From NCBI GenBank assembly GCA_003021975.1, contig PXRR01000012.1:5972-69971 (forward strand): a DNA stretch of 64,000 bases. Direction: 5' to 3'. The position numbers and the translations under genes are program-made. How positions within the stretch are numbered: position 1 is the stretch's first letter; every line of letters starts with the position of its first letter. Source of the DNA: Halobacteriales archaeon QS_5_70_17 (GTDB lineage: Archaea; Halobacteriota; Halobacteria; Halobacteriales; Haloarculaceae). Under the pieces are notes generated by a model. The model made no database searches. It saw only the letters and a list, made by a program, of their open reading frames with translations, and was not told where the DNA came from. This document shows positions 1-64,000 of this stretch, piece after piece.

Positions 1-1
1 C

Positions 2-166
2 CCGCCGTTCTGTCACGACACGGACGTCCCGGTCTACCTCGACGAGACGCTGACCGACCACGGGACGGTCTGGGCGGCCGCCGGGACGCCACGGGCGGTG
101 TTTCCGATCGATCCCGACCGCCTCCGGGAGATCGCGGGGGCGACGGTCGCCGACTTCACGGAGTGA
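2..166 (+). CDS. YbaK/EbsC-type aminoacyl-tRNA deacylase, C-terminal fragment (truncated by window edge)
   Basis: Open frame from base 2 to TGA 164-166: PPFCHDTDVPVYLDETLTDHGTVWAAAGTPRAVFPIDPDRLREIAGATVADFTE, resembling the YbaK C-terminus. Confidence 0.6.
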   Translation, partial: PPFCHDTDVPVYLDETLTDHGTVWAAAGTPRAVFPIDPDRLREIAGATVADFTE

Positions 167-438
167 CCGAGGCGGGGCGGTCGGCCGGCGATCGATCCAG
201 TCCCCCGGGCGGAAAACTTCACTCGCCACCGTCGGTTTTGAAGTCGGGTAACAATCGGCAGCTGAGGCGTTAAGACGCCGCTAACGCCGTATACGAACGC
301 TGGGCTTATCCGTACGAGCGGCGAACCGACGACCGGAGCCTCACGGCTCCGTAGTGTCACACGCGGGACTACCCTTTCCCCTGCCCGCGTCCCCTTTCGA
401 TCGAAAACGACTACCCGGCGGTCCGCCGAACGGTCGGT

Positions 439-1193
439 ATGGACCACGGTCGCGTCGCGGTCGACGGCCACCGGTTACACTACGTCGCGGCGGGCCAAGA
501 AACCGACCGCGCGCCCGCGGTCTGCCTCCACGGCGGGATCGTCGACGCCGCGGCGCTCTCCTGGGGCGGGGTCATCGCGGACCTGGCGGCCGACCGGCGA
601 GTGATCGCGCTGGATCTACTGGGCTACGGCGAGAGCGATCGTCCGGCGGACGCCGACTACTCCACCGCGGCCCACACCGACCGCCTGCTCGGGACGCTCG
701 ACGCGCTCGGCGTCGACCGGGCGGTCCCGGTGGGACTCTCGCTGGGCGGCGCGCTCGCGCTTGGCGCGGCCTTCGAGGCGCCCGAGCGCGTCGCGAAGCT
801 CGTTCTCGTCGACAGCCACGGGCTGGGAGCGCCGGTCCCGGGCGGTCGGCTGACCTATCTCCTCTCGCGGGTCGACGCGCCCAACGAGGCCGTCATGGCG
901 CTGCTGGCCCGGAGCCGCCGGGCGACCCGCGCCAGCCTCGACGACATCGTGGCCGATCCCGACCGGCTCGACGAGGCGGCTACCGCACGGACTTCTCCGA
1001 CCGCCTGGACGAACTGGCGGTCCCGACGCTGCTCGTCCACGGGGAGCGCGACGAGGTGGTCCCCGTCCCGGTCGCCCGGCGCGCGGCCCGCCGAATCCCG
1101 GAAGCGACCCTCCGGGTCTTCGAGGCGTGCGCCCACTGGCCGCCCCGCGAGCGCCCGGAGGCGTTCGTCGAGACGGTGCGCGAGTGGTGGTAG
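439..1193 (+). pseudogene. alpha/beta hydrolase, frameshifted with apparent internal deletion
   Basis: N-terminal frame MDHGRVAVDGHRLHYVAAG...GLSLGGALALG...PDRLDEA; C-terminal half GYRTDFSDRLDELAVPTLLVHGERDEVVPVPVA...EWW* continues in another frame from about 978. Confidence 0.75.
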
Positions 1194-1276
1194 CCTCGCT
1201 CCGCACGGACCGGGCGGTCGCGTCGACCGCAGCGAGCAGTCCGGTCCCGCGGCCGAGGGACCGGGACGCTACCGGA

Positions 1277-1678
1277 TCAGGCGTACTGGTCGATCAGCGA
1301 CCGGAGGGTCGACTCGTCTTTCACTCCGACCAGCGTCTCCCGACGCTTCCCGCCGGCGTACAACTGGAGGGTCGGGACCCCCTGGACGTTCTCGCGTCGG
1401 GCGAGCGCCTCGTTGGCGTCGATGTCGACCTTTGCGACCGCCGCCGGGGAGTCGGTGGCGATCGACTCCACGGTCGGTTCGAGCATCTGACAGGGCCCGC
1501 ACCAGTCGGCGTGGAAGTCCACGAGGACGACGTCGTGGTCGGCAGTGAGGTCCTCGAGGTGCTCGGGCCCCTCGACGTGGATCGGTTCGGTCGGGACTGC
1601 GGGCCCCTCGGCCTCCTCGAGGAGCTCCTGCCGCTTCCGCTCGCGGATCGCCTCGCGCTCGTCGTCAGTGTCGGACAT
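1277..1678 (-). CDS. trxA: thioredoxin family protein
   Basis: Thioredoxin fold with the WCGPC active site (VVLVDFHADWCGPCQMLEPTVESIA; GVPTLQLYAGG). Confidence 0.93.
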   Translation of the reverse strand: MSDTDDEREAIRERKRQELLEEAEGPAVPTEPIHVEGPEHLEDLTADHDVVLVDFHADWCGPCQMLEPTVESIATDSPAAVAKVDIDANEALARRENVQGVPTLQLYAGGKRRETLVGVKDESTLRSLIDQYA

Positions 1679-1729
1679 GAGCGTGGATACGAGGCGCTAC
1701 GAGTAAATCTCTGCGGGGATCAAAAGACA

Positions 1730-1792
1730 GAGGGGTCGAACCCCTCGGAGCGGCGGCCCGGGCGAACCGCCGCTAGCGCGCGATACGCGCGC
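1730..1792. other. three adjacent perfect hairpins in an intergenic region (possible structured RNA or terminator cluster)
   Basis: GAGGGGT-CGA-ACCCCTC (1730-1746), AGCGGCGG-N10-CCGCCGCT (1749-1774), GCGCGCG-ATA-CGCGCGC (1776-1792). Confidence 0.5.
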
Positions 1793-2020
1793 CTTGCCGG
1801 GCTGTCAGAGGCTTCCGGCATTGGTTCATTCGACGGGGGTATTCTTTACTTCGTCCCCCGAACAGGGCGTCGGAATCGGATTCATGGCATATAAAATTTT
1901 CTCTCTTTTATATAGCGGGTCGGGCGGGGAGATCCGGTTTCGCGGGGCCGTCGGGCGGCGGAGGTTTCTTGGTGGTCGATGGGAAGGCATCGACTGATGT
2001 CCCTGTCGGGGTGTGGACCC

Positions 2021-2785
2021 ATGGTCGAACTCCTCGCGCGGCGAGCGCCGGTGTTGCAGGCGCTCCGGCAGGATCCGTCGGGGAAGGGCGACCTGATGGC
2101 CCGGCTAGACGTCTCGCGGTCCACGGTCGACCGGTCGATCCGGGAACTACAGAGCAACGACCTCATCGAGCGCGTGGAGGGGACCTACCGACCGACGCTC
2201 GCCGGTCGGATCGCGCTGGCGTCCTACGAGGAGTTCAGCGACCGGGCCGAGAGCGTCCAGGCCGACACGGACATCCTGGCGTGTCTTCCCCCGGACGCCC
2301 CCCTGTCGACGGATCTCCTGGTGGGCAGCGAGACGGTCCGGGCGGAGCCGACGGCTCCGCAGCGACCCATCGAGGCGCTTCAGCAGGCCGTCGCGTCCGC
2401 CGACCGGATCCGGGGGAGCGTCGTCGGCGTCACCGCACAGTTCGTCGACGCCTACCGCCGGCGGGTGGCGTCGGGCTGTGAGATCGAACTGGTGGTCGCC
2501 GCGGACGCCCTCTCGCGGCTGGTCGGCCAGTACGCCGACGCCGTCGAGGAGCTGATCGAGTCGGGGCGCGTCGAGCTCCGGGAGGTGGAGTCGACGCCAC
2601 CGTACTCCCTGAAGATCTACGACAGCGACGGCGAGCGCCGCGTCGCCGTCGCGGTCTACGGCGACAACAGCCTCCGGGCGCTGATCCGCAACGACACTTC
2701 AGAGGCCGTCCGCTGGGCGGAGGACCGCTACGGACAGCTACGGGCGGCGTCCGAGCCGGTGACCGGGCAGCGGTCCGATCGGTAG
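2021..2785 (+). CDS. winged-HTH transcriptional regulator, haloarchaeal type
   Basis: N-terminal HTH (LLARRAPVLQALRQDPSGKGDLMARLDVSRSTVDRSIRELQSNDLIERVEGTYRPTLAGRIAL) plus a C-terminal sensor-like domain; start chosen at ATG 2021. Confidence 0.8.
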   Translation: MVELLARRAPVLQALRQDPSGKGDLMARLDVSRSTVDRSIRELQSNDLIERVEGTYRPTLAGRIALASYEEFSDRAESVQADTDILACLPPDAPLSTDLLVGSETVRAEPTAPQRPIEALQQAVASADRIRGSVVGVTAQFVDAYRRRVASGCEIELVVAADALSRLVGQYADAVEELIESGRVELREVESTPPYSLKIYDSDGERRVAVAVYGDNSLRALIRNDTSEAVRWAEDRYGQLRAASEPVTGQRSDR

Positions 2786-2836
2786 CCGCGTTCCGGCCCA
2801 CCAAGGGTTATTACACCCCCGCCCCACCGCCCGGAT

Positions 2837-3124
2837 ATGGATCAGACGCCCCAGGAGATCACATCGCTCGTCGGCCGCGAAGTGTACTCGAACAACGGCG
2901 TGTTCGTCGGCCAGGTCGAGGACCTCCGACTGGACCTCGACACGGAGACGGTCACCGGACTGGCGCTGACGGAACTCAACGACGAACTCTTCCGGGACCG
3001 AGCGCAGGGCGCCCGCGGGGTCATCATCCCCTACCGGTGGGTCCGGGCGGTCGGCGACGTCATCCTCGTCAACGACGTCGTCGAGCGGCTGAAACAGCCG
3101 GAAGAGGAGGAGGCGGCGGCCTGA
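2837..3124 (+). CDS. PRC-barrel domain protein
   Basis: EITSLVGREVYSNNGVFVGQVEDLRLDLDTETVTGLAL...RGVIIPYRWVRAVGDVILV is PRC-barrel-like. Confidence 0.85.
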   Translation: MDQTPQEITSLVGREVYSNNGVFVGQVEDLRLDLDTETVTGLALTELNDELFRDRAQGARGVIIPYRWVRAVGDVILVNDVVERLKQPEEEEAAA

Positions 3125-3257
3125 ATCCGGACTCCGCGTCGCACCCGTACCTACACTCACGCTCGCCCTCGCAGGTCCGGGTTCGGTTCCAGTTCTCGCT
3201 CCTCCGATTCGCGGGTCGGCGGTCCGGGGCCGGTACGGAGCGCGGTCGGTCGCCGGC

Positions 3258-4706
3258 CTAGCTCCCGTTGCTGTCGCTGGCCTCGACGCCCATCGCGTCG
3301 AACAGCTTCCGACGCACGGCCTCCTCCGTGAGCTGGAGGAGCGTGTCGCGGTTCTCCTCGCTGGTCTCGATGCCGGTGAAGATACCCAGCGGGATCTCGA
3401 CGGTCGCGTCCGTCGAGTGGCCCCGCGCCTCGCCGATGTCGCCGAAGGCGTCCTCGAGCACCGAGCCGATGTTCATCCGGATGTCCTTCGAGCGGGCTGC
3501 GAGGTAGATGGTGTCCTCGGTGATCGCGAAGACGGCGGTAGTGGTGATCCCCTCGAGGTTGAGGAGGTGCTGGGCGGCCTGCGCGAGCGCGTCGCGGTCG
3601 CGGACGAACCCGGCGTTCGAGACGAGGTGTGACCCCTGGACCTCGCGGTTCCGGATCGCCTCGGCGAGCACGTCGAGCGTCTCGGGGGACATCGACGGCG
3701 ACTCGACCTGTTCGAGGGTGTCGTGGTTGACGAAGGGGTAGAGGTAGGCGGCGGCGGTCAGGTCCGCCGGAGTGGTGTCGCGTTTGAAGTCCAGCGTCTC
3801 GGCCCGGATGCCGTAGAGCAGCGCCGTCGCGACCTGCTCGGAGAGGCTGATGTCGAACTCCTGGATGTACTTCGTCAGGATCGTCGACGTCGAGGCGATG
3901 TTCGGGCGGATGTCCTCGAAGCGGGGTTCGTACTCCAGTTCGGGTTCGGCGTGGTCGATGTAGATGTCGACGGCGCGGTCGACGATTGGTTCCGTCGCTT
4001 CGGCGTGGTCGACCAGCGCGAGCGTGTCGTAGTCGTCGATGTCGACGTCCTCCCGCGACACCAGGTCGATCCCGAGCAGGTTGACGAACGCCCGGTTCTC
4101 CTGGATGCCGATCTCCCCGTCGTAGAGGATGTCGGCTTCGACGTCGCGGGCGTCCGCGATAGCCTGGAGGGCGACGGCGCTGGCGATCGAGTCGGGATCC
4201 GGGCTCGGGGACGTGAGGATGGTCAGTTTCCCGTCGGTTCCGTCGATCACCTCCGCGAGTTTGCCGGTCTTGTACTCGAGTTCGCCAGTCTCGAGCGCTC
4301 GCAGCGCCGAGTCGGCGATCACCGTCGAGGGGTTGATGACGACGTCGGCCCCCAGGTCGGCGAGGTCGTCGGCCGAGACCGGGTCGGAGGCCCGGGCGAC
4401 GATGAACTGGTCGCCGCCGCGCTGGCGGATGTTGCGCACCGCTGCCTCGTTGGCGTCGACGTCCGAGGAGAGAATGAGGATGACGTCGCGGTCGGCGACC
4501 TCGTTGCTGACGCTCTCGTCGCGGATGTCCGCCGCGTAGGCGTCCATGTCCTGGTCGCGAAGCGCCTCGACGCGCCCGTTGTCCTGGTCGATGATGAGGA
4601 CGTCTTTCCCCTCCTCCTCGAGCTCCTCCGCGACGGCGTGTCCGACGCTCCCGCAGCCCAGAATCGCATACGTGGACATCGACGCCATCGTGATGGCGGT
4701 GCTCAT
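3258..4706 (-). CDS. DHH family phosphoesterase with N-terminal TrkA-N (NAD-binding) domain
   Basis: MSTYAILGCGSVGHAVAEELEEEGKDVLIIDQD (Rossmann/TrkA-N) then SPDPDSIASAVALQAIA, LVDHAE and IYIDHAEPE (DHH motifs). Start placed at ATG 4706, not the 4883 extension. Confidence 0.88.
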   Translation of the reverse strand: MSTAITMASMSTYAILGCGSVGHAVAEELEEEGKDVLIIDQDNGRVEALRDQDMDAYAADIRDESVSNEVADRDVILILSSDVDANEAAVRNIRQRGGDQFIVARASDPVSADDLADLGADVVINPSTVIADSALRALETGELEYKTGKLAEVIDGTDGKLTILTSPSPDPDSIASAVALQAIADARDVEADILYDGEIGIQENRAFVNLLGIDLVSREDVDIDDYDTLALVDHAEATEPIVDRAVDIYIDHAEPELEYEPRFEDIRPNIASTSTILTKYIQEFDISLSEQVATALLYGIRAETLDFKRDTTPADLTAAAYLYPFVNHDTLEQVESPSMSPETLDVLAEAIRNREVQGSHLVSNAGFVRDRDALAQAAQHLLNLEGITTTAVFAITEDTIYLAARSKDIRMNIGSVLEDAFGDIGEARGHSTDATVEIPLGIFTGIETSEENRDTLLQLTEEAVRRKLFDAMGVEASDSNGS

Positions 4707-4761
4707 GCTACCGTACCTCTGGCAGCCGTGTACTTGAAACTCTCCTCTTGCCGTGGACGGG

Positions 4762-4995
4762 GGGAGGGGGGAAGAACTCCCCTCCCGGTACGGAGGGAGC
4801 GGTAGAGGCCATCCCGTACCCGGGGGACCCCTACGTGCCATCGTCGGAAACCGTCCCCGCGGCGCAACGCCGCGGGCACCCACCTGTGGGAGGGACCGGT
4901 TCGCGGCGGCGAGTCCCGGCTCGCAGCACGCTATCCCTCTCGGGAGGAAATTATCCAGCCCGCGTTATATCGCTTGCGGCCAGCGTCAGACGCTG
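4762..4995. other. hairpin-rich intergenic segment upstream of the DHH/TrkA-N gene
   Basis: Perfect inverted repeats GGGAGGGG/CCCCTCCC (4762-4786), GGTACGG/CCGTACC (4787-4820), CCCGCGGCG-CAA-CGCCGCGGG (4856-4876), CAGCGT-CAG-ACGCTG (4981-4995). Confidence 0.45.
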
Positions 4996-5200
4996 TCCGT
5001 CGAACGTACGGTCGTCAGTGTCCGGGAGACGCTCTCCGAGCGGTCGACCGACGGGTCGCTGTCGGCGTCGGAACCGACGGGGACCGGCCCGGTGCCGGTG
5101 AGTTTGGGGGGGGTTGACTGCGTCGGAGGACGACGGCGACGCGACGCGCCCGCCCGCGGGGCCCCGATCGACCGTGGCGCGGTAGATACGGTACGTCCAG

Positions 5201-5679
5201 TTACCAGGTCCGAACCGGGAGCAGATCGATAGCACTCACGATCCTGTGTTCTCCGTCAACGGGGACGATGACGCGCATCTCGTCGTTGTAGTCCGCCAGT
5301 AGCTCCCGGCAGTTTCCGCACGGTGGAACGACCCCGCGCTTCGTCCGTATCGTGAGAGGGCATCGGGTACGCGACGGCGGCGCAGGTGTCGATATCGTCG
5401 TGACTGTACCTGTCGGCAATCGCGGAGCCGAGTGCGACCGGCTCCGCGCACATCGACGCTCGACCGACGGACCGCGGGCAAGCTCACGCCCCCGTACACG
5501 GCGCCGTCGGTCGTTCGAACTCCAGCAGCCACGATACGTGCGCCCTCGAAGAAGTCCGGATCGAAGGTGCGCTCGTTCGTCTGTGCGATGTGCTCGACGA
5601 GAGCCCCGTCTTCGGACGAGAGCGGAGCGGTCTCCATAGCCGTACGACCGATCATCGAGCAATGGGGTTTCTGAACCAC
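5201..5679 (-). pseudogene. cytidine deaminase-like, frameshifted
   Basis: Three frames give consecutive pieces: ...ERTFDPDFFEGARIVAAGVRTTDGAVYGGVSLPA; MCAEPVALGSAIADRYSHDDIDTCAAVAYP; TKRGVVPPCGNCRELLADYNDEMRVIVPVDGEHRIVSAIDLLPVRTW*. The CAE and PCxxC zinc motifs sit in different frames. Confidence 0.75.
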
Positions 5680-5865
5680 TGTCCCGAGTGATCGGCGAGT
5701 ACTGTTCGGTTCGTACGCCTACCTGACGGAGCTCTCACCGACGAACTATCGAACTGATAGGGTTTCGACGGAGCCGGAAAACGTGACGGCCAGTTCTGAG
5801 CTGCATGTACTCGGCGCGCTGGTAAAGGAAACGTATATCAGGCGACCGGCGTTACCCGAAATCGA

Positions 5866-5939
5866 GGGCTGATAGCTCAGCCAGGCAGAGCATCTGGCTC
5901 TTAACCAGACAGTCGGGGGTTCAAATCCCCCTCAGCCCG
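5866..5939 (+). tRNA. tRNA-Lys (CTT)
   Basis: Acceptor GGGCTGA/TCAGCCC, anticodon arm TCTGG-CTCTTAA-CCAGA, T-arm GGGGGTTCAAATCCCCC. Confidence 0.95.
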
Positions 5940-6334
5940 CTCGCAGCCCGTTCTCTTCGGAGGCTTTTCGCGTTCTCAACCCACAGGGACAGAGCGGCGC
6001 GTTCGTGGCCGCTTCGAGATACCGGAACGCGACGTAGAATTTCGAATAGGAACGGTCTCCGATCGGTACCCGGAGCTGTCCGGCGGTTTGCAGCACTTGC
6101 GCGGTGCGATAAGCGGGGCCGGCCAGGGCCCCGACATCGAGTCGTGGAACGGCCTCGACCCGATCCACGACACGGTCGGTCACGTCGTTCACTTCCGTCG
6201 CTCGACCGCCCGAGACCGATCGCCGGCCCGGTCGGGCGATTCACAGTCCCGCCGCCCCGAACTCACCTGACGAATACGTTTTCAGAATCGGGACTATCCG
6301 AACCACTATTTCACCGTTCCATCAGGTATCTGGT

Positions 6335-7669
6335 ATGAGCAACGTGGTGGGATATCAGGTCGCCGCGGTCGTGCTGGTCGTGCTCGTCGCCGGATGTGGC
6401 GGCCCGGGGGCGACTGACACTCCGACGCCGACGGACATTCGCTCCTCGCCGGCGACCGATACGCCGACTGAAAGTTCGGCGGAAACGGCGACGGATCCCG
6501 GGACGCCCGACTCACCGACGGCCACCCCTATACCCACGCCAACAGTGACTGCGACGTCGACACCGACACTCACACCCACACCGACGCCGACGCCCACTTC
6601 GACGCCGACGCTGACGGCCACTGCAACTCCCACCGTTACGAGGATTGCCTCTCCGACTGCGGCGGGGACGCCGACAGCAACGCCCACGGAAACTGCGGCG
6701 TCTCCCCCGGCCGCAACGCCGACGGTCACCCCGACCGCGACTGTGACGCCCACTCCGACCGAGACGCCGCCGCGGTCCGAGCGGACCGAGTTCCGCGTCG
6801 AGGTCGTCGAGGTGGTCGACGGGGACACCCTCGAGGTCGAGTACGCCGACGGCGAGACCGAGACGGTCCGCCTGCTCGGGGTGGACACGCCGGAGGTCCA
6901 CACCGACACCGATCCGGCGGAGTGGTCCGGAATCCCCGACACCGAGGCCGGTCGCGCGCACCTGCGAGACTGGGGGCACAAGGCCAGCGAGTACGCCCGG
7001 ACGGAACTCGAACGCGGCGAGGAGGTCCGCGTCGTCGTCGACTCCGAGGCCGACCGCCGGGGGTCCTACGGCCGACTGCTGGCCTACGTCTACGACGACG
7101 GCGACCTGTTCAACCTCGCGCTGCTCCGGCAGGGCTACGCCCGGATGTACGACACCGAGTTCGCCGAGCGCTCGCGGTTCGCCGACGCCGGGGCGACCGC
7201 GCGAGCGAACGACGTCGGCGTCTGGGGATTCGAGGGCGCCACGCGAACGCGGACCGCCACGGCGACTGCGACGCCGACGCCCACGCCGACCGCGACGCCC
7301 GCGGGCCCTTCCGACGCCGGCGGTGACGACCCGGCGGCCGCGCTCGCCATCACCGAGGTCCACGCGGACGCCGATGGCAACGACCACGAGAACCTGAACG
7401 ACGAGTACCTCGTCCTCGAGAACACCGGCGACGAGGCCCTTGACCTCTCGGGGTGGGAGGTCCGCGACGAGGCGGATCACTCCTACCGGTTCCCGGCGGG
7501 GTTCACGCTCGACCCGGGTCAGCGCGTCACGCTGTACACCGGCAGCGGCGAGGACACCGGGACGGAACTGTACTGGGAGTCCGGCAGGGCGGTCTGGAAC
7601 AACGGCGGGGACACGATCTACGTGTACGACGATCGGGGGACTCTCAGGATCGAGCGGTCGTACTCCTGA
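6335..7669 (+). CDS. secreted lipoprotein: Pro/Thr-rich linker, thermonuclease (SNase-like) domain, second PT linker, C-terminal lamin-tail-like domain
   Basis: Lipobox LVAGC; long TPTPTPT runs; VDGDTLEVEYADGETETVRLLGVDTPE...GSYGRLLAYVY (SNase); AITEVHADADGNDHENLNDEYLVLENTGDEALDLSGWEV (lamin tail). Confidence 0.9.
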   Translation: MSNVVGYQVAAVVLVVLVAGCGGPGATDTPTPTDIRSSPATDTPTESSAETATDPGTPDSPTATPIPTPTVTATSTPTLTPTPTPTPTSTPTLTATATPTVTRIASPTAAGTPTATPTETAASPPAATPTVTPTATVTPTPTETPPRSERTEFRVEVVEVVDGDTLEVEYADGETETVRLLGVDTPEVHTDTDPAEWSGIPDTEAGRAHLRDWGHKASEYARTELERGEEVRVVVDSEADRRGSYGRLLAYVYDDGDLFNLALLRQGYARMYDTEFAERSRFADAGATARANDVGVWGFEGATRTRTATATATPTPTPTATPAGPSDAGGDDPAAALAITEVHADADGNDHENLNDEYLVLENTGDEALDLSGWEVRDEADHSYRFPAGFTLDPGQRVTLYTGSGEDTGTELYWESGRAVWNNGGDTIYVYDDRGTLRIERSYS

Positions 7670-7780
7670 GGCGTCTGCTCGCGGGGACCGATCCGGCGTT
7701 CGGCGGCGGAGGTCAGGTCGCGTGGCCGAGCGATCGCTGCCCGACCTCCGGTCTGCAACACCGTCCGCGTTCGGGAATCG

Positions 7781-8029
7781 CTACGAGCGCGACCGGGAGG
7801 TGCGTCGCTCGACCAGTGCGGCCGCCGGGTCGTCGAGATCCGCGAGCAGTCCGAGGTGGCCGAGGGCGGGCTTGACCGACGTACGAGGCGCCCGCGTCGC
7901 CCGCTGGACTTCGAGCAGCGAGCCCGCGTCCGCGACGATGTCGCGCAGTCGCTCCGGGTCGACGCCGAGACCGTAGTACTCGACGACCGCGGCCGCGTCC
8001 GCGTCGTCGGGGAGTTCCAGTTGCCGCAT
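7781..8029 (-). CDS. conserved hypothetical protein
   Basis: 82-aa ORF MRQLELPDDADAAAVVEYYGLGVDPERLRDIV...; acidic, haloarchaea-like. Confidence 0.5.
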   Translation of the reverse strand: MRQLELPDDADAAAVVEYYGLGVDPERLRDIVADAGSLLEVQRATRAPRTSVKPALGHLGLLADLDDPAAALVERRTSRSRS

Positions 8030-8139
8030 GCTGTTTTCACTGCGTCTACAGGTGAAAATCAGTGTGGCTACACCTATTGGAGTGCGCGCGGGTCGCCGGC
8101 TCGAAACGTTTAGTGACCGGCGATTGCACCATCGCTCGT

Positions 8140-8265
8140 ATGGCGTTCGACACGCTCACCTGCGAGAACTGCGGCGACGAGTTCAAAGCCACGAGCGGTG
8201 CCAACGCCGCCCAGGAGGGCTACTGTAGCCCGGCCTGCCCCACCGAGTCCGAGGGACTGATCTGA
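8140..8265 (+). CDS. small zinc-finger-like protein (41 aa)
   Basis: MAFDTLTCENCGDEFKATSGANAAQEGYCSPACPTESEGLI with CxxC...CxxxC. Confidence 0.75.
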   Translation: MAFDTLTCENCGDEFKATSGANAAQEGYCSPACPTESEGLI

Positions 8266-8266
8266 G

Positions 8267-9748
8267 TCACCCGTCGGGCTTGTAGTTGGGCGCCTCGTCG
8301 GTGATGACGACGTCGTGAGGGTGAGACTCCTGCCGGCCGGCCGAGGAGACCCGGACGAACTCCGACCGCTCCTTGAACTCGGGGATCGAGGGAGCGCCCA
8401 CGTACCCCATCCCCGACTGCATCCCGCCGACGAGCTGGTGGAGTTCGCTCGCCAGACTCCCCTTGTAGGGGGTGGCGGCCTCGACGCCCTCGGGGACGAA
8501 CTCCTCGTCGCTCTCCTCTTTGAGGTAGCGATCGCCGCCCCCGGACTGCATCGCGCCGACCGATCCCATGCCGCGGTACTGTTTGTACTTCTTGCCGTTC
8601 ATCGTGATGACCCGGCCGGGAGCCTCGTCGGTGCCGGCGAAGTACGACCCGAGCATGACGGCGTCGGCGCCGGCCGCGATGGCCTTGATCGCGTCCCCCG
8701 AGTAGCGGATCCCGCCGTCGGCGATGACCGGGACGCCGTGCTCGGCGGCGACGTCGGCGACGTTCGCGACGGCCGAGATCTGGGGCATGCCCGCGCCGGA
8801 GACGACCCGCGTGGTACAGATCGACCCGGGACCGATGCCGACCTTCAGGCCGTCGGCGAAGTCGACCAGTGCCTCGGCGGCCTCGCGGGTCCCGATGTTG
8901 CCGACGACGACGTCGGCGTCGACGCGCCCGCTGATCGAGCGCGCGGAGTCGACGACGTCGCGGTTGTGCGCGTGCGCGCAGTCGATGAAGACGACGTCGG
9001 CGCCCGCCTCGTCGGCGGCCGTCGCGCGATCGTCCTCGAAGGGACCGACCGCGACGCCGACCCGGAGGCTCCCGTCGTCGGCGCGAGCGGCCTTGTCGTA
9101 CTCGCGGCGCTGGAGGATCCCCTGCATGGTCATCAGTCCCGTCAGCGCGCCGTCGTCGTCGACGATGGGGACGCGCTCGATCTTGTGCTCGTACATCAGT
9201 TCGAGGGCCTCGCGGGGGGTGACTTCCTCGCTGGCAGTGATGACCTCGCTGGTCATCGCTTCGCTGACCTCGTCCCGGTCGGAGACCTCCAGGTACGGAC
9301 GGATGTCGGTTCCCGAGATGATTCCGAGGACGGTGCCGTCGTCGTCGACGACGGGAGCGCCCGAGACCCCCTCGCGGTCCATCGTCTCGTCGACCTCCTG
9401 GACGGTCTGGTCGGGGCTGGCGGTGACGACGTCCCGGATGATCAGTTCGTCGGCACGTTTGACGCGCTCGACCTCGCTTGCGGTCTCCTCGACGGTCATG
9501 TTGCGGTGGAGGACGCCCAGGCCGCCGTGACGGGCCATCGCGATCGCCAGGTCGCTCTCGGTGACGGTGTCCATCGCCGCGGAGAGGACGGGGACCTCGA
9601 GTTCCACGTTCGTCGAAACGCGAGTCCGAGTGGCGGCCTCGTCGGGCTCGACGCTGCTCTCTTTCGGTTTCAGGAGCACGTCGTCGAACGTCAGCGCCTC
9701 CTCGACGCGGAGCTTCTCGGAGAACGTTCCCGGGGGAGTCTTCGCCAT
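8267..9748 (-). CDS. guaB: IMP dehydrogenase
   Basis: Full-length; [13 protein letters not shown] pair, [30 protein letters not shown]. Confidence 0.97.
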
Positions 9749-10207
9749 GTAAGCGGTGATAGCCCCCCGAGGAAAAACGTTGCGAGAACCCGCTTCGAGG
9801 TGACGTCAGAGCGGTATCGGATCCCGCGAACCTTGCCGTCCGGAACCGGCGGAGCTTCCGACCGATCGTCCGGTATTAGCACGAAAAGAGCGAACGAATA
9901 GACGACCGTTCGGATCTGAGTCGACACTGTTTCGTTCTTTGGGGGCACGTCTCACACAACGTTTATGCGTATCTGCATGATTCTTTACCGTATGGACTCC
10001 GCAAGTCCCGTTGGAGGTCGCGTCGGAATTCAGTCCGCCACCGCCGAGGACGTTTTTACACCGACTGGGAACTTTGCGGGGAAATCCGTCACGTGGCGCA
10101 CGAATCCCGTCGACGCTTCCCCCGGGAACGCGACGACGCGACTGCGCCCGCGCTATCGCGACGGAGACAACCACCCGGCCGCCGGAGACGGCCACCGTGG
10201 CTGATCG

Positions 10208-11263
10208 ATGAGCACGTCCCGTCACCCGGTCGCCCTCCGCCTGGAGCGACAGGTCGGCCGCGGTACGCGCCTACTCGGCACCGTGATGGCGCTGCCGCTG
10301 GTCGACGGCATCTTCCCCGCCCTCGTACTCGCCGGCGCGCTGACCGCCGCCGGTGGCAGCGCCCTCTCGATCACGGGCGTCCTCGAGGTCGGCCTGCTCG
10401 TGTTCGGCGGCAGTGCGACGCTCGCCGTCGTCCTCGCCGAGATGAAGGGCAGCCGCCGCCAGCGCGCCGCCGGCGTACTCGCCGTCGGTGCGCTGGTCGT
10501 CCCGCTCGCGGCCCTCGAAGCGGCGCTCGCGCCGACCCTCGAACAACTGCTCGCGATGGCCGTCTTCGAGCGGTTCGCGGCGCTGGTCATCTTCGCGATC
10601 GCGGCCAAGACCGCCAGTTCGACCGTCGGGGAGTGGATCCCGCGGCCCGGCGCGATCATCGGACTGGGTCTGGTGGCGAGCCTCGACGTCTCGGGTGTCG
10701 AACTCGTCGTCGATCCGAACCCGACGCTCGTGGGCGCCGCCGCGGCCGCTGCCGGCGTCGGCGTCCTGTTCGCGCTCGTCGTCGCCCTCGCCGGGCCGAC
10801 GCTGCGGGGCCTGGTCGACCTCGACCGGTTCCGCTTCGGCAGCGCCGTCGCCCTGGGGATCCTTCCGCTGACGCTGCTCGGCGTCGTCCCGAGCGATCGC
10901 CCGCTCGCGCTGGCGGTTCTCGGCGTGACCTGCCTGCTGTCGCTCGATCCCGACTCCGAGGAGGAGGCGACCGACGCCGCCGCTCCCGACCGAGGCCCGG
11001 ACCCGGATCTGGATTCGGACCCGAGAACGGACTCGGGCTCGGAGTCGGTTCCCGGGTCGCCCGCCGGAGCCGATCCGGCGGAGTCGGAGACCGGAGCGGG
11101 ACCGGAGCCGGAACCAACCCCGGCTCCGGGGACCGCCTCGGCGGCTGGCGTCTGCGGGGCCGAGCCGCCGACCCCCGAGGCTGTCGACGAGAGCGGTACG
11201 CTCGCCGACGGCGACGAGGACGGCGAGACGGGCCGCGATCCCGAGCGGGTTCCGTGGCTTTAA
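10208..11263 (+). CDS. haloarchaeal multi-TM membrane protein (probably DUF5794)
   Basis: Multiple hydrophobic segments with an acidic, low-complexity C-terminus; next to the 11288 zinc-ribbon gene. Confidence 0.7.
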   Translation: MSTSRHPVALRLERQVGRGTRLLGTVMALPLVDGIFPALVLAGALTAAGGSALSITGVLEVGLLVFGGSATLAVVLAEMKGSRRQRAAGVLAVGALVVPLAALEAALAPTLEQLLAMAVFERFAALVIFAIAAKTASSTVGEWIPRPGAIIGLGLVASLDVSGVELVVDPNPTLVGAAAAAAGVGVLFALVVALAGPTLRGLVDLDRFRFGSAVALGILPLTLLGVVPSDRPLALAVLGVTCLLSLDPDSEEEATDAAAPDRGPDPDLDSDPRTDSGSESVPGSPAGADPAESETGAGPEPEPTPAPGTASAAGVCGAEPPTPEAVDESGTLADGDEDGETGRDPERVPWL

Positions 11264-11287
11264 CGCCGTCGCGCTCCGCCGTCCGGT

Positions 11288-11518
11288 ATGAGCCAGAACC
11301 GCGTCGTTCAGGGGCGGATGGTGACCCCCGAGAGTCTCGGAGAGATGATCGAGGGCGAGTCGATCATGGACGCCGAGGCGATCGAAGACGCCGACCGGGA
11401 CTGCCCCCAGTGCGGCGGTGACGTCCTGAAAGTGGGGTACATGCCGAGCATCACCGCCTTCGTGACCGGATACAAGTGCCAGGAGTGTGACTGGCAGGAG
11501 CGCGAGACCGAGGAGTGA
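11288..11518 (+). CDS. small zinc-ribbon protein (probably DUF5795)
   Basis: CPQCGGDVLKVGYMPSITAFVTGYKCQECDWQERETEE. Confidence 0.75.
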   Translation: MSQNRVVQGRMVTPESLGEMIEGESIMDAEAIEDADRDCPQCGGDVLKVGYMPSITAFVTGYKCQECDWQERETEE

Positions 11519-11662
11519 GCCCGGAAGGGCGGCGCGATCCGGCGAACGGGGATCGACGACCGGCGCTCGCGTCTGCCCGCGGCTCCGTCCCCGGATCGGT
11601 GGCCTCGGGACCGCTCCCCGAACCGAAACCGCTTTAGGGCGGATCGCCCTTGTCCGAGACGC

Positions 11663-11839
11663 GGGGACGTGGCCAAGCCAGGCATGGCGACTGACTCCAG
11701 AGGCCACGCGCCCGGGACGAGACTCCAGACTGATATACCGAGCGGCCGGCTGATCACCGACCGCGTTGACGACCCTCTGGAGTTCCGAGGCGCAACCGGA
11801 GATATCAGTCGATCGGGGGTTCAAATCCCTCCGTCCCCA
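11663..11839 (+). tRNA. tRNA-Trp (CCA) with 103-nt intron
   Basis: Exon 1 11663-11700 (GGGGACG... ACTGA-CTCCAG), exon 2 11804-11839 (ATCAGT...CGTCCCC-A). Joining gives anticodon arm ACTGA-CTCCAGA-TCAGT. Intron 11701-11803. Confidence 0.95.
11701..11803 (+). ncRNA. tRNA-Trp intron, likely box C/D-type 2'-O-methylation guide
   Basis: ACTGATAT (11729-11736) complements ATATCAGT at the 3' splice/exon 2 (11802-11809); TCTGGAGT (11776-11783) complements ACTCCAGA of the anticodon loop (11694-11701). Confidence 0.75.
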
Positions 11840-12035
11840 TTCTGATCTTTACCTTTTTGATTAGCCGAGAGAGTATCGTTTAGCGACTGTTCGTTCTGGA
11901 CGTCCGTAGGTTCGGCGACGTCGAGGCGGCCGATAGAGGGTCTGCGGCGCTCTTCGAGGCGCTCGCGGTCGCCAGCGACGTCGTAGCTAGCGGTAGACGG
12001 AGAGCGTGTGTATAACACGCTGTCTGTTCTCAGTC

Positions 12036-12332
12036 TCACAGATCGCTCTTGGCCAGACTCGTCCGCCAGAGGATTCCGCCACCGCTCACGATCAGGAGCA
12101 GGCCGAGCGGAGCGAGAAGAATCACGGCCGGGACTGTACACGTGTTCACCCCACCATCGGGCGTGTAGAGCAATCGGCCGTCCTCGTACCCGACAAATTC
12201 GACGCCACCGGGAGGCTCGCCATGGTACCCGGCGTCCGAACAGGCGACTGTCCCACCGAGCCCGAATCCGACGAGAATCGACACGAGTCCCCCGATCCAG
12301 CAGACGGCGACTGCTGTGTCGGCGGTCCCCAT
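12036..12332 (-). CDS. small membrane protein
   Basis: MGTADTAVAVCWIGGLVSILVGFGLGGTVACSDAG...VPAVILLAPLGLLLIVSGGGILW; two TM segments; start chosen at 12332. Confidence 0.55.
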   Translation of the reverse strand: MGTADTAVAVCWIGGLVSILVGFGLGGTVACSDAGYHGEPPGGVEFVGYEDGRLLYTPDGGVNTCTVPAVILLAPLGLLLIVSGGGILWRTSLAKSDL

Positions 12333-12492
12333 CGATCGGATGATTTGGGCGATTTTCCAAAAGCATTCGCTACAGTGAAACCACTGTTTGAACGATACGT
12401 GGCCCGCGTCTGGCAGCGAATACCTGAAGAGAACGACACAGAGCGTGTGGGTTGTATTACCTGGCGGTAGCACCAATGATGCGTACCCGTCG

Positions 12493-13044
12493 TCACCGCA
12501 GGCCAAAGACGGCGAGACACGTTATCCAGTCGTCCCCATTCGGGTTTGGGACGTTGATTGCCGCTGAGTACGCTCCCGAATTGAGCGTGGCCGACTCGGT
12601 GATGTATCCGACGACCGTTTCGACGCTCCACGTCTCCGAGTCGCCGGATGCGACCGTCAGCGTCCCGCCACCAGACCACTCCTGTTCAATCTCGGACCAG
12701 CCGGACGCGCTCTTCTTCCGCACCGACCACGAGTACGGGTCGAACGAAAGGTCGGTTGCTGACTCGTTCGCGAGGGTCAGTTCGAGCGAGTCGGGCGCGT
12801 CACCGACTGTCGGCGATGGAAGGAGGTACACTGGGGCCGAATCGGTCTCGACCGTCTGCGAACACACAGTAGCGTCCCCACCATCGTACGGCGGGCACTC
12901 GAAGCTCGCAATCTCGTCTGCCGATACTGGCGTTGCCGTTGGGGCTGTAGATTGCTCCACCTCACGAGAGGTACAGCCACTGAGGAGCGTACTTCCTATG
13001 CCTACCGCGTAGAGGACCGCACGCCGGGACCAAGGGCGATCCAT
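12493..13044 (-). CDS. putative lipoprotein
   Basis: MDRPWSRRAVLYAVGIGSTLLSGCTSREVEQ with a twin Arg and lipobox LLSGC. Confidence 0.7.
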   Translation of the reverse strand: MDRPWSRRAVLYAVGIGSTLLSGCTSREVEQSTAPTATPVSADEIASFECPPYDGGDATVCSQTVETDSAPVYLLPSPTVGDAPDSLELTLANESATDLSFDPYSWSVRKKSASGWSEIEQEWSGGGTLTVASGDSETWSVETVVGYITESATLNSGAYSAAINVPNPNGDDWITCLAVFGLR

Positions 13045-13257
13045 GTCAATGGTTTGGTTTCTGAGTGAGATATAGTTTCAGGGCAAAGAGACCGCAACTC
13101 CTGCTACACACGCGGCGCGTGTCTATCAGTACGGCAGGGCCTATCGCCACCGACTTTCGACCGTCGTTCGGTATCGGAGGCCGAGCACAGAGGTATTGAA
13201 CTGCTGGATGGTCGTCGGTGAGAGTTCCACGCGGGATATTCGGTGGTAGCCGACGCC

Positions 13258-15804
13258 TCACTGCCGCGTCTGGCGGTAGATCTCCAGGGCGTCGGAGATG
13301 TCGAATTGGCCGTCGTCGTTGACGTCGAACCGGCCGGGGACGTGGTTCTCGTCGGAGACGCTGCCGGCGTTCTTGACAGTTAGCGTCGCGGTCACGTCGC
13401 TGTCCGGATCGACCGTCAGCGTGTAGTCGCTGGCCTCGACGACGCGGCGGTCGAATCCGGGCACGTCGCCCGGGACGACTTCCAGCGCTCCGAGGTCGAC
13501 GTCGAGCGAGACGGTCTCGGTCTCGCCGGGTGCGAGACTGACGCGCTCGTAGCCGACGACCCGCTGGTCGCGGTGCATGACCGAGCCGTAGGACTCGGTG
13601 TTGTACAGTTCGACGATGTGGTCGCCGGCGACGTCGCCGGTGTTGGTCACGTCGACGGTGGCCGTGACGGTCCGGTCGCCGGACGGCCGCCCGATCGTCG
13701 ACGGTGACACCGAGAGGTCCGCGTACTCGAAGTCGGTGTAGGAGAGGCCGTGGCCGAACGGGTACAGCGGCTCGTGGAGGTTCGACGAGCGGGCGGTGTG
13801 CCGGACCGGACCGTGGCCGACCTCCTGGGGCCAACTGAAGCCGAGTCGGCCCGAGGGGTTGTTGTCACCCAGCAGCGTCTCGGTGACGGCCGTACCGCCG
13901 CCACTGCCCGGTTGTCCGGCGAACAGTAGCGCGTCGAGTTTCTGGAAGGTCTGCCGGCCGCCGCGGGGCGCGCCCGCGTACTCGACCCCGATGACGGGGG
14001 TGTCGTCGCTCGTGTTCGCGACGACCGTGTCGACGATCTCCTGCTGGGCGTCGGCGAGTTCGAGGGTGTCGCGGTCGCCGAAGCCCTCGTTGTGGGGACC
14101 CTCACCGAGGACGACGACGACCGCGTCGGCGTTCGGAGCGGCGCTCTCGACGTCGCTGCGCTGCTGATCGGTGAAGCCGTAGTCGCCGTTCTCGCTGTTG
14201 GTGTCCTCGGGGACGTCCCACCACTGGGACTTCTCGAAGTCCGTCGGCACGTGGGTCACCTGGCTGCTGGACAGCGCCGCCTCCAGCTCCTCGATCATCG
14301 TCGATCCGGCCGGACGGGGCCCGCCCTCGGAGAGCGATCCGCCTTCGATGCCTTGCCAGCCGAGCGTCCAGCCGCCGTGTTGCATCAGGATGCGGTTCTC
14401 GATGCCGGTCTCGGGGTCGACGCCGGGACCGGTCACCAGCACGCTCTCGTCGCCCGACAGCGGCAGGATCGGATCGCCGCGTTCGGTCGCGGGCTCGTTT
14501 TTCAGCAGGACCATCGACTCGCGGGCGAGGTCGGTCGCCATCGACAGCGACTCGTCGTTGCCCACGAGGTCGGCGACCTGGGATTCGTCGGCGTAGGGGT
14601 CCTCGAACAGGCCGAGGTCCTCTTTGAGTTCGAGGATGCGCCGGACCGACTCGTCGATGCGGTCCCCGGAGAGTTCGCCCTCGGCGACCAGTTCCTCGAC
14701 GAACGTGACGAACTGGCCGGGCGTGACGCTGTCCTCGTTGGTACTGCCGAGCATGGCCATGTCCACGCCGGCCTCGATGGCGGCTTTGGTGGCCATCTTC
14801 TTGCCCTCCCTCGTGTCGGGGAAGTAGTCGTGGAGGGAGATCATCCGGTAGAGGTCGTTCCAGTCGGTGAGGGTGACGCCCTCGAAGCCGTACTCCTCCC
14901 GGAGGACCTCGGTCAGCAGCCAGTGGGAGGCGTGGGCGGGGACGCCGTTGACCGAACCGCTGTTGACCATGACCATGCCCGCGCCCTCGTCGAGCGCGAC
15001 CTCGAACGGTGGGAGCAAGGTTTCGCGGAGGTCACGGAGCGACGTTTCGGCCGCCGCGCGGTCGTTGCCGTTGTGTGGCGCCTCGTAGCCGGCGAAGTGC
15101 TTGACCGTCGACGTGACGCGGTCGTTGCTCTCCAGGGCGCGCCGCCGGGCGAGCGACACGTCGCCGAGCAGTTTGGGATCCTCGCTGATCCCCTCGAAGT
15201 ACCGGCCCCAGCGGGGGTCGCGCTGGAGTTCGACTGTCGGCGCGAACGTCTCGTGACAGCCCGTCGCTGCGATCACGTCGGCGGTGTGCTGTTCGGCCTG
15301 CTCGATCAGGTCTACGTCGCGGGTCGCACCCATGTTGAGGCGCTGTGGGAGCATCGTCGCGCCGTCGACGTAACACGCGCCGTGAACGCCGTCGATGCCG
15401 AAGAAAAACGGGATGCCGTGTTCGGAGTTCTCGACGTTGTACTCCTGGAGGGCGTTGATCCGTGACACCAGTTCCTGGGGATCGAACGTCGGCGGGTTCG
15501 ACCCGCCGGAGAGTACCGATCCGGCACCGAGCGACGAGAACAGGTCGCCGACGGCGTCTACGTCGAAGATATCGGGCGCGTCACCCGACGGATCGAGCGA
15601 TCCGATGGCCGGCTGGATCATCTGCCCCGCCTTCTCGGCGACCGACATCCCCTCGATGAGTTCGTCGATCGACCGGCCCTGTGCCGCGACGCCCGCGCTT
15701 GCGCCGACGGCCACCGCCGTCGCCCCTGTCGCCTTCATGAACGTCCGCCGCGAGGGTCCGCCACCGATAGACGGCGTACCCCGTTGGTCGCTGTCGTTAC
15801 CCAT
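13258..15804 (-). CDS. exported glycoside hydrolase family 3 beta-glucosidase with Fn3-like domain and dockerin-like tail
   Basis: Tat signal SRRTFMKATGA; GIDGVHG, KHFAGYE, LTDWNDL; C-terminal RFDVNDDGQFDISDALEIYRQTRQ. Confidence 0.93.
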   Translation of the reverse strand: MGNDSDQRGTPSIGGGPSRRTFMKATGATAVAVGASAGVAAQGRSIDELIEGMSVAEKAGQMIQPAIGSLDPSGDAPDIFDVDAVGDLFSSLGAGSVLSGGSNPPTFDPQELVSRINALQEYNVENSEHGIPFFFGIDGVHGACYVDGATMLPQRLNMGATRDVDLIEQAEQHTADVIAATGCHETFAPTVELQRDPRWGRYFEGISEDPKLLGDVSLARRRALESNDRVTSTVKHFAGYEAPHNGNDRAAAETSLRDLRETLLPPFEVALDEGAGMVMVNSGSVNGVPAHASHWLLTEVLREEYGFEGVTLTDWNDLYRMISLHDYFPDTREGKKMATKAAIEAGVDMAMLGSTNEDSVTPGQFVTFVEELVAEGELSGDRIDESVRRILELKEDLGLFEDPYADESQVADLVGNDESLSMATDLARESMVLLKNEPATERGDPILPLSGDESVLVTGPGVDPETGIENRILMQHGGWTLGWQGIEGGSLSEGGPRPAGSTMIEELEAALSSSQVTHVPTDFEKSQWWDVPEDTNSENGDYGFTDQQRSDVESAAPNADAVVVVLGEGPHNEGFGDRDTLELADAQQEIVDTVVANTSDDTPVIGVEYAGAPRGGRQTFQKLDALLFAGQPGSGGGTAVTETLLGDNNPSGRLGFSWPQEVGHGPVRHTARSSNLHEPLYPFGHGLSYTDFEYADLSVSPSTIGRPSGDRTVTATVDVTNTGDVAGDHIVELYNTESYGSVMHRDQRVVGYERVSLAPGETETVSLDVDLGALEVVPGDVPGFDRRVVEASDYTLTVDPDSDVTATLTVKNAGSVSDENHVPGRFDVNDDGQFDISDALEIYRQTRQ

Positions 15805-16466
15805 CGTGGACAGAACGTCCAGTAGCTAGTTTATAAAAATTCGTCAAACTGTAACCGCTAGTATTATTGACTTCATCAATCTTATCATGGCGGGAACGTC
15901 CGAATACTGAACGGGACAACGGTTAAGTACGGAATCACGTCGAACGTTCGAGCACAGCGGCGTACGGGCCTGAACGCCGAGGCGGCTTTTCGAACAGTTC
16001 TCTTCCCCGTCGTGCTCCGGCCGTGGTACTCTTGGTGCGCTGCGACCGCTCGGAGTCGCCGCCGTCGAGATCGGCGCCCGGGCGGACCGTCCCCGGGGCT
16101 CTCGCGCCTGCTGTGAATCCCGCGAGCGCGAGGACAGTCTGCCGCTCCGAGTACTGGGACCCCCGCGCCTGCGGCACTCGTCTCTCGCGAATCCGGTCTC
16201 TCACCGCGAGAACACTCGTCGGTCACGTAGACGTGAGAGACACGCGGCACGCGTCCCACAGAGAGCCGCCGAGCACGCCCGGACGATTCCGATCTGTCGG
16301 AACAAGTAGGAGCCGCCGGGAGAGAACCGCGGGTGAGCCGGCTCTCTCGCTCCCGTTTCGGAAGTATCAGTAGCGATCCGTGAGCGGAGCCAGAACCCGC
16401 CGATAGAATAAGTTCGCAAATCAGACAATCTATTTGGGTATCCGGCAGATGTCCTTGTCGGATTGA

Positions 16467-18695
<2,229 letters not shown>

Positions 18696-18858
18696 CCCGA
18701 CCCGTACACCGAGTCGGTAGTCGCGTACGACGTCTCGCTGGAGCGTGACCGGGGATCCCGGTCCGGCTCCGAGACGAGAGCGGGAACGTTATCGAGTGGG
18801 GCCGACGGCCGCGGCTCGTCCCGAGAACCGTTTTTGCGGATCGGAACCAACGGGAGCT

Positions 18859-19059
18859 ATGGACGCACACCAGCTGATCGAGCTCGGTCTCCACTACGTC
18901 GCGATGCTGTTTGCGGTGTTCCTCGTGCTCTTGGTCGTGCGGACGCTCGTCGGTTCGGTCGGATTCTGGATCGAACTCGGCATCGTCGTCGTCGTCGCTG
19001 CGGCGTACCGGCCCGTCGTCCGCAACCTGGGTATCGCACCCGCCGCCTGGGAGGGCTGA
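18859..19059 (+). CDS. small membrane protein (66 aa)
   Basis: MDAHQLIELGLHYVAMLFAVFLVLLVVRTLVGSVGFWIELGIVVVVAAAYRP. Confidence 0.65.
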   Translation: MDAHQLIELGLHYVAMLFAVFLVLLVVRTLVGSVGFWIELGIVVVVAAAYRPVVRNLGIAPAAWEG

Positions 19060-19149
19060 GTCGACGCGCCTCTCGGGAGCGTCGACTCACGACCCGCGGT
19101 CCCGTCGCTCCAGTGGGAAGACGCGCGCGGAGTGACAGTCCCGGCGACG

Positions 19150-19878
19150 TCAGTACGACTGGCACTCCATCTCGGGCGGTTCGACCGGGTCGACCTCCCC
19201 CCAGGAGTGGTAGTCGACGACGCCCTCGGCGAACTCGATCCGCCGCAGGTAGCCGGTCTCGACGCTCACGTAGTAGGTGACGTCCTCGTCGTAGTCGTTC
19301 GACCCCTCGGCGGGGAGGGCGAAGACGTACGTCTCCTCCCCGTCGAGGGTGGTCCGGCCCGCCGCCGTGATCTCGGGGTCGGCCTCCGCGTCGCTCTCGT
19401 AGCGCTCCGGATCGACCTGGGAGTCACCGCCCGGAACCTGATCGTCTCCCGCGTTCTCGAGACACCGGCCCTCGTCCGGGAAGACCGTGTACGTGTTCCC
19501 GTCGACGCTGTGGGACTCGACCGTCCAACCGTCCGCCTCCGTGCGCGTGTAGGTGTCGCCGTCGTGGTAGCGCACCGCGATGACCTGCTCCCGGTCGTCC
19601 AGGGTGATCTCCATCGCGTACGATGGCTCGAACCGGACCACGTCGCTCAGTTTCGGTCCGCTCTCCTCGATCGTCTCGGCGCTCTCGCCGGACTCGTCGT
19701 CCGTCGCTGTGTCGGTCCTCTCCCCGCTGGGATCGTCGGTCGGAGTCCCAGTCTCGGTCGTCTCGCTATCGTCGCTCGGCTCCTCGTCGGCCCCGCACCC
19801 GGCCAGCGGGAGCGCGGCGGCCGCCGCCAGGACGAACCGTCGTCGTATCGTGTCATGTGTTGACACACGATCCCGCAA
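19150..19878 (-). CDS. putative lipoprotein
   Basis: RRRFVLAAAAALPLAGCGADEEPSDDSETTETGTPTDDPS then a beta-rich domain. Confidence 0.7.
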   Translation of the reverse strand: MRDRVSTHDTIRRRFVLAAAAALPLAGCGADEEPSDDSETTETGTPTDDPSGERTDTATDDESGESAETIEESGPKLSDVVRFEPSYAMEITLDDREQVIAVRYHDGDTYTRTEADGWTVESHSVDGNTYTVFPDEGRCLENAGDDQVPGGDSQVDPERYESDAEADPEITAAGRTTLDGEETYVFALPAEGSNDYDEDVTYYVSVETGYLRRIEFAEGVVDYHSWGEVDPVEPPEMECQSY

Positions 19879-20040
19879 AGTGTGTCTCTTCTGACGACGG
19901 ATCTGCGGCCGATAGTCCAGATCGGGGCGCTCGTTAGTTCAAACTGCTTCGGGAGGAATTCCCGCGCCCGCTCGCGGGTCCGGGGAGGCCGGGTGGGACC
20001 AGCTGCTACAGGGTGGCCGGTATTCCCGTCGCCGCACCCG

Positions 20041-20226
20041 TCACTCCTCGTCGTCGTCCGCCTTCATCTCCCCGAGGCGGTCGACGAGTTCCTCGGTGGA
20101 GCTGTCGCCGTCGACCGACACCTCGCCCTCGTGGTCGTGTTCGTGGACGTTGATCCCCTCGCCGCCCTCGTCGGTGTCGACCTCCTGGTTCTCCTGTTCG
20201 GACTCGTCGTAGCTTCCGAATCCCAT
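20041..20226 (-). CDS. small acidic protein (DUF5786-like)
   Basis: MGFGSYDESEQENQEVDTDEGGEGINVHEHDHEGEVSVDGDSSTEELVDRLGEMKADDDEE. Confidence 0.75.
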   Translation of the reverse strand: MGFGSYDESEQENQEVDTDEGGEGINVHEHDHEGEVSVDGDSSTEELVDRLGEMKADDDEE

Positions 20227-20369
20227 CACTAGCCCGGGGCGATCCGGCCTGAAAAGGAGCGCGGTTCCCGAACCGTCCCGAACGCGACGAAACGACCGCT
20301 CGGGGGCGCGGTCGGGGCCGGTCGCCGACCGTGCGAAGGTTCACCACGGTTCGGGCCGTACCCGGTCCC

Positions 20370-20894
20370 GTGAGTGGGCTCGTCGCCACCCTGCAGATCG
20401 GCGAGCGACCGCCGCTGGGCGGCGGTCTGCGCCCGGCGGTCGTCGCACACCTCTACGGCGGCTCCCTGCCCCGGTTCGTCGTCCACGAGGTCGGCGACGA
20501 CGGGACGATGCGCCGCGTCGAGGGAGCCTACGCCCCGGAGTTCGACGCCGATCCGGCCTACCCGGTGACGGACCTCCTGCTGGCGACGCGGCGCGAGGGG
20601 TCGGCGGCGGCCCAGCGGCTGACCGTCCTTTCCCGGAAGGCGGCGGCCAACTACGGGCGGTCGTTCCGCGAGATGGTCTTCGAGAGCGCCGTCGCCCGCG
20701 GAGCGCCGGGCTACGGCCGGCTCTTCGAGGCGCGCAGCCAGCTCGAGGCCCACCCCTACGAGGGGGTGATCGCTGTCACCTTCCTCCCGGGAGTCGACGC
20801 CGTCGTCCGGACCTCGATCGCGGACAACGTCGCCCGGATCGGCCCCACCGACGCGACGCTCGCGGACGGCGAACCTGCGGGGAGCGGCGAGTGA
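20370..20894 (+). CDS. conserved hypothetical protein
   Basis: GTG-start ORF VSGLVATLQIGERPPLGGGLRPAVVAHLYGGSLPRFVVHEVG...; start uncertain. Confidence 0.6.
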   Translation: MSGLVATLQIGERPPLGGGLRPAVVAHLYGGSLPRFVVHEVGDDGTMRRVEGAYAPEFDADPAYPVTDLLLATRREGSAAAQRLTVLSRKAAANYGRSFREMVFESAVARGAPGYGRLFEARSQLEAHPYEGVIAVTFLPGVDAVVRTSIADNVARIGPTDATLADGEPAGSGE

Positions 20895-20994
20895 GCGTCC
20901 GGGTCGCCGCCGATCGATCCGCCGACCGCCCCGGGGAGCGATCACTTCCGCCCCGGGCTCAACAGCTACATACGAGCGGCCGTGGAGTCGGGGT

Positions 20995-22218
20995 ATGAGC
21001 CGGCCGCGTGGCGATCGGGTCGTCCTCCACGTGGACGTGGACTGCTTCTACGCCGCCTGCGAGCGGCGCCGCGAGCCAGCGCTGATCGGCGAGCCGATCG
21101 TCGTCGGCATGGGCTACGAGGACGGCGAGTCGACCGGCGCGGTCGCGACGGCCAGCTACGAGGCCCGCGAGCACGGCGTCGAGAGCGCGCAGGCCGTCTC
21201 GCGGGCCCTCGAACTCCTCCCGCGCGCGGAGGACGCACCCGACGGCGCCGAACCGGTCGGCCACTACCGCCCCGTCGACATGCCCTTCTACGAGTCGGTC
21301 AGCGAGGAGGTGCGGGCGGTGCTGCACGACGTCGCCGACACCGTCCGCGAGGTGAGCATCGACGAGGCGTACCTCGACGTGACCGACCGCGTCGGCTGGC
21401 ACAGCGTCGGGGTCTTCGCCGAGAGCCTCAGGGAGCGCATCGGGGAGACCGCGGGCGTCACTGCCAGCGTCGGCGTCGCCCCCGACATGGCGACCGCCAA
21501 GGTCGCGAGCGACCACGACAAGCCCGACGGCCTCGTCGTCGTCGAACCCGGCGAGGTCCGCGAGTTCCTCGCGCCGCTGCCGGTCGGCCAACTCCACGGC
21601 GTCGGCCCGGTGACCGCCGGCGAACTCGGCGAGATGGGGATCCACACGGCGGGCGATCTGGCGGCCGCCGACCCGGGGGCGCTGGCCGAGCGCTTCGGCG
21701 AGCGCGGCCGGGAGATCCACGCCCGGGCGAACGGTCGCGACGACCGGGACGTCGAACCCGTCGGCCGGCCCAAGAGCCTCTCCCGGGAGTCGGCGTTCCA
21801 CGACCCCACCGACGACGTCGACCGGATCCGCGAACGCTTCGCTGACCTCGTCGCGGACGTCGTCGCGCGCGCCGAGGACCGCGGCGCGCTCTACCGGACC
21901 GTCGGGATCAAGGTGGTCCGCCCGCCGTTCGAAGTGAACACCCGCGAGCGGTCGCTGTCGGGACCGGTCGCGGACGCCGACCTCGTGCGGTCGGTCGTCG
22001 CCGACCTCGCGGCGGAGTTCGAGGGCGACACCGTCCGCAAGGTCGGCGTGCGCGTCTCCAATCTCTCGTTCGACGCCGCCACGCAGGCCGACCTGCGGGG
22101 GTGGGCCGAGGGCGAGAGCGGGACCGACGACGCCGACGAGAGCCGTGACGGCCGGGGGACGGACGCGGGGCTCCGCGGGCAGACCTCGCTCGTCGACTTC
22201 CTCGGCGCGGATCGTTAA
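20995..22218 (+). CDS. dinB: DNA polymerase IV (Y-family)
   Basis: VVLHVDVDCFYAACERRREP, SIDEAYLDVT, SVGVAPDMATAKVASDHDKPDG, LHGVGPVTAGEL, C-terminal SLVDFL. Confidence 0.95.
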   Translation: MSRPRGDRVVLHVDVDCFYAACERRREPALIGEPIVVGMGYEDGESTGAVATASYEAREHGVESAQAVSRALELLPRAEDAPDGAEPVGHYRPVDMPFYESVSEEVRAVLHDVADTVREVSIDEAYLDVTDRVGWHSVGVFAESLRERIGETAGVTASVGVAPDMATAKVASDHDKPDGLVVVEPGEVREFLAPLPVGQLHGVGPVTAGELGEMGIHTAGDLAAADPGALAERFGERGREIHARANGRDDRDVEPVGRPKSLSRESAFHDPTDDVDRIRERFADLVADVVARAEDRGALYRTVGIKVVRPPFEVNTRERSLSGPVADADLVRSVVADLAAEFEGDTVRKVGVRVSNLSFDAATQADLRGWAEGESGTDDADESRDGRGTDAGLRGQTSLVDFLGADR

Positions 22219-22243
22219 GCCGCCGGCCGCACAACGTCGTCGC

Positions 22244-22522
22244 ATGAATCACCTCCAGCGGGCACCCGAGGACGAGGGCTACCGGCTCCCCCGACACGCC
22301 CACATCGTCGTCTACGACGACCGGGAGGGCGACGACCTGCTGACGGTCTACGACTGCGGGGCCGCCCAGAAGCCCCCCTCCGCGCAGTTCATCGGCCACC
22401 TCGTCCGGGTCGCGGCCGCCGCCGAGACCGAGCGGACCCCGACCGGGTGCGTCGTCCGCCTGCGCGAGGGCGGTCGACTGGTCGAGCAGGCCGACGACGA
22501 GTGGGTCGTCAGGCCCGCGTAG
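22244..22522 (+). CDS. conserved hypothetical protein
   Basis: 92-aa ORF MNHLQRAPEDEGYRLPRHAHIVVYDDREGDDLLTVYDCGAAQKPP... Confidence 0.6.
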   Translation: MNHLQRAPEDEGYRLPRHAHIVVYDDREGDDLLTVYDCGAAQKPPSAQFIGHLVRVAAAAETERTPTGCVVRLREGGRLVEQADDEWVVRPA

Positions 22523-22535
22523 CGGGGCCAGCGTT

Positions 22536-24218
22536 TCAGGACCCGGCGCCCTCCGGCGAGTCCGGCACGCGGTCGCGCAGTTCCGTCCGGCGGATCTTCC
22601 CGGTCACCGTCTTCGGGAGTTCGTCGACGAACTCGATGTCCCGGGGGTACTCGTGGGCCGCGAGCTCCGTCCTGACGTGGTCCCTGATGTCGTCTTTCAG
22701 GTCCTCGCTCGGCTCGTCGTCCCCCGAGGGGACGACGAAGGCCTTCACGACGTTCCCCCGCTCGGCGTCGGGCTTGGGGACGACAGCGGCCTCCGCGACG
22801 GCGTCGTGCTCGCCCAGCGACGACTCCACCTCGAAGGGACCGATCCGGTAGCCCGCGGAGACGATCACGTCGTCGGCCCGTCCCTCGAACCAGAAGTAGC
22901 CGTCCTCGTCGCGGTACCCGAGGTCCCCCGAGAGATACCAGTCGCCGACGAAGCAGTCGTCGGTCTTCTCGGGGTGCTCCCAGTAGCCGGCGAAGAAACA
23001 GGGGAAGTCGCCGCGCTCGGCGATGACGCCCGTCTCGCCGGCCGCCAGTTCCTCCCCGGTCTCGGGATCGACGACGGTGGCCGTCACGCAAGGGAGGGGT
23101 TTGCCCATGCTCCCGGGGCGGACCTCCATCTCCGGGTAGTTGTTGATGATCATGTTGCCCGTCTCGGTCTGGCCGTAGGTGTCGAGGATGGTCACGCCCA
23201 GCGCGCGCTCGCCCCACTCGACGACGCCGGCCGACAGCGGTTCGCCGATCGACAGCGCGTGCCGGAGGTCGTGGTCGACGCCGTCGAGGACGGCCTCCTC
23301 CTCGCGGAGCATCCGGTAGGCCGTCGGCACCGAGAACAGCACGGTGATCGGGTATTCGTCGAGCAGCGCGGCCCACGCCGCGGGGTCGAACTCCCCCTCG
23401 TAGGTGAAAAGCGAGGTCCCCCAGTACCACGCGCCTAGCGTGTTGATCGGGCCGGTCAGCCAGCCCAGGTCCGCCGTCGACCAGTAGAGGTCCTCGTCGG
23501 TCAGGTCGACCGCGAGCTTCTGGGTGAGCGCGACCCCCGCGACCCACCGGTGTTTGTGGAGTACGCCCTTCGCCGGCCCGGTCGTCCCGGAGGTGTAGTA
23601 CAGCAGGGCGTCGTCCTCGCCGCTAGTGTCGACGGCCTCGAAATCTGAGTCGCCGCCCGCGACCGCGTCGTGGTAGTCGACGTCGTCGTGGCCGACGCTC
23701 TCGCGGTCGACGACGATCACCTCCTCGACGCTCTGGGCCTCCTCGAGGGCCTCCCCGACCGTCTCGCGGTTCTCCGGGGTGGTGAGCACCACCCGCGCGC
23801 CGCAGTCGTCGAGGCGGTAGGCGATCCCCTGGGGACCGAACCGCTCGTTGACGCTCCCCCAGACGGCGCCGGCCTTCAGCGTGCCGAGCATCGCCGCGTA
23901 GTGCTCGGGGATCCGGGGCATGTACGAGAACACCCGGTCGCCGCGGTCGACCCGGTCGGAGAGAGCGTCGGCGAACCGGCTCGACCGGTCGCGCAGCTCG
24001 CCGAAGGTGACCGTCTCGCTGGCTCCGCCGTCGGCGTCGGGGGCCTCGCTGCCGGTCCACTCGAGGGCGACGCGGTCCGGATCGCGCTCGGCGTGTCGGT
24101 CACACGTCTCGTGTGCGACGTTCAGCGACCCCGGGGCGTCCCGGTCGGCGTCCGCGTACACGTCGTCCCAGGAGAACTCCGACCGGTCCGCTACGGGATC
24201 GAACTCGTTCCAGTCCAT
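22536..24218 (-). CDS. AMP-dependent acyl-CoA synthetase
   Basis: YYTSGTTGPAKGVLHKHRW, DTYGQTETG, GYFWFEGRADDVIVSAGYRIGPFEVE, PKTVTGKIRR. Confidence 0.93.
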   Translation of the reverse strand: MDWNEFDPVADRSEFSWDDVYADADRDAPGSLNVAHETCDRHAERDPDRVALEWTGSEAPDADGGASETVTFGELRDRSSRFADALSDRVDRGDRVFSYMPRIPEHYAAMLGTLKAGAVWGSVNERFGPQGIAYRLDDCGARVVLTTPENRETVGEALEEAQSVEEVIVVDRESVGHDDVDYHDAVAGGDSDFEAVDTSGEDDALLYYTSGTTGPAKGVLHKHRWVAGVALTQKLAVDLTDEDLYWSTADLGWLTGPINTLGAWYWGTSLFTYEGEFDPAAWAALLDEYPITVLFSVPTAYRMLREEEAVLDGVDHDLRHALSIGEPLSAGVVEWGERALGVTILDTYGQTETGNMIINNYPEMEVRPGSMGKPLPCVTATVVDPETGEELAAGETGVIAERGDFPCFFAGYWEHPEKTDDCFVGDWYLSGDLGYRDEDGYFWFEGRADDVIVSAGYRIGPFEVESSLGEHDAVAEAAVVPKPDAERGNVVKAFVVPSGDDEPSEDLKDDIRDHVRTELAAHEYPRDIEFVDELPKTVTGKIRRTELRDRVPDSPEGAGS

Positions 24219-24386
24219 GTGATAGCACTCCTCACCCTGTCACTTAGCGATTTACGAACTGACACATCAGAGAGAACGTATTTCTGGCCGACACGAAGGG
24301 CGTTTACTCTCATTATCTATTGTAAGAATAATACTATCTATATCGTAAGTTTACTTATCCCGGACGTGATACAGCCGTGGAATAGA

Positions 24387-25379
24387 ATGAACTACAGGAG
24401 CGTCGCGGAGTTGAACGAGGAGGTACGCGGACTCGGGCAGACGCTGGCGAAGGACGTCGACCTGGTTGTCGGGATTCCTCGGTCCGGGCTCCTGGTCTCG
24501 AATCTCCTCTGTCTGTACCTCGATCGGCCGATGACCGACGTCGACGGTCTCGCCGCGGGGCGGGTGATGTCGACGGGGAACCGGTACGACGACGGCGAGC
24601 GCTTCGAGGACGTCGAGCGAGCGGTGATCGTCGACGACTCCGTCGACACCGGCCGCCAGATGGAGGCGACGCAGGACCGCGTCGCCGACCTCGACCTCCC
24701 GTTCGAGGTGGAGTACGCCGCCGCCTACGTCACCCCCGGCGGGCACCGGTACGTCGATCACTACGGCGAAGTGGTCCAGAAGCCGCGGATCTTCGAGTGG
24801 AACCTGATGCACCACCCCATGATCAGCAACTTCTGCGTCGACATCGACGGGGTGCTCTGCCGGGATCCGACCCGCCTCGAGAACGACGACGGCGACGGCT
24901 ACCGGGAGTTCCTGGAGACGGTCGCCCCGACGGTCGTCCCCAGCGAACCGATCGGCTGGCTGGTCACCTGCCGCCTGGAGAAGTACCGCGACGCCACCGA
25001 GGCCTGGCTCGCGAGACACGGCATCGAGTACGAGAACCTGGTGATGATGGACCACCCCAGCAAGGAGGCCCGACAGCGCGCGGGCGACCACGCCGAGTTC
25101 AAGGCGGAGGTCTACCGGGAGACCGGCCCGGCCCTCTTCGTCGAGAGTTCCGCCGGGCAGGCGGCCGCCATCTCCGAGGCGACCGGGAGACCCGTCTTCT
25201 GTTACGACGAAAACCGGATGCTCCAGCCCGACAGCCTCTCGCGGGCGCGCCAGCAGGGCGGCGAGTACCTCTCGCGGTTCCGCGACGATCCCGTCGGGTT
25301 CTCGCTGCTGGCCGGCAGACACGTCCTCCGGGAGTCGTACTACCGGGCCCGCCTCGCCGCCCGAGAGTACCGCGGCTGA
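24387..25379 (+). CDS. phosphoribosyltransferase fused to HAD-like domain
   Basis: PRTase signature VERAVIVDDSVDTGRQM and VVGIPRSGLLVSNLLCLYLD; then FCVDIDGVLCRDPT, HAD-like. Internal ATG 24387 follows an AT-rich promoter region. Confidence 0.85.
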   Translation: MNYRSVAELNEEVRGLGQTLAKDVDLVVGIPRSGLLVSNLLCLYLDRPMTDVDGLAAGRVMSTGNRYDDGERFEDVERAVIVDDSVDTGRQMEATQDRVADLDLPFEVEYAAAYVTPGGHRYVDHYGEVVQKPRIFEWNLMHHPMISNFCVDIDGVLCRDPTRLENDDGDGYREFLETVAPTVVPSEPIGWLVTCRLEKYRDATEAWLARHGIEYENLVMMDHPSKEARQRAGDHAEFKAEVYRETGPALFVESSAGQAAAISEATGRPVFCYDENRMLQPDSLSRARQQGGEYLSRFRDDPVGFSLLAGRHVLRESYYRARLAAREYRG

Positions 25380-25652
25380 TCGATCCGGGGCCGGCACGGC
25401 GTCCGCCGGGCGTCTGACGGATCGTTATGTCCCCGCGCGCGAACTCGACCACATGGACGACGAGACCGTCACGGTCGCGGAGGGAAGCGCCGGCCGGGCG
25501 TCGAGCGGTCCGCGAGCGGTCGCGACCCGCCGCGCCGGCGAACTGTGTCGCCCGCCGTCGAGGTCCCCGTGGACCGGGGACGACCGGCGGCCGATCCCGC
25601 TGCTCCGGACGGATCGAAGCGCGCGCGGAACTCCCCGCGGTAGCTCGTACCG

Positions 25653-27285
25653 ATGACCGACGAACCGACCATCGAGGTGGGCGAGACCGAGGACGGATCG
25701 GTCGACCTCCCGATCATCGACCTGCTCACCGGCCGCGGGTTCGTCACCGGGAAGTCGGGGTCCGGGAAGTCCAACACCGCGTCGGTCATCGCCGAGAAGC
25801 TCCTGGACCGGGGGTACGGCCTCCTGCTGGTCGACCTCGACGGGGAGTACTACGGGCTGAAAGAGCAGTACGAACTCCTGCATGTCGGCGCCGACGAGGA
25901 GTGCGACATCCAGGTGAGCGCCGAGCACGCCGAGAAGATCGCCGAGATGGCGCTGGGCAACAACGTGCCGATCATCCTCGACGTCTCCTCGTTTCTCGAC
26001 GAGTCGGAGGCCGCCGACCTGCTGACCGAAATAGCCAAACAGCTCTTCGCCAAGGGGAAAAAGCGCAAGAAGCCGTTCCTGCTGGTCGTCGAGGAGATTC
26101 ACGAGTGGATCCCCGAGGGCGGCGGTATGGGCGAGTGCGGGCGGACGCTCGTGAAGGTCGCTAAACGGGGGCGGAAACACGGGCTGGGGGTCGTCGGCAT
26201 CAGCCAGCGGCCCGCCGACGTGAAAAAGGACTTCATCACCCAGTGCGACTGGCTGTGCTGGCACCGCCTGACCTGGCGCAACGACACGAAGGTGGTCAAG
26301 CGAGTGCTCGGCAGCGAGTACGCCGAGGCCGTCGAGGGACTGGACGACGGCGAGGCGTTTCTCGTCACAGACTGGTCCGGCGAAACCCGCCGCGTGCAGT
26401 TCCACCGCAAGCAGACCTTCGACGCCGGCGCCACGCCGGGACTGGAGGACTTCGAGCGCCCCGACCTCAAGAGCGTCAGCGCCGACCTCGTGGGGGAACT
26501 GGAGTCGATCACCGACGAGCAGCGCCGCCGGGAGGACCGCATCGAGGAACTCGAGCGGGAACTCCGGGAGAAGGAGCGCCGCATCGAGATCCTCGAGCGG
26601 GACCTGGAGGAGGCCCGGGACCTCTCTCAGATGGCCGACCGGTTCGCCGAGGCCCTGTTCGACCACCCCGGCCGCTCCCGGATGCAGTTGCGATCCGAGC
26701 GGGGGACCGAACGGGACGAGCCGGCACACACCGCAGACGGAGGTTCGGGGGACGGCGGCGACGCCGACGCCGGTGTTGACCCCTCCGACGCGCCGGACGC
26801 CACCGGGGACGCCGACGCCCGGCGCGCGGTCGAACCCGCCCCCTCGGAGCAGGCGACGCTGGAGGAGAATCCCGGCACCGAGTACGACCCGGGCGTCGAG
26901 TGGCCCGACCCGCCGCTCGACGACGGCGGACGCTCGGTCGGCGGAGACGCCACCGCCGACGCGCGCTCCGAGGACCGCCCGAGCGGCGGCCGGATCGTCT
27001 CCACCGCCGACGGCGGGCGACCGGACGAGCGCGACGAGAGCGACGAGAGCGACGGGGAGGCCGACCGCCCCGTGGTCCGCCGCGTCCGAGAGGTCCTCTC
27101 AGGACTGGAGCCCGGGTCGCGCCGGTTGCTCGCGCGCTACCGCGAGGACGGCCCCTGCTCGCCGCTCGACGCCCACGTCGCCGCCGCTGCCGGACCTCGT
27201 CGCGGCCGCCCACGACGGCCGCCTCTCCGAGGCCGAGGTCGAGCGGACCGTCGCCGCCATCGAGGACGGACTGCTCGACGAGTAG
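25653..27285 (+). CDS. HerA/DUF87-type ATPase with coiled coil and acidic linker; C-terminus frameshifted near 27180-27190
   Basis: GFVTGKSGSGKSNTASVIAEKLL (Walker A), FLLVVEEIHEWIPEGG (Walker B), GLGVVGISQRPADVKKDFITQ; terminal LPDLVAAAHDGRLSEAEVERTVAAIEDGLLDE* is in another frame. Confidence 0.85.
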
Positions 27286-27336
27286 CGGCGGGACCGACGC
27301 CCGTGCGTTTTTGCCCTCCCGCACGCCCGGGATCGT

Positions 27337-27609
27337 ATGGAGCTGGAGTGTACCGTCTACGGTCCGCTTCGGGGGGCGACCGGCGAGAAGACGGTGACCG
27401 TCGAGTTCGGAGGCGGCACCGTCCGGGACGCCCTCGCGGCGTTCGTCGCGGCCTACCCCCGCGCCGAGTCGCAGCTGTTCGACGAGGAGGGTGCGGTCCG
27501 GCCGAGCGTCCGCGTCGCGCTGGACGGCGACCGGGTCGTCCTCGACGCGCGCTGTCGGCCGGACGCCGCGCTGGCGATCTATCCGGCGATGCGCGGAGGG
27601 AGACGATAG
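27337..27609 (+). CDS. ubiquitin-like MoaD/ThiS-fold small modifier protein ending GGRR
   Basis: MELECTVYGPLRGATGEKTVTVEFGGGTVRDALAAFVAAYP...LAIYPAMRGGRR*; MoaD/SAMP-like. Confidence 0.85.
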   Translation: MELECTVYGPLRGATGEKTVTVEFGGGTVRDALAAFVAAYPRAESQLFDEEGAVRPSVRVALDGDRVVLDARCRPDAALAIYPAMRGGRR

Positions 27610-27631
27610 AGGTAGCCCGCGGGGGAGGCGG

Positions 27632-28939
27632 CTACAGGTCGTACTGCTCGCGCACTACGTCCGCGAGGCCGCGCTCCTCGAGCTTCGACATCGGCGCGAG
27701 CATGCTCAACTGGACGACCCCCGGCAGGCGGCCGATCTCGACGCCGCCGGTGAACGTACACCGCGCGCGGATCTCGCCCTCGGTCATGTCGAGCAGCGTC
27801 CCGGCGCGGTCGAAGGCGTTCTCGGTGGCGTCGTTGATCGTCGCGCCGCTGCCGATCACCTGGACCGGGCCCATCTCCTCGTTCAGTTCGACGCCGTGGG
27901 CGTCGGCCAGTTCCCGGCCCGCTTCGAGTTCCTCCTCGCCGTAGGGCTGTGCGATCGGCGGCAGGTCCTCGGCGTTAGGCAGGAGCAGCGGGCCGTCGAT
28001 GTCGAGGTCCTCGATCACCTCGACCCGGAGGGTCGTCGTCCCGCTCACGTCGGTCGTGTGCAGGGAGAGTTCGCCGTCGCCCTGGTTGGCGTGGAGGTCG
28101 CCGACGTAGAGGCCGCCGCCGTCGACCTTCACCGGGCAGATCAGCACGGCGCCGGGCCGGACGTCGTTGGAGTCGAGGTGGCCGTCGGTGCGCTCGGCGA
28201 GGTCGGCCTCGTCGCCGAGCCCCCAGTCGTGCTCGGCGCCGATCAGGAACTGCCCGAAGTCGCCGGCGTTGTGCGAGTCGGGGAGTTCCACCGGCGGCGT
28301 CGTCCCGATGTTGCCGATGAACGGCCGGAGGTGGCCGAGCGTTCCGGGCATCTCGCTGGGGCCGTACAGGAGGATCGGGTGCTGCCGGGCGTTCTCCGGC
28401 AGCGCCATGTTCGCCTCGGCGTTCTCGGCGAGGGCGCCGGCGGCCTCCTCGTCCATCGTCAGCCCGACCGTGCGGTCCTCGTCGAAGGCGACCGTGTAAC
28501 CGTACTCGAAGCCGAACGAGGAGGCGTCGGCGCCACACTCCGCACAGCGGATCGCGTCCTCGCCGGTCCCCTCGACGACGCTGTCGGGCCACTCGGTGCC
28601 GCACTCCGGACAGCGGTGGTCGACGAACGGGTCGTCGCCGAACGCCTCTTCCCGTTCGCGCATGCTCCCCGTCGAGGTGGCGAGGCTGGTCACCTCGACG
28701 TCCTCGATGTAGACGGCGATGGCGTCGCCGACCTCGGCGCCCTCGACGGCGATCGGTCGAGTCACCTCGTGGCCGCCCCGGAAGCCGGGAGTGATCATCG
28801 GCCCCCAGCAGGCCGGCGGCGTGTGCGTCCGGACGGTGCCGCCGTCGGCGACCGTCCCCGCCCACTCCTGGTCGGGTCCGACGAGTCCGAGCGTGTACTG
28901 GTCGACCTCCAGTTCCTGTTGGATCTCTCGCTGTGCCAT
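27632..28939 (-). CDS. acetamidase/formamidase family protein
   Basis: GDAIAVYIEDVEV, FIGNIGTTP, DSHNAGDFGQ, LYVGDLHANQGDGEL. Confidence 0.93.
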   Translation of the reverse strand: MAQREIQQELEVDQYTLGLVGPDQEWAGTVADGGTVRTHTPPACWGPMITPGFRGGHEVTRPIAVEGAEVGDAIAVYIEDVEVTSLATSTGSMREREEAFGDDPFVDHRCPECGTEWPDSVVEGTGEDAIRCAECGADASSFGFEYGYTVAFDEDRTVGLTMDEEAAGALAENAEANMALPENARQHPILLYGPSEMPGTLGHLRPFIGNIGTTPPVELPDSHNAGDFGQFLIGAEHDWGLGDEADLAERTDGHLDSNDVRPGAVLICPVKVDGGGLYVGDLHANQGDGELSLHTTDVSGTTTLRVEVIEDLDIDGPLLLPNAEDLPPIAQPYGEEELEAGRELADAHGVELNEEMGPVQVIGSGATINDATENAFDRAGTLLDMTEGEIRARCTFTGGVEIGRLPGVVQLSMLAPMSKLEERGLADVVREQYDL

Positions 28940-28987
28940 GGTCGTCCGTACCGTAGGCCGCCGGGGGGATAAGCCTGCGCCGTGCGG

Positions 28988-29629
28988 TCAGATTCCCGAT
29001 ACGAGGTCGCGCAGCGCCGCCTCGGGGTCCTCGGCCTTCGCGACGCCGGAGGCCAGCAGGACGCCCTCGCTGCCCAGCTCGCGGGCGGCCGCGAGGTCCT
29101 CGCCCGTCGAGATGCCGGCGCCACAGAGCACGGGCACGCTGCCGACGGCCGCGGCGGCATCGACGGCGTCCTCGACGACCTCCGGGTCGGCCTGGCTGAC
29201 GGGCGTGCCGGTGCCGATCAGTTCCGGCGGCTCGACGGCGACCATGTCCGGTTCGAGGGCCGTCGCCGCGCCCACCTGCCGGGGGTTGTTCGCGCAGACG
29301 ACCGTCTCGAGGCCGGCCCGCTCGGCCGCCCGGAGGCCGCCGTCGATGTCGGCGAGTCTCCGCCGTCGCTCGGAGTGGTTGAGCAGCGTTCCGGTCGCGC
29401 CCGCCTCGGCGACGGCCTCCGCGAGCGTACTGCCGGTGTGGCTGCCCGGTTCGACGGGGTCGACGTGCTGGGCCCACGTCTCGACGCCCGTCGCTGCGAC
29501 CCGTTCGAGGTGCGCGGCCTGGGGCGCGACGGCGACGCGCGCTCCCGCGTCGTCGGCTACGTCTGCGGCCGCCGACGCGACGCCGACGGGATCACAGGGG
29601 TACGCCTTCAGGTTGACGAGGACGAACAT
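28988..29629 (-). CDS. tpiA: triosephosphate isomerase (archaeal)
   Basis: [11 protein letters not shown]...LNHSERR...[23 protein letters not shown]...[15 protein letters not shown]...[12 protein letters not shown]. Confidence 0.95.
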
Positions 29630-29723
29630 ACCGGAGAAGCCGGTTCCGGGGGCCAAATAGCTACCCGATTTCCGGCGCCGCGGTCTCTCCCCGTCGGACG
29701 CCGGCGGCCGACGAGCGACCGCT

Positions 29724-30858
29724 ATGGGTCAGCGCGAAGGCGGAGCGGTTCCGGCTCCCGGCCGAACACGAGGCCGTCAGGGAATTCGGCGAGCGGGAGA
29801 TCCGTCCGGTCGCCGCCGAGTACGAGGCCGAGGGACGCTACCTCGCGGAGCTGCCGGCGCGGGCGGGGGAGTACGGCTTCGTCGCGCCGCGGATCCCCGA
29901 GGCCCACAGCGGTACGGGAACGAACGTGCTGGGCGCGCCCGTCGTGACCGAAGAACTCTGGCGGGCCGACGCCGGCGTCAGCGGCTCCATCGCGGCCGCG
30001 GACTTCGGGACGGAGATGCTGCTCGCGTACGACGAGGAGTGGATGCGAGAGGAGTGGCTGCCGCCGATCGCCGCCGGCGAGACGCACATCGCGACGGCCA
30101 TCTCGGAGCCGGCCCACGGGTCGAACGTCGCCGGCATGGAGACCCGCGCCGAGCGCGACGGCGGCGAGTGGGTCATCGACGGTACCGAGATGTGGAACAC
30201 CAACGGCACCGTCGCCGACGTGATGATCTTCATGGCCAGGACCACGCCCGGCGCGGGCCACGGCGACATCACCGCGTTCCTCACCCGACGGACGCAGACG
30301 GGATCAGCGGCGAGCGCATCACGAACAAGCTCGGCATCGAGCCCCAGGACACCGCGGAGCTCGTCTTCGACGGCCTCCGCGTCCCCCACGAGAACGGCGG
30401 CGGCGCGGTCGGCGAGGGGTTCTACCAGCTGATGGAGTTCTTCCCGTCCGGACGGACGTGGCCGCCCAGGCCGCGGGCGTCTCGCAGGCAGCCCTGGAGG
30501 TCGCCGTCGAGTACGCCGGCGAGCGCGAGCAGTTCGGCCGGCCCATCGGCGAGTTCCAGGCCATCCGGCACAGGATCGCCGAGATGGCGACGAGCGTCGA
30601 GGCGGCCCGGTCGCTGGCCTACCGCGCCGGCGCCGCCATCGAGGCCGATGCCGACCGGGCCACGCGGCTGGCGAGCGCGGCGAAGCTGTTCGCCTCCGAG
30701 CGGGCCGTCGAGGTCGCCGACGAGGCGATTCAGGTGTTCGGCGGCGCCGGCTACGTCACCCCCCCCCCGTCGAGCGCTACTACCGCGATGCCCGGATCAC
30801 GAAGACCTACGAGGGGACCAGCGAGATCCAGAAGAACATCGTCGCCGCCCTGCTCTAG
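29724..30858 (+). pseudogene. acyl-CoA dehydrogenase, multiple frameshifts
   Basis: Consecutive ACAD segments in alternating frames: AERFRLPAEHEAVREFGEREIRPVAAEYE...EPAHGSNVAGMETRAERDGGEWVIDGTEMWNTNG; TDADGISGERITNKLGIEPQDTAELVFDGLRVP...FYQLMEFF; VAAQAAGVSQAALEVAVEYAGEREQFG...VFGGAGYVT; VERYYRDARITKTYEGTSEIQKNIVAALL*. Confidence 0.9.
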
Positions 30859-31388
30859 TCCTTGCGCTTGACGACGTCCCCGAGGGTGTACGACCCGGTG
30901 GACTTGCCGCCCTCCCACTCCTCGTCGTCGCCGGTGCTCCCGCCAGCGGTCAGCGAGATCGAGAGCCGGCGCTCGAGCTTCTGCTGGACGCCGTCGCTCG
31001 GGAGGACGTCCCCGCGCTCGAGCTTCCGGATGAGGCTCACCTTCTCGTTGAGGTCGTCGGCGAGTTCCTCCTGGGTGAGGTCGGCCCCCTCGCGGGCGTT
31101 CCGGATGCGCTCGTCGTAGTCCGGGGCCACCTCGTCCATCTCGTCGAACATGTCCCGGCGGCGCCCCGAGTTCCCGGAGGACGACGCGGACGACGCAGAC
31201 GAGGAGTCCCCCGATGAGGACGCGGAATTAGCGCCCGTCGAGTACTTGGTCGAGGCGCTCTCGGAGGACTCGGTGCGCACCTCCGTCCCGAAGTCGGCGC
31301 AGTCGTCGCAGACCTGGATCTCGGCCCCCTCGATTTTCACCGTCTCGGGCGACGCAGTCTCCGCTCCGCACATCTCGCATTGCGGCAT
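30855..31388 (-). CDS. archaeal multiprotein bridging factor aMBF1 / HTH regulator
   Basis: MPQCEMCGAETASPETVKIEGAEIQVCDDCADFG plus HTH RNAREGADLTQEELADDLNEKVSLIRKLERGDVLPSDGVQQKLER. Confidence 0.93.
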   Translation of the reverse strand: MPQCEMCGAETASPETVKIEGAEIQVCDDCADFGTEVRTESSESASTKYSTGANSASSSGDSSSASSASSSGNSGRRRDMFDEMDEVAPDYDERIRNAREGADLTQEELADDLNEKVSLIRKLERGDVLPSDGVQQKLERRLSISLTAGGSTGDDEEWEGGKSTGSYTLGDVVKRKD

Positions 31389-31529
31389 GCGTCGCTCTTT
31401 GCCACGGCGAGACATAAATGGTGCGACGCCGGTGGTTCGAGTCACTCCCTGATCTCCCCCGGATCGCCGCAGCGCCGCTCCTGTCTCGACTCCGCGTCGC
31501 CTCAGCACCGTTCCCGGATCGCTTCGCTA

Positions 31530-32285
31530 TCACTCCCGGACCGCGACCACGCGGAGCCGCCGGTAGTCCGCGACCCACTCCCCGTCGCGGTACAGCCCCG
31601 CCGCGCGGGCGCGCTCCTCGACGCCGTCCAGCACGGCCGCCCGCTCGTCGGCGGGGACGGGCGCGAGCAGCGACTCGCCGAACATCGCCACCCAGTCGCG
31701 CAGGCCGTCCTCGCCGTCCAGCGGCGTGGGGCGGTCGAACAGGCGCGCGCGCCGGACCTCGAGGCCCGCCCGCTCGAGTACCGACGCGTACTCGCCGACC
31801 GTCGGGAAGTACCAGGGGTTCGGTCCCGGGTCGTGGCCGGCCTCGCGGACGGCCGCCTCGACGGCCCCGACCACTCCTGCGACGTTGCCCGCGCCGCCGA
31901 GTTCGGCCGCCAGCCGACCGCCCGGGACGAGCGCTCCCGCGATGGACCGCGCGGCGGCCGGCGCGTCGGCCTCGGGAATCCAGTGCAGCGCCGCGTTCGA
32001 GAAGGCCGCGTCGAACTCCGCCTCGAAGGGGAGGCGTCGCGCGTCCGCCCGAACGGCCGGCAGATCGGGGTACTCGCCGCGCGCTTCGGCGAGCATCGCG
32101 GGGTCGCTGTCGACCCCGACCGCGCCGGCGGTCCGCTCTGCGATCCGCGCGGTGAGGTGACCGGTGCCGCAGCCGACGTCCAGTACCCGCTCTCCCTCGC
32201 CCGGACCGAGGACCTCCACGAGGTCGGCGCTCGCCTCGTGGACGAACCCGTGGCTCGACTCGTAGAGGTCAGCGTCCCACTCCAT
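31530..32285 (-). CDS. class I SAM methyltransferase (trans-aconitate methyltransferase-like)
   Basis: ERVLDVGCGTGHLTARIAERTAGAVGVDSDPAMLAEAR, AAFSNAALHWIPEAD. Confidence 0.88.
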   Translation of the reverse strand: MEWDADLYESSHGFVHEASADLVEVLGPGEGERVLDVGCGTGHLTARIAERTAGAVGVDSDPAMLAEARGEYPDLPAVRADARRLPFEAEFDAAFSNAALHWIPEADAPAAARSIAGALVPGGRLAAELGGAGNVAGVVGAVEAAVREAGHDPGPNPWYFPTVGEYASVLERAGLEVRRARLFDRPTPLDGEDGLRDWVAMFGESLLAPVPADERAAVLDGVEERARAAGLYRDGEWVADYRRLRVVAVRE

Positions 32286-32365
32286 GGGCGGAGTGAGAAG
32301 CGAGCGCGCTTAGTCGTTGGCCGGCGCGAGCGCCGCCCCATCGTGTCCCCGCCGGGCCCTCGCTG

Positions 32366-32974
32366 TCAGCGCAGCGCCCGCATCGCGTGGTAGAACCGCT
32401 GGAGGGCCGTCAAGTGCCCCACGACGGCGAAGAAGACCAGCAGCCCCCCGACGACCGTCAGCCCGTAGGCCGACCCGCGGACGAACGCCGCCAGCGCCCC
32501 TCCGAGGCCGATGATGACGAGCCGGTCTGCCCGTCCGACCAGCCCGCCGTAGACCCGGTCGAGGCCGACCGCCTGGGCCTGCGTGCCGAGGTAGGAGGTC
32601 ATCAGCACGCCCGTCACGGCCGCCAGCCCGATCGCGTACCGGTCGACGCCGGCCGCCAGCCCGACCAGCAGGAAGATGTCGGCGTAGCGGTCGAGCACGT
32701 GATCGAGCAGGTCGCCGGCCCGCGACTCCGTCCCCAGCCGGCGGGCCAGTGCCCCGTCGAGGATGTCCAGCCAGCCGTTGAGGAAGACCAGGACGGCGCC
32801 CCCGAGGTACAGGGCCGGGCGGGCGTCCGCGAGCGCGAACGCGATCCCGGCGGCCAGCGCCAGCGCGACGGCGACGACGCTCACCGCGTCCGGGGTCAGC
32901 CCCAGTCGCTCGGAGGCGTTAACGAACGGTTCGAGCAGTCGGTCGGCGACGTGCCGGAAGCGATCGAGGGTCAC
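32366..32974 (-). CDS. CDP-alcohol phosphatidyltransferase family protein
   Basis: Signature DILDGALARRLGTESRAGDLLDHVLDRYAD in a polytopic membrane protein. Confidence 0.9.
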   Translation of the reverse strand: MTLDRFRHVADRLLEPFVNASERLGLTPDAVSVVAVALALAAGIAFALADARPALYLGGAVLVFLNGWLDILDGALARRLGTESRAGDLLDHVLDRYADIFLLVGLAAGVDRYAIGLAAVTGVLMTSYLGTQAQAVGLDRVYGGLVGRADRLVIIGLGGALAAFVRGSAYGLTVVGGLLVFFAVVGHLTALQRFYHAMRALR

Positions 32975-33522
32975 AGCCAGTCGGTGAAGTCGACCGCGCC
33001 GGCGCTCGGCGCGCGCTCGCCGGCCACCGCGGCCGCGACGTCGTCCGCGACGGCCGCCGGCGGCCGGTCGGTCGTGTCGATCTCGTAGACGTCCGCCGGG
33101 TCGTGGCGCTCGACGGTCTCCGAGAGGAGCACGTCCAGCGCCTCGGCCTCGGCGTTCTCCTGGGCGGTCGTCGCGTCCTCGCCGCGCTCGCGGAGGCGCT
33201 CGCGCAGCAGGTCCGGGTGACAGCGCAGCACGACGACCCGGTCGGCCGGGAGGCGGTGGGCGAGGTGGGACTCGACGACGACGGTTCGCCCGCGCTCGCC
33301 CGCGTCCTCGCGGGCGTCGAGCCAGTCGGCGACCGCCTCGAGGTCGGCGTAGAGACTGCCGCGCTCGGGGTCGGCGCCGTCGTGGAACCCCTCCTCGCGG
33401 ATGACCTCGTTGAGGTGGACGACATCGGCCTCGACCTCGAGCTCGACGCCGGCCTCCTCGGCCAGCCGATCCGTGACCGTCGTCTTGCCCGTCCCCGGGG
33501 TGCCGGTGACCGCGACCCTCAT
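32971..33522 (-). CDS. adenylate kinase family protein (Fap7-like)
   Basis: MRVAVTGTPGTGKTTVTDRLAEE, VESHLAHRLPADRVVVLRCHPDLLRERLRERG; start inferred at 33522, overlapping hisC. Confidence 0.9.
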   Translation of the reverse strand: MRVAVTGTPGTGKTTVTDRLAEEAGVELEVEADVVHLNEVIREEGFHDGADPERGSLYADLEAVADWLDAREDAGERGRTVVVESHLAHRLPADRVVVLRCHPDLLRERLRERGEDATTAQENAEAEALDVLLSETVERHDPADVYEIDTTDRPPAAVADDVAAAVAGERAPSAGAVDFTDWL

Positions 33523-34586
33523 AGCACGTCGTCGAGGACGGCGACGGCCCGCTCGGTCTCCTCGCGGGTGCCGCAGGTGATCCGGACGCACTCGGGCAGG
33601 CCGAAGCTCGTGCAGTCGCGGATCAGCACGCCCCGCCGGCGGCAGGCCTCGGTGACGGCCGCGCCGTCGCCGACTGCCGCGAGCACGAAGTTCCCCCCGC
33701 TCTCCCAGGTGTGGGCGTCGAGTTCCTCGCGGAGGACCGCCCGGCTCTCCCGGGCGACGGCGACGCTCTCCTCGACGTGGCTCTCGTCGCCGAGGGCGGC
33801 GATCCCGGCCCGGCAGGCGAGTTCGTTCACCGCGAACGGGGTGTTGACCCGCGCGTAGGCGTCGGCCCACGCCGCCGGCGTGAGGACGTACCCGACCCGG
33901 AGCCCCGCCAGCCCGTAGGCCTTCGAGAACGTCCGGAGGACGGCCACGTCGTCGCGCTCCTCGACCAGCGACGCCTTCGAGGGCGACTCGGAGAACTCGG
34001 CGTAGGCCTCGTCGACGACGACCAGCGTCTCCTCGTCGGTCCCCTCGGCCAGCGCCCGGAGCTCCTCGCGGGGGAGTTCGCTCCCGCAGGGGCTGTGGGG
34101 GCTGATGCAGAAGACGATCCGCTCGCCGTCGTAGTGCTCGAGGACGCCCTCGGCGGTCTGCTCGAAGCCCTCGGCCTTCGAGAGGGGGTAGGTCGTCACC
34201 GTCCCGTGGTGGTAGCGAGCGCTCATCGAGTAGTAGGCGAACCCGGGGTCGGGCGCGAGGATGCGGTCGCCCGGTTCCAGCAGCGCTCGGTGGAGGTAGT
34301 CGAGCGCGCCGTCACCGCCGGGAGCCAGCCACACCTGCTCGGGTGCGAGGTCCTGGCGCTCGGCGATGGCCTCCGTTAGGTCGACGTGGGAGGCCTTCGG
34401 GTAGCGGTTGACGGCGGCGGCGTGCTCCCGGACGGCCGCGACGGCCTCGGGGCTGGGGCCGATGGGGTTCTCGTTCGAGGAGAGCACCACGAACTCCTCG
34501 GGGTCCATCCCGAGGTCGCGGGCCACCTCCTCGATCCCCCGTCCGGCCTGGTAGACGGCGTGTGAAGAGAGATCCCGTGGACGCAT
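33519..34586 (-). CDS. hisC: histidinol-phosphate aminotransferase
   Basis: LSSNENPIGPSPEAVAAV, VVVDEAYAEFSES, LRTFSKAYGLAGLRVGY; start ATG 34586. Confidence 0.93.
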   Translation of the reverse strand: MRPRDLSSHAVYQAGRGIEEVARDLGMDPEEFVVLSSNENPIGPSPEAVAAVREHAAAVNRYPKASHVDLTEAIAERQDLAPEQVWLAPGGDGALDYLHRALLEPGDRILAPDPGFAYYSMSARYHHGTVTTYPLSKAEGFEQTAEGVLEHYDGERIVFCISPHSPCGSELPREELRALAEGTDEETLVVVDEAYAEFSESPSKASLVEERDDVAVLRTFSKAYGLAGLRVGYVLTPAAWADAYARVNTPFAVNELACRAGIAALGDESHVEESVAVARESRAVLREELDAHTWESGGNFVLAAVGDGAAVTEACRRRGVLIRDCTSFGLPECVRITCGTREETERAVAVLDDVL

Positions 34587-34769
34587 ACCCGTAGCGTGCG
34601 GACGGGAGGGTATAAGCGTGCTCACACGGGATCGCCCGCCCCCCTCCCGCCGGCCCTCGATTGGACGCGGCGAGCGGTCGGGTCCGTCCCGACTCCACCG
34701 GGCGACGGCGACGGACGCCGTCGCGGCCGAAACCGCACCGTACTTCCGCTCCCCGTCCGACCGGCCGGC

Positions 34770-35225
34770 ATGGCTCTCGTCGACGCGGTCGCGTACGCCG
34801 TCCACCTGCTGTTCGCCGGCCTGTGGACCGGCACCGTGCTGTTCGTGACGCTCGGGGTGTTGCCCCTCGGCCTCCGGGGGGCGGTCGGCCCCGAACCGCT
34901 CTCGTTCGTGGTCTCCCGTCTGACGACGGTCTCGCGGGCCAGCGCGCTCGTCTTGCTGCTCTCCGGGGGCCACATGGCCGGAACGCGGTACACGTTCGAG
35001 TCGCTGCTGGGGAGCCCGCGCGGCCACCTCGTGGTGGCGATGGTCGCCCTCTGGCTCGCCCTCGGCGGACTCGTTGAGGTCGGAGCCGCGCGGATGCGCC
35101 GTGGCCTCGACGCCCGGAAGGTCCGAACGCCCGCTCGCGACGGGAAGCCGTTCCTCTACGCGGCGTCGGTCGCGTCCCTCCTCCTGCTGCTCGACGCCGG
35201 CGCCCTGGCGGCCGGCCTACCGTAG
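34770..35225 (+). CDS. CopD-like membrane protein
   Basis: Four TM segments: VDAVAYAVHLLFAGLWTGTVLFVTLGVLPLGL...SRASALVLLLSGGHMAGTRYTF. Confidence 0.7.
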   Translation: MALVDAVAYAVHLLFAGLWTGTVLFVTLGVLPLGLRGAVGPEPLSFVVSRLTTVSRASALVLLLSGGHMAGTRYTFESLLGSPRGHLVVAMVALWLALGGLVEVGAARMRRGLDARKVRTPARDGKPFLYAASVASLLLLLDAGALAAGLP

Positions 35226-35308
35226 CCCCTTCGGGGCGCCGTCGGGCGCCCGCACGGCCCGTCGCTGGCGTGCCGAACCGCTTTGCCCCGGCGGCGCGCG
35301 CCTGAGGT

Positions 35309-36360
35309 ATGGCCGTCGACCGCGCCGCCCTCGTCGCGGTCCCCCGCGACGTCGTCGCCGTGTTGCGCGCCAGGAACGTGCCGTTCATGGCCGGCAGCAT
35401 CGCCTACAACGCCTTCGTCTCGCTGATCCCCCTGCTGATCCTGGCGTTCGTCCTCGTGACGGCCGCCGGCGACCAGCAACTGGCGGGCCGCGTCGTCAAG
35501 GCGACCGAGGGGGTCCTCCCCCAGAGCGCCCAGGAACCCCTGGGGGAGACGATCGCCGGCGGCGGCGAGAGCGGGGACGAGGAACAGACGAGCGGCGTCT
35601 CCGTCATCGGGTTCGTCACGCTCAGTTGGGGGGCGCTGAAGATCTTCCGCGGCCTGGACACCGCCTTCTCCGAGATCTACGGCACGGAGGCCCGCGACTC
35701 GTTTCTCGACCAGTTGCGCGACGGAGTCGTCGTGCTGGTGGTCCTGCTCGTCGTGATCGTCGCGACGGTCGCCGCGCTGACGGCGGCGTTCGCGCCCATG
35801 TTCTATCTCTTCCCGGACGTCGACCACTCGTTCCGGGAGGTCCTCCCGGGGGCCGCGTTCGCCGCCGTCGGCTGGGCGACCCTGGAGGCGCTCTTCCAGG
35901 TGTACGTCGCCTTCGCCGGCAAGGCCGACGCTTACGGCGTCCTCGGCGCGGTGCTGCTGCTCGTGACCTGGCTGTACTTCTCGGGGCTGGTGATCCTGAC
36001 CGGGGCGACGATCAACGCCGTCCTCGCCGGCCGGGCCGGCCGGGACGCCGACCGCGACGCCGAGACCGGAACGGGGCACCCCAGCGGGGACGCCGATCCG
36101 GCGGCCGGGGCGAGCGCGGCGGTCGGCGGAGGCGATGAGGGCGACGTCGGCGGCGATGGCGAGCGCGAGAGGGGGGACGACCCCTCCGTGACTGCCTCGC
36201 TCCGGGCCGCGGACCGGACCGCCGCGCGAATCGAGGCGGCCGCCGCGCGGCGAAAGCGCAGCGATCTCGAGCGGCGGGTGGCCGACCTCGAGGCCTGCTC
36301 CCGGGCGACTGAGGCGATCCGGGCGGCCACAGAGTGGGCGAGAGCGGGGACCGGTGCCCT
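35309..36360 (+). CDS. YihY/BrkB-like membrane protein; true 3' end uncertain (frame stays open to 38041)
   Basis: NVPFMAGSIAYNAFVSLIPLLILAFVLV...LSWGALKIFRGLDTAFSEIY...YGVLGAVLLLVTWLYFSGLVILTGATINAVL; after about 36340 the frame reads antisense to GMC oxidoreductase. Confidence 0.82.
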
Positions 36361-38026
36361 ACAGGTCGGCGGCCACGTGGTCGGCCGCCTTCAACGCCAG
36401 CGCGGCGATGGTGAGCGTCGGGTTCATCGCGCCGCCGGTCGGGAAGACGCTCGAGGAGGCGACCGTGAGGTTCGCCACGTCGTGGGTCCGCAGGCGCCGA
36501 TCGACGACGCTCCGGTCGGGGTCGGTGCCCATCCGGGTCGTCCCCATGTGGTGGTAGGCGGGGCCGGTGTTCTCCGGGCCGACCGTCCACTCCACGTCGA
36601 CGCCGAGTTCCGACAGGATCGCCCGCTGGATCTCGTTGGCCCGTCGGACGGTGCGCCGCGTCCGGTCGTCGATCGACCACCGGACGTCGGGCACGGGGTT
36701 ACCGTGGTCGTCGGCCCGGGAGCGATCGAGGGCGATCCGGTTGTCGGCGCGGGGCGTCTGTCCGACGAGCGCGCCGATCGCGACGCCGTTCCCGTAGCGC
36801 TCCCGGATCCGGTCGAGCAGGCGGTCGCCCCAGGCGCCGTCGTCGAGCGCGATCCGGACCGGCGAGGGCGCCCGGACCGTCGAGGTCCCGTCGTAGTTGA
36901 GGAACTCGAGTTTGATCGGGCCGAGGTCGGCGTCGCTGCCGGGGATCCCGCGGGTCGATGCGCCGGGGTCGTCGTAGAACTGGTGGGACTCGCCGGTGAC
37001 GAAGCCGATCCGGTTGCCCCCGACGGGTTCGTCGAGCGTGCCCCCCATGCCCGCGAAGAGGTGGTCGGTGAAGTACCGCCCGACCGCGCCCGAGGCGTTC
37101 GCCAGGCCGTCGGGGTGGTCCTCGTCGGCCGACAGCAGGAGGAGTCGGGGGGTCTCGACGCCCCCGGCGGCGAGCACGAACTGGTCGGCCGTCACCGTCC
37201 GCTCGGCGCCGCCCGCGGCGTCGTCCGCGTAGACCGCCCGCGCGACTCGCCGGCCGTCGCCGCCGGTCTCCAGGCGCTGGACCGGCGCCTCGGGGATCAC
37301 CGTCGCCCCCGCCCGCTCGGCCCGCCGGACGTGCACCTCGGCGGTGTACTTCGCGCCGGAGGGACAGACGGGCTTGCAGGTGCCGTAGCCGACACACGGC
37401 GAGCGGCCGTCGTAGGCCTCGGAGTTGCGCGCGTTCGGCACCGAGTGGGTGGCGACCCCGAGCGCCTCGCAGGCCTCGGCGAACAGCGCGTCGCTGTGCG
37501 ACGGCGGGAACGCGGGCATCGGGTACGGCTCCTCGCGGGGCGGGGCGAAGGGGTTGTCCGCGGCGCCCGCGACGCCCAGTTCCCGCTCGGCGGCCGCGTA
37601 GTAGGGTCGCAGCGTCTCGTAGTCGATCGGCCAGTCGGTCCCGACGCCGTCGCGGGTCCGCCGCCGGAAGTCCGACTCGTGGAGGCGCATCACCATCCCC
37701 TGCCAGTGGAGCGTCGACCCGCCGACTCCCTTCACGCGGGCGTGGTTCAGGGGGTAGTGGCGCTCCCCGGACGAGGCGTAGGCGTCGCGCTCGCCGCCCA
37801 TCGACCACACCTCGAACGGGTGGTGGGCCGGCCGGAGCGCGCGCTCCATGCGCTCGGTCCGGTCGTCGCCCTCGAAGCGGGGCCCGGCGTCGAGGACGGT
37901 CACGTCGTGGTCGGGGGCGAGGCGGGCCGCGACCAGCCCGCCCGTCGGCGTCGGTCACGGTCTCTCACCCCCGTCCCCGACTCCCCGCGTCGGGAACGGC
38001 GCTCGCGGGTCGTCCGGACCGCTCAT
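36359..38026 (-). pseudogene. GMC family oxidoreductase with in-frame stop and missing N-terminal GxGxxG segment
   Basis: ATGA-coupled start MSGPDDPRAPFPTRGVGDGGERP*(TGA)PTPTGGLVAARLAPDHDVTVLDAGPRFEGDD...; same frame on both sides of the stop; C-terminal GMC motifs AYHHMGTTRMG and SVFPTGGAMNPTLTIAALAL. Confidence 0.82.
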
Positions 38027-38562
38027 GGCTCCCGCCGGTAAGCCTCCGTCCCGCCGGCGTGACCGACGACGTTCCCGACGCCGACGAGGTCGGCGCCGGC
38101 CGGCGACGTGTACAGCGCGTAGAGCAGCTCGTTGACGACGTAGTAGCGGACCCGCTCGGCGCGGGAGCCCGCCGGATCGGGGTCGGCCGCGTCGGCGCCC
38201 AGTTCGCGCAGGACTTCGTCGCGACTCGACCGGTCGAGGTCGGCGTAGGCAGCGCCGTACCACTCCCGGGCCGCCGCGTCGACCTCCCGAACCGCGCTCG
38301 CGAGGCCGTCGCGGTCGTCAGGGCGGTCGGCCACCCGCCCCAGCGCGTATGTCTCGACGAACTCGCCGATCCCGTCGAGGTCGCTCGGGTAGACCACCTC
38401 GGCGGCCGCGGTCAGCGTCGGGAGGACGGCCGTGGTCGCACCGGGGGAATCGTCCGGTCCCGCCTCCCCGAACGGGTCGCGGGCGAGCACGGCCGCGCCC
38501 CCGCCCCCGACGACGCCGGCGCCGGCGAGCGCGGCCAGCGCGTCCCGTCGCGTCAGTTCCAT
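38023..38562 (-). CDS. gluconate 2-dehydrogenase subunit 3 family protein
   Basis: TRRDALAALAGAGVVGGGG leader and subunit 3-like domain; partner of the downstream GMC gene, 4-nt overlap. Confidence 0.82.
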   Translation of the reverse strand: MELTRRDALAALAGAGVVGGGGAAVLARDPFGEAGPDDSPGATTAVLPTLTAAAEVVYPSDLDGIGEFVETYALGRVADRPDDRDGLASAVREVDAAAREWYGAAYADLDRSSRDEVLRELGADAADPDPAGSRAERVRYYVVNELLYALYTSPAGADLVGVGNVVGHAGGTEAYRREP

Positions 38563-38631
38563 GACCGCGGATTAGGCGATCCCGAACAAATGGGTTGTCA
38601 TCGCCCGGGCGACCGCGAGGGGGCGATCCGG

Positions 38632-39402
38632 CTACGGGACCCTGAACGTGTTCGAGAGGGTCCCGACGCCCTCCACTTCGACCTCGACGCGGTCGCCGTC
38701 GGTGATCGGTCCGACCCCGGAGGGGGTGCCGGTGGAGATGACGTCGCCCGGTTCGAGCGTCATGTACTGGGTGATCTCCTCGATCAGCGCGGGCACCGTG
38801 AAGATGAACTGGTCGCGCGAGGACTCCTGGCGGAGGTCGCCGTTGACGCGCAGGCGGACGGCGGCGTCGTCGGGGACGACCTCGGGCTTGGCGATCACGG
38901 GGCCGATCGGCGCGGCCTTGTCGAAGGCCTTCCCCCGCACCCAGTTCTGCTCGCGGTCCTGGTCGTCGCGGTTGGAGACGTCGTTGAGGCAGGTGAACCC
39001 CCTGACGACGTCCATGGCGCTCTCCCGGGAGACGTTGCGCGCGCGCTCCGAGATGACGACAGCGAGTTCCGCCTCGTGATCGACGCGCTTCTTGCCGGCC
39101 GGGAGCGTGATCGCCTCGCGGTGGGCGGCGACGGTGTTGGGCGTCTTGAGGAACAGCATCGGCCGGTCGGGAATCTCCTTGTCCCGCTCGGCCGCGTGGT
39201 CGGCGTAGTTCAGGCCGACGCAGACGATCTTCGAGGGGTCAGACGGCGGCAGGACGTCCACGTCGTCCTCGGCGAACGTCTCGCTGTCGAACGCGAGGCG
39301 ACCGCCGTAGCTCTCCCGGGAGACGATCTCCTCGCCCGGCGTGTCGGTCCACTCTCCGCGTCGGACGTTCCCCGCGGGGTCCCGAAAGCGTACCAGTCGC
39401 AT
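38632..39402 (-). CDS. fumarylacetoacetate hydrolase family protein
   Basis: [40 protein letters not shown]. Confidence 0.93.
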
Positions 39403-39677
39403 GGCCGCATTATCCGTCCGGAGGGGATAAAGGTGCGTCCACGGAGTCGGAGCAGTCCGCCCCGGGAGGCGGACGCGACGACGCGGCCGTCGCCGCCCCG
39501 CGCCGGGACATCGCGGCTCCCGTCGCCCTCGAGGTCGGTGACCGCGGGTTCGGTCAGTCAGGGCGGCGAGCAGTTCGCCGCCGTCGGCCGGACCGCCCGA
39601 CCGCGCCGCGGCGTCGCGCTCCCGTCGTTCCCGCCACGCGTACGGTTAAGTGCGCGACGCGAGACGGTACGCCCGTC

Positions 39678-40403
39678 ATGGAGCTAACCTGGCACGGCCA
39701 CTCGACGTGGTACGTCGAACTGGGCGACACGAGCCTGCTGATCGATCCGTTCTTCGACAACCCCAAGACGGACCTGGAGCCGGGCGACGTCGACGACCCC
39801 GACTACCTCCTGCTGTCCCACGGCCACGCCGACCACATCGGTCACGCCGGGGGGTTCTCCGACGCGACGGTCGTCGCGACGCCGGAACTCGCGGGCTACG
39901 TCGACGACGAGTTCGGCCTCGACGACGCCGTCGGCGGAATGGGGATGAACCTGGGGGGGACCGTCGAGTGCGGCGACGCCTACGTGACGATGCACCGCGC
40001 CGACCACACCAACGGCGCCCAGACCGGCTACGAGCACAGCCTGGGCATGCCGGTCGGCTTCGTCGTCTCGGACACGAAACCGACGCAGGTCGAGGACGCC
40101 GACTCGACGACGTTCTACCACGCCGGCGACACCGGCCTGATGACCGAGATGCGGGAGGTGATCGGGCCGTATCTCGACCCCGACGTCGCGGCGCTGCCCA
40201 TCGGCGATCACTTCACGATGGGTCTCTGGCAGGCGGCCATCGCCGCCGACTGGCTGGACGTCGATCACGCGCTCCCCATGCACTACGATACGTTCCCGCC
40301 CATCGAGCAGGACCCCCGGGACTTCGCCCGCGAGGTCGACGCCGCGGGCGCCGGCGCCGAGGTCCACGTCCTCGAGGGCGACGAGACGTTCAGCGTCGAG
40401 TAG
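39678..40403 (+). CDS. metallo-beta-lactamase-fold metal-dependent hydrolase (UPF0173-like)
   Basis: [37 protein letters not shown]. Confidence 0.92.
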
Positions 40404-40505
40404 TCCCCGCCGCGAGATCAGAGAGGGAGGTCTCCTCCACCGAGCGCCCTGCGTGACGTCTCCGGCCCATGCTTTTTCACCCGGGCAGACGATGATCCGC
40501 ACGCA

Positions 40506-40904
40506 ATGGCCGACGTCGAGTCCACTACCACGTCCGAGGAAGGGTACACGAGCGTCAGTCGCGTCGGCGACTACGAACTCACCGTCGACGCGACCGACCA
40601 GGACGGACCGAACCCCAACCAGGTACTGATCGCCGACTACGCCTCCTGTTTCATCCCCGCGTTCCGCGTCGGCGGGAACGAGGAGGGCCACGACGACCTC
40701 GGGAAGATCACCATCGAGGTCGAGGGCGACCTCGACGACGACGACGACCTGACGGCGATCCGCTTCACCATGCACGTCGGGGCGGACCTGAGCGACGACG
40801 AGTTCGACGCCGTCGTCGACCGCGCCGAGGACATCTGCCACGTCCACGCGGCGCTGCGCGAGGAACTCCACGCCGACATCACCGTCCACGGCGGCCAGTT
40901 CTGA
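40506..40904 (+). CDS. OsmC family protein
   Basis: GPNPNQVLIADYASCFIPAF...VHAALREELHADITV. Confidence 0.85.
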   Translation: MADVESTTTSEEGYTSVSRVGDYELTVDATDQDGPNPNQVLIADYASCFIPAFRVGGNEEGHDDLGKITIEVEGDLDDDDDLTAIRFTMHVGADLSDDEFDAVVDRAEDICHVHAALREELHADITVHGGQF

Positions 40905-41037
40905 CCGCCGGGGCGACTGGCGGAACTCCGACCGCTCTCCGGTTTACGGGCGTAGGATTCCGATCCCCGAGAGCGAGGCCCGGCGGCCGGTCGGAGGCCG
41001 TACGGGCCGGTCTCCGGCTACACACCCCGGGACCGGC

Positions 41038-41181
41038 TCACTCCCGACTGACGGCGATGTCGCGTACCCGCCCGTCGCAGTCGGGACAGGCGCCGACGTA
41101 TTCGCCCGACCGGACCCGACTCCCGCAGGACTGGCACTCGTAGTACGACTCCGACGACCTGTAGGGATCGACGCGATCCAT
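41038..41181 (-). CDS. small rubrerythrin-like zinc-ribbon protein
   Basis: MDRVDPYRSSESYYECQSCGSRVRSGEYVGACPDCDGRVRDIAVSRE; two CxxC. Confidence 0.75.
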   Translation of the reverse strand: MDRVDPYRSSESYYECQSCGSRVRSGEYVGACPDCDGRVRDIAVSRE

Positions 41182-41259
41182 GCGCGAACGCGATTCCGGC
41201 AGTCGCTCGAGCGTTGCGTACAAACACGTCACTCGGATATCAACGGCTCCTAGGTGTCC

Positions 41260-41874
41260 TTAGGACCGTCGCGCCCGGACGACGAACGTCTCGCGGCGCT
41301 CGTCGGCGTACTCGACTGCGAAGCCGTTGGCCTCCAGCGCCCCGACGGCGTCGGCGAGCGCGAACCGCTCCTCGCGGGGCGGGCCCTCCCGCCCCTCGCC
41401 GTTGCGCGTCCAGTCTGCGATCCCCAGTCGCGCGCCGGGCCGGAGGACCCGGGCGAGTTCGGCCAGCGCGGCGTCCTCGGGGGCGTCCTCCCCCCGGGCG
41501 GCCACGTCCGCGAACTCGTGGTAGGTCATCGTCGAGAACGCGCCGTCGAGGTCGCCGTCGGCGAACGGGAGGTCGGCGATCCCGGCGGTGACGAACTCGA
41601 CGGCGTCGGGGGCGCCCTTCTCGCGGTAGTAGTCGTGCATCTCGGACTGGGCGTCGACGGCGTAGACCCGATCGACGTAGGGGGCGACCTCGTCGGTGTA
41701 GAAACCCGTTCCGCTGCCGAGGTCCGCGACCGCCCCTAGCGGCTCGCGCTCGTCGTCGGCCCGCCCGTCCCGCGGGTCGAACAGCGCGAGCAGTTCGTCC
41801 GTGGAGAGATACCGGAACCGGGAGTCGTCCTCGAGTCCGTCGGCCCGGTCGACATCGTAGGTGTGAAACCCCAT
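41260..41874 (-). CDS. class I SAM methyltransferase
   Basis: MGFHTYDVDRADGLEDDSRFRYLSTDELL...VADLGSGTGFYTDEVAPYVDRVYAVD; start at ATG 41874. Confidence 0.88.
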   Translation of the reverse strand: MGFHTYDVDRADGLEDDSRFRYLSTDELLALFDPRDGRADDEREPLGAVADLGSGTGFYTDEVAPYVDRVYAVDAQSEMHDYYREKGAPDAVEFVTAGIADLPFADGDLDGAFSTMTYHEFADVAARGEDAPEDAALAELARVLRPGARLGIADWTRNGEGREGPPREERFALADAVGALEANGFAVEYADERRETFVVRARRS

Positions 41875-41968
41875 GTCGGGCGTTGCGGGCCCACGAGTAT
41901 AGCGTGGCGGGGTCCCGACGGGGCGGACGAGCGTCGGATTGATAGCCGTCGGTCGCGTGCCCTCGCGC

Positions 41969-42127
41969 ATGACCTCCATCGTTCCGCCCGACGAGCGGAC
42001 CTGCGAGGAGTGCGGGCGCACCGACCGCTGGGACGACGACCGCGGAAGCTGGGTCATCGACGACGACGGCGACCCCTACTGCCTCCACGAGTGGGACATC
42101 AACGGGACCTACGACCCCGTCACGTAG
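41969..42127 (+). CDS. HEWD family small protein
   Basis: MTSIVPPDERTCEECGRTDRWDDDRGSWVIDDDGDPYCLHEWDINGTYDPVT. Confidence 0.85.
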   Translation: MTSIVPPDERTCEECGRTDRWDDDRGSWVIDDDGDPYCLHEWDINGTYDPVT

Positions 42128-42164
42128 CCGGAGCGTTTTCCCCCTCTAGCCCGCCGGTCGGCGC

Positions 42165-42467
42165 ATGCCGGCCGCGTACGCGACCGCCCCGCCGGAGGCG
42201 GCCGAGGACATCGCCCCGACGCTCGTCGAGGAGCGGCCGGCGGCCCGCGTCAACCGCTTCGACTGCCGGTCGACCTACCGCCGGGAGGGCGGCGTCCACG
42301 ACGACGAGGAGGTGCTCCTGCTGGCGAAGACAACCGAGGACCGCTACGCCGACCTCGCCGCCCGCGTCGAGGAACTCCACCCCTACGAGGTCCCCTGCGT
42401 CGAGCGCTTCGAGGAGGCCGACGTCCCGTCGGCGCTCGCCGACTGGCGCGCCGGAGTCGTTCGGTAG
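42165..42467 (+). CDS. cutA: divalent cation tolerance protein CutA
   Basis: RVNRFDCRSTYRREGGVHDDEEVLLLAKTTEDRY...HPYEVPCVERFE. Confidence 0.9.
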   Translation: MPAAYATAPPEAAEDIAPTLVEERPAARVNRFDCRSTYRREGGVHDDEEVLLLAKTTEDRYADLAARVEELHPYEVPCVERFEEADVPSALADWRAGVVR

Positions 42468-42644
42468 CCGGGCGGACGCACTGATCGACGGAGCGCCCGA
42501 CGGTTCGCGAAGTCAGAGCGGGACGCGGTCGTCGTCTACGACGGCGACTGCCCGTTCCGCTCGACCGGCGCTCCGGCGCTGGACCGCCTCCCGGACGCCG
42601 GCGCGTCGATACCGGATCTGCCTCGCGCCGCGACCGCCGGCGAG

Positions 42645-43541
42645 TCACCCGTCCAGCGCGCGCTCGACGGCCGGCCGTAGCTCCGCCAGCAGGTCCGACA
42701 CCGGCGGCTGGCGCTCGCGGTACGCGGTCAGCCGGACGACCGGCTCCGGCCGGCCCTCCGCCGCGACGAACACGAGGAAGCTCGTTTCCGTGAACCGCAC
42801 CCGGACCGGGACCCGCTCGCCGGCCCGACAGCGCAGTTCCGTGCTCGCGTCGGCGTGGCGGACCTCGTAGTCGAAGTCCCCGAGGTCGTCGAGCGCGCCG
42901 ACGACTTCCAGGGCCCGCTCGCCTAGCGCCGCGGGCCAGTACCCGGCGTACCGTCCGGCGGCGCGCTCCGGGACCGACGCGTCCGCGGGGTCGTCCCCTC
43001 GTTCTCGGCCCCGCTCTCGGCCCCTCGCTCGTTCCCGGCCGGCGGCCCCGCGGGAGTCGGAGTGGGGATCGGAATCGGAATCGACGTCGGTGCCGGAGCC
43101 GGGCGACGGTCTCGGGAGCTCGACCCCCGCGGATTCGGCCCACTCCATCAGTTCCCCGGGGCCGACTAGCCGGACGCTGCGTTCCCGGGCCGCCTCGCGG
43201 GCGGCCCCGGAGAAGGAACTGGTCGTCGCCAGCGCGACCCGGTCGAGGTTCCGGGGGTCGCGCAGCGCCGCCACCTCGCGGACGTCCGGCGCACCGACCG
43301 CCCTCGACTGCGGGTACTGCCGGACGTGCAGGAGCCGCCGCTCCCCGTCGCCCTCGAGGACCACGTCGATCCCGCTCCGAGGAGAGGGCGGGGAGAGGTC
43401 GACGGTCCACCCCTCGCTCTCCCCCCAGCGGGCCGCCGCGAGGTCCCCCAGGAGGGCGTAGAAGTCGGCCTCGGACAGCGCCGCGAGCCGGTCGGCCGGG
43501 GCGAGGTCGCGCCCGTCGCCGGAATCTGCGGGGTCGCTCAC
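42645..43541 (-). CDS. Mrr-like restriction endonuclease domain protein
   Basis: FYALLGDLAAARWGESEGW...GIDVVLEGDGERRLLHVRQY...REVAALRDPRNLDRVALATTSSFSGAAREAARERSVRLVGPGELMEW. Confidence 0.8.
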   Translation of the reverse strand: MSDPADSGDGRDLAPADRLAALSEADFYALLGDLAAARWGESEGWTVDLSPPSPRSGIDVVLEGDGERRLLHVRQYPQSRAVGAPDVREVAALRDPRNLDRVALATTSSFSGAAREAARERSVRLVGPGELMEWAESAGVELPRPSPGSGTDVDSDSDPHSDSRGAAGRERARGRERGRERGDDPADASVPERAAGRYAGYWPAALGERALEVVGALDDLGDFDYEVRHADASTELRCRAGERVPVRVRFTETSFLVFVAAEGRPEPVVRLTAYRERQPPVSDLLAELRPAVERALDG

Positions 43542-43861
43542 ACGCGCGCTACGAGCGCCGCCGGCATGAACCTACGGCCGACGCCCGCTCCGATTCGACG
43601 GCGGTGTGCCCCGAACACCGGGCTTTTGCGGGATCCGCTGCTGTCGCCGGGCGGATGCAGTCCACCGTCGGAATCGAAGTGCCGTCGAGGCGGATCTGGA
43701 CCGGGCGAGACGGCGGCAGTCGACGTCGACAACGAGGCCGACCTCGTCCTCCCGCGCACCGCTAGGTCGCGCTCGGACCTCCGGATCGGGAGCCGCCAGC
43801 ACGAGGCGACGCTCGGCCACGGGGCGAGCACGACCTCCCGGCGGGCGGGTCCGAGCGGCAG

Positions 43862-44614
43862 TCAGACGAACGTCTCCTCGTGGAGCGCTGCGGCGACGTC
43901 GTCCATCAGCAGCCGGAGGTTGGCGGCGTCGTCGCGGTTGTACGAGACGAGCGTCTCCAGGGCGTCGGCGGCGCCGCGCTCGTAGCGCCGCCAGAGCCGG
44001 ACCGCCTCCCGGCCGTCGACGTCCGGGCGGTCGCGCTCGACGCCGAGTTCCCGCTCGACGGCCTTCAGCCCGCCCGTCAGCCCGAGTTGCTTGCAGGGGT
44101 ACATGAGATCGATGTGCGGGGCGTCGAGCGAGAGGTCGAAGGCCTCCTCGAGGAAGGGGACGTCGAAGCGCTTCCCGTTGAACGTCACCAGCAGCGGGGC
44201 GTCGCGGAGTTCCTCGCGCAGCGCCTCGACGGTGAGCGGGTCGCCGACCGGCGGGTCCGGGTCGTTGACGTAGGTCCGGGTCTCGCCGTCGCGGTGGAGG
44301 CTCACCGTCGTCACGTCGTCGCTGTACTGTGAGAGGCCGGTCGTCTCGATGTCGAAGAAGCAGGCCTCGGACCGGAAGTTCTCGTAGAGGCGCCACCGGT
44401 GCGAACTCGGGAAGGCGTCGTGGAAGAAGCGAGCGTCGCCGTCCGCGAGGCGCTCGCGGCCCCGCTGGATGAACGCCTCGACGCGCTCGCCGGTCGTCGA
44501 CCCGACCGCGTCGGGGTCGAAGTCGTCCCAGTGGGTGATCCCCCGCTCCCAGAGCGACCGCTCGGTGGCCTCGCCGACCCCGCGCACCGGGATGAAACTG
44601 TTCTCGATTCGCAC
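43862..44614 (-). CDS. ribonuclease H-like (YprB-type) exonuclease domain protein
   Basis: CFFDIETTGLSQYSDDVTTVSLH, LLVTFNGKRFDVPFLEEAF, HIDLMYPCKQLGLTGGLKAVE, SYNRDDAANL; GTG start inferred at 44614. Confidence 0.88.
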   Translation of the reverse strand: MRIENSFIPVRGVGEATERSLWERGITHWDDFDPDAVGSTTGERVEAFIQRGRERLADGDARFFHDAFPSSHRWRLYENFRSEACFFDIETTGLSQYSDDVTTVSLHRDGETRTYVNDPDPPVGDPLTVEALREELRDAPLLVTFNGKRFDVPFLEEAFDLSLDAPHIDLMYPCKQLGLTGGLKAVERELGVERDRPDVDGREAVRLWRRYERGAADALETLVSYNRDDAANLRLLMDDVAAALHEETFV

Positions 44615-44873
44615 GCCTCGATAGGGGGAGCGGACCCATCTAAACCCTCCGGTGACGCATCTCCGGCGGCGAACGTTGAAGTCCGATGGGGGGCCCACGC
44701 TCCCCGTGCTCTGAGAGGTCGGCGCGCGGGGGTTCGCGGGGTGCGACGACCGTCCAGGTCCCGGCCCCGGACGCGGGTGCGACGGCCCGCGAGCGCGGTC
44801 CGGTCCCCGCGCGGAGCCGTCACGGGTCGCCTGCACGCATGCCGTCGCGAGTGCCGCGAGCGCCGCCCCCGCG

Positions 44874-45590
44874 TCACCCCTCTCGGGCGAGTTCCGGTTC
44901 CGACTCCGGTCCGGGGCTCACGTCGATCAGGCGGGCGACCCCCGCCGGCAGGCTCTGTTCCCCGTCGGGGCCCTCGACGGTGATCATCCCGAAGGGGGCG
45001 ACTTCGGCGAGCGTCAGCGCCGTCCCGGGTTCGATGCCCGCCTCCGCGAGGTACCGCAGTTCGTCCTCGGTGCGATGGCGGACCCGCTTGACGGTGACCC
45101 GGTCCCCCACCTCGCACTCGTCGAGGCGGTCGCCTTCGCCGCGCTCCGGCGGCGAGAGGTCGGCCCGGGGGATGGGATCGCCGTGGGGGTCGACTGACGG
45201 GTCGCCGAGTACCTCCGCGATCCGCTCCTCGAAGCGCTCGCTGATGTGGTGTTCCAGTCGGTCGGCCTCCTCGTGGACGTCGGTCCACTCGTAGTCGAGC
45301 GCCTCCGCGAGGTACGCCTCGATGAGGCGGTGGTGACGGATGACTTCGATGGCGACGGTCTCTCCCTCCGGGGTCAACTCGACGCCCCGGTACTTCTCGC
45401 GGTCGGCGAGACCGCGCTCCTCTAGCTTGTCGAGCATACTCGTCACCGTCGGGGCCGTGACGTCCATCCGGTCCGCGATCGCCGACGTGGAGACGCGCGC
45501 CGGGCGGTCGTCCTCGCCGCCCTCCTCGTCCGCCTCCCGCTGGAGGATGTAGATGGTCTTGAGGTAATCCTCCGTCACGGCGCTGAGCAT
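44874..45590 (-). CDS. DtxR/SirR-family metal-dependent transcriptional regulator
   Basis: MLSAVTEDYLKTIYILQREADEEGG...VTAPTVTSMLDKLEERGL...HHRLIEAYLAEAL...EEADRLEHHIS; FeoA-like C-terminus. Confidence 0.93.
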   Translation of the reverse strand: MLSAVTEDYLKTIYILQREADEEGGEDDRPARVSTSAIADRMDVTAPTVTSMLDKLEERGLADREKYRGVELTPEGETVAIEVIRHHRLIEAYLAEALDYEWTDVHEEADRLEHHISERFEERIAEVLGDPSVDPHGDPIPRADLSPPERGEGDRLDECEVGDRVTVKRVRHRTEDELRYLAEAGIEPGTALTLAEVAPFGMITVEGPDGEQSLPAGVARLIDVSPGPESEPELAREG

Positions 45591-45696
45591 ACAGGAACGG
45601 AGTCCGCGCGAGATAAAACGGTTCCCCTGTGTCGCGTCGACGCCCCGGCAGCGCGGCGGTTCGGCGGTCCGGCAGTCCGCCGGTCGACTCCCGCGG

Positions 45697-46665
45697 CTAC
45701 TTGGCGCTGGGGGCCGGACGGTCCTCGCTCGCGATGTCGATGTCACCGGTGTAGGCGTCGACGGCGATCACGAGGGCGGCGCCGAGCGCGGCGCTGGCGA
45801 GGACGGCGAGCGCGGTCGTGACCGTCCACGCGCCGACGTTCGCCGCGATCTGTCGTCCCGGGTAACGAAGGGCGCCGACCATCAGCGCCACGAGGAAGGT
45901 CAGCGTCGCCTCCCGGTAGCGGTTCAGCGCGTACTTGACGGCGTGGGCCACCGAGAACAGGCCGGCCACCGCCCCGGCGACGAAGACGACGACGACCGTC
46001 GCCGGGGCGATCAGTCCCGCGGGGTCGCCGCTACCGCCGGCGACCCCGATCAGGGCGTCGACGAACCCCGACAGCGTCTCGGTGAGATAGAGGTACTGGC
46101 CGAGCAACAGGAGGATGAGCGCCCCGGAGATGCCGGGGAGGATCATCGCGCAGATGGCCACTGCGCCGGCGACGGCCACGACCGGCAGCGTGTGCGGGAG
46201 CGCCCCGGTGACCTCGCCCGCGAGCAGGAACGCCACCGCGAACCCGGCGGCGCCGGCGAGCGCGCGCCGGGGCGTGTCGAGGAACACCTCGTCGCGGAGC
46301 ACGACCGCGCTGGCCGCGATCAGCCCGAAGAAGAAGGCGAAGAGCAGCGCCGGGGCCGCCTCCTGGGCGTAGTGGATCGCCCGGGAGACCGATATCACCG
46401 CCGTCAGCACCCCCAGTCCGAGCGCGACGAGAAACGGGACGTCCACCGCGATCAGTCGTTCCCGGATCCGCGTGCGGCCGTGGGAGGTGGTCGCTTCGGG
46501 CAGCAGCGCCACCACCGTCGGGTCGAGTTCGGTCAGCGCGGTGATCAACCGCTCGTAGATGCCGGTGATCAGGGCGATGGTCCCGCCGGAGACTCCCGGG
46601 ACGGCGTCGGCAGATCCCATGGCGACCCCCTTCAGGTAGACGCTCAGCAGGTCACGCGCGGTCAT
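45697..46665 (-). CDS. DUF368 membrane protein
   Basis: LKGVAMGSADAVPGVSGGTIALITGIYERLI...AICAMILPGISGALILLLLGQY. Confidence 0.92.
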   Translation of the reverse strand: MTARDLLSVYLKGVAMGSADAVPGVSGGTIALITGIYERLITALTELDPTVVALLPEATTSHGRTRIRERLIAVDVPFLVALGLGVLTAVISVSRAIHYAQEAAPALLFAFFFGLIAASAVVLRDEVFLDTPRRALAGAAGFAVAFLLAGEVTGALPHTLPVVAVAGAVAICAMILPGISGALILLLLGQYLYLTETLSGFVDALIGVAGGSGDPAGLIAPATVVVVFVAGAVAGLFSVAHAVKYALNRYREATLTFLVALMVGALRYPGRQIAANVGAWTVTTALAVLASAALGAALVIAVDAYTGDIDIASEDRPAPSAK

Positions 46666-49592
46666 CAGTTCGCCGGGGCGACCCCGTTCCGGGAGCCACG
46701 GTCACCCGCGGCCGGGTCAGCGGTCCGGGACGGCGCGGCGACGGACCCGGCGCTGGAGTCGTTCGCGCCGTCGGTCGCGGTCCCCGCGTCGGCGGACTCG
46801 TTGCCCGCCTGCCGGGACTCGATCACCGCGGACTCGGTGAGTTCGACCTGCACCGCGCTGTCGTCCTCACCGAGCACCTGTCCCTCGCTCACGTCCGCCG
46901 AGGCGTTGTACACCGTCGTCGTTCCGTCCTGGGACTGGGCGGCGGTGCGGAACTCGTAGGGGCCGGTCGCCCGAACGCTCGTGTTGGTGTACCCCTCGTC
47001 GGTCCCCCACTGGTCGTAGCCGGTCGTCGAGTAGGGCAGCGTCATGGTGAACTGCCCGTCGGCGTCGGTCTCGGCGCGCTGGACGTAGGTGAACGTCTCG
47101 TTGCTGCCGGGCATCCGCATCCGCACCTCCGCGGTGACCGTCGCGTTGGCGGGACCGGTCCCCTCGACGGTGGCGCCGGGGACCCGCTCGAAGGTCTTCA
47201 CCCACGGGCCGACCCCCTGCCGCTGGGTCTCGCTCGCGTGGACCAGCCGGTAGCGTTCGAGCGCCTCGACGCGCTCAGAGGGCACCCCCGGAACCCCGCC
47301 GATCTGGGCCGACCCGTCCTCGCGGACGAACTCCTCGGCCTCCGCCGTCGTACTGAACGTCTTGAACATCGAGCCGTTCTCCGGCGCCGCCGGAAGCGGG
47401 CGGGTCTGCTGGCCGCCGTGGGTCAGCGCCCGGCGCTCCCAGTCGACGACCAGCACCTGCCCGTTCGAGAGGACGGGGTCCCGGGCGCTCCCGTGGAACC
47501 GGTAGAGCCGAACCCGCATGCTCTCGTAGTGGCGCTGGCTGCGGACGTACCGGGCCAGTTGAGCCCGCCCCGGTTGCTGGACGTAGATCCCGGTCGTGAT
47601 CAGGTCGCCGTACGACACGCCCCGATCGTCGAACGCCGTCGGGGCGCTGTACTTGTTCGAGCGCGGTTCGGCCAGCTTCCAGTCGATCATCACGTAGCGG
47701 GTCGTCTCGTTGCCCTCGGCGACGAGTTCGTTCGCGTCGCTCTCGTTGGCTGCCAGCAGGTAGTTGGCGGCCCTTGAGGCGCCCTGCTGGAACGGGTTGG
47801 CGTCGGGGATCCGCTGGCCCTGGACGGTGATGAAGTGGCCGTAGTCCCACCACGACATCACGCCGTAGGCGCCTCGCGGGTAGTCGAAGTCCTCGGTCCG
47901 GTCGTAGGTGCCGTAGTACTCCATGGACTCGCCGCCGGGGTCGGCGTACCGGCCTTCCTCGGGCGTGTTCTCGGAGAGCCATTCGAGGCTCCCCTCCCAC
48001 CCGCGGATGTCGCTCCCGGGGCCGTTGGTGTCGGCAGCCTGGACGGAGTCGAGCGAGACGCTCCCCCCGGCCGCGGGGCCGGTGACGGCGACGAACGGCG
48101 CGACGACTACCAGGACGACCGCGGCGACGGTCATCACCTGCCAGGCGTCGAGGTCGGTCGCCGAGCGAACGGAGCCGACCTCCGCAAGCGCCGCCACGTA
48201 CCCCACGACGTACGCCGTCAGGACAGCGACGGGGACGGCGAGGTAGTACTCGAAGCGGTTCTGGGTGAGCGTCGCCAGCAGCATCAACACGCCCCAGACG
48301 ACCAGCAGCAGCGACTCGCCGCGCGGACGGTCGCTGAGTAGATACTCGCCGAGCAGGATGAGCGCGCCGACGGCGGCGACGAAGAACGTCAGCCCGTAGA
48401 CCCGGAAGAAGTAGCTGCTGGCCTCCCCCAGCGGGATCGGCTGGGCCTCCCGGACGGTCCGGGCCGCCGCCGTGGCGTCGAGCCCGTAGATCCGGAGGGT
48501 CTGGCCGACTAGGAAGTCGAACAGGCCGGGGAGCGCGAGCGCGACCAGGCCGAGTCCGACGACGATCGCGCCGAGCACGATCCCCGGGTAGGCGTAGACC
48601 GCGTCTTCCCGGGTCTCGACGGCGCGCGCGAGCGCGGCCATCGCCGCGAGACCGACCGCGAGCAGGGCGAACAGCGCCGGCTGGAGCAGGGAGAAGTCGG
48701 TCGCAGTGAACTCGAGCGTCGAGATCCGGAGCGCGGAGAGCAGCGCAGCGACGAGGAAGGTCACGACGCCGCTGATGGCGACGTGTTCGGGACTGTGGCC
48801 CCGGACGAAGGTGATGAGCAGGTGGGCGAGGAAGAACAGCCCCAGCACCGAGACGAAGAAGATCGCGGGCGGCCACACCCAGACGTACAGTCCGAGGGCG
48901 ACGCCGGCCAGGACGGCGTAGCCGACGGGACGGCGCAGCGAGCGGTACTCCCGAGCGGTGAACTGCTCGAACACCGGGCGGTCGCGCTCGGCCACCGCGA
49001 CCGCGGCCATTACCGCGAGCATCGCCGTCACCTGAAAGAGCGCCTCGGCGATGTGGTGGTCGGAGAAGCCCACGACGCCCCGGTAGAGGAAAGCGCCGGG
49101 GGTCAGCGCGAGGATCAGGACGGTGACGATGCCGCCCATCCGGCCGGCGAAGCGCTTGCCGATGAAGTACGCCGGAACGGCGACGAGCGTGCCCACCACC
49201 GCCGGGGCGAACAGGACCGTCAGGGCCGTCGCCTGGTCCTGGGGCATGAACAGGCCGACCACGAGCGCGCCCGTGGCCATCAACTGGTCGAACAGCGTCC
49301 CGAACTGCCCCGACGCGGTCCCGTACGGGAAGTGCGTCCACGGGTCGAAGGGCATCGTGAACGGCCAGTTGCTCACCGTGTAACTGGTCTGCCGGAAGTG
49401 ATACCAGGCGTCGTTCCCCCGGTAGAGGACCTCGCCGTCGGCGGTGAAGTTCTCCCACGTTCGCACCCGGTTCCACAGCATGAACACGAGCAACAGCGCG
49501 AGCACGGGGATGTGATACAGCTCCCGGACGCGGCCGAGGAGGGCCTCCCTGTCGGAGGCCCATCCCTCCTCGCGTTCCGTCCGCTGACTCAT
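46665..49592 (-). CDS. aglB: dolichyl-(phospho)oligosaccharide--protein glycosyltransferase AglB (STT3)
   Basis: Multi-TM; GNDAWYHFRQTSYTVSNWPFTMPFDPWTHFPYG, GFSDHHIAEALFQ, catalytic GVMSWWDYGHFITVQGQRIPDANPFQQG. Confidence 0.95.
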   Translation of the reverse strand: MSQRTEREEGWASDREALLGRVRELYHIPVLALLLVFMLWNRVRTWENFTADGEVLYRGNDAWYHFRQTSYTVSNWPFTMPFDPWTHFPYGTASGQFGTLFDQLMATGALVVGLFMPQDQATALTVLFAPAVVGTLVAVPAYFIGKRFAGRMGGIVTVLILALTPGAFLYRGVVGFSDHHIAEALFQVTAMLAVMAAVAVAERDRPVFEQFTAREYRSLRRPVGYAVLAGVALGLYVWVWPPAIFFVSVLGLFFLAHLLITFVRGHSPEHVAISGVVTFLVAALLSALRISTLEFTATDFSLLQPALFALLAVGLAAMAALARAVETREDAVYAYPGIVLGAIVVGLGLVALALPGLFDFLVGQTLRIYGLDATAAARTVREAQPIPLGEASSYFFRVYGLTFFVAAVGALILLGEYLLSDRPRGESLLLVVWGVLMLLATLTQNRFEYYLAVPVAVLTAYVVGYVAALAEVGSVRSATDLDAWQVMTVAAVVLVVVAPFVAVTGPAAGGSVSLDSVQAADTNGPGSDIRGWEGSLEWLSENTPEEGRYADPGGESMEYYGTYDRTEDFDYPRGAYGVMSWWDYGHFITVQGQRIPDANPFQQGASRAANYLLAANESDANELVAEGNETTRYVMIDWKLAEPRSNKYSAPTAFDDRGVSYGDLITTGIYVQQPGRAQLARYVRSQRHYESMRVRLYRFHGSARDPVLSNGQVLVVDWERRALTHGGQQTRPLPAAPENGSMFKTFSTTAEAEEFVREDGSAQIGGVPGVPSERVEALERYRLVHASETQRQGVGPWVKTFERVPGATVEGTGPANATVTAEVRMRMPGSNETFTYVQRAETDADGQFTMTLPYSTTGYDQWGTDEGYTNTSVRATGPYEFRTAAQSQDGTTTVYNASADVSEGQVLGEDDSAVQVELTESAVIESRQAGNESADAGTATDGANDSSAGSVAAPSRTADPAAGDRGSRNGVAPAN

Positions 49593-49687
49593 TGGTTGAA
49601 CGATCCCCAAAGCGCGCATAAGCCTTTTGACCTCGCCCGCGCCGAAAAAAGGAAAACCACTTTCGAGGGGAGGCGAGACTCGGGAGC

Positions 49688-50605
49688 ATGCGCGTCTCGG
49701 TCGTCGTCTGCACCCACACAACCGACCGCTACGAGCACCTGCGGGCGGCCGTCGAGAGCGTCCTCGCGAACGACTACGGGGATCGCGAGGTGGTCGTCGT
49801 CAGCGACGGGAGCGAGGCGGTCTACGAGCGCGCCCGGGAGGAGTTCGGCGACCGGACGGACGTCCGGGTGCACCTCCAGGAACCCAACCGGGGGTTGCTG
49901 GCGGCCCGCAACACCGGCGCGGAGGTCGCAGACGGCGACGTGGTCGCGTTCATCGACGACGACGCGCTGGCCGACGAGGCGTGGCTGTCGGAACTGGTCG
50001 CCGCCTACGAGGCGGGGTGGCCGGCTGTCGGCGGCCGGATGATCCCCGAGTGGGTCGCCGGGAAGCCCGACTTCCTCCCCGAGGAGTTCTACTGGTTGAT
50101 CGGCGCCACCCACCGCGGGTACGCCGACGGCCCGGGCGAAGTGCGCAACACGTTCGGTTCGAACCTCTCCTTTCGCCGCGACCTCTTCCTCGAACTGGGC
50201 GGGTTCGACGCGGCCATCGGGGGCCGACAGGGCGACCGCAACCTCCAGGGCGGCGAGACCGAACTGTGCGCGCGCCTCCGGGCCGAGCACGGCGCCGGCG
50301 TCTACTACACGCCCGACGCCGTCGTCGCGCACAAGATCTTCGACTACCGGACCGACCCGGAGTGGCTGGTCCGGCGGGCGTTCTGGCAGGGCTACTCCAA
50401 GCGGGGAATGGAGACGCTGGTCTCGGAGTCGACGGGGGAGGAGCGGGCCTTCCTGGGGGACCTGCTGACCCGGTTCGTCCCCGGACGGATCGCAGGGCTC
50501 GTCCGGGACCCCTCCCGGGCCCGGGCGTTCCAGCTGGTCTCCCTGTTCGTCCTGACGGCGGCGGTCGGCGCGGGCTACCTCTACGGGATCGTCAAGTGGC
50601 GCTGA
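49688..50605 (+). CDS. aglG: family 2 glycosyltransferase (AglG-like)
   Basis: VSVVVCTHTTDRYEHLRAAVESVLANDY, AFIDDDALADEAWLSEL, NTFGSNLSFRRDLFLELGGFD; C-terminal TM; adjacent to aglB. Confidence 0.85.
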   Translation: MRVSVVVCTHTTDRYEHLRAAVESVLANDYGDREVVVVSDGSEAVYERAREEFGDRTDVRVHLQEPNRGLLAARNTGAEVADGDVVAFIDDDALADEAWLSELVAAYEAGWPAVGGRMIPEWVAGKPDFLPEEFYWLIGATHRGYADGPGEVRNTFGSNLSFRRDLFLELGGFDAAIGGRQGDRNLQGGETELCARLRAEHGAGVYYTPDAVVAHKIFDYRTDPEWLVRRAFWQGYSKRGMETLVSESTGEERAFLGDLLTRFVPGRIAGLVRDPSRARAFQLVSLFVLTAAVGAGYLYGIVKWR

Positions 50606-50621
50606 CGACGGGGCGACCGAC

Positions 50622-51473
50622 TCACTCCCCGGACCCGCCCGCGCCGCGCTCGCTCTCGTGAGTCCAGACCAACTCGAAGTACCGGTTCAGGCCGGCGACG
50701 AACGCGCCGTTCTCGGTGATCGCGGCCTGTCGCATGTGGTTGGGTATCTCGTCCTCCTGGACGAGCAGGATCGCCTCGCCGTCGTCGTAGCCGTCGCTCG
50801 GATCCGCGATGGTGCCCCGCCAGGGCAGCGCCCCCCTGGTGAACCGGATGCCGAACTCGGGGTAGGACCCGCGGATCCGGTCGACGACCGCCCGCTGGCG
50901 CTCGCGGTTCTCCGCCGCGAGGGCATCGGGGTGGCGCAGCAGCGCCCGGAGGTCGATCCCGCGGTCGACGGCGTCGGCGACGGCGGGTTCGACCGTCTCG
51001 AAGTACTCGAAGGCCTTCGTGAGCACGCGCACGCGCTCGTCGGCCTCGCGGTAGATCCGCCGGGTCTCGCGCTCGGAGGGGTCGCCGACGTCGACGACGT
51101 AGAACAGTTCCTCGGCGGCGGTGATGTCCTCGCCGGCGCGCTCGTAGCGAGGGCCGTACTCCTCGAGGAACGCCGCCCGCTGGTCCTCCAGGTCCGCGAC
51201 GAACGACTCGTATTCCTGGCGGCGGTTCTCCTCGGCCCGGTCGAGGATCTCCGTCGGGGGATGGGGCTGGTAGTGCTTCGGTCGCCCGGGGATCTCCTTG
51301 ACGAACCCGCGGTCGCACAGCGAGTCGAGGACGCCGTAGACCCGCGCCTTCGGGATCCCCGCCGCCTCCGCGAGGTTGGGCGCCGTCGTCCGCCCCAGCG
51401 AGAGCAACTCGGTGAGGGCGGTCCGCTCGTACTCGGTGAGCCCGAGTCGGTCGAAGACGTCCGTCTCGCCCAT
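50622..51473 (-). CDS. TrmB family transcriptional regulator
   Basis: LGLTEYERTALTELLSLGRTTAPNLAEAAGIPKARVYGVLDSLCDRGFVKEIPGRPKHYQPHPP. Confidence 0.92.
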   Translation of the reverse strand: MGETDVFDRLGLTEYERTALTELLSLGRTTAPNLAEAAGIPKARVYGVLDSLCDRGFVKEIPGRPKHYQPHPPTEILDRAEENRRQEYESFVADLEDQRAAFLEEYGPRYERAGEDITAAEELFYVVDVGDPSERETRRIYREADERVRVLTKAFEYFETVEPAVADAVDRGIDLRALLRHPDALAAENRERQRAVVDRIRGSYPEFGIRFTRGALPWRGTIADPSDGYDDGEAILLVQEDEIPNHMRQAAITENGAFVAGLNRYFELVWTHESERGAGGSGE

Positions 51474-51586
51474 ACTCCGTCTGTCTCCCCCTGGCGCCCT
51501 AAATCCGCCGGCCCGGGGTACGTTCGGCCACAGCAGCCGCGCTCGATCCGCCGGGGGGACCCGAAGAAATATATGCCTAGCGATTA

Positions 51587-51607
51587 GTTACTCACGCAGC
51601 GAGTAAC
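51587..51607. promoter_or_regulatory. palindromic operator-like site matching TACT-N8-GAGTA (TrmB-type consensus)
   Basis: GTTACTC-ACGCAGC-GAGTAAC directly before ATG 51609 and downstream of an AAATATATG TATA-like box. Confidence 0.55.
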
Positions 51608-51608
51608 C

Positions 51609-51725
51609 ATGTCAGGGACGACCGACGACGACCGGGCGCACCTCGAAGACGTCGAGGACGGCTGTGGCTGTGCCGAAGTGTGGGACCACCTCAGCGAGCA
51701 GCGCGCTGCCGAGGCCGACGACTGA
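51609..51725 (+). CDS. small acidic CGC-motif protein (38 aa)
   Basis: MSGTTDDDRAHLEDVEDGCGCAEVWDHLSEQRAAEADD*; not in the supplied ORF track (below length cutoff). Confidence 0.75.
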   Translation: MSGTTDDDRAHLEDVEDGCGCAEVWDHLSEQRAAEADD

Positions 51726-51825
51726 CTCGGACGGCTCCCGGAGCCGCCCAGAACGCGGCTCGCCGGGCCGCGCTGCGTCGGGCGCGGCCGGCAGGTTTTT
51801 GCGCGCGTAACGAGGATTTCCGCCG

Positions 51826-52875
51826 ATGACGGAGTCCGAGGTGTGCGTCCTCGTCCCGACGCTCGACGAGGCCGAGACGATCGGCGAGGTGATCGACGGC
51901 TTCGGCGAGCAGGGGTTCGAGAACCTGCTGATCGTCGACGGCGGGTCGACGGACGGCACCCGCGAGATCGCGAGCGAGCGCGGCGCGCGCGTGATCGAGC
52001 AGTCCGGCCACGGGAAGGGACAGGCCGTCCGGGAGGCGGTCCGGCGGATCGACGCCCCCTACGTCCTGATGGTCGACGGCGACGCCACCTACGACCCCGC
52101 CGACGCGCCGGCGATGCTCGAACCGCTCGTCGAGGGCCGCGCCGAGCACGTCATCGGGAACCGCTTCGCCGACATGCACGACGGGGCGATGACCCGACTC
52201 AACGCGGTCGGTAACCGGATTATCAACGGCGCGTTCTCGACGATCCACGGCCGGGACTTCGGCGACATCCTCAGCGGCTACCGGGCGTTCACTCGACAGT
52301 CGATCGAGCGGATGGAGCTGGAGTCCAACGGGTTCACCATCGAGACCGAGATGGCCGTCGAGTGCGTGAAACACCGCATCCCGACGGCGGTCGTCCCGGT
52401 CAGCTACCGGCCCCGCCCCGGAGCCTCGGAGACCAACCTCCACCCGATCCGCGACGGCGGCCGGATCATCGTCTCGCTGTACAGCCTCGCGAAGACCAAC
52501 AACCCACTGTTCTACTTCGGCAGCGTCGGGGTCGCGAGCGTGCTCGCGGGCGCGGCGGTCGCGGCGTACGTCGCCTACGAGTACTTCGTCGTCGGTATCA
52601 GCCACGACGCGCTCGCGGTCGTCGGCTCGGCCGGCATCCTGCTGGGCGCCCAGCTACTCATGTTCGCGGTCCTCTCGGACATGATCGTGGCGGTCAACCG
52701 CGAGCAGACCCGGCGGCTCGAAGAACTCAGCGACCGGCTCGCCGCCGCCGGCTCCGCCCGCGACCGGGGTCGCGGCGCGGACGCGCCCGGATCGGCCGGG
52801 GCCGCCGAGGGAAGCGAGAGCGGCCGGGACGCCGACGACGCGCCGGGCCGGGAGCGCGAGGAGCGCGTCCACTAG
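51826..52875 (+). CDS. aglJ: S-layer glycoprotein N-glycosyltransferase AglJ
   Basis: VCVLVPTLDEAETIGEVIDGF, LIVDGGSTDGTREIA, YVLMVDGDATYDP; two C-terminal TMs; co-located with aglB. Confidence 0.9.
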   Translation: MTESEVCVLVPTLDEAETIGEVIDGFGEQGFENLLIVDGGSTDGTREIASERGARVIEQSGHGKGQAVREAVRRIDAPYVLMVDGDATYDPADAPAMLEPLVEGRAEHVIGNRFADMHDGAMTRLNAVGNRIINGAFSTIHGRDFGDILSGYRAFTRQSIERMELESNGFTIETEMAVECVKHRIPTAVVPVSYRPRPGASETNLHPIRDGGRIIVSLYSLAKTNNPLFYFGSVGVASVLAGAAVAAYVAYEYFVVGISHDALAVVGSAGILLGAQLLMFAVLSDMIVAVNREQTRRLEELSDRLAAAGSARDRGRGADAPGSAGAAEGSESGRDADDAPGREREERVH

Positions 52876-53204
52876 AAGGGGACGAACGACCGCAGTCGGC
52901 CGAGCAGGCCCGTCCGGTTGCTCTCCCGGGCCTGCTCGAAGACGGGGTGAAGCGCGTTCAGCAGGTCCTGTTCGTTCTCGAAGTGCTCCGCGTTCGCCCG
53001 GTCGAGGGCCGTCGCCACCGTTATCGTGCTGCCGGAGGCGTTGTAGGGGACCTCCTCGTCCCCGACCGCGGTCCGCACGGCGCCCGCGTCCGCCGGGAAG
53101 TCGATCTCCGCCGAGTCGAGTCTGGCGTCCAGCGCTGCGATCCCGAACGCGACGGTGTCGGGCTCGTCGTCGAGGTCGTCGTCCGCGGGTGGCCGCACGC
53201 TCAT
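52872..53204 (-). CDS. conserved haloarchaeal hypothetical protein
   Basis: MSVRPPADDDLDDEPDTVAFGIAALDARLDSAEIDFPADAGAVRTAVGDEEVPYNASGSTITVATALDRAN... Confidence 0.7.
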   Translation of the reverse strand: MSVRPPADDDLDDEPDTVAFGIAALDARLDSAEIDFPADAGAVRTAVGDEEVPYNASGSTITVATALDRANAEHFENEQDLLNALHPVFEQARESNRTGLLGRLRSFVPF

Positions 53205-53317
53205 TGCCTTCGAGTACGACGGAGCGGTTGAAAAGGCTACGCCTCCACCGACGCCCGCGAGTCCCGGCCGGTCCCGCGTCACAACCCCTTTGCCGGCGCG
53301 CGGCCTCCGGTCGAACG

Positions 53318-53527
53318 ATGACGGAGTACACGACGGTCTCCATCCCGAAGGACCTCGCCGACCGGGTCGAAGAGACGATCGAGGGGACGAGCTTCTCCTC
53401 GACGAGCGACCTCGTCAGGTTCCTCCTGCGGAGCATCGTCATCCAACACCAGAAGGCCGGCGGCCTCAGCGAGGCCGAGTTCGAGGAGATCGCCGACCAG
53501 TTGCACGACCTGGGGTACCTGGAGTAG
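53318..53527 (+). CDS. ribbon-helix-helix (CopG-like) protein
   Basis: MTEYTTVSIPKDLADRVEETIEGTSFSSTSDLVRFLLRSIVIQHQ. Confidence 0.85.
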   Translation: MTEYTTVSIPKDLADRVEETIEGTSFSSTSDLVRFLLRSIVIQHQKAGGLSEAEFEEIADQLHDLGYLE

Positions 53528-53932
53528 CTAGTCGACCCGCTCGACCGGCGGGACCGCCGACAGCACGTCCAGTTCGAGCCGGTCGCCGGTCCGGCCGAAC
53601 GGTACCACCTCCTCCCAGGGCGGCACCGCGAGGAAGACCACCTCGTGGAGGTCGTCGGTCCGCTTGACCGCCAGCCGGCCGTCCGGGTGGGAGACGAACC
53701 GCCCCTGGGTGGGCGGGCTCGCGAGGTCCATCCCGAAGACGGCCTGCACGGAGTTCCCGGCGTCCGGGAGATAGAAGTGGTTGAACACGGGCGCGTCGGG
53801 ATCGACCCCCGCGAGGTCGCCGTCCAGTCGCTCGGCCGGCGTGACCGTGAGTCCGATAGTCACCGAGGACGGCTCCCGGTCGCGGGCGAACCCCAGCAGC
53901 GCCTCGACTAGCCCGCTCGTGATGTAGACCAC
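53528..53932 (-). CDS. conserved haloarchaeal hypothetical protein
   Basis: GTG start VVYITSGLVEALLGFARDREPSSVTIGLTVTPAERL...PVFNHFYLPDAGNSVQAVFGMDL. Confidence 0.7.
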   Translation of the reverse strand: MVYITSGLVEALLGFARDREPSSVTIGLTVTPAERLDGDLAGVDPDAPVFNHFYLPDAGNSVQAVFGMDLASPPTQGRFVSHPDGRLAVKRTDDLHEVVFLAVPPWEEVVPFGRTGDRLELDVLSAVPPVERVD

Positions 53933-54059
53933 GCTGTTCCCAAGGGGCGCCGCGGCAATAAATCGGCGGCCGGCCTCTCCGTGCGGCCCGCGCGGGGACG
54001 GCCGCGGCGCGACCGTCGATCCCGGACCGTCCTCCGCGGCGGCCGCATCGGCCGGCGAC

Positions 54060-54684
54060 TCAGGCGACGAGGTCCCGGATCGCCTCCGCGTAGAGCCGCG
54101 GCGCCCGTCACGCCCTCGCCGTGACCGACGAGGACCCGTTCGGCGGCGCGGTCGCCGAGGTCCCGGGGGGGCGTGAACCGGACCATGGGGTGGACGCCGA
54201 TCTGCTCGCCGCCAGTCAGGAAGTACGGCGCGGTGCCCAGCGACTCCGGGACGACGAGCGTTCCTTCCTCGGGGTGATAGAGGGACGCCTCCCGCCAGAC
54301 GGGGGTGTCGATCAGCTTGTGGACCGCGTAGTCGGTCGATCCGACCGTGTTCCCCAGCGTCTCGACGGGGGCGTCCACCTCGGAGTCGACGCCCCGCATC
54401 CAGGCCGGGCGGTGGACGGCGACGCCGTGGCGGCGAGCGATGGCGCCGGCGTCGCGGGTGTGCCGATCGAGCAGGACGACCGCGCCGGCCACCTCCCCGT
54501 GGTCGGCCAGCAGGTCGTCCAGGCCGTCGGCGTCGACCGGGTCGATCACCCACACGTCGTCGCCGTCGACGAGCGCGTGGCTGGCCCGCTGCATCCGTTC
54601 CTCGGGGTAGGCTATCCAGCCGACCCCGCCGTCGAAGCGGTCGATCTCGCGCAGCGCCGTCGCGCCGGAGCCTTTCATCGGCAT
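54060..54684 (-). pseudogene. metallo-beta-lactamase-fold hydrolase, frameshifted near its 3' end
   Basis: MPMKGSGATALREIDRFDGGVGWIAYPEERMQRASHALVDGDDVWVIDPVDADGL...RVLVGHGEGVTGAA; terminal (AP)RLYAEAIRDLVA* is in the next frame. Confidence 0.7.
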
Positions 54685-54885
54685 ACTCGAACCGAGGGAC
54701 GCGAGGCATAAACCCGCACCGCTCGCTTCGCCCCCCGAGACCGCGCCCCTGTGACGGGTCCGCCGGCGGTCCCCAGGGGGGCCGTCGACCCTCCCTGGGG
54801 TCGACCCGGGACCGTCGGGCGAGGAGGCCGACGCCGGATCCGCTCCGGGGACCGGGTTTTTGTCCGCCGGCCGCGAACGCGTCCC

Positions 54886-55476
54886 ATGCTCACTGCCCTG
54901 GAGTGGCTCGCCCTCGAGGTCAAGTACCTGGACCCGGCCCGGGAGTTCTACGAGACCCATCTCGACCTCCCGGTGGCGCGCGAGGGGGACGCCGAGGTGG
55001 CGTTCGCGGCCGGGGACACCGACCTCGTGCTCCGCCGTCCCGGTCCGGTCCCCCGGGGCGGTCTCCACGTCCACTACGCGCTGTCGACGCCGGCCGACCG
55101 CTACGAGGCGTGGTGGGAGCGCCTGGAGCCCCACTTCGACCTCACCGAACACCGGTTCGGCGACGCCCGGTCGCTGTACTTCTACGACAGCGAGGGCAAC
55201 TGCGTCGAGATCGGTCAGTCGGAGCGCGACGGCGCGGACGTCACCGGCGTCTTCGAGGTCGTCCTCGAGGTGGAGGCGCTGGACCCCGCCGAGGCGTTCT
55301 ACACCGCGCTGGGGCTGGACGTCGTCGACCGCGGGGACGACCGCCGGCGGATCCGGCTGACCGCGGGCGCGTTCGACCTCGAACTCTGGGAGCCCCAACT
55401 CGGGCTGGCGGACGCCCGCGGCGGCGTCCACGCCGACCTCGGGCGACCCCGACGGCCACTACCTCACCTTCCTGTA
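54886..55476 (+). pseudogene. VOC (glyoxalase-like) family protein, frameshifted/internal deletion near the 3' end
   Basis: MLTALEWLALEVKYLDPAREFYETHLDLPVAREGD...FYDSEGNCVEIGQSE...WEPQLGLADARGGVHADL; C-terminal GDPDGHYLTFL* is in another frame. Confidence 0.8.
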
Positions 55477-55526
55477 GCCGGGGCGTTCGGACAGCGTTTT
55501 GGGCACCCGGAGCCGACCTGCCGTCC

Positions 55527-56054
55527 ATGGCCGGCGACGCTACCGACACCGACTGCGACCGCGAGCACGACTACCGGCGCGTCGACGTCGAGGACCTCCC
55601 CGACGCCCCCAACCCGACCCGCCGCAAGAAGGAGGTCGACGAGGCGGTGGGCGCGACGGAGTTCGGGTTCAACCTGCTGGTCGCCGACCCCGGCGAGCGG
55701 CTCCCATGGGGGTACCACCGCCACCCCGACCACGAGGAACTGTTCTACGTCCTCTCGGGGACGGTCCGGTTCGAGACCGCCGACGGCACGGTCGAGGTCG
55801 GCGAGGGGGAGGCCTTTTTCGTCCCCCGGGGCGCGCCCAACCGCGGCGAGGCCGTCGGCGACGAACCTGCACGCGTCGTCGCCGCCGGAGCGCCCAAGGA
55901 CGCCGACCGTGCCGTCGTCGAGGAAGAGTGCCCCGAGTGCGGCGCGGCGACCGACCGCGAGTACGAGGTCGTCGAGGCCGACGGCGAGCGGGCCTACCGG
56001 CTGACCTGCGCGGGGTGCGGCGCCGAGGTCGACGTGCTCACCGCCGGCCCTTAG
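55527..56054 (+). CDS. cupin domain protein with C-terminal zinc ribbon
   Basis: PWGYHRHPDHEELFYVLSGTVRFETADGTVEVGEGEAFFVPRGAPNRG; CPECGA...CAGCGAEV. Confidence 0.92.
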   Translation: MAGDATDTDCDREHDYRRVDVEDLPDAPNPTRRKKEVDEAVGATEFGFNLLVADPGERLPWGYHRHPDHEELFYVLSGTVRFETADGTVEVGEGEAFFVPRGAPNRGEAVGDEPARVVAAGAPKDADRAVVEEECPECGAATDREYEVVEADGERAYRLTCAGCGAEVDVLTAGP

Positions 56055-56341
56055 AGCCGGTCGGTATCGATCTCCACCCCGGGCGGGGAGACCACGAGGA
56101 ACTGCCGGAAGTGAACGAGCTGTCCGCCCATGTCCCGGATCTCGCGGGCGAACCCCGACGCGAGTTCGTTCAGGTCGCCCTCGACGGCGAGCACGAGCAC
56201 CGCTCCGTCCTCGATCAGGTCGATCCACTCCCCGGGGGGCGTGGCGCCGTCGAGCACCCCGAGGACGACCTCGCCGTCGCCGTCTCCCTGCCGGTCGATC
56301 TCTCGCTCGACCGACTGGAGGTCGAGTTCGAACTCGCCCAT
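56051..56341 (-). CDS. small conserved haloarchaeal protein (DUF5779-like)
   Basis: MGEFELDLQSVEREIDRQGDGDGEVVLGVLDGATPPGEWIDLIEDGAVLVLAVEGDLNELASGFAREIRDMGGQLVHFRQFLVVSPPGVEID. Confidence 0.75.
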   Translation of the reverse strand: MGEFELDLQSVEREIDRQGDGDGEVVLGVLDGATPPGEWIDLIEDGAVLVLAVEGDLNELASGFAREIRDMGGQLVHFRQFLVVSPPGVEIDTDRL

Positions 56342-56417
56342 ACGCCTCCCTGCGCGCAGGACCACAAAAATACCCCGCTCGGCGGCCCGCGCGGTCGCCG
56401 CGCCGACTCGCGTCCGC

Positions 56418-58166
56418 TTACTCGCGCTTGACGCCGGGGTTGGTCACGGCGCCGTTGGCCGCCGAGTCGAACGCGAGGCCGTACTTCGCGAGCACGCCGC
56501 CGGCGTAGGCCGGCTCCGGCCGCTCCCAGTCGACCAGCCGGTCGTCGAGGTCGACGCCGTCGACCTCCAGGGTGCGGTCGGGGACGTCGACGCGGACCGT
56601 GTCGCCGTCCTCGAGGCCCGCGAGCGGGCCGCCGACGAACGCCTCGGGGGCGACGTGGCCGATCATCGGGCCGCGGGTCGCCCCGGAGAAGCGCCCGTCG
56701 GTGATCAGCGCCACGTCGTCCTCGTGGCCCTGGCCGACGACGGCGGCGGTCACTCCGAGCATCTCGCGCATGCCGGGGCCGCCGCGGGGCCCCTCGTTGC
56801 GGATGACGATGACGTCGCCGGACTCGATGCCTCCCTCCTGGACGTAGGCCATGGCGTCCTCCTCGTTCTCGAAGACGCGGGCGGGCCCCTCGTGGTGGAG
56901 CGTGTCGTCGCCGGTCACCTTTAGGACGGCGCCGTCGGGCGCGAGGTTGCCCGTGAGGATCTTGATCGCGCCCTCCTCGTGGATCGGGTCGTCCGTCGAG
57001 TAGAGGAAGTCGACGTCGATCTCGTCGTCGGGCGGGATCTCGCCCTCCGCTTCGAGGCGGTCGAGTTCCTCGGCGACGGTGCGACCGGTGACCGTCAGTG
57101 CGTCGCCGTGGAAGTGGCCGGCCTCCAGCAGGCGGCGGATCACGACCGGGACGCCGCCGACCTCGTGGAGGTCGTTCATCACGCGCTCGCCGCCGGGCTG
57201 GAGGTCGGCGATCTTCGGCGTGCGCCGGGAGATCTCGTCGAACTCCTCGATCGAGAGGGCGACCCCCGCCTCGGCGGCCAGCGCCAGCAGGTGAAGCACG
57301 GCGTTGGTCGATCCGCCGACGGCCACCTGCAGCGCGACGGCGTTCTCGAAGGACTCCTTGGTGAGGTAGTCGGAGGGCGAGCGGCCCTCCTCGACGACCT
57401 CGACGGCGAGTTCGCCGGCCCGGCGGGCCTCCGCGTAGCGGGACTCGTCCTCCGCGGGCGGGGAGGCGCTGCCCAGCGGCGCGAACCCGAGCGCCTCGCT
57501 GATCGAGGCCATCGTGTTGGCGGTGAACATCCCGCCGCAGGAGCCCGCGCCGGGGCAGGCGTTGCGCTCGAGGTCGTCGAGTTCGTCCTCGCTCATCTCG
57601 CCCTGGGAGACGGCGCCGACCCCCTCGAAGACGTTCTGGATGGTCACCTCCCGGCCCTCGTGCTCGCCGGGCATGATCGATCCCCCGTAGAGGAACACGG
57701 TCGGGAGGTCCGTCCGGATGGCGGCCATCATCATGCCGGGGAGGTTCTTGTCGCAGCCCGCGACGGTGACGAGGCCGTCCATGCGCTCGCCGAACGCGAC
57801 GAGTTCGACGGAGTCGGCGATCACCTCCCGGGAGATCAGCGAGGCCTTCATCCCCTCGGTGCCCATCGAGATGGCGTCGGAGATGGTGATCGTCCCGAAC
57901 TCGATGGGCATGCCGCCGGCCGCGTCGATCCCCTCGTAGGCCGACTCGGCGACGTCGTCGAGGTGGACGTTGCAGGGCGTGATGTCGGCCGCCGGGTTGG
58001 CGATGCCGACCATCGGCGAGGAGAGGTCCTCGTCGTCGTACCCCATCGCCCGGAACATCGCCCGGTGGGGGGCGCGCTCGGCACCCTCCGTCACCTCCCG
58101 GCTGCGCAGGTTCTCGGGCTTGCCGCCGCTCTCACCGTCCTCCGGCCGCGGCTGCTGCTGGCTCAT
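56418..58166 (-). CDS. ilvD: dihydroxy-acid dehydratase
   Basis: [61 protein letters not shown]. Confidence 0.96.
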
Positions 58167-58416
58167 ACTCGATCCATCGACCGCGCGGACTTAACGTCCT
58201 CGGGCGGCGGCGGAGCGCACCGGTCGGCACCGGCGCCTCCGTCGTACCGGTACGCCGCCGAGCGGACTCGCCGGGGCGAGCCGGGTTCGATCCGGTCGGC
58301 GTCGGCGCTTGCCGGGTCGCCGCTCCCCGCCTCGCGTCGCCCGGAGCGAAGCGACGTGGAGGCGGGGGTTGGAACAAAGGGCGTATTAGGCCGCGCAGTC
58401 GGGCGATTCCCTCTGA

Positions 58417-58431
58417 CCGGTTCGAAACCGG
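58417..58431. promoter_or_regulatory. palindrome CCGGTT-CGA-AACCGG upstream of leuA TATA-like element
   Basis: Perfect 6-bp inverted repeat about 28 nt upstream of GTTTATG (58458-58464). Confidence 0.35.
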
Positions 58432-58494
58432 ATAGGTGCGGAATTCGCCAGCAGGGGTAGGTTTATGTGCGTCGTGTTGCTTGGGACGGATACA

Positions 58495-58555
58495 ATGTCC
58501 CACGACACCGAGGGCGCGTCGGCTTCGCCGGCGGGTCGAGTTCTCCCAGGGCACG

Positions 58556-58566
<11 letters not shown>
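58495..58566 (+). CDS. leuA upstream ORF / putative leader peptide (23 aa)
   Basis: ATG 58495 to TAA 58564-58566: MSHDTEGASASPAGRVLPGHVEY*, about 33 nt after a TATA-like element; overlaps, out of frame, the candidate LeuA start (TTG 58556). Confidence 0.4.
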
Positions 58567-59722
<1,156 letters not shown>

Positions 59723-59875
59723 TGTCGACGCCCGCGGTTCGCCCCGACCGACAGCACCAGCGCAAGCGCCGGCACCGCCGCCGTCGGCCGGGCGACCGTC
59801 CGCGGGGGCGAGAGCGGGGTGCCGAAACTTGCCCGACGAGTAACCCTTATAACCGCGGGCGCGAACGGACTGGCA

Positions 59876-59947
59876 ATGACGCTCCCGACCCCGCTCGCAC
59901 GCGGCGCGCGGACGACGAGCGTCGCGTCCGTTATCGTAGGGGCCTAG
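59876..59947 (+). CDS. ilvB leader peptide candidate (23 aa)
   Basis: MTLPTPLARGARTTSVASVIVGA*; ATG lies about 26 nt after CTTATAAC, consistent with a leaderless transcript; Val/Ile codons near the stop. Confidence 0.5.
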   Translation: MTLPTPLARGARTTSVASVIVGA

Positions 59948-59954
59948 CCCCTAC
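59936..59954 (+). promoter_or_regulatory. attenuator-like hairpin spanning the ilvB leader stop codon
   Basis: GTAGGGGC-CTA-GCCCCTAC, perfect 8-bp stem; leader TAG at 59945-59947 lies in the loop and the first base of the 3' arm. Confidence 0.5.
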
Positions 59955-60014
59955 TCCACTCTCCTCACCGCCGGCCGACGCATCGCGGTCCGACCCACCA
60001 GCGACTACCAGACA

Positions 60015-61775
60015 ATGAGCGAGCCCGCAAGTCCAACGTATCCAGACGAAGACGAAGCCACCGAGGAAGCAGCATCGAGCGACCGATCGACCGAGAGCCA
60101 GCCGACCACCGGCGCGGAGGCGACCGTCGCGGCCCTGGAGGCCGCCGGCGTGGAGCACGTCTTCGGCGTCCAGGGCGGGGCGATCATGCCCGTCTACGAC
60201 GCCCTCTACGACTCGGACGTGACCCACGTCACGATGGCCCACGAGCAGGGCGCGGCCCACGCCGCCGACGCCTACGGGCAGGTCACCGGCGAGCCCGGGG
60301 TCTGCATGGCCACGTCGGGGCCGGGGGCGACGAACCTCGTCACCGGCATCGCCGACGCCAACATGGACTCCGATCCGCTGGTGGCGCTGACCGGGCAGGT
60401 GCCGACCGACTTCGTCGGCAACGACGCCTTCCAGGAGACCGACACCATCGGCATCACCCGCCCGATCACGAAGACCAACTACTTCGCCAGCGACTCCGAC
60501 ACGGTCGGTGACACCGTCAGCGAGGCGTTCTCGCTGGCGCGCACCGGACGCCAGGGGCCGACGCTGGTCGACCTCCCGAAGGACGTCTCCAACGGCGAAA
60601 CCGACGCCGGCGTCGCCGAACCCGACGAGGAGGAAGCGCCGCCCGCCGCCGAACCGGCCGCCGTCGAGGTGGCCGCCGAGGCCGTCGCGGAGGCCGAGCG
60701 GCCGCTGATCCTCTCGGGCGGCGGCGTGACGAAAGGCGAGGCCAGCGAGGAGGTCCGGGCGTTCGCCACGGAGTACGGCATCCCCGTCGCCACCACGATG
60801 CCCGGCATCGGGACCTTCCCCGAGGACCACGAGCTCTGTCTCTCGTGGGCGGGCATGCACGGGACGGGCTACGCCAACATGGCCATCTCGCACACCGACT
60901 GCCTGATCGCGGTCGGGACCCGCTTCGACGACCGGCTGACCGGCGGCGTCGAGACCTTCGCGCCGGGCGCGAAGGTCGTCCACGTCGACATCGACCCGGC
61001 CGAGATCAGCAAGAACGTCCACGCCGACTACCCGCTGATCGGCGACGCGGCGACGGTGCTCGAACAGCTCGACGAGGCCATGCCCGCGGCGCCCGACGCC
61101 GAGGCCTGGCGCGGGCGCTGTCAGGACTGGAAACGGGAGTACCCGCTGACCTACGATACGCCGGACGACGAGCCGCTGAAGCCCCAGTTCGTCGTCGAGG
61201 CGCTCGACGAGATGACCGACGACGACGCCATCGTCACGACCGGGGTCGGGCAACACCAGATGTGGGCCGCGCAGTTCTGGACCTACACGGAGCCCCGCAC
61301 GTACGTCTCCTCGCACGGCCTCGGGACGATGGGCTACGGGCTGCCCGCCGCGATCGGCGCGAAGGTCGCCGCTCCCGACCGCGAGGTGGTCTGCTTCGAC
61401 GGCGACGGCAGCTTCCTGATGACGATGCAGGGGCTGTCGGTCGCGGTCCGCGACAGCCTCGACATCACGGTCGTCGTGCTCAACAACCGGGCGATCGGTA
61501 TGGTCCGGCAGTGGCAGGACGCCTTCTTCGAGGGCCGGCGGATGGCCTCGGAGTACCCCTGGATCCCGGACTTCGAGACGCTCGCGGAGGCGTTCGGCGC
61601 CCGCGGGTTCACGCTCCGGGAGTACGACGACGTCGCCAACGTCCTGGAGGAGGCCATGGAGTACGACGGTCCCAGCGTCGTCGACGCGCACATCGACCCC
61701 GCGGAGAACGTCTACCCGATGGTTCCCAGCGGCGGCGACAACGCGCGGTTCGCCCTCTCGGAGGACCAGCTATGA
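60015..61775 (+). CDS. ilvB: acetolactate synthase large subunit
   Basis: TPP-enzyme motifs: GVEHVFGVQGGAIMPVYDAL, MATSGPGATNLVTGIADA, GLGTMGYGLPAAIGAKVA, VCFDGDGSFLMTMQ. Confidence 0.96.
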   Translation: MSEPASPTYPDEDEATEEAASSDRSTESQPTTGAEATVAALEAAGVEHVFGVQGGAIMPVYDALYDSDVTHVTMAHEQGAAHAADAYGQVTGEPGVCMATSGPGATNLVTGIADANMDSDPLVALTGQVPTDFVGNDAFQETDTIGITRPITKTNYFASDSDTVGDTVSEAFSLARTGRQGPTLVDLPKDVSNGETDAGVAEPDEEEAPPAAEPAAVEVAAEAVAEAERPLILSGGGVTKGEASEEVRAFATEYGIPVATTMPGIGTFPEDHELCLSWAGMHGTGYANMAISHTDCLIAVGTRFDDRLTGGVETFAPGAKVVHVDIDPAEISKNVHADYPLIGDAATVLEQLDEAMPAAPDAEAWRGRCQDWKREYPLTYDTPDDEPLKPQFVVEALDEMTDDDAIVTTGVGQHQMWAAQFWTYTEPRTYVSSHGLGTMGYGLPAAIGAKVAAPDREVVCFDGDGSFLMTMQGLSVAVRDSLDITVVVLNNRAIGMVRQWQDAFFEGRRMASEYPWIPDFETLAEAFGARGFTLREYDDVANVLEEAMEYDGPSVVDAHIDPAENVYPMVPSGGDNARFALSEDQL

Positions 61776-62432
61776 GCCAGGGGAGCGAGGGCCCCGCGCC
61801 CGTCGGCCCCGGCCCCGACCAGCGGGAGATGCCGGCCGGTCGGCGGTCCAGCCAGGGGATCCGCGTCGACCCCCAGGTCGAGGCGACCCACGAGTCCCGC
61901 CGGACGGTGCTGTCGGCGCTGGTCTACCACGAACCGGGCGTGCTCGCGGAGGTCTCGGGGCTGGTGAGCCGCCGGCAGTTCAACATCGAGTCGCTGACGG
62001 TCGGCTCGACGACCAACCCCGAGACGGCCCGGATCACGCTCGTCATCGAGGAGCCCGAACCCGGCGTCCGGCAGGTCGAGCGCCAGCTCGAGAAGCTCCA
62101 GCCGGTCATCTCGGTGCGGGAACTCGGCGACGACGCGGTCCGGCGGGAACTGGTCGTGCTGAAGGTCCACGGCGACAACCCCGACGAGGTCAACGCCATC
62201 ACCCGGATGTACGACGGGACGACCCTCGACGCCGGCCCCCGGACGATCACCGTTCAGATCACCGGCGACGAGCAGAAGATCGACGACGCCATCGACGCGT
62301 TCCGGCAGTTCGACATCCGGGAGCTCGCCCGGACGGGCCAGACGGCGCTGTCGCGGGGCGACGAGTGGACGACAGACGCGGAGGAGGAGCGCTACGAACA
62401 GATGCGACAGGAGCAGGCAGCTACCGACGACG

Positions 62433-62440
<8 letters not shown>
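61772..62440 (+). CDS. ilvN: acetolactate synthase small subunit
   Basis: ACT domain [53 protein letters not shown] overlap with ilvB. Confidence 0.95.
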
Positions 62441-63485
<1,045 letters not shown>

Positions 63486-63486
63486 C

Positions 63487-63858
63487 ATGACAGACACGAA
63501 CGACCCCGACCCCGAAGCCCCGGCGCGACACGAATCGACGGCAGCCGACGAGCAGGAGCGGTATCGCCCGACCCTGGCCGACCTGAGCCACAGCAACCCC
63601 CGGACCGGCGAGCGGTTCGGCGAGGCCATGGTCTACCGCCGCGGGCCCGCGGTGGCCGCCGACGGCGGCGCGGCCGGGGCCACACCCGAAGACGGCGAGC
63701 CGGAACCGGCTGCGGACGCCGAGAGCGAGCCCGAAACCGAGAGCGACGCCGGGACCTCGCGGGACCTCCGCGACGTCGACCACACTCCGCCCCGCGACGC
63801 CGAGGGCGCGAACCGCGTCCACGAGCGCGGCGGCGAGGGGCGCACGGAGAACGTATGA
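63487..63858 (+). CDS. hypothetical acidic protein between ilvC and leuC
   Basis: [53 protein letters not shown]...; ATGA overlap with leuC. Confidence 0.7.
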
Positions 63859-64000
63859 GCGAGGGGACGCTCTACGACAAGGTCTGGGACCGCCACAAAG
63901 TGCGGACCCTGCCCAACGGCCAGGACCAGCTGTTCGTCGGCCTCCACCTCATCCACGAGGTGACCAGCCCGCAGGCGTTCGGCATGCTCCGCGAGCGCGA
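63855..64000 (+). CDS. leuC: 3-isopropylmalate dehydratase large subunit, N-terminal part (truncated by window edge)
   Basis: [49 protein letters not shown]. Confidence 0.93.

Follow-up and report, generated by a model that had tools for sequence, protein, structure and literature searches.

Leader-peptide attenuation is a textbook bacterial mechanism, and no established archaeal example was found in the open-access literature searched. Haloarchaeal mRNAs are mostly leaderless, and translational control via 5' leaders has been judged untypical for them (PMC4983044). In Haloferax, TGATG and ATGA gene pairs are tightly coupled (PMC6728339), and termination-reinitiation coupling drops to nothing at a gap of about 20 nt (PMC10666635). 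Efficient haloarchaeal terminators are U-tracts, which in Haloferax terminate at 95%, one tested hairpin reaching 59% (PMC7237163). For the same operon, the available portion of a study by Pfeiffer and Dyall-Smith raises ribosomal slippage from an out-of-frame ATG for HVO_1510 and speculates on leucine control; that portion makes no mention of a leader before ilvB (PMC8305020). No earlier description of such a leader was found in the open-access literature, subscription and unpublished work lying outside that search. The arrangement upstream of ilvB reported here, as read from the DNA, points to an on/off switch that senses translation, for which bacteria offer precedents and archaea no established case.

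The window, the 64,000-nucleotide stretch of haloarchaeal DNA that was analysed, carries leuA (to 59722), ilvB, ilvN and ilvC in that order, with ilvD divergent. ATGA overlaps connect ilvB to ilvN (61772-61775) and ilvN to ilvC (62433-62436), and the 292 nt between leuA and ilvB, within which the studied element lies, form the sole gap among the four genes. A small acidic ORF (63487-63858) is located between ilvC and leuC, its end overlapping leuC (ATGA). The features of the leuA-ilvB region are as follows.

58495..59722, + strand: leuA, 2-isopropylmalate synthase; Pfam matches to HMGL-like and HCS_D2 only
59722..60018, + strand: bridge ORF, 98 aa, MSTPAVRPDRQ...PATTRQ then stop, in frame -1 to the leader
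59846..59853, + strand: TATA box CTTATAAC of the putative internal promoter, about 29 nt 5' of the leader ATG
59876..59947, + strand: leaderless leader-peptide ORF MTLPTPLARGARTTSVASVIVGA then stop, 23 codons, ATG at 59876
59930..59938, + strand: candidate regulatory codons GTT ATC GTA (Val-Ile-Val), the GTA doubling as the 5' end of the hairpin
59936..59954, + strand: hairpin GTAGGGGC-CTA-GCCCCTAC, perfect 8-bp stem, 3-nt loop
59945..59947, + strand: leader stop TAG, its TA ending the loop and its G beginning the 3' arm
59955..59969, + strand: C/U/A tract tccactctcctcacc without G, adjoining the 3' end of the hairpin; candidate site of release or factor loading
60015..61775, + strand: ilvB, acetolactate synthase large subunit, the proposed regulated gene; TIGR00118, 703 bits

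The ilvB ATG at 60015 is 60 nt past the window hairpin. A first-pass annotation had described the TATA box, leader ATG, ORF, hairpin, stop and ilvB start, and all of these coordinates were recovered on re-reading. Its leader, codons and hairpin hold up in the comparison below; what it missed is the second conserved ORF that encloses them in another frame, and with the element nested in this bridge ORF the mechanism we propose differs from the one it envisaged. The comparison drew on ilvB genes from 147 genomes of the same order (57 genera), the upstream DNA of which was read to give 128 usable loci; a second ilvB copy (L080) and a basal-family locus (L136) stand outside the 128 that were scored. 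Several counts were taken on loci picked by the motif GTAGGGG. Because the loci share ancestry, counts do not represent independent events, and comparisons between frames within a locus are the safer tests.

The leader proposed from a single sequence proved to be widespread, with GTAGGGG in the leader frame 5' of ilvB at 124 of the 128 loci, and its conservation is far from chance. A TTATAA/TTTATA-like box, preceded by a CRNAAS (BRE-like) block, is centred about 29-30 nt 5' of the leader ATG (120 loci), the spacing of leaderless haloarchaeal transcripts, and a box score of at least 5/6 was reached at 94 of 120 leaders versus 2 of 123 loci at the same spacing before ilvB. With the frame not preset, the best TATA-plus-ATG pair proved to be in the leader frame at 97 of 97 loci, with no stop before GTA, bearing out the leaderless ORF of the first-pass annotation. 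The leader stop follows GTA at 9 nt in 66 loci and at 12 nt in 54 (120 of 124 in total); over the interval from +6 to +15 past GTA, 120 stops were counted in the leader frame and none in either alternative frame. Across haloarchaea the leader measures 16-40 codons, its C-terminus is conserved as ...(I/V/L)-Ile-Val(GTA)-Gly(GGG)-(Ala/Val)-stop, and indels within the ORF leave the frame intact; start, frame, end and Ile/Val codons are kept despite drift of the peptide body (pN/pS 0.76). The conserved start, frame, stop and end codons thus identify the leader as a real, conserved, leaderless ORF, and retention of these elements around a drifting body is, by analogy, the behaviour of attenuator leader peptides.

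As in a ribosome-dependent attenuator, an ORF with end-product codons lies just upstream of ilvB, judged from sequence and predicted translation. The codon preceding GTA is Ile at 119 of 124 loci (ATT 88, ATC 31) and otherwise Val, Leu or Phe, and Ile plus Val account for 44% of the last 8 leader codons versus 9% of the body, in agreement with the Ile/Val regulatory codons suspected from the window. Within the ilvB genes of these genomes, GTA accounts for only 0.8% of the codons for Val and ATT for 9% of those for Ile; in the leaders, GTA is present in 124 of 124 (partly owing to the search motif) and ATT in 88 of 124 (71%). Changes at the conserved end are of the synonymous kind that had been predicted for a translated leader: ATT and ATC are exchanged, the codon following GGG is GCN with all four third bases (or GTN), and TAG, TAA and TGA all serve as the stop. 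At 21 of 105 tabulated loci the third base of GTA remains A although nothing in the stem pairs with it, which may mean that the codon as such is important.

Of the 124 loci, 123 have a stem with GGGG, whose loop measures 3-13 nt and whose mean MFE is -13.3 kcal/mol, and the GGGG:CCCC core is Watson-Crick in all 105 loci having 3-, 4- or 6-nt loops. The CCCC 3' arm is at the right place in 122 of 124 loci versus about 39 in shuffles. The stop codon, first noted inside the window hairpin, occupies the loop or the 3' arm at 119 of the 123 loci, and with GUA-GGG constituting the 5' arm the position of a ribosome could decide whether the hairpin forms. One expectation of the first-pass annotation was disappointed in that compensatory stem changes are nearly absent (the innermost pair has T-A in place of C-G six times), because the 5' arm is fixed as codons; support for the hairpin comes from retention of the CCCC arm at variable loop length, the 3' arm being noncoding in the leader frame. 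Viewed in the window alone the hairpin is unremarkable, as the 64 kb hold 48 perfect stems with 8 bp or more and 3-8 nt loops versus 11-26 in shuffled sequence, and the fold of the 161-nt window leader gives z = -1.35. Of 60 relatives, 47 have roughly one copy per genome of the pattern ATYGTAGGGGYN{3,8}CCCC (reversed control, 1 of 60), and outside the class only five chance-like matches, without the stop, were obtained. No close relatives were found in plasmids, and an Rfam covariance-model search returned only a chance-level mir-4928 match (E = 0.61), with no ilvB motif or riboswitch. In the 15 nt past the hairpin the mean G content is 5% versus 24% further on, and 51 loci have no G there. 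The longest T run past the hairpin is mostly 2-4 nt and in most loci not adjacent to the stem, and a classic intrinsic terminator is ruled out by the missing U-run. In the window fold, no antiterminator helix competing for either arm was seen.

Four of the 128 loci (L098, L125, L130 and L135) are exceptions to GTAGGGG. At L098 (G043:C9), which is a second copy of ilvB, the gene is preceded by a variant leader, MVEFATFDFAIFRRNSIIGASY (...SIIGASY-stop), with Ile in place of the Val codon and with ATTATTGGGGC...AGCCCC. The leaders of L125 and L130 end in ...SIRVRAAMAH-stop or similar with a GGGCC/GGCCC stem, while L135, from an AT-rich small genome, and its relative L134 have in common the leader MKAVVRTK.GLFVSCAAVQV.VGA (...VQVFVGA-stop). 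In the very small genomes of family f2 (G018, G032 and G042, about 1 Mb) the leader peptide is kept (seen in G018 and G032) and the hairpin is weaker; the one f2 locus checked for a bridge ORF, in G032 (L134), is without it.

At the window locus the bridge ATG overlaps the leuA stop (TGATG, 59720-59724) and the bridge TGA overlaps the ilvB ATG (ATGA, 60015-60018). The bridge ORF spans promoter, leader and hairpin free of stops in 110 of 110 loci with leuA visible; relative to the leuA stop it begins at -1 to +21 nt in all 110, TGATG being the commonest arrangement, versus 0 of 110 for each of the other two frames. For 95 of the 110 an overlap of its end with the ilvB start was scored, the remaining 15 mostly reflecting a doubtful choice of ilvB start (GTG starts) or a frame that ends early. 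From -130 to +60 around GTA the bridge frame contains no stop in 120 loci, in contrast to up to 8% stops per codon in the other frames. Leader and ilvB stand in a preferred phase (99 of 124), which is kept in 21 of 27 sister pairs with altered spacer length, because the bridge frame is kept. The encoded peptide is Arg-, Pro- and Thr-rich, has no match in Pfam or NCBIfam, and shows pN/pS of 0.89 upstream and 0.65 downstream versus 0.14 in the end of leuA; neither the purifying selection nor the known family of an ordinary small protein is seen, and both ends have the spacing of termination-reinitiation (overlap or within about 20 nt). Since coupling fails beyond about 20 nt, a leuA-ilvB gap of 100-350 nt would need such a bridge, and from the nearly unconstrained peptide we conclude that the ORF most likely acts as a translational bridge, its role being to carry ribosomes from leuA to ilvB over the regulatory segment. 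The Haloferax locus numbers leave room for HVO_1509 between ilvB1 (HVO_1508) and leuA2 (HVO_1510), a candidate bridge slot.

We consider it probable that this element, placed with its internal promoter inside the ORF that couples leuA to ilvB, serves as a ribosome attenuator sensing Ile/Val; ribosome stalling, termination as the blocked step and re-initiation at the leuA-ilvB junction are what we infer. The internal promoter would yield a leaderless mRNA beginning at or near the leader ATG. When Ile- or Val-tRNA is scarce, the leader ribosome would stall on AUU/AUC or GUA with its footprint over the 5' arm, so that no hairpin forms and transcription continues into ilvBNC. When Ile and Val are both ample, the ribosome would finish at the loop stop and depart, the hairpin would form, the G-free C/U-rich tract would be exposed, and transcription would stop (hairpin-assisted or FttA/aCPSF1-type) or the ilvB mRNA would be otherwise silenced. 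The ribosome would serve as both sensor and antiterminator, a second structure being unneeded with the regulatory codons next to the stem or part of it. Masking of the stem would depend on the footprint geometry of archaeal ribosomes, a point against the model. On mRNA begun 5' of leuA, bridge ribosomes would pass the leader stop, melt the hairpin and reach ilvB by termination-reinitiation, and leucine demand acting via leuA could then drive ilvB with the Ile/Val attenuator left closed. Also counting against the attenuator model are the missing U-run, the scarcity of covariation in the stem and the failure to see an alternative antiterminator in the window fold. Translation of ilvB from the short transcript is a further difficulty: an SD-like motif precedes ilvB in only 76 of 123 loci, and haloarchaea do not rely on SD motifs for de novo initiation (PMC6728339).

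The missing U-run would suit a post-transcriptional device in which the leader ribosome forms or melts the hairpin and alters the translation or stability of ilvB mRNA, not termination, with the G-free tract as a ribosome- or RNase-access site and a hairpin-ilvB distance of about 60-340 nt. We regard this as unlikely, as no conserved pairing between hairpin and ilvB start was seen across a long and highly variable spacer, and the open bridge frame suggests that untranslated RNA is harmful here, as it would be for termination or polarity. That same frame, open from the hairpin to the ilvB ATGA, could be entered by leader ribosomes through a -1 shift at the hairpin, carrying them to ilvB with Ile/Val shortage tuning the shift; a slow codon followed by a hairpin and the very likely frameshifting of neighbouring leuA would be in keeping with this. 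However, the bridge frame is also open 5' of the leader to leuA, which a shift at the hairpin does not require, and GTA GGG GCN is a poor -1 slip site whose GGGG favours +1, a frame that is not stop-free, so we give the -1 shift hardly any weight. A +1 slip on GGGG into the ilvB frame was rejected, as selection has not kept that frame free of stops. An N-terminal extension of ilvB back to the hairpin was also rejected: the ilvB frame contains stops, the spacer carries no codon-position signal, and the phase bias is accounted for by the bridge frame.

Possession of its own promoter, stop and hairpin would permit the leader to be a stand-alone micro-gene, a leaderless ORF with a hairpin terminator producing a trans-acting peptide or RNA while ilvB is transcribed from leuA only, and bacterial leader peptides offer a precedent in peTrpL, which is said to be able to act in trans. 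This is quite improbable for a peptide whose body is unconserved (pN/pS 0.76) and whose conserved codons are of the regulatory type only, and for an element that is always positioned directly 5' of ilvB and is absent where LeuA retains its allosteric domain. The perfect inverted repeat of the window and its extreme conservation might alternatively mark a DNA operator, the palindrome GTAGGGGC..GCCCCTAC 3' of the start site being bound by a repressor; yet an arm spacing of 3 to 13 nt would be intolerable for a rigid dimer site, and the in-frame stop (120 versus 0 in other frames) and the extension to ATT-GTA in the codon-bearing arm only make an operator very improbable.

The Ile/Val attenuator that we favour does not appear to be a device general to amino-acid operons, as no Trp leader was found before trpC in 30 haloarchaeal loci (L167-L196). 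In several of these loci a MYxSVRRCT-like stretch is shared in an open frame just 5' of the trpC start, which suggests a conserved TGTACA-type DNA motif and possible operator.

The distribution of the leader can be set beside the domain architecture of LeuA. By Pfam, the window leuA is without the LeuA allosteric domain PF08502 (LeuA_dimer). Two basal families, f9 and f11 (G009, G011, G025 and G037), have a leuA with 530-550 codons open that includes PF08502 and adjoins ilvB with neither leader nor bridge. At 111 loci outside these families LeuA ends about 65 residues past the GKH motif, with no room for PF08502, and ilvB has its leader (loci bearing on the domain: leuA 58495-59722 in the window, and L136, L227 and L228). 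A protein-level leucine switch may have been lost and an RNA/translation-level switch gained; domain loss and leader gain are probably one event, and the association is therefore only suggestive.

The logic of the ilvB leader may extend one gene upstream, to leuA itself. In the window a leuA leader ORF (58495-58566, MSHDTEGASASPAGRVLPGHVEY then stop), preceded by a TATA-like TTTATG (58462-58467), overlaps the leuA N-terminus, and at each of the 30 loci read leuA is overlapped, out of frame, by a leaderless ATG ORF with the C-terminus ...R-V-L-(P)-G-H-x-stop (leuA start loci L197-L226 and L232-L237), the overlap falling at the near-invariant block TCGAGTTCTTCCAGGGCAC. After that ATG the leuA frame is without ATG, GTG or TTG in 26 of the 30 loci, 12 having none at all, and the out-of-frame arrangement is seen in the basal families too. 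With a usable in-frame start missing in most genomes, the probable route to LeuA is a +1 frameshift, for which CTT-CNA may be the site, and this wider sample supports, at the level of predicted frames, the slippage idea of Pfeiffer and Dyall-Smith for leuA. Tentatively, we can conceive of leuA-ilvBNC being run by translation alone: a leuA frameshift at a leucine codon from an out-of-frame leaderless start, a leaderless Ile/Val attenuator for ilvB and a bridge of valueless peptide would together form a 'Leu OR Ile/Val' gate, the leader and bridge having arisen where LeuA lost its leucine-binding allosteric domain.

In an attenuator of the type proposed, the leaderless leader ORF would itself be the sensor, order-wide (57 genera) and in hosts with good genetics, and the device would render archaeal transcription-translation coupling directly testable. 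The bridge ORF indicates that a promoter and attenuator can sit in an operon with translational coupling unbroken, and represents a clean case of selection on a reading frame with none on the peptide.

Among described systems, the locus is similar to the ribosome-mediated attenuators of bacterial ilv, leu and trp operons (E. coli ilvB and ilvG, Corynebacterium ilvBNC and the ilvB-II motif, PMC10272879) in its short leader with BCAA codons before ilvB, in the stop and hairpin of that leader and in the expected response to charged tRNA. In contrast to bacterial attenuators, it has an archaeal host, a leaderless start and a single hairpin with codons in the 5' arm and the stop in the loop, shows no antiterminator (in the window fold), U-run or Rfam match, and is nested in a second ORF. 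The uORFs of long Haloferax volcanii 5'-UTRs are likewise short (15-31 aa there), but ilvB is not among the 16 listed, and a hairpin/codon logic is not described there (PMC4983044). The Haloferax leuA2 start-codon case concerns the same operon and a leaderless out-of-frame ATG proposed for leuA, but there the ORF would frameshift into leuA, whereas the leader described here stands apart from ilvB and terminates ahead of it (PMC8305020). Finally, the TGATG and ATGA overlaps and strict short spacing are those of Haloferax termination-reinitiation (PMC6728339, PMC10666635), but unlike the coupled genes of Haloferax, the middle ORF here would encode no functional protein and appears to be a spacer kept for its frame, with a promoter and leader embedded in another.
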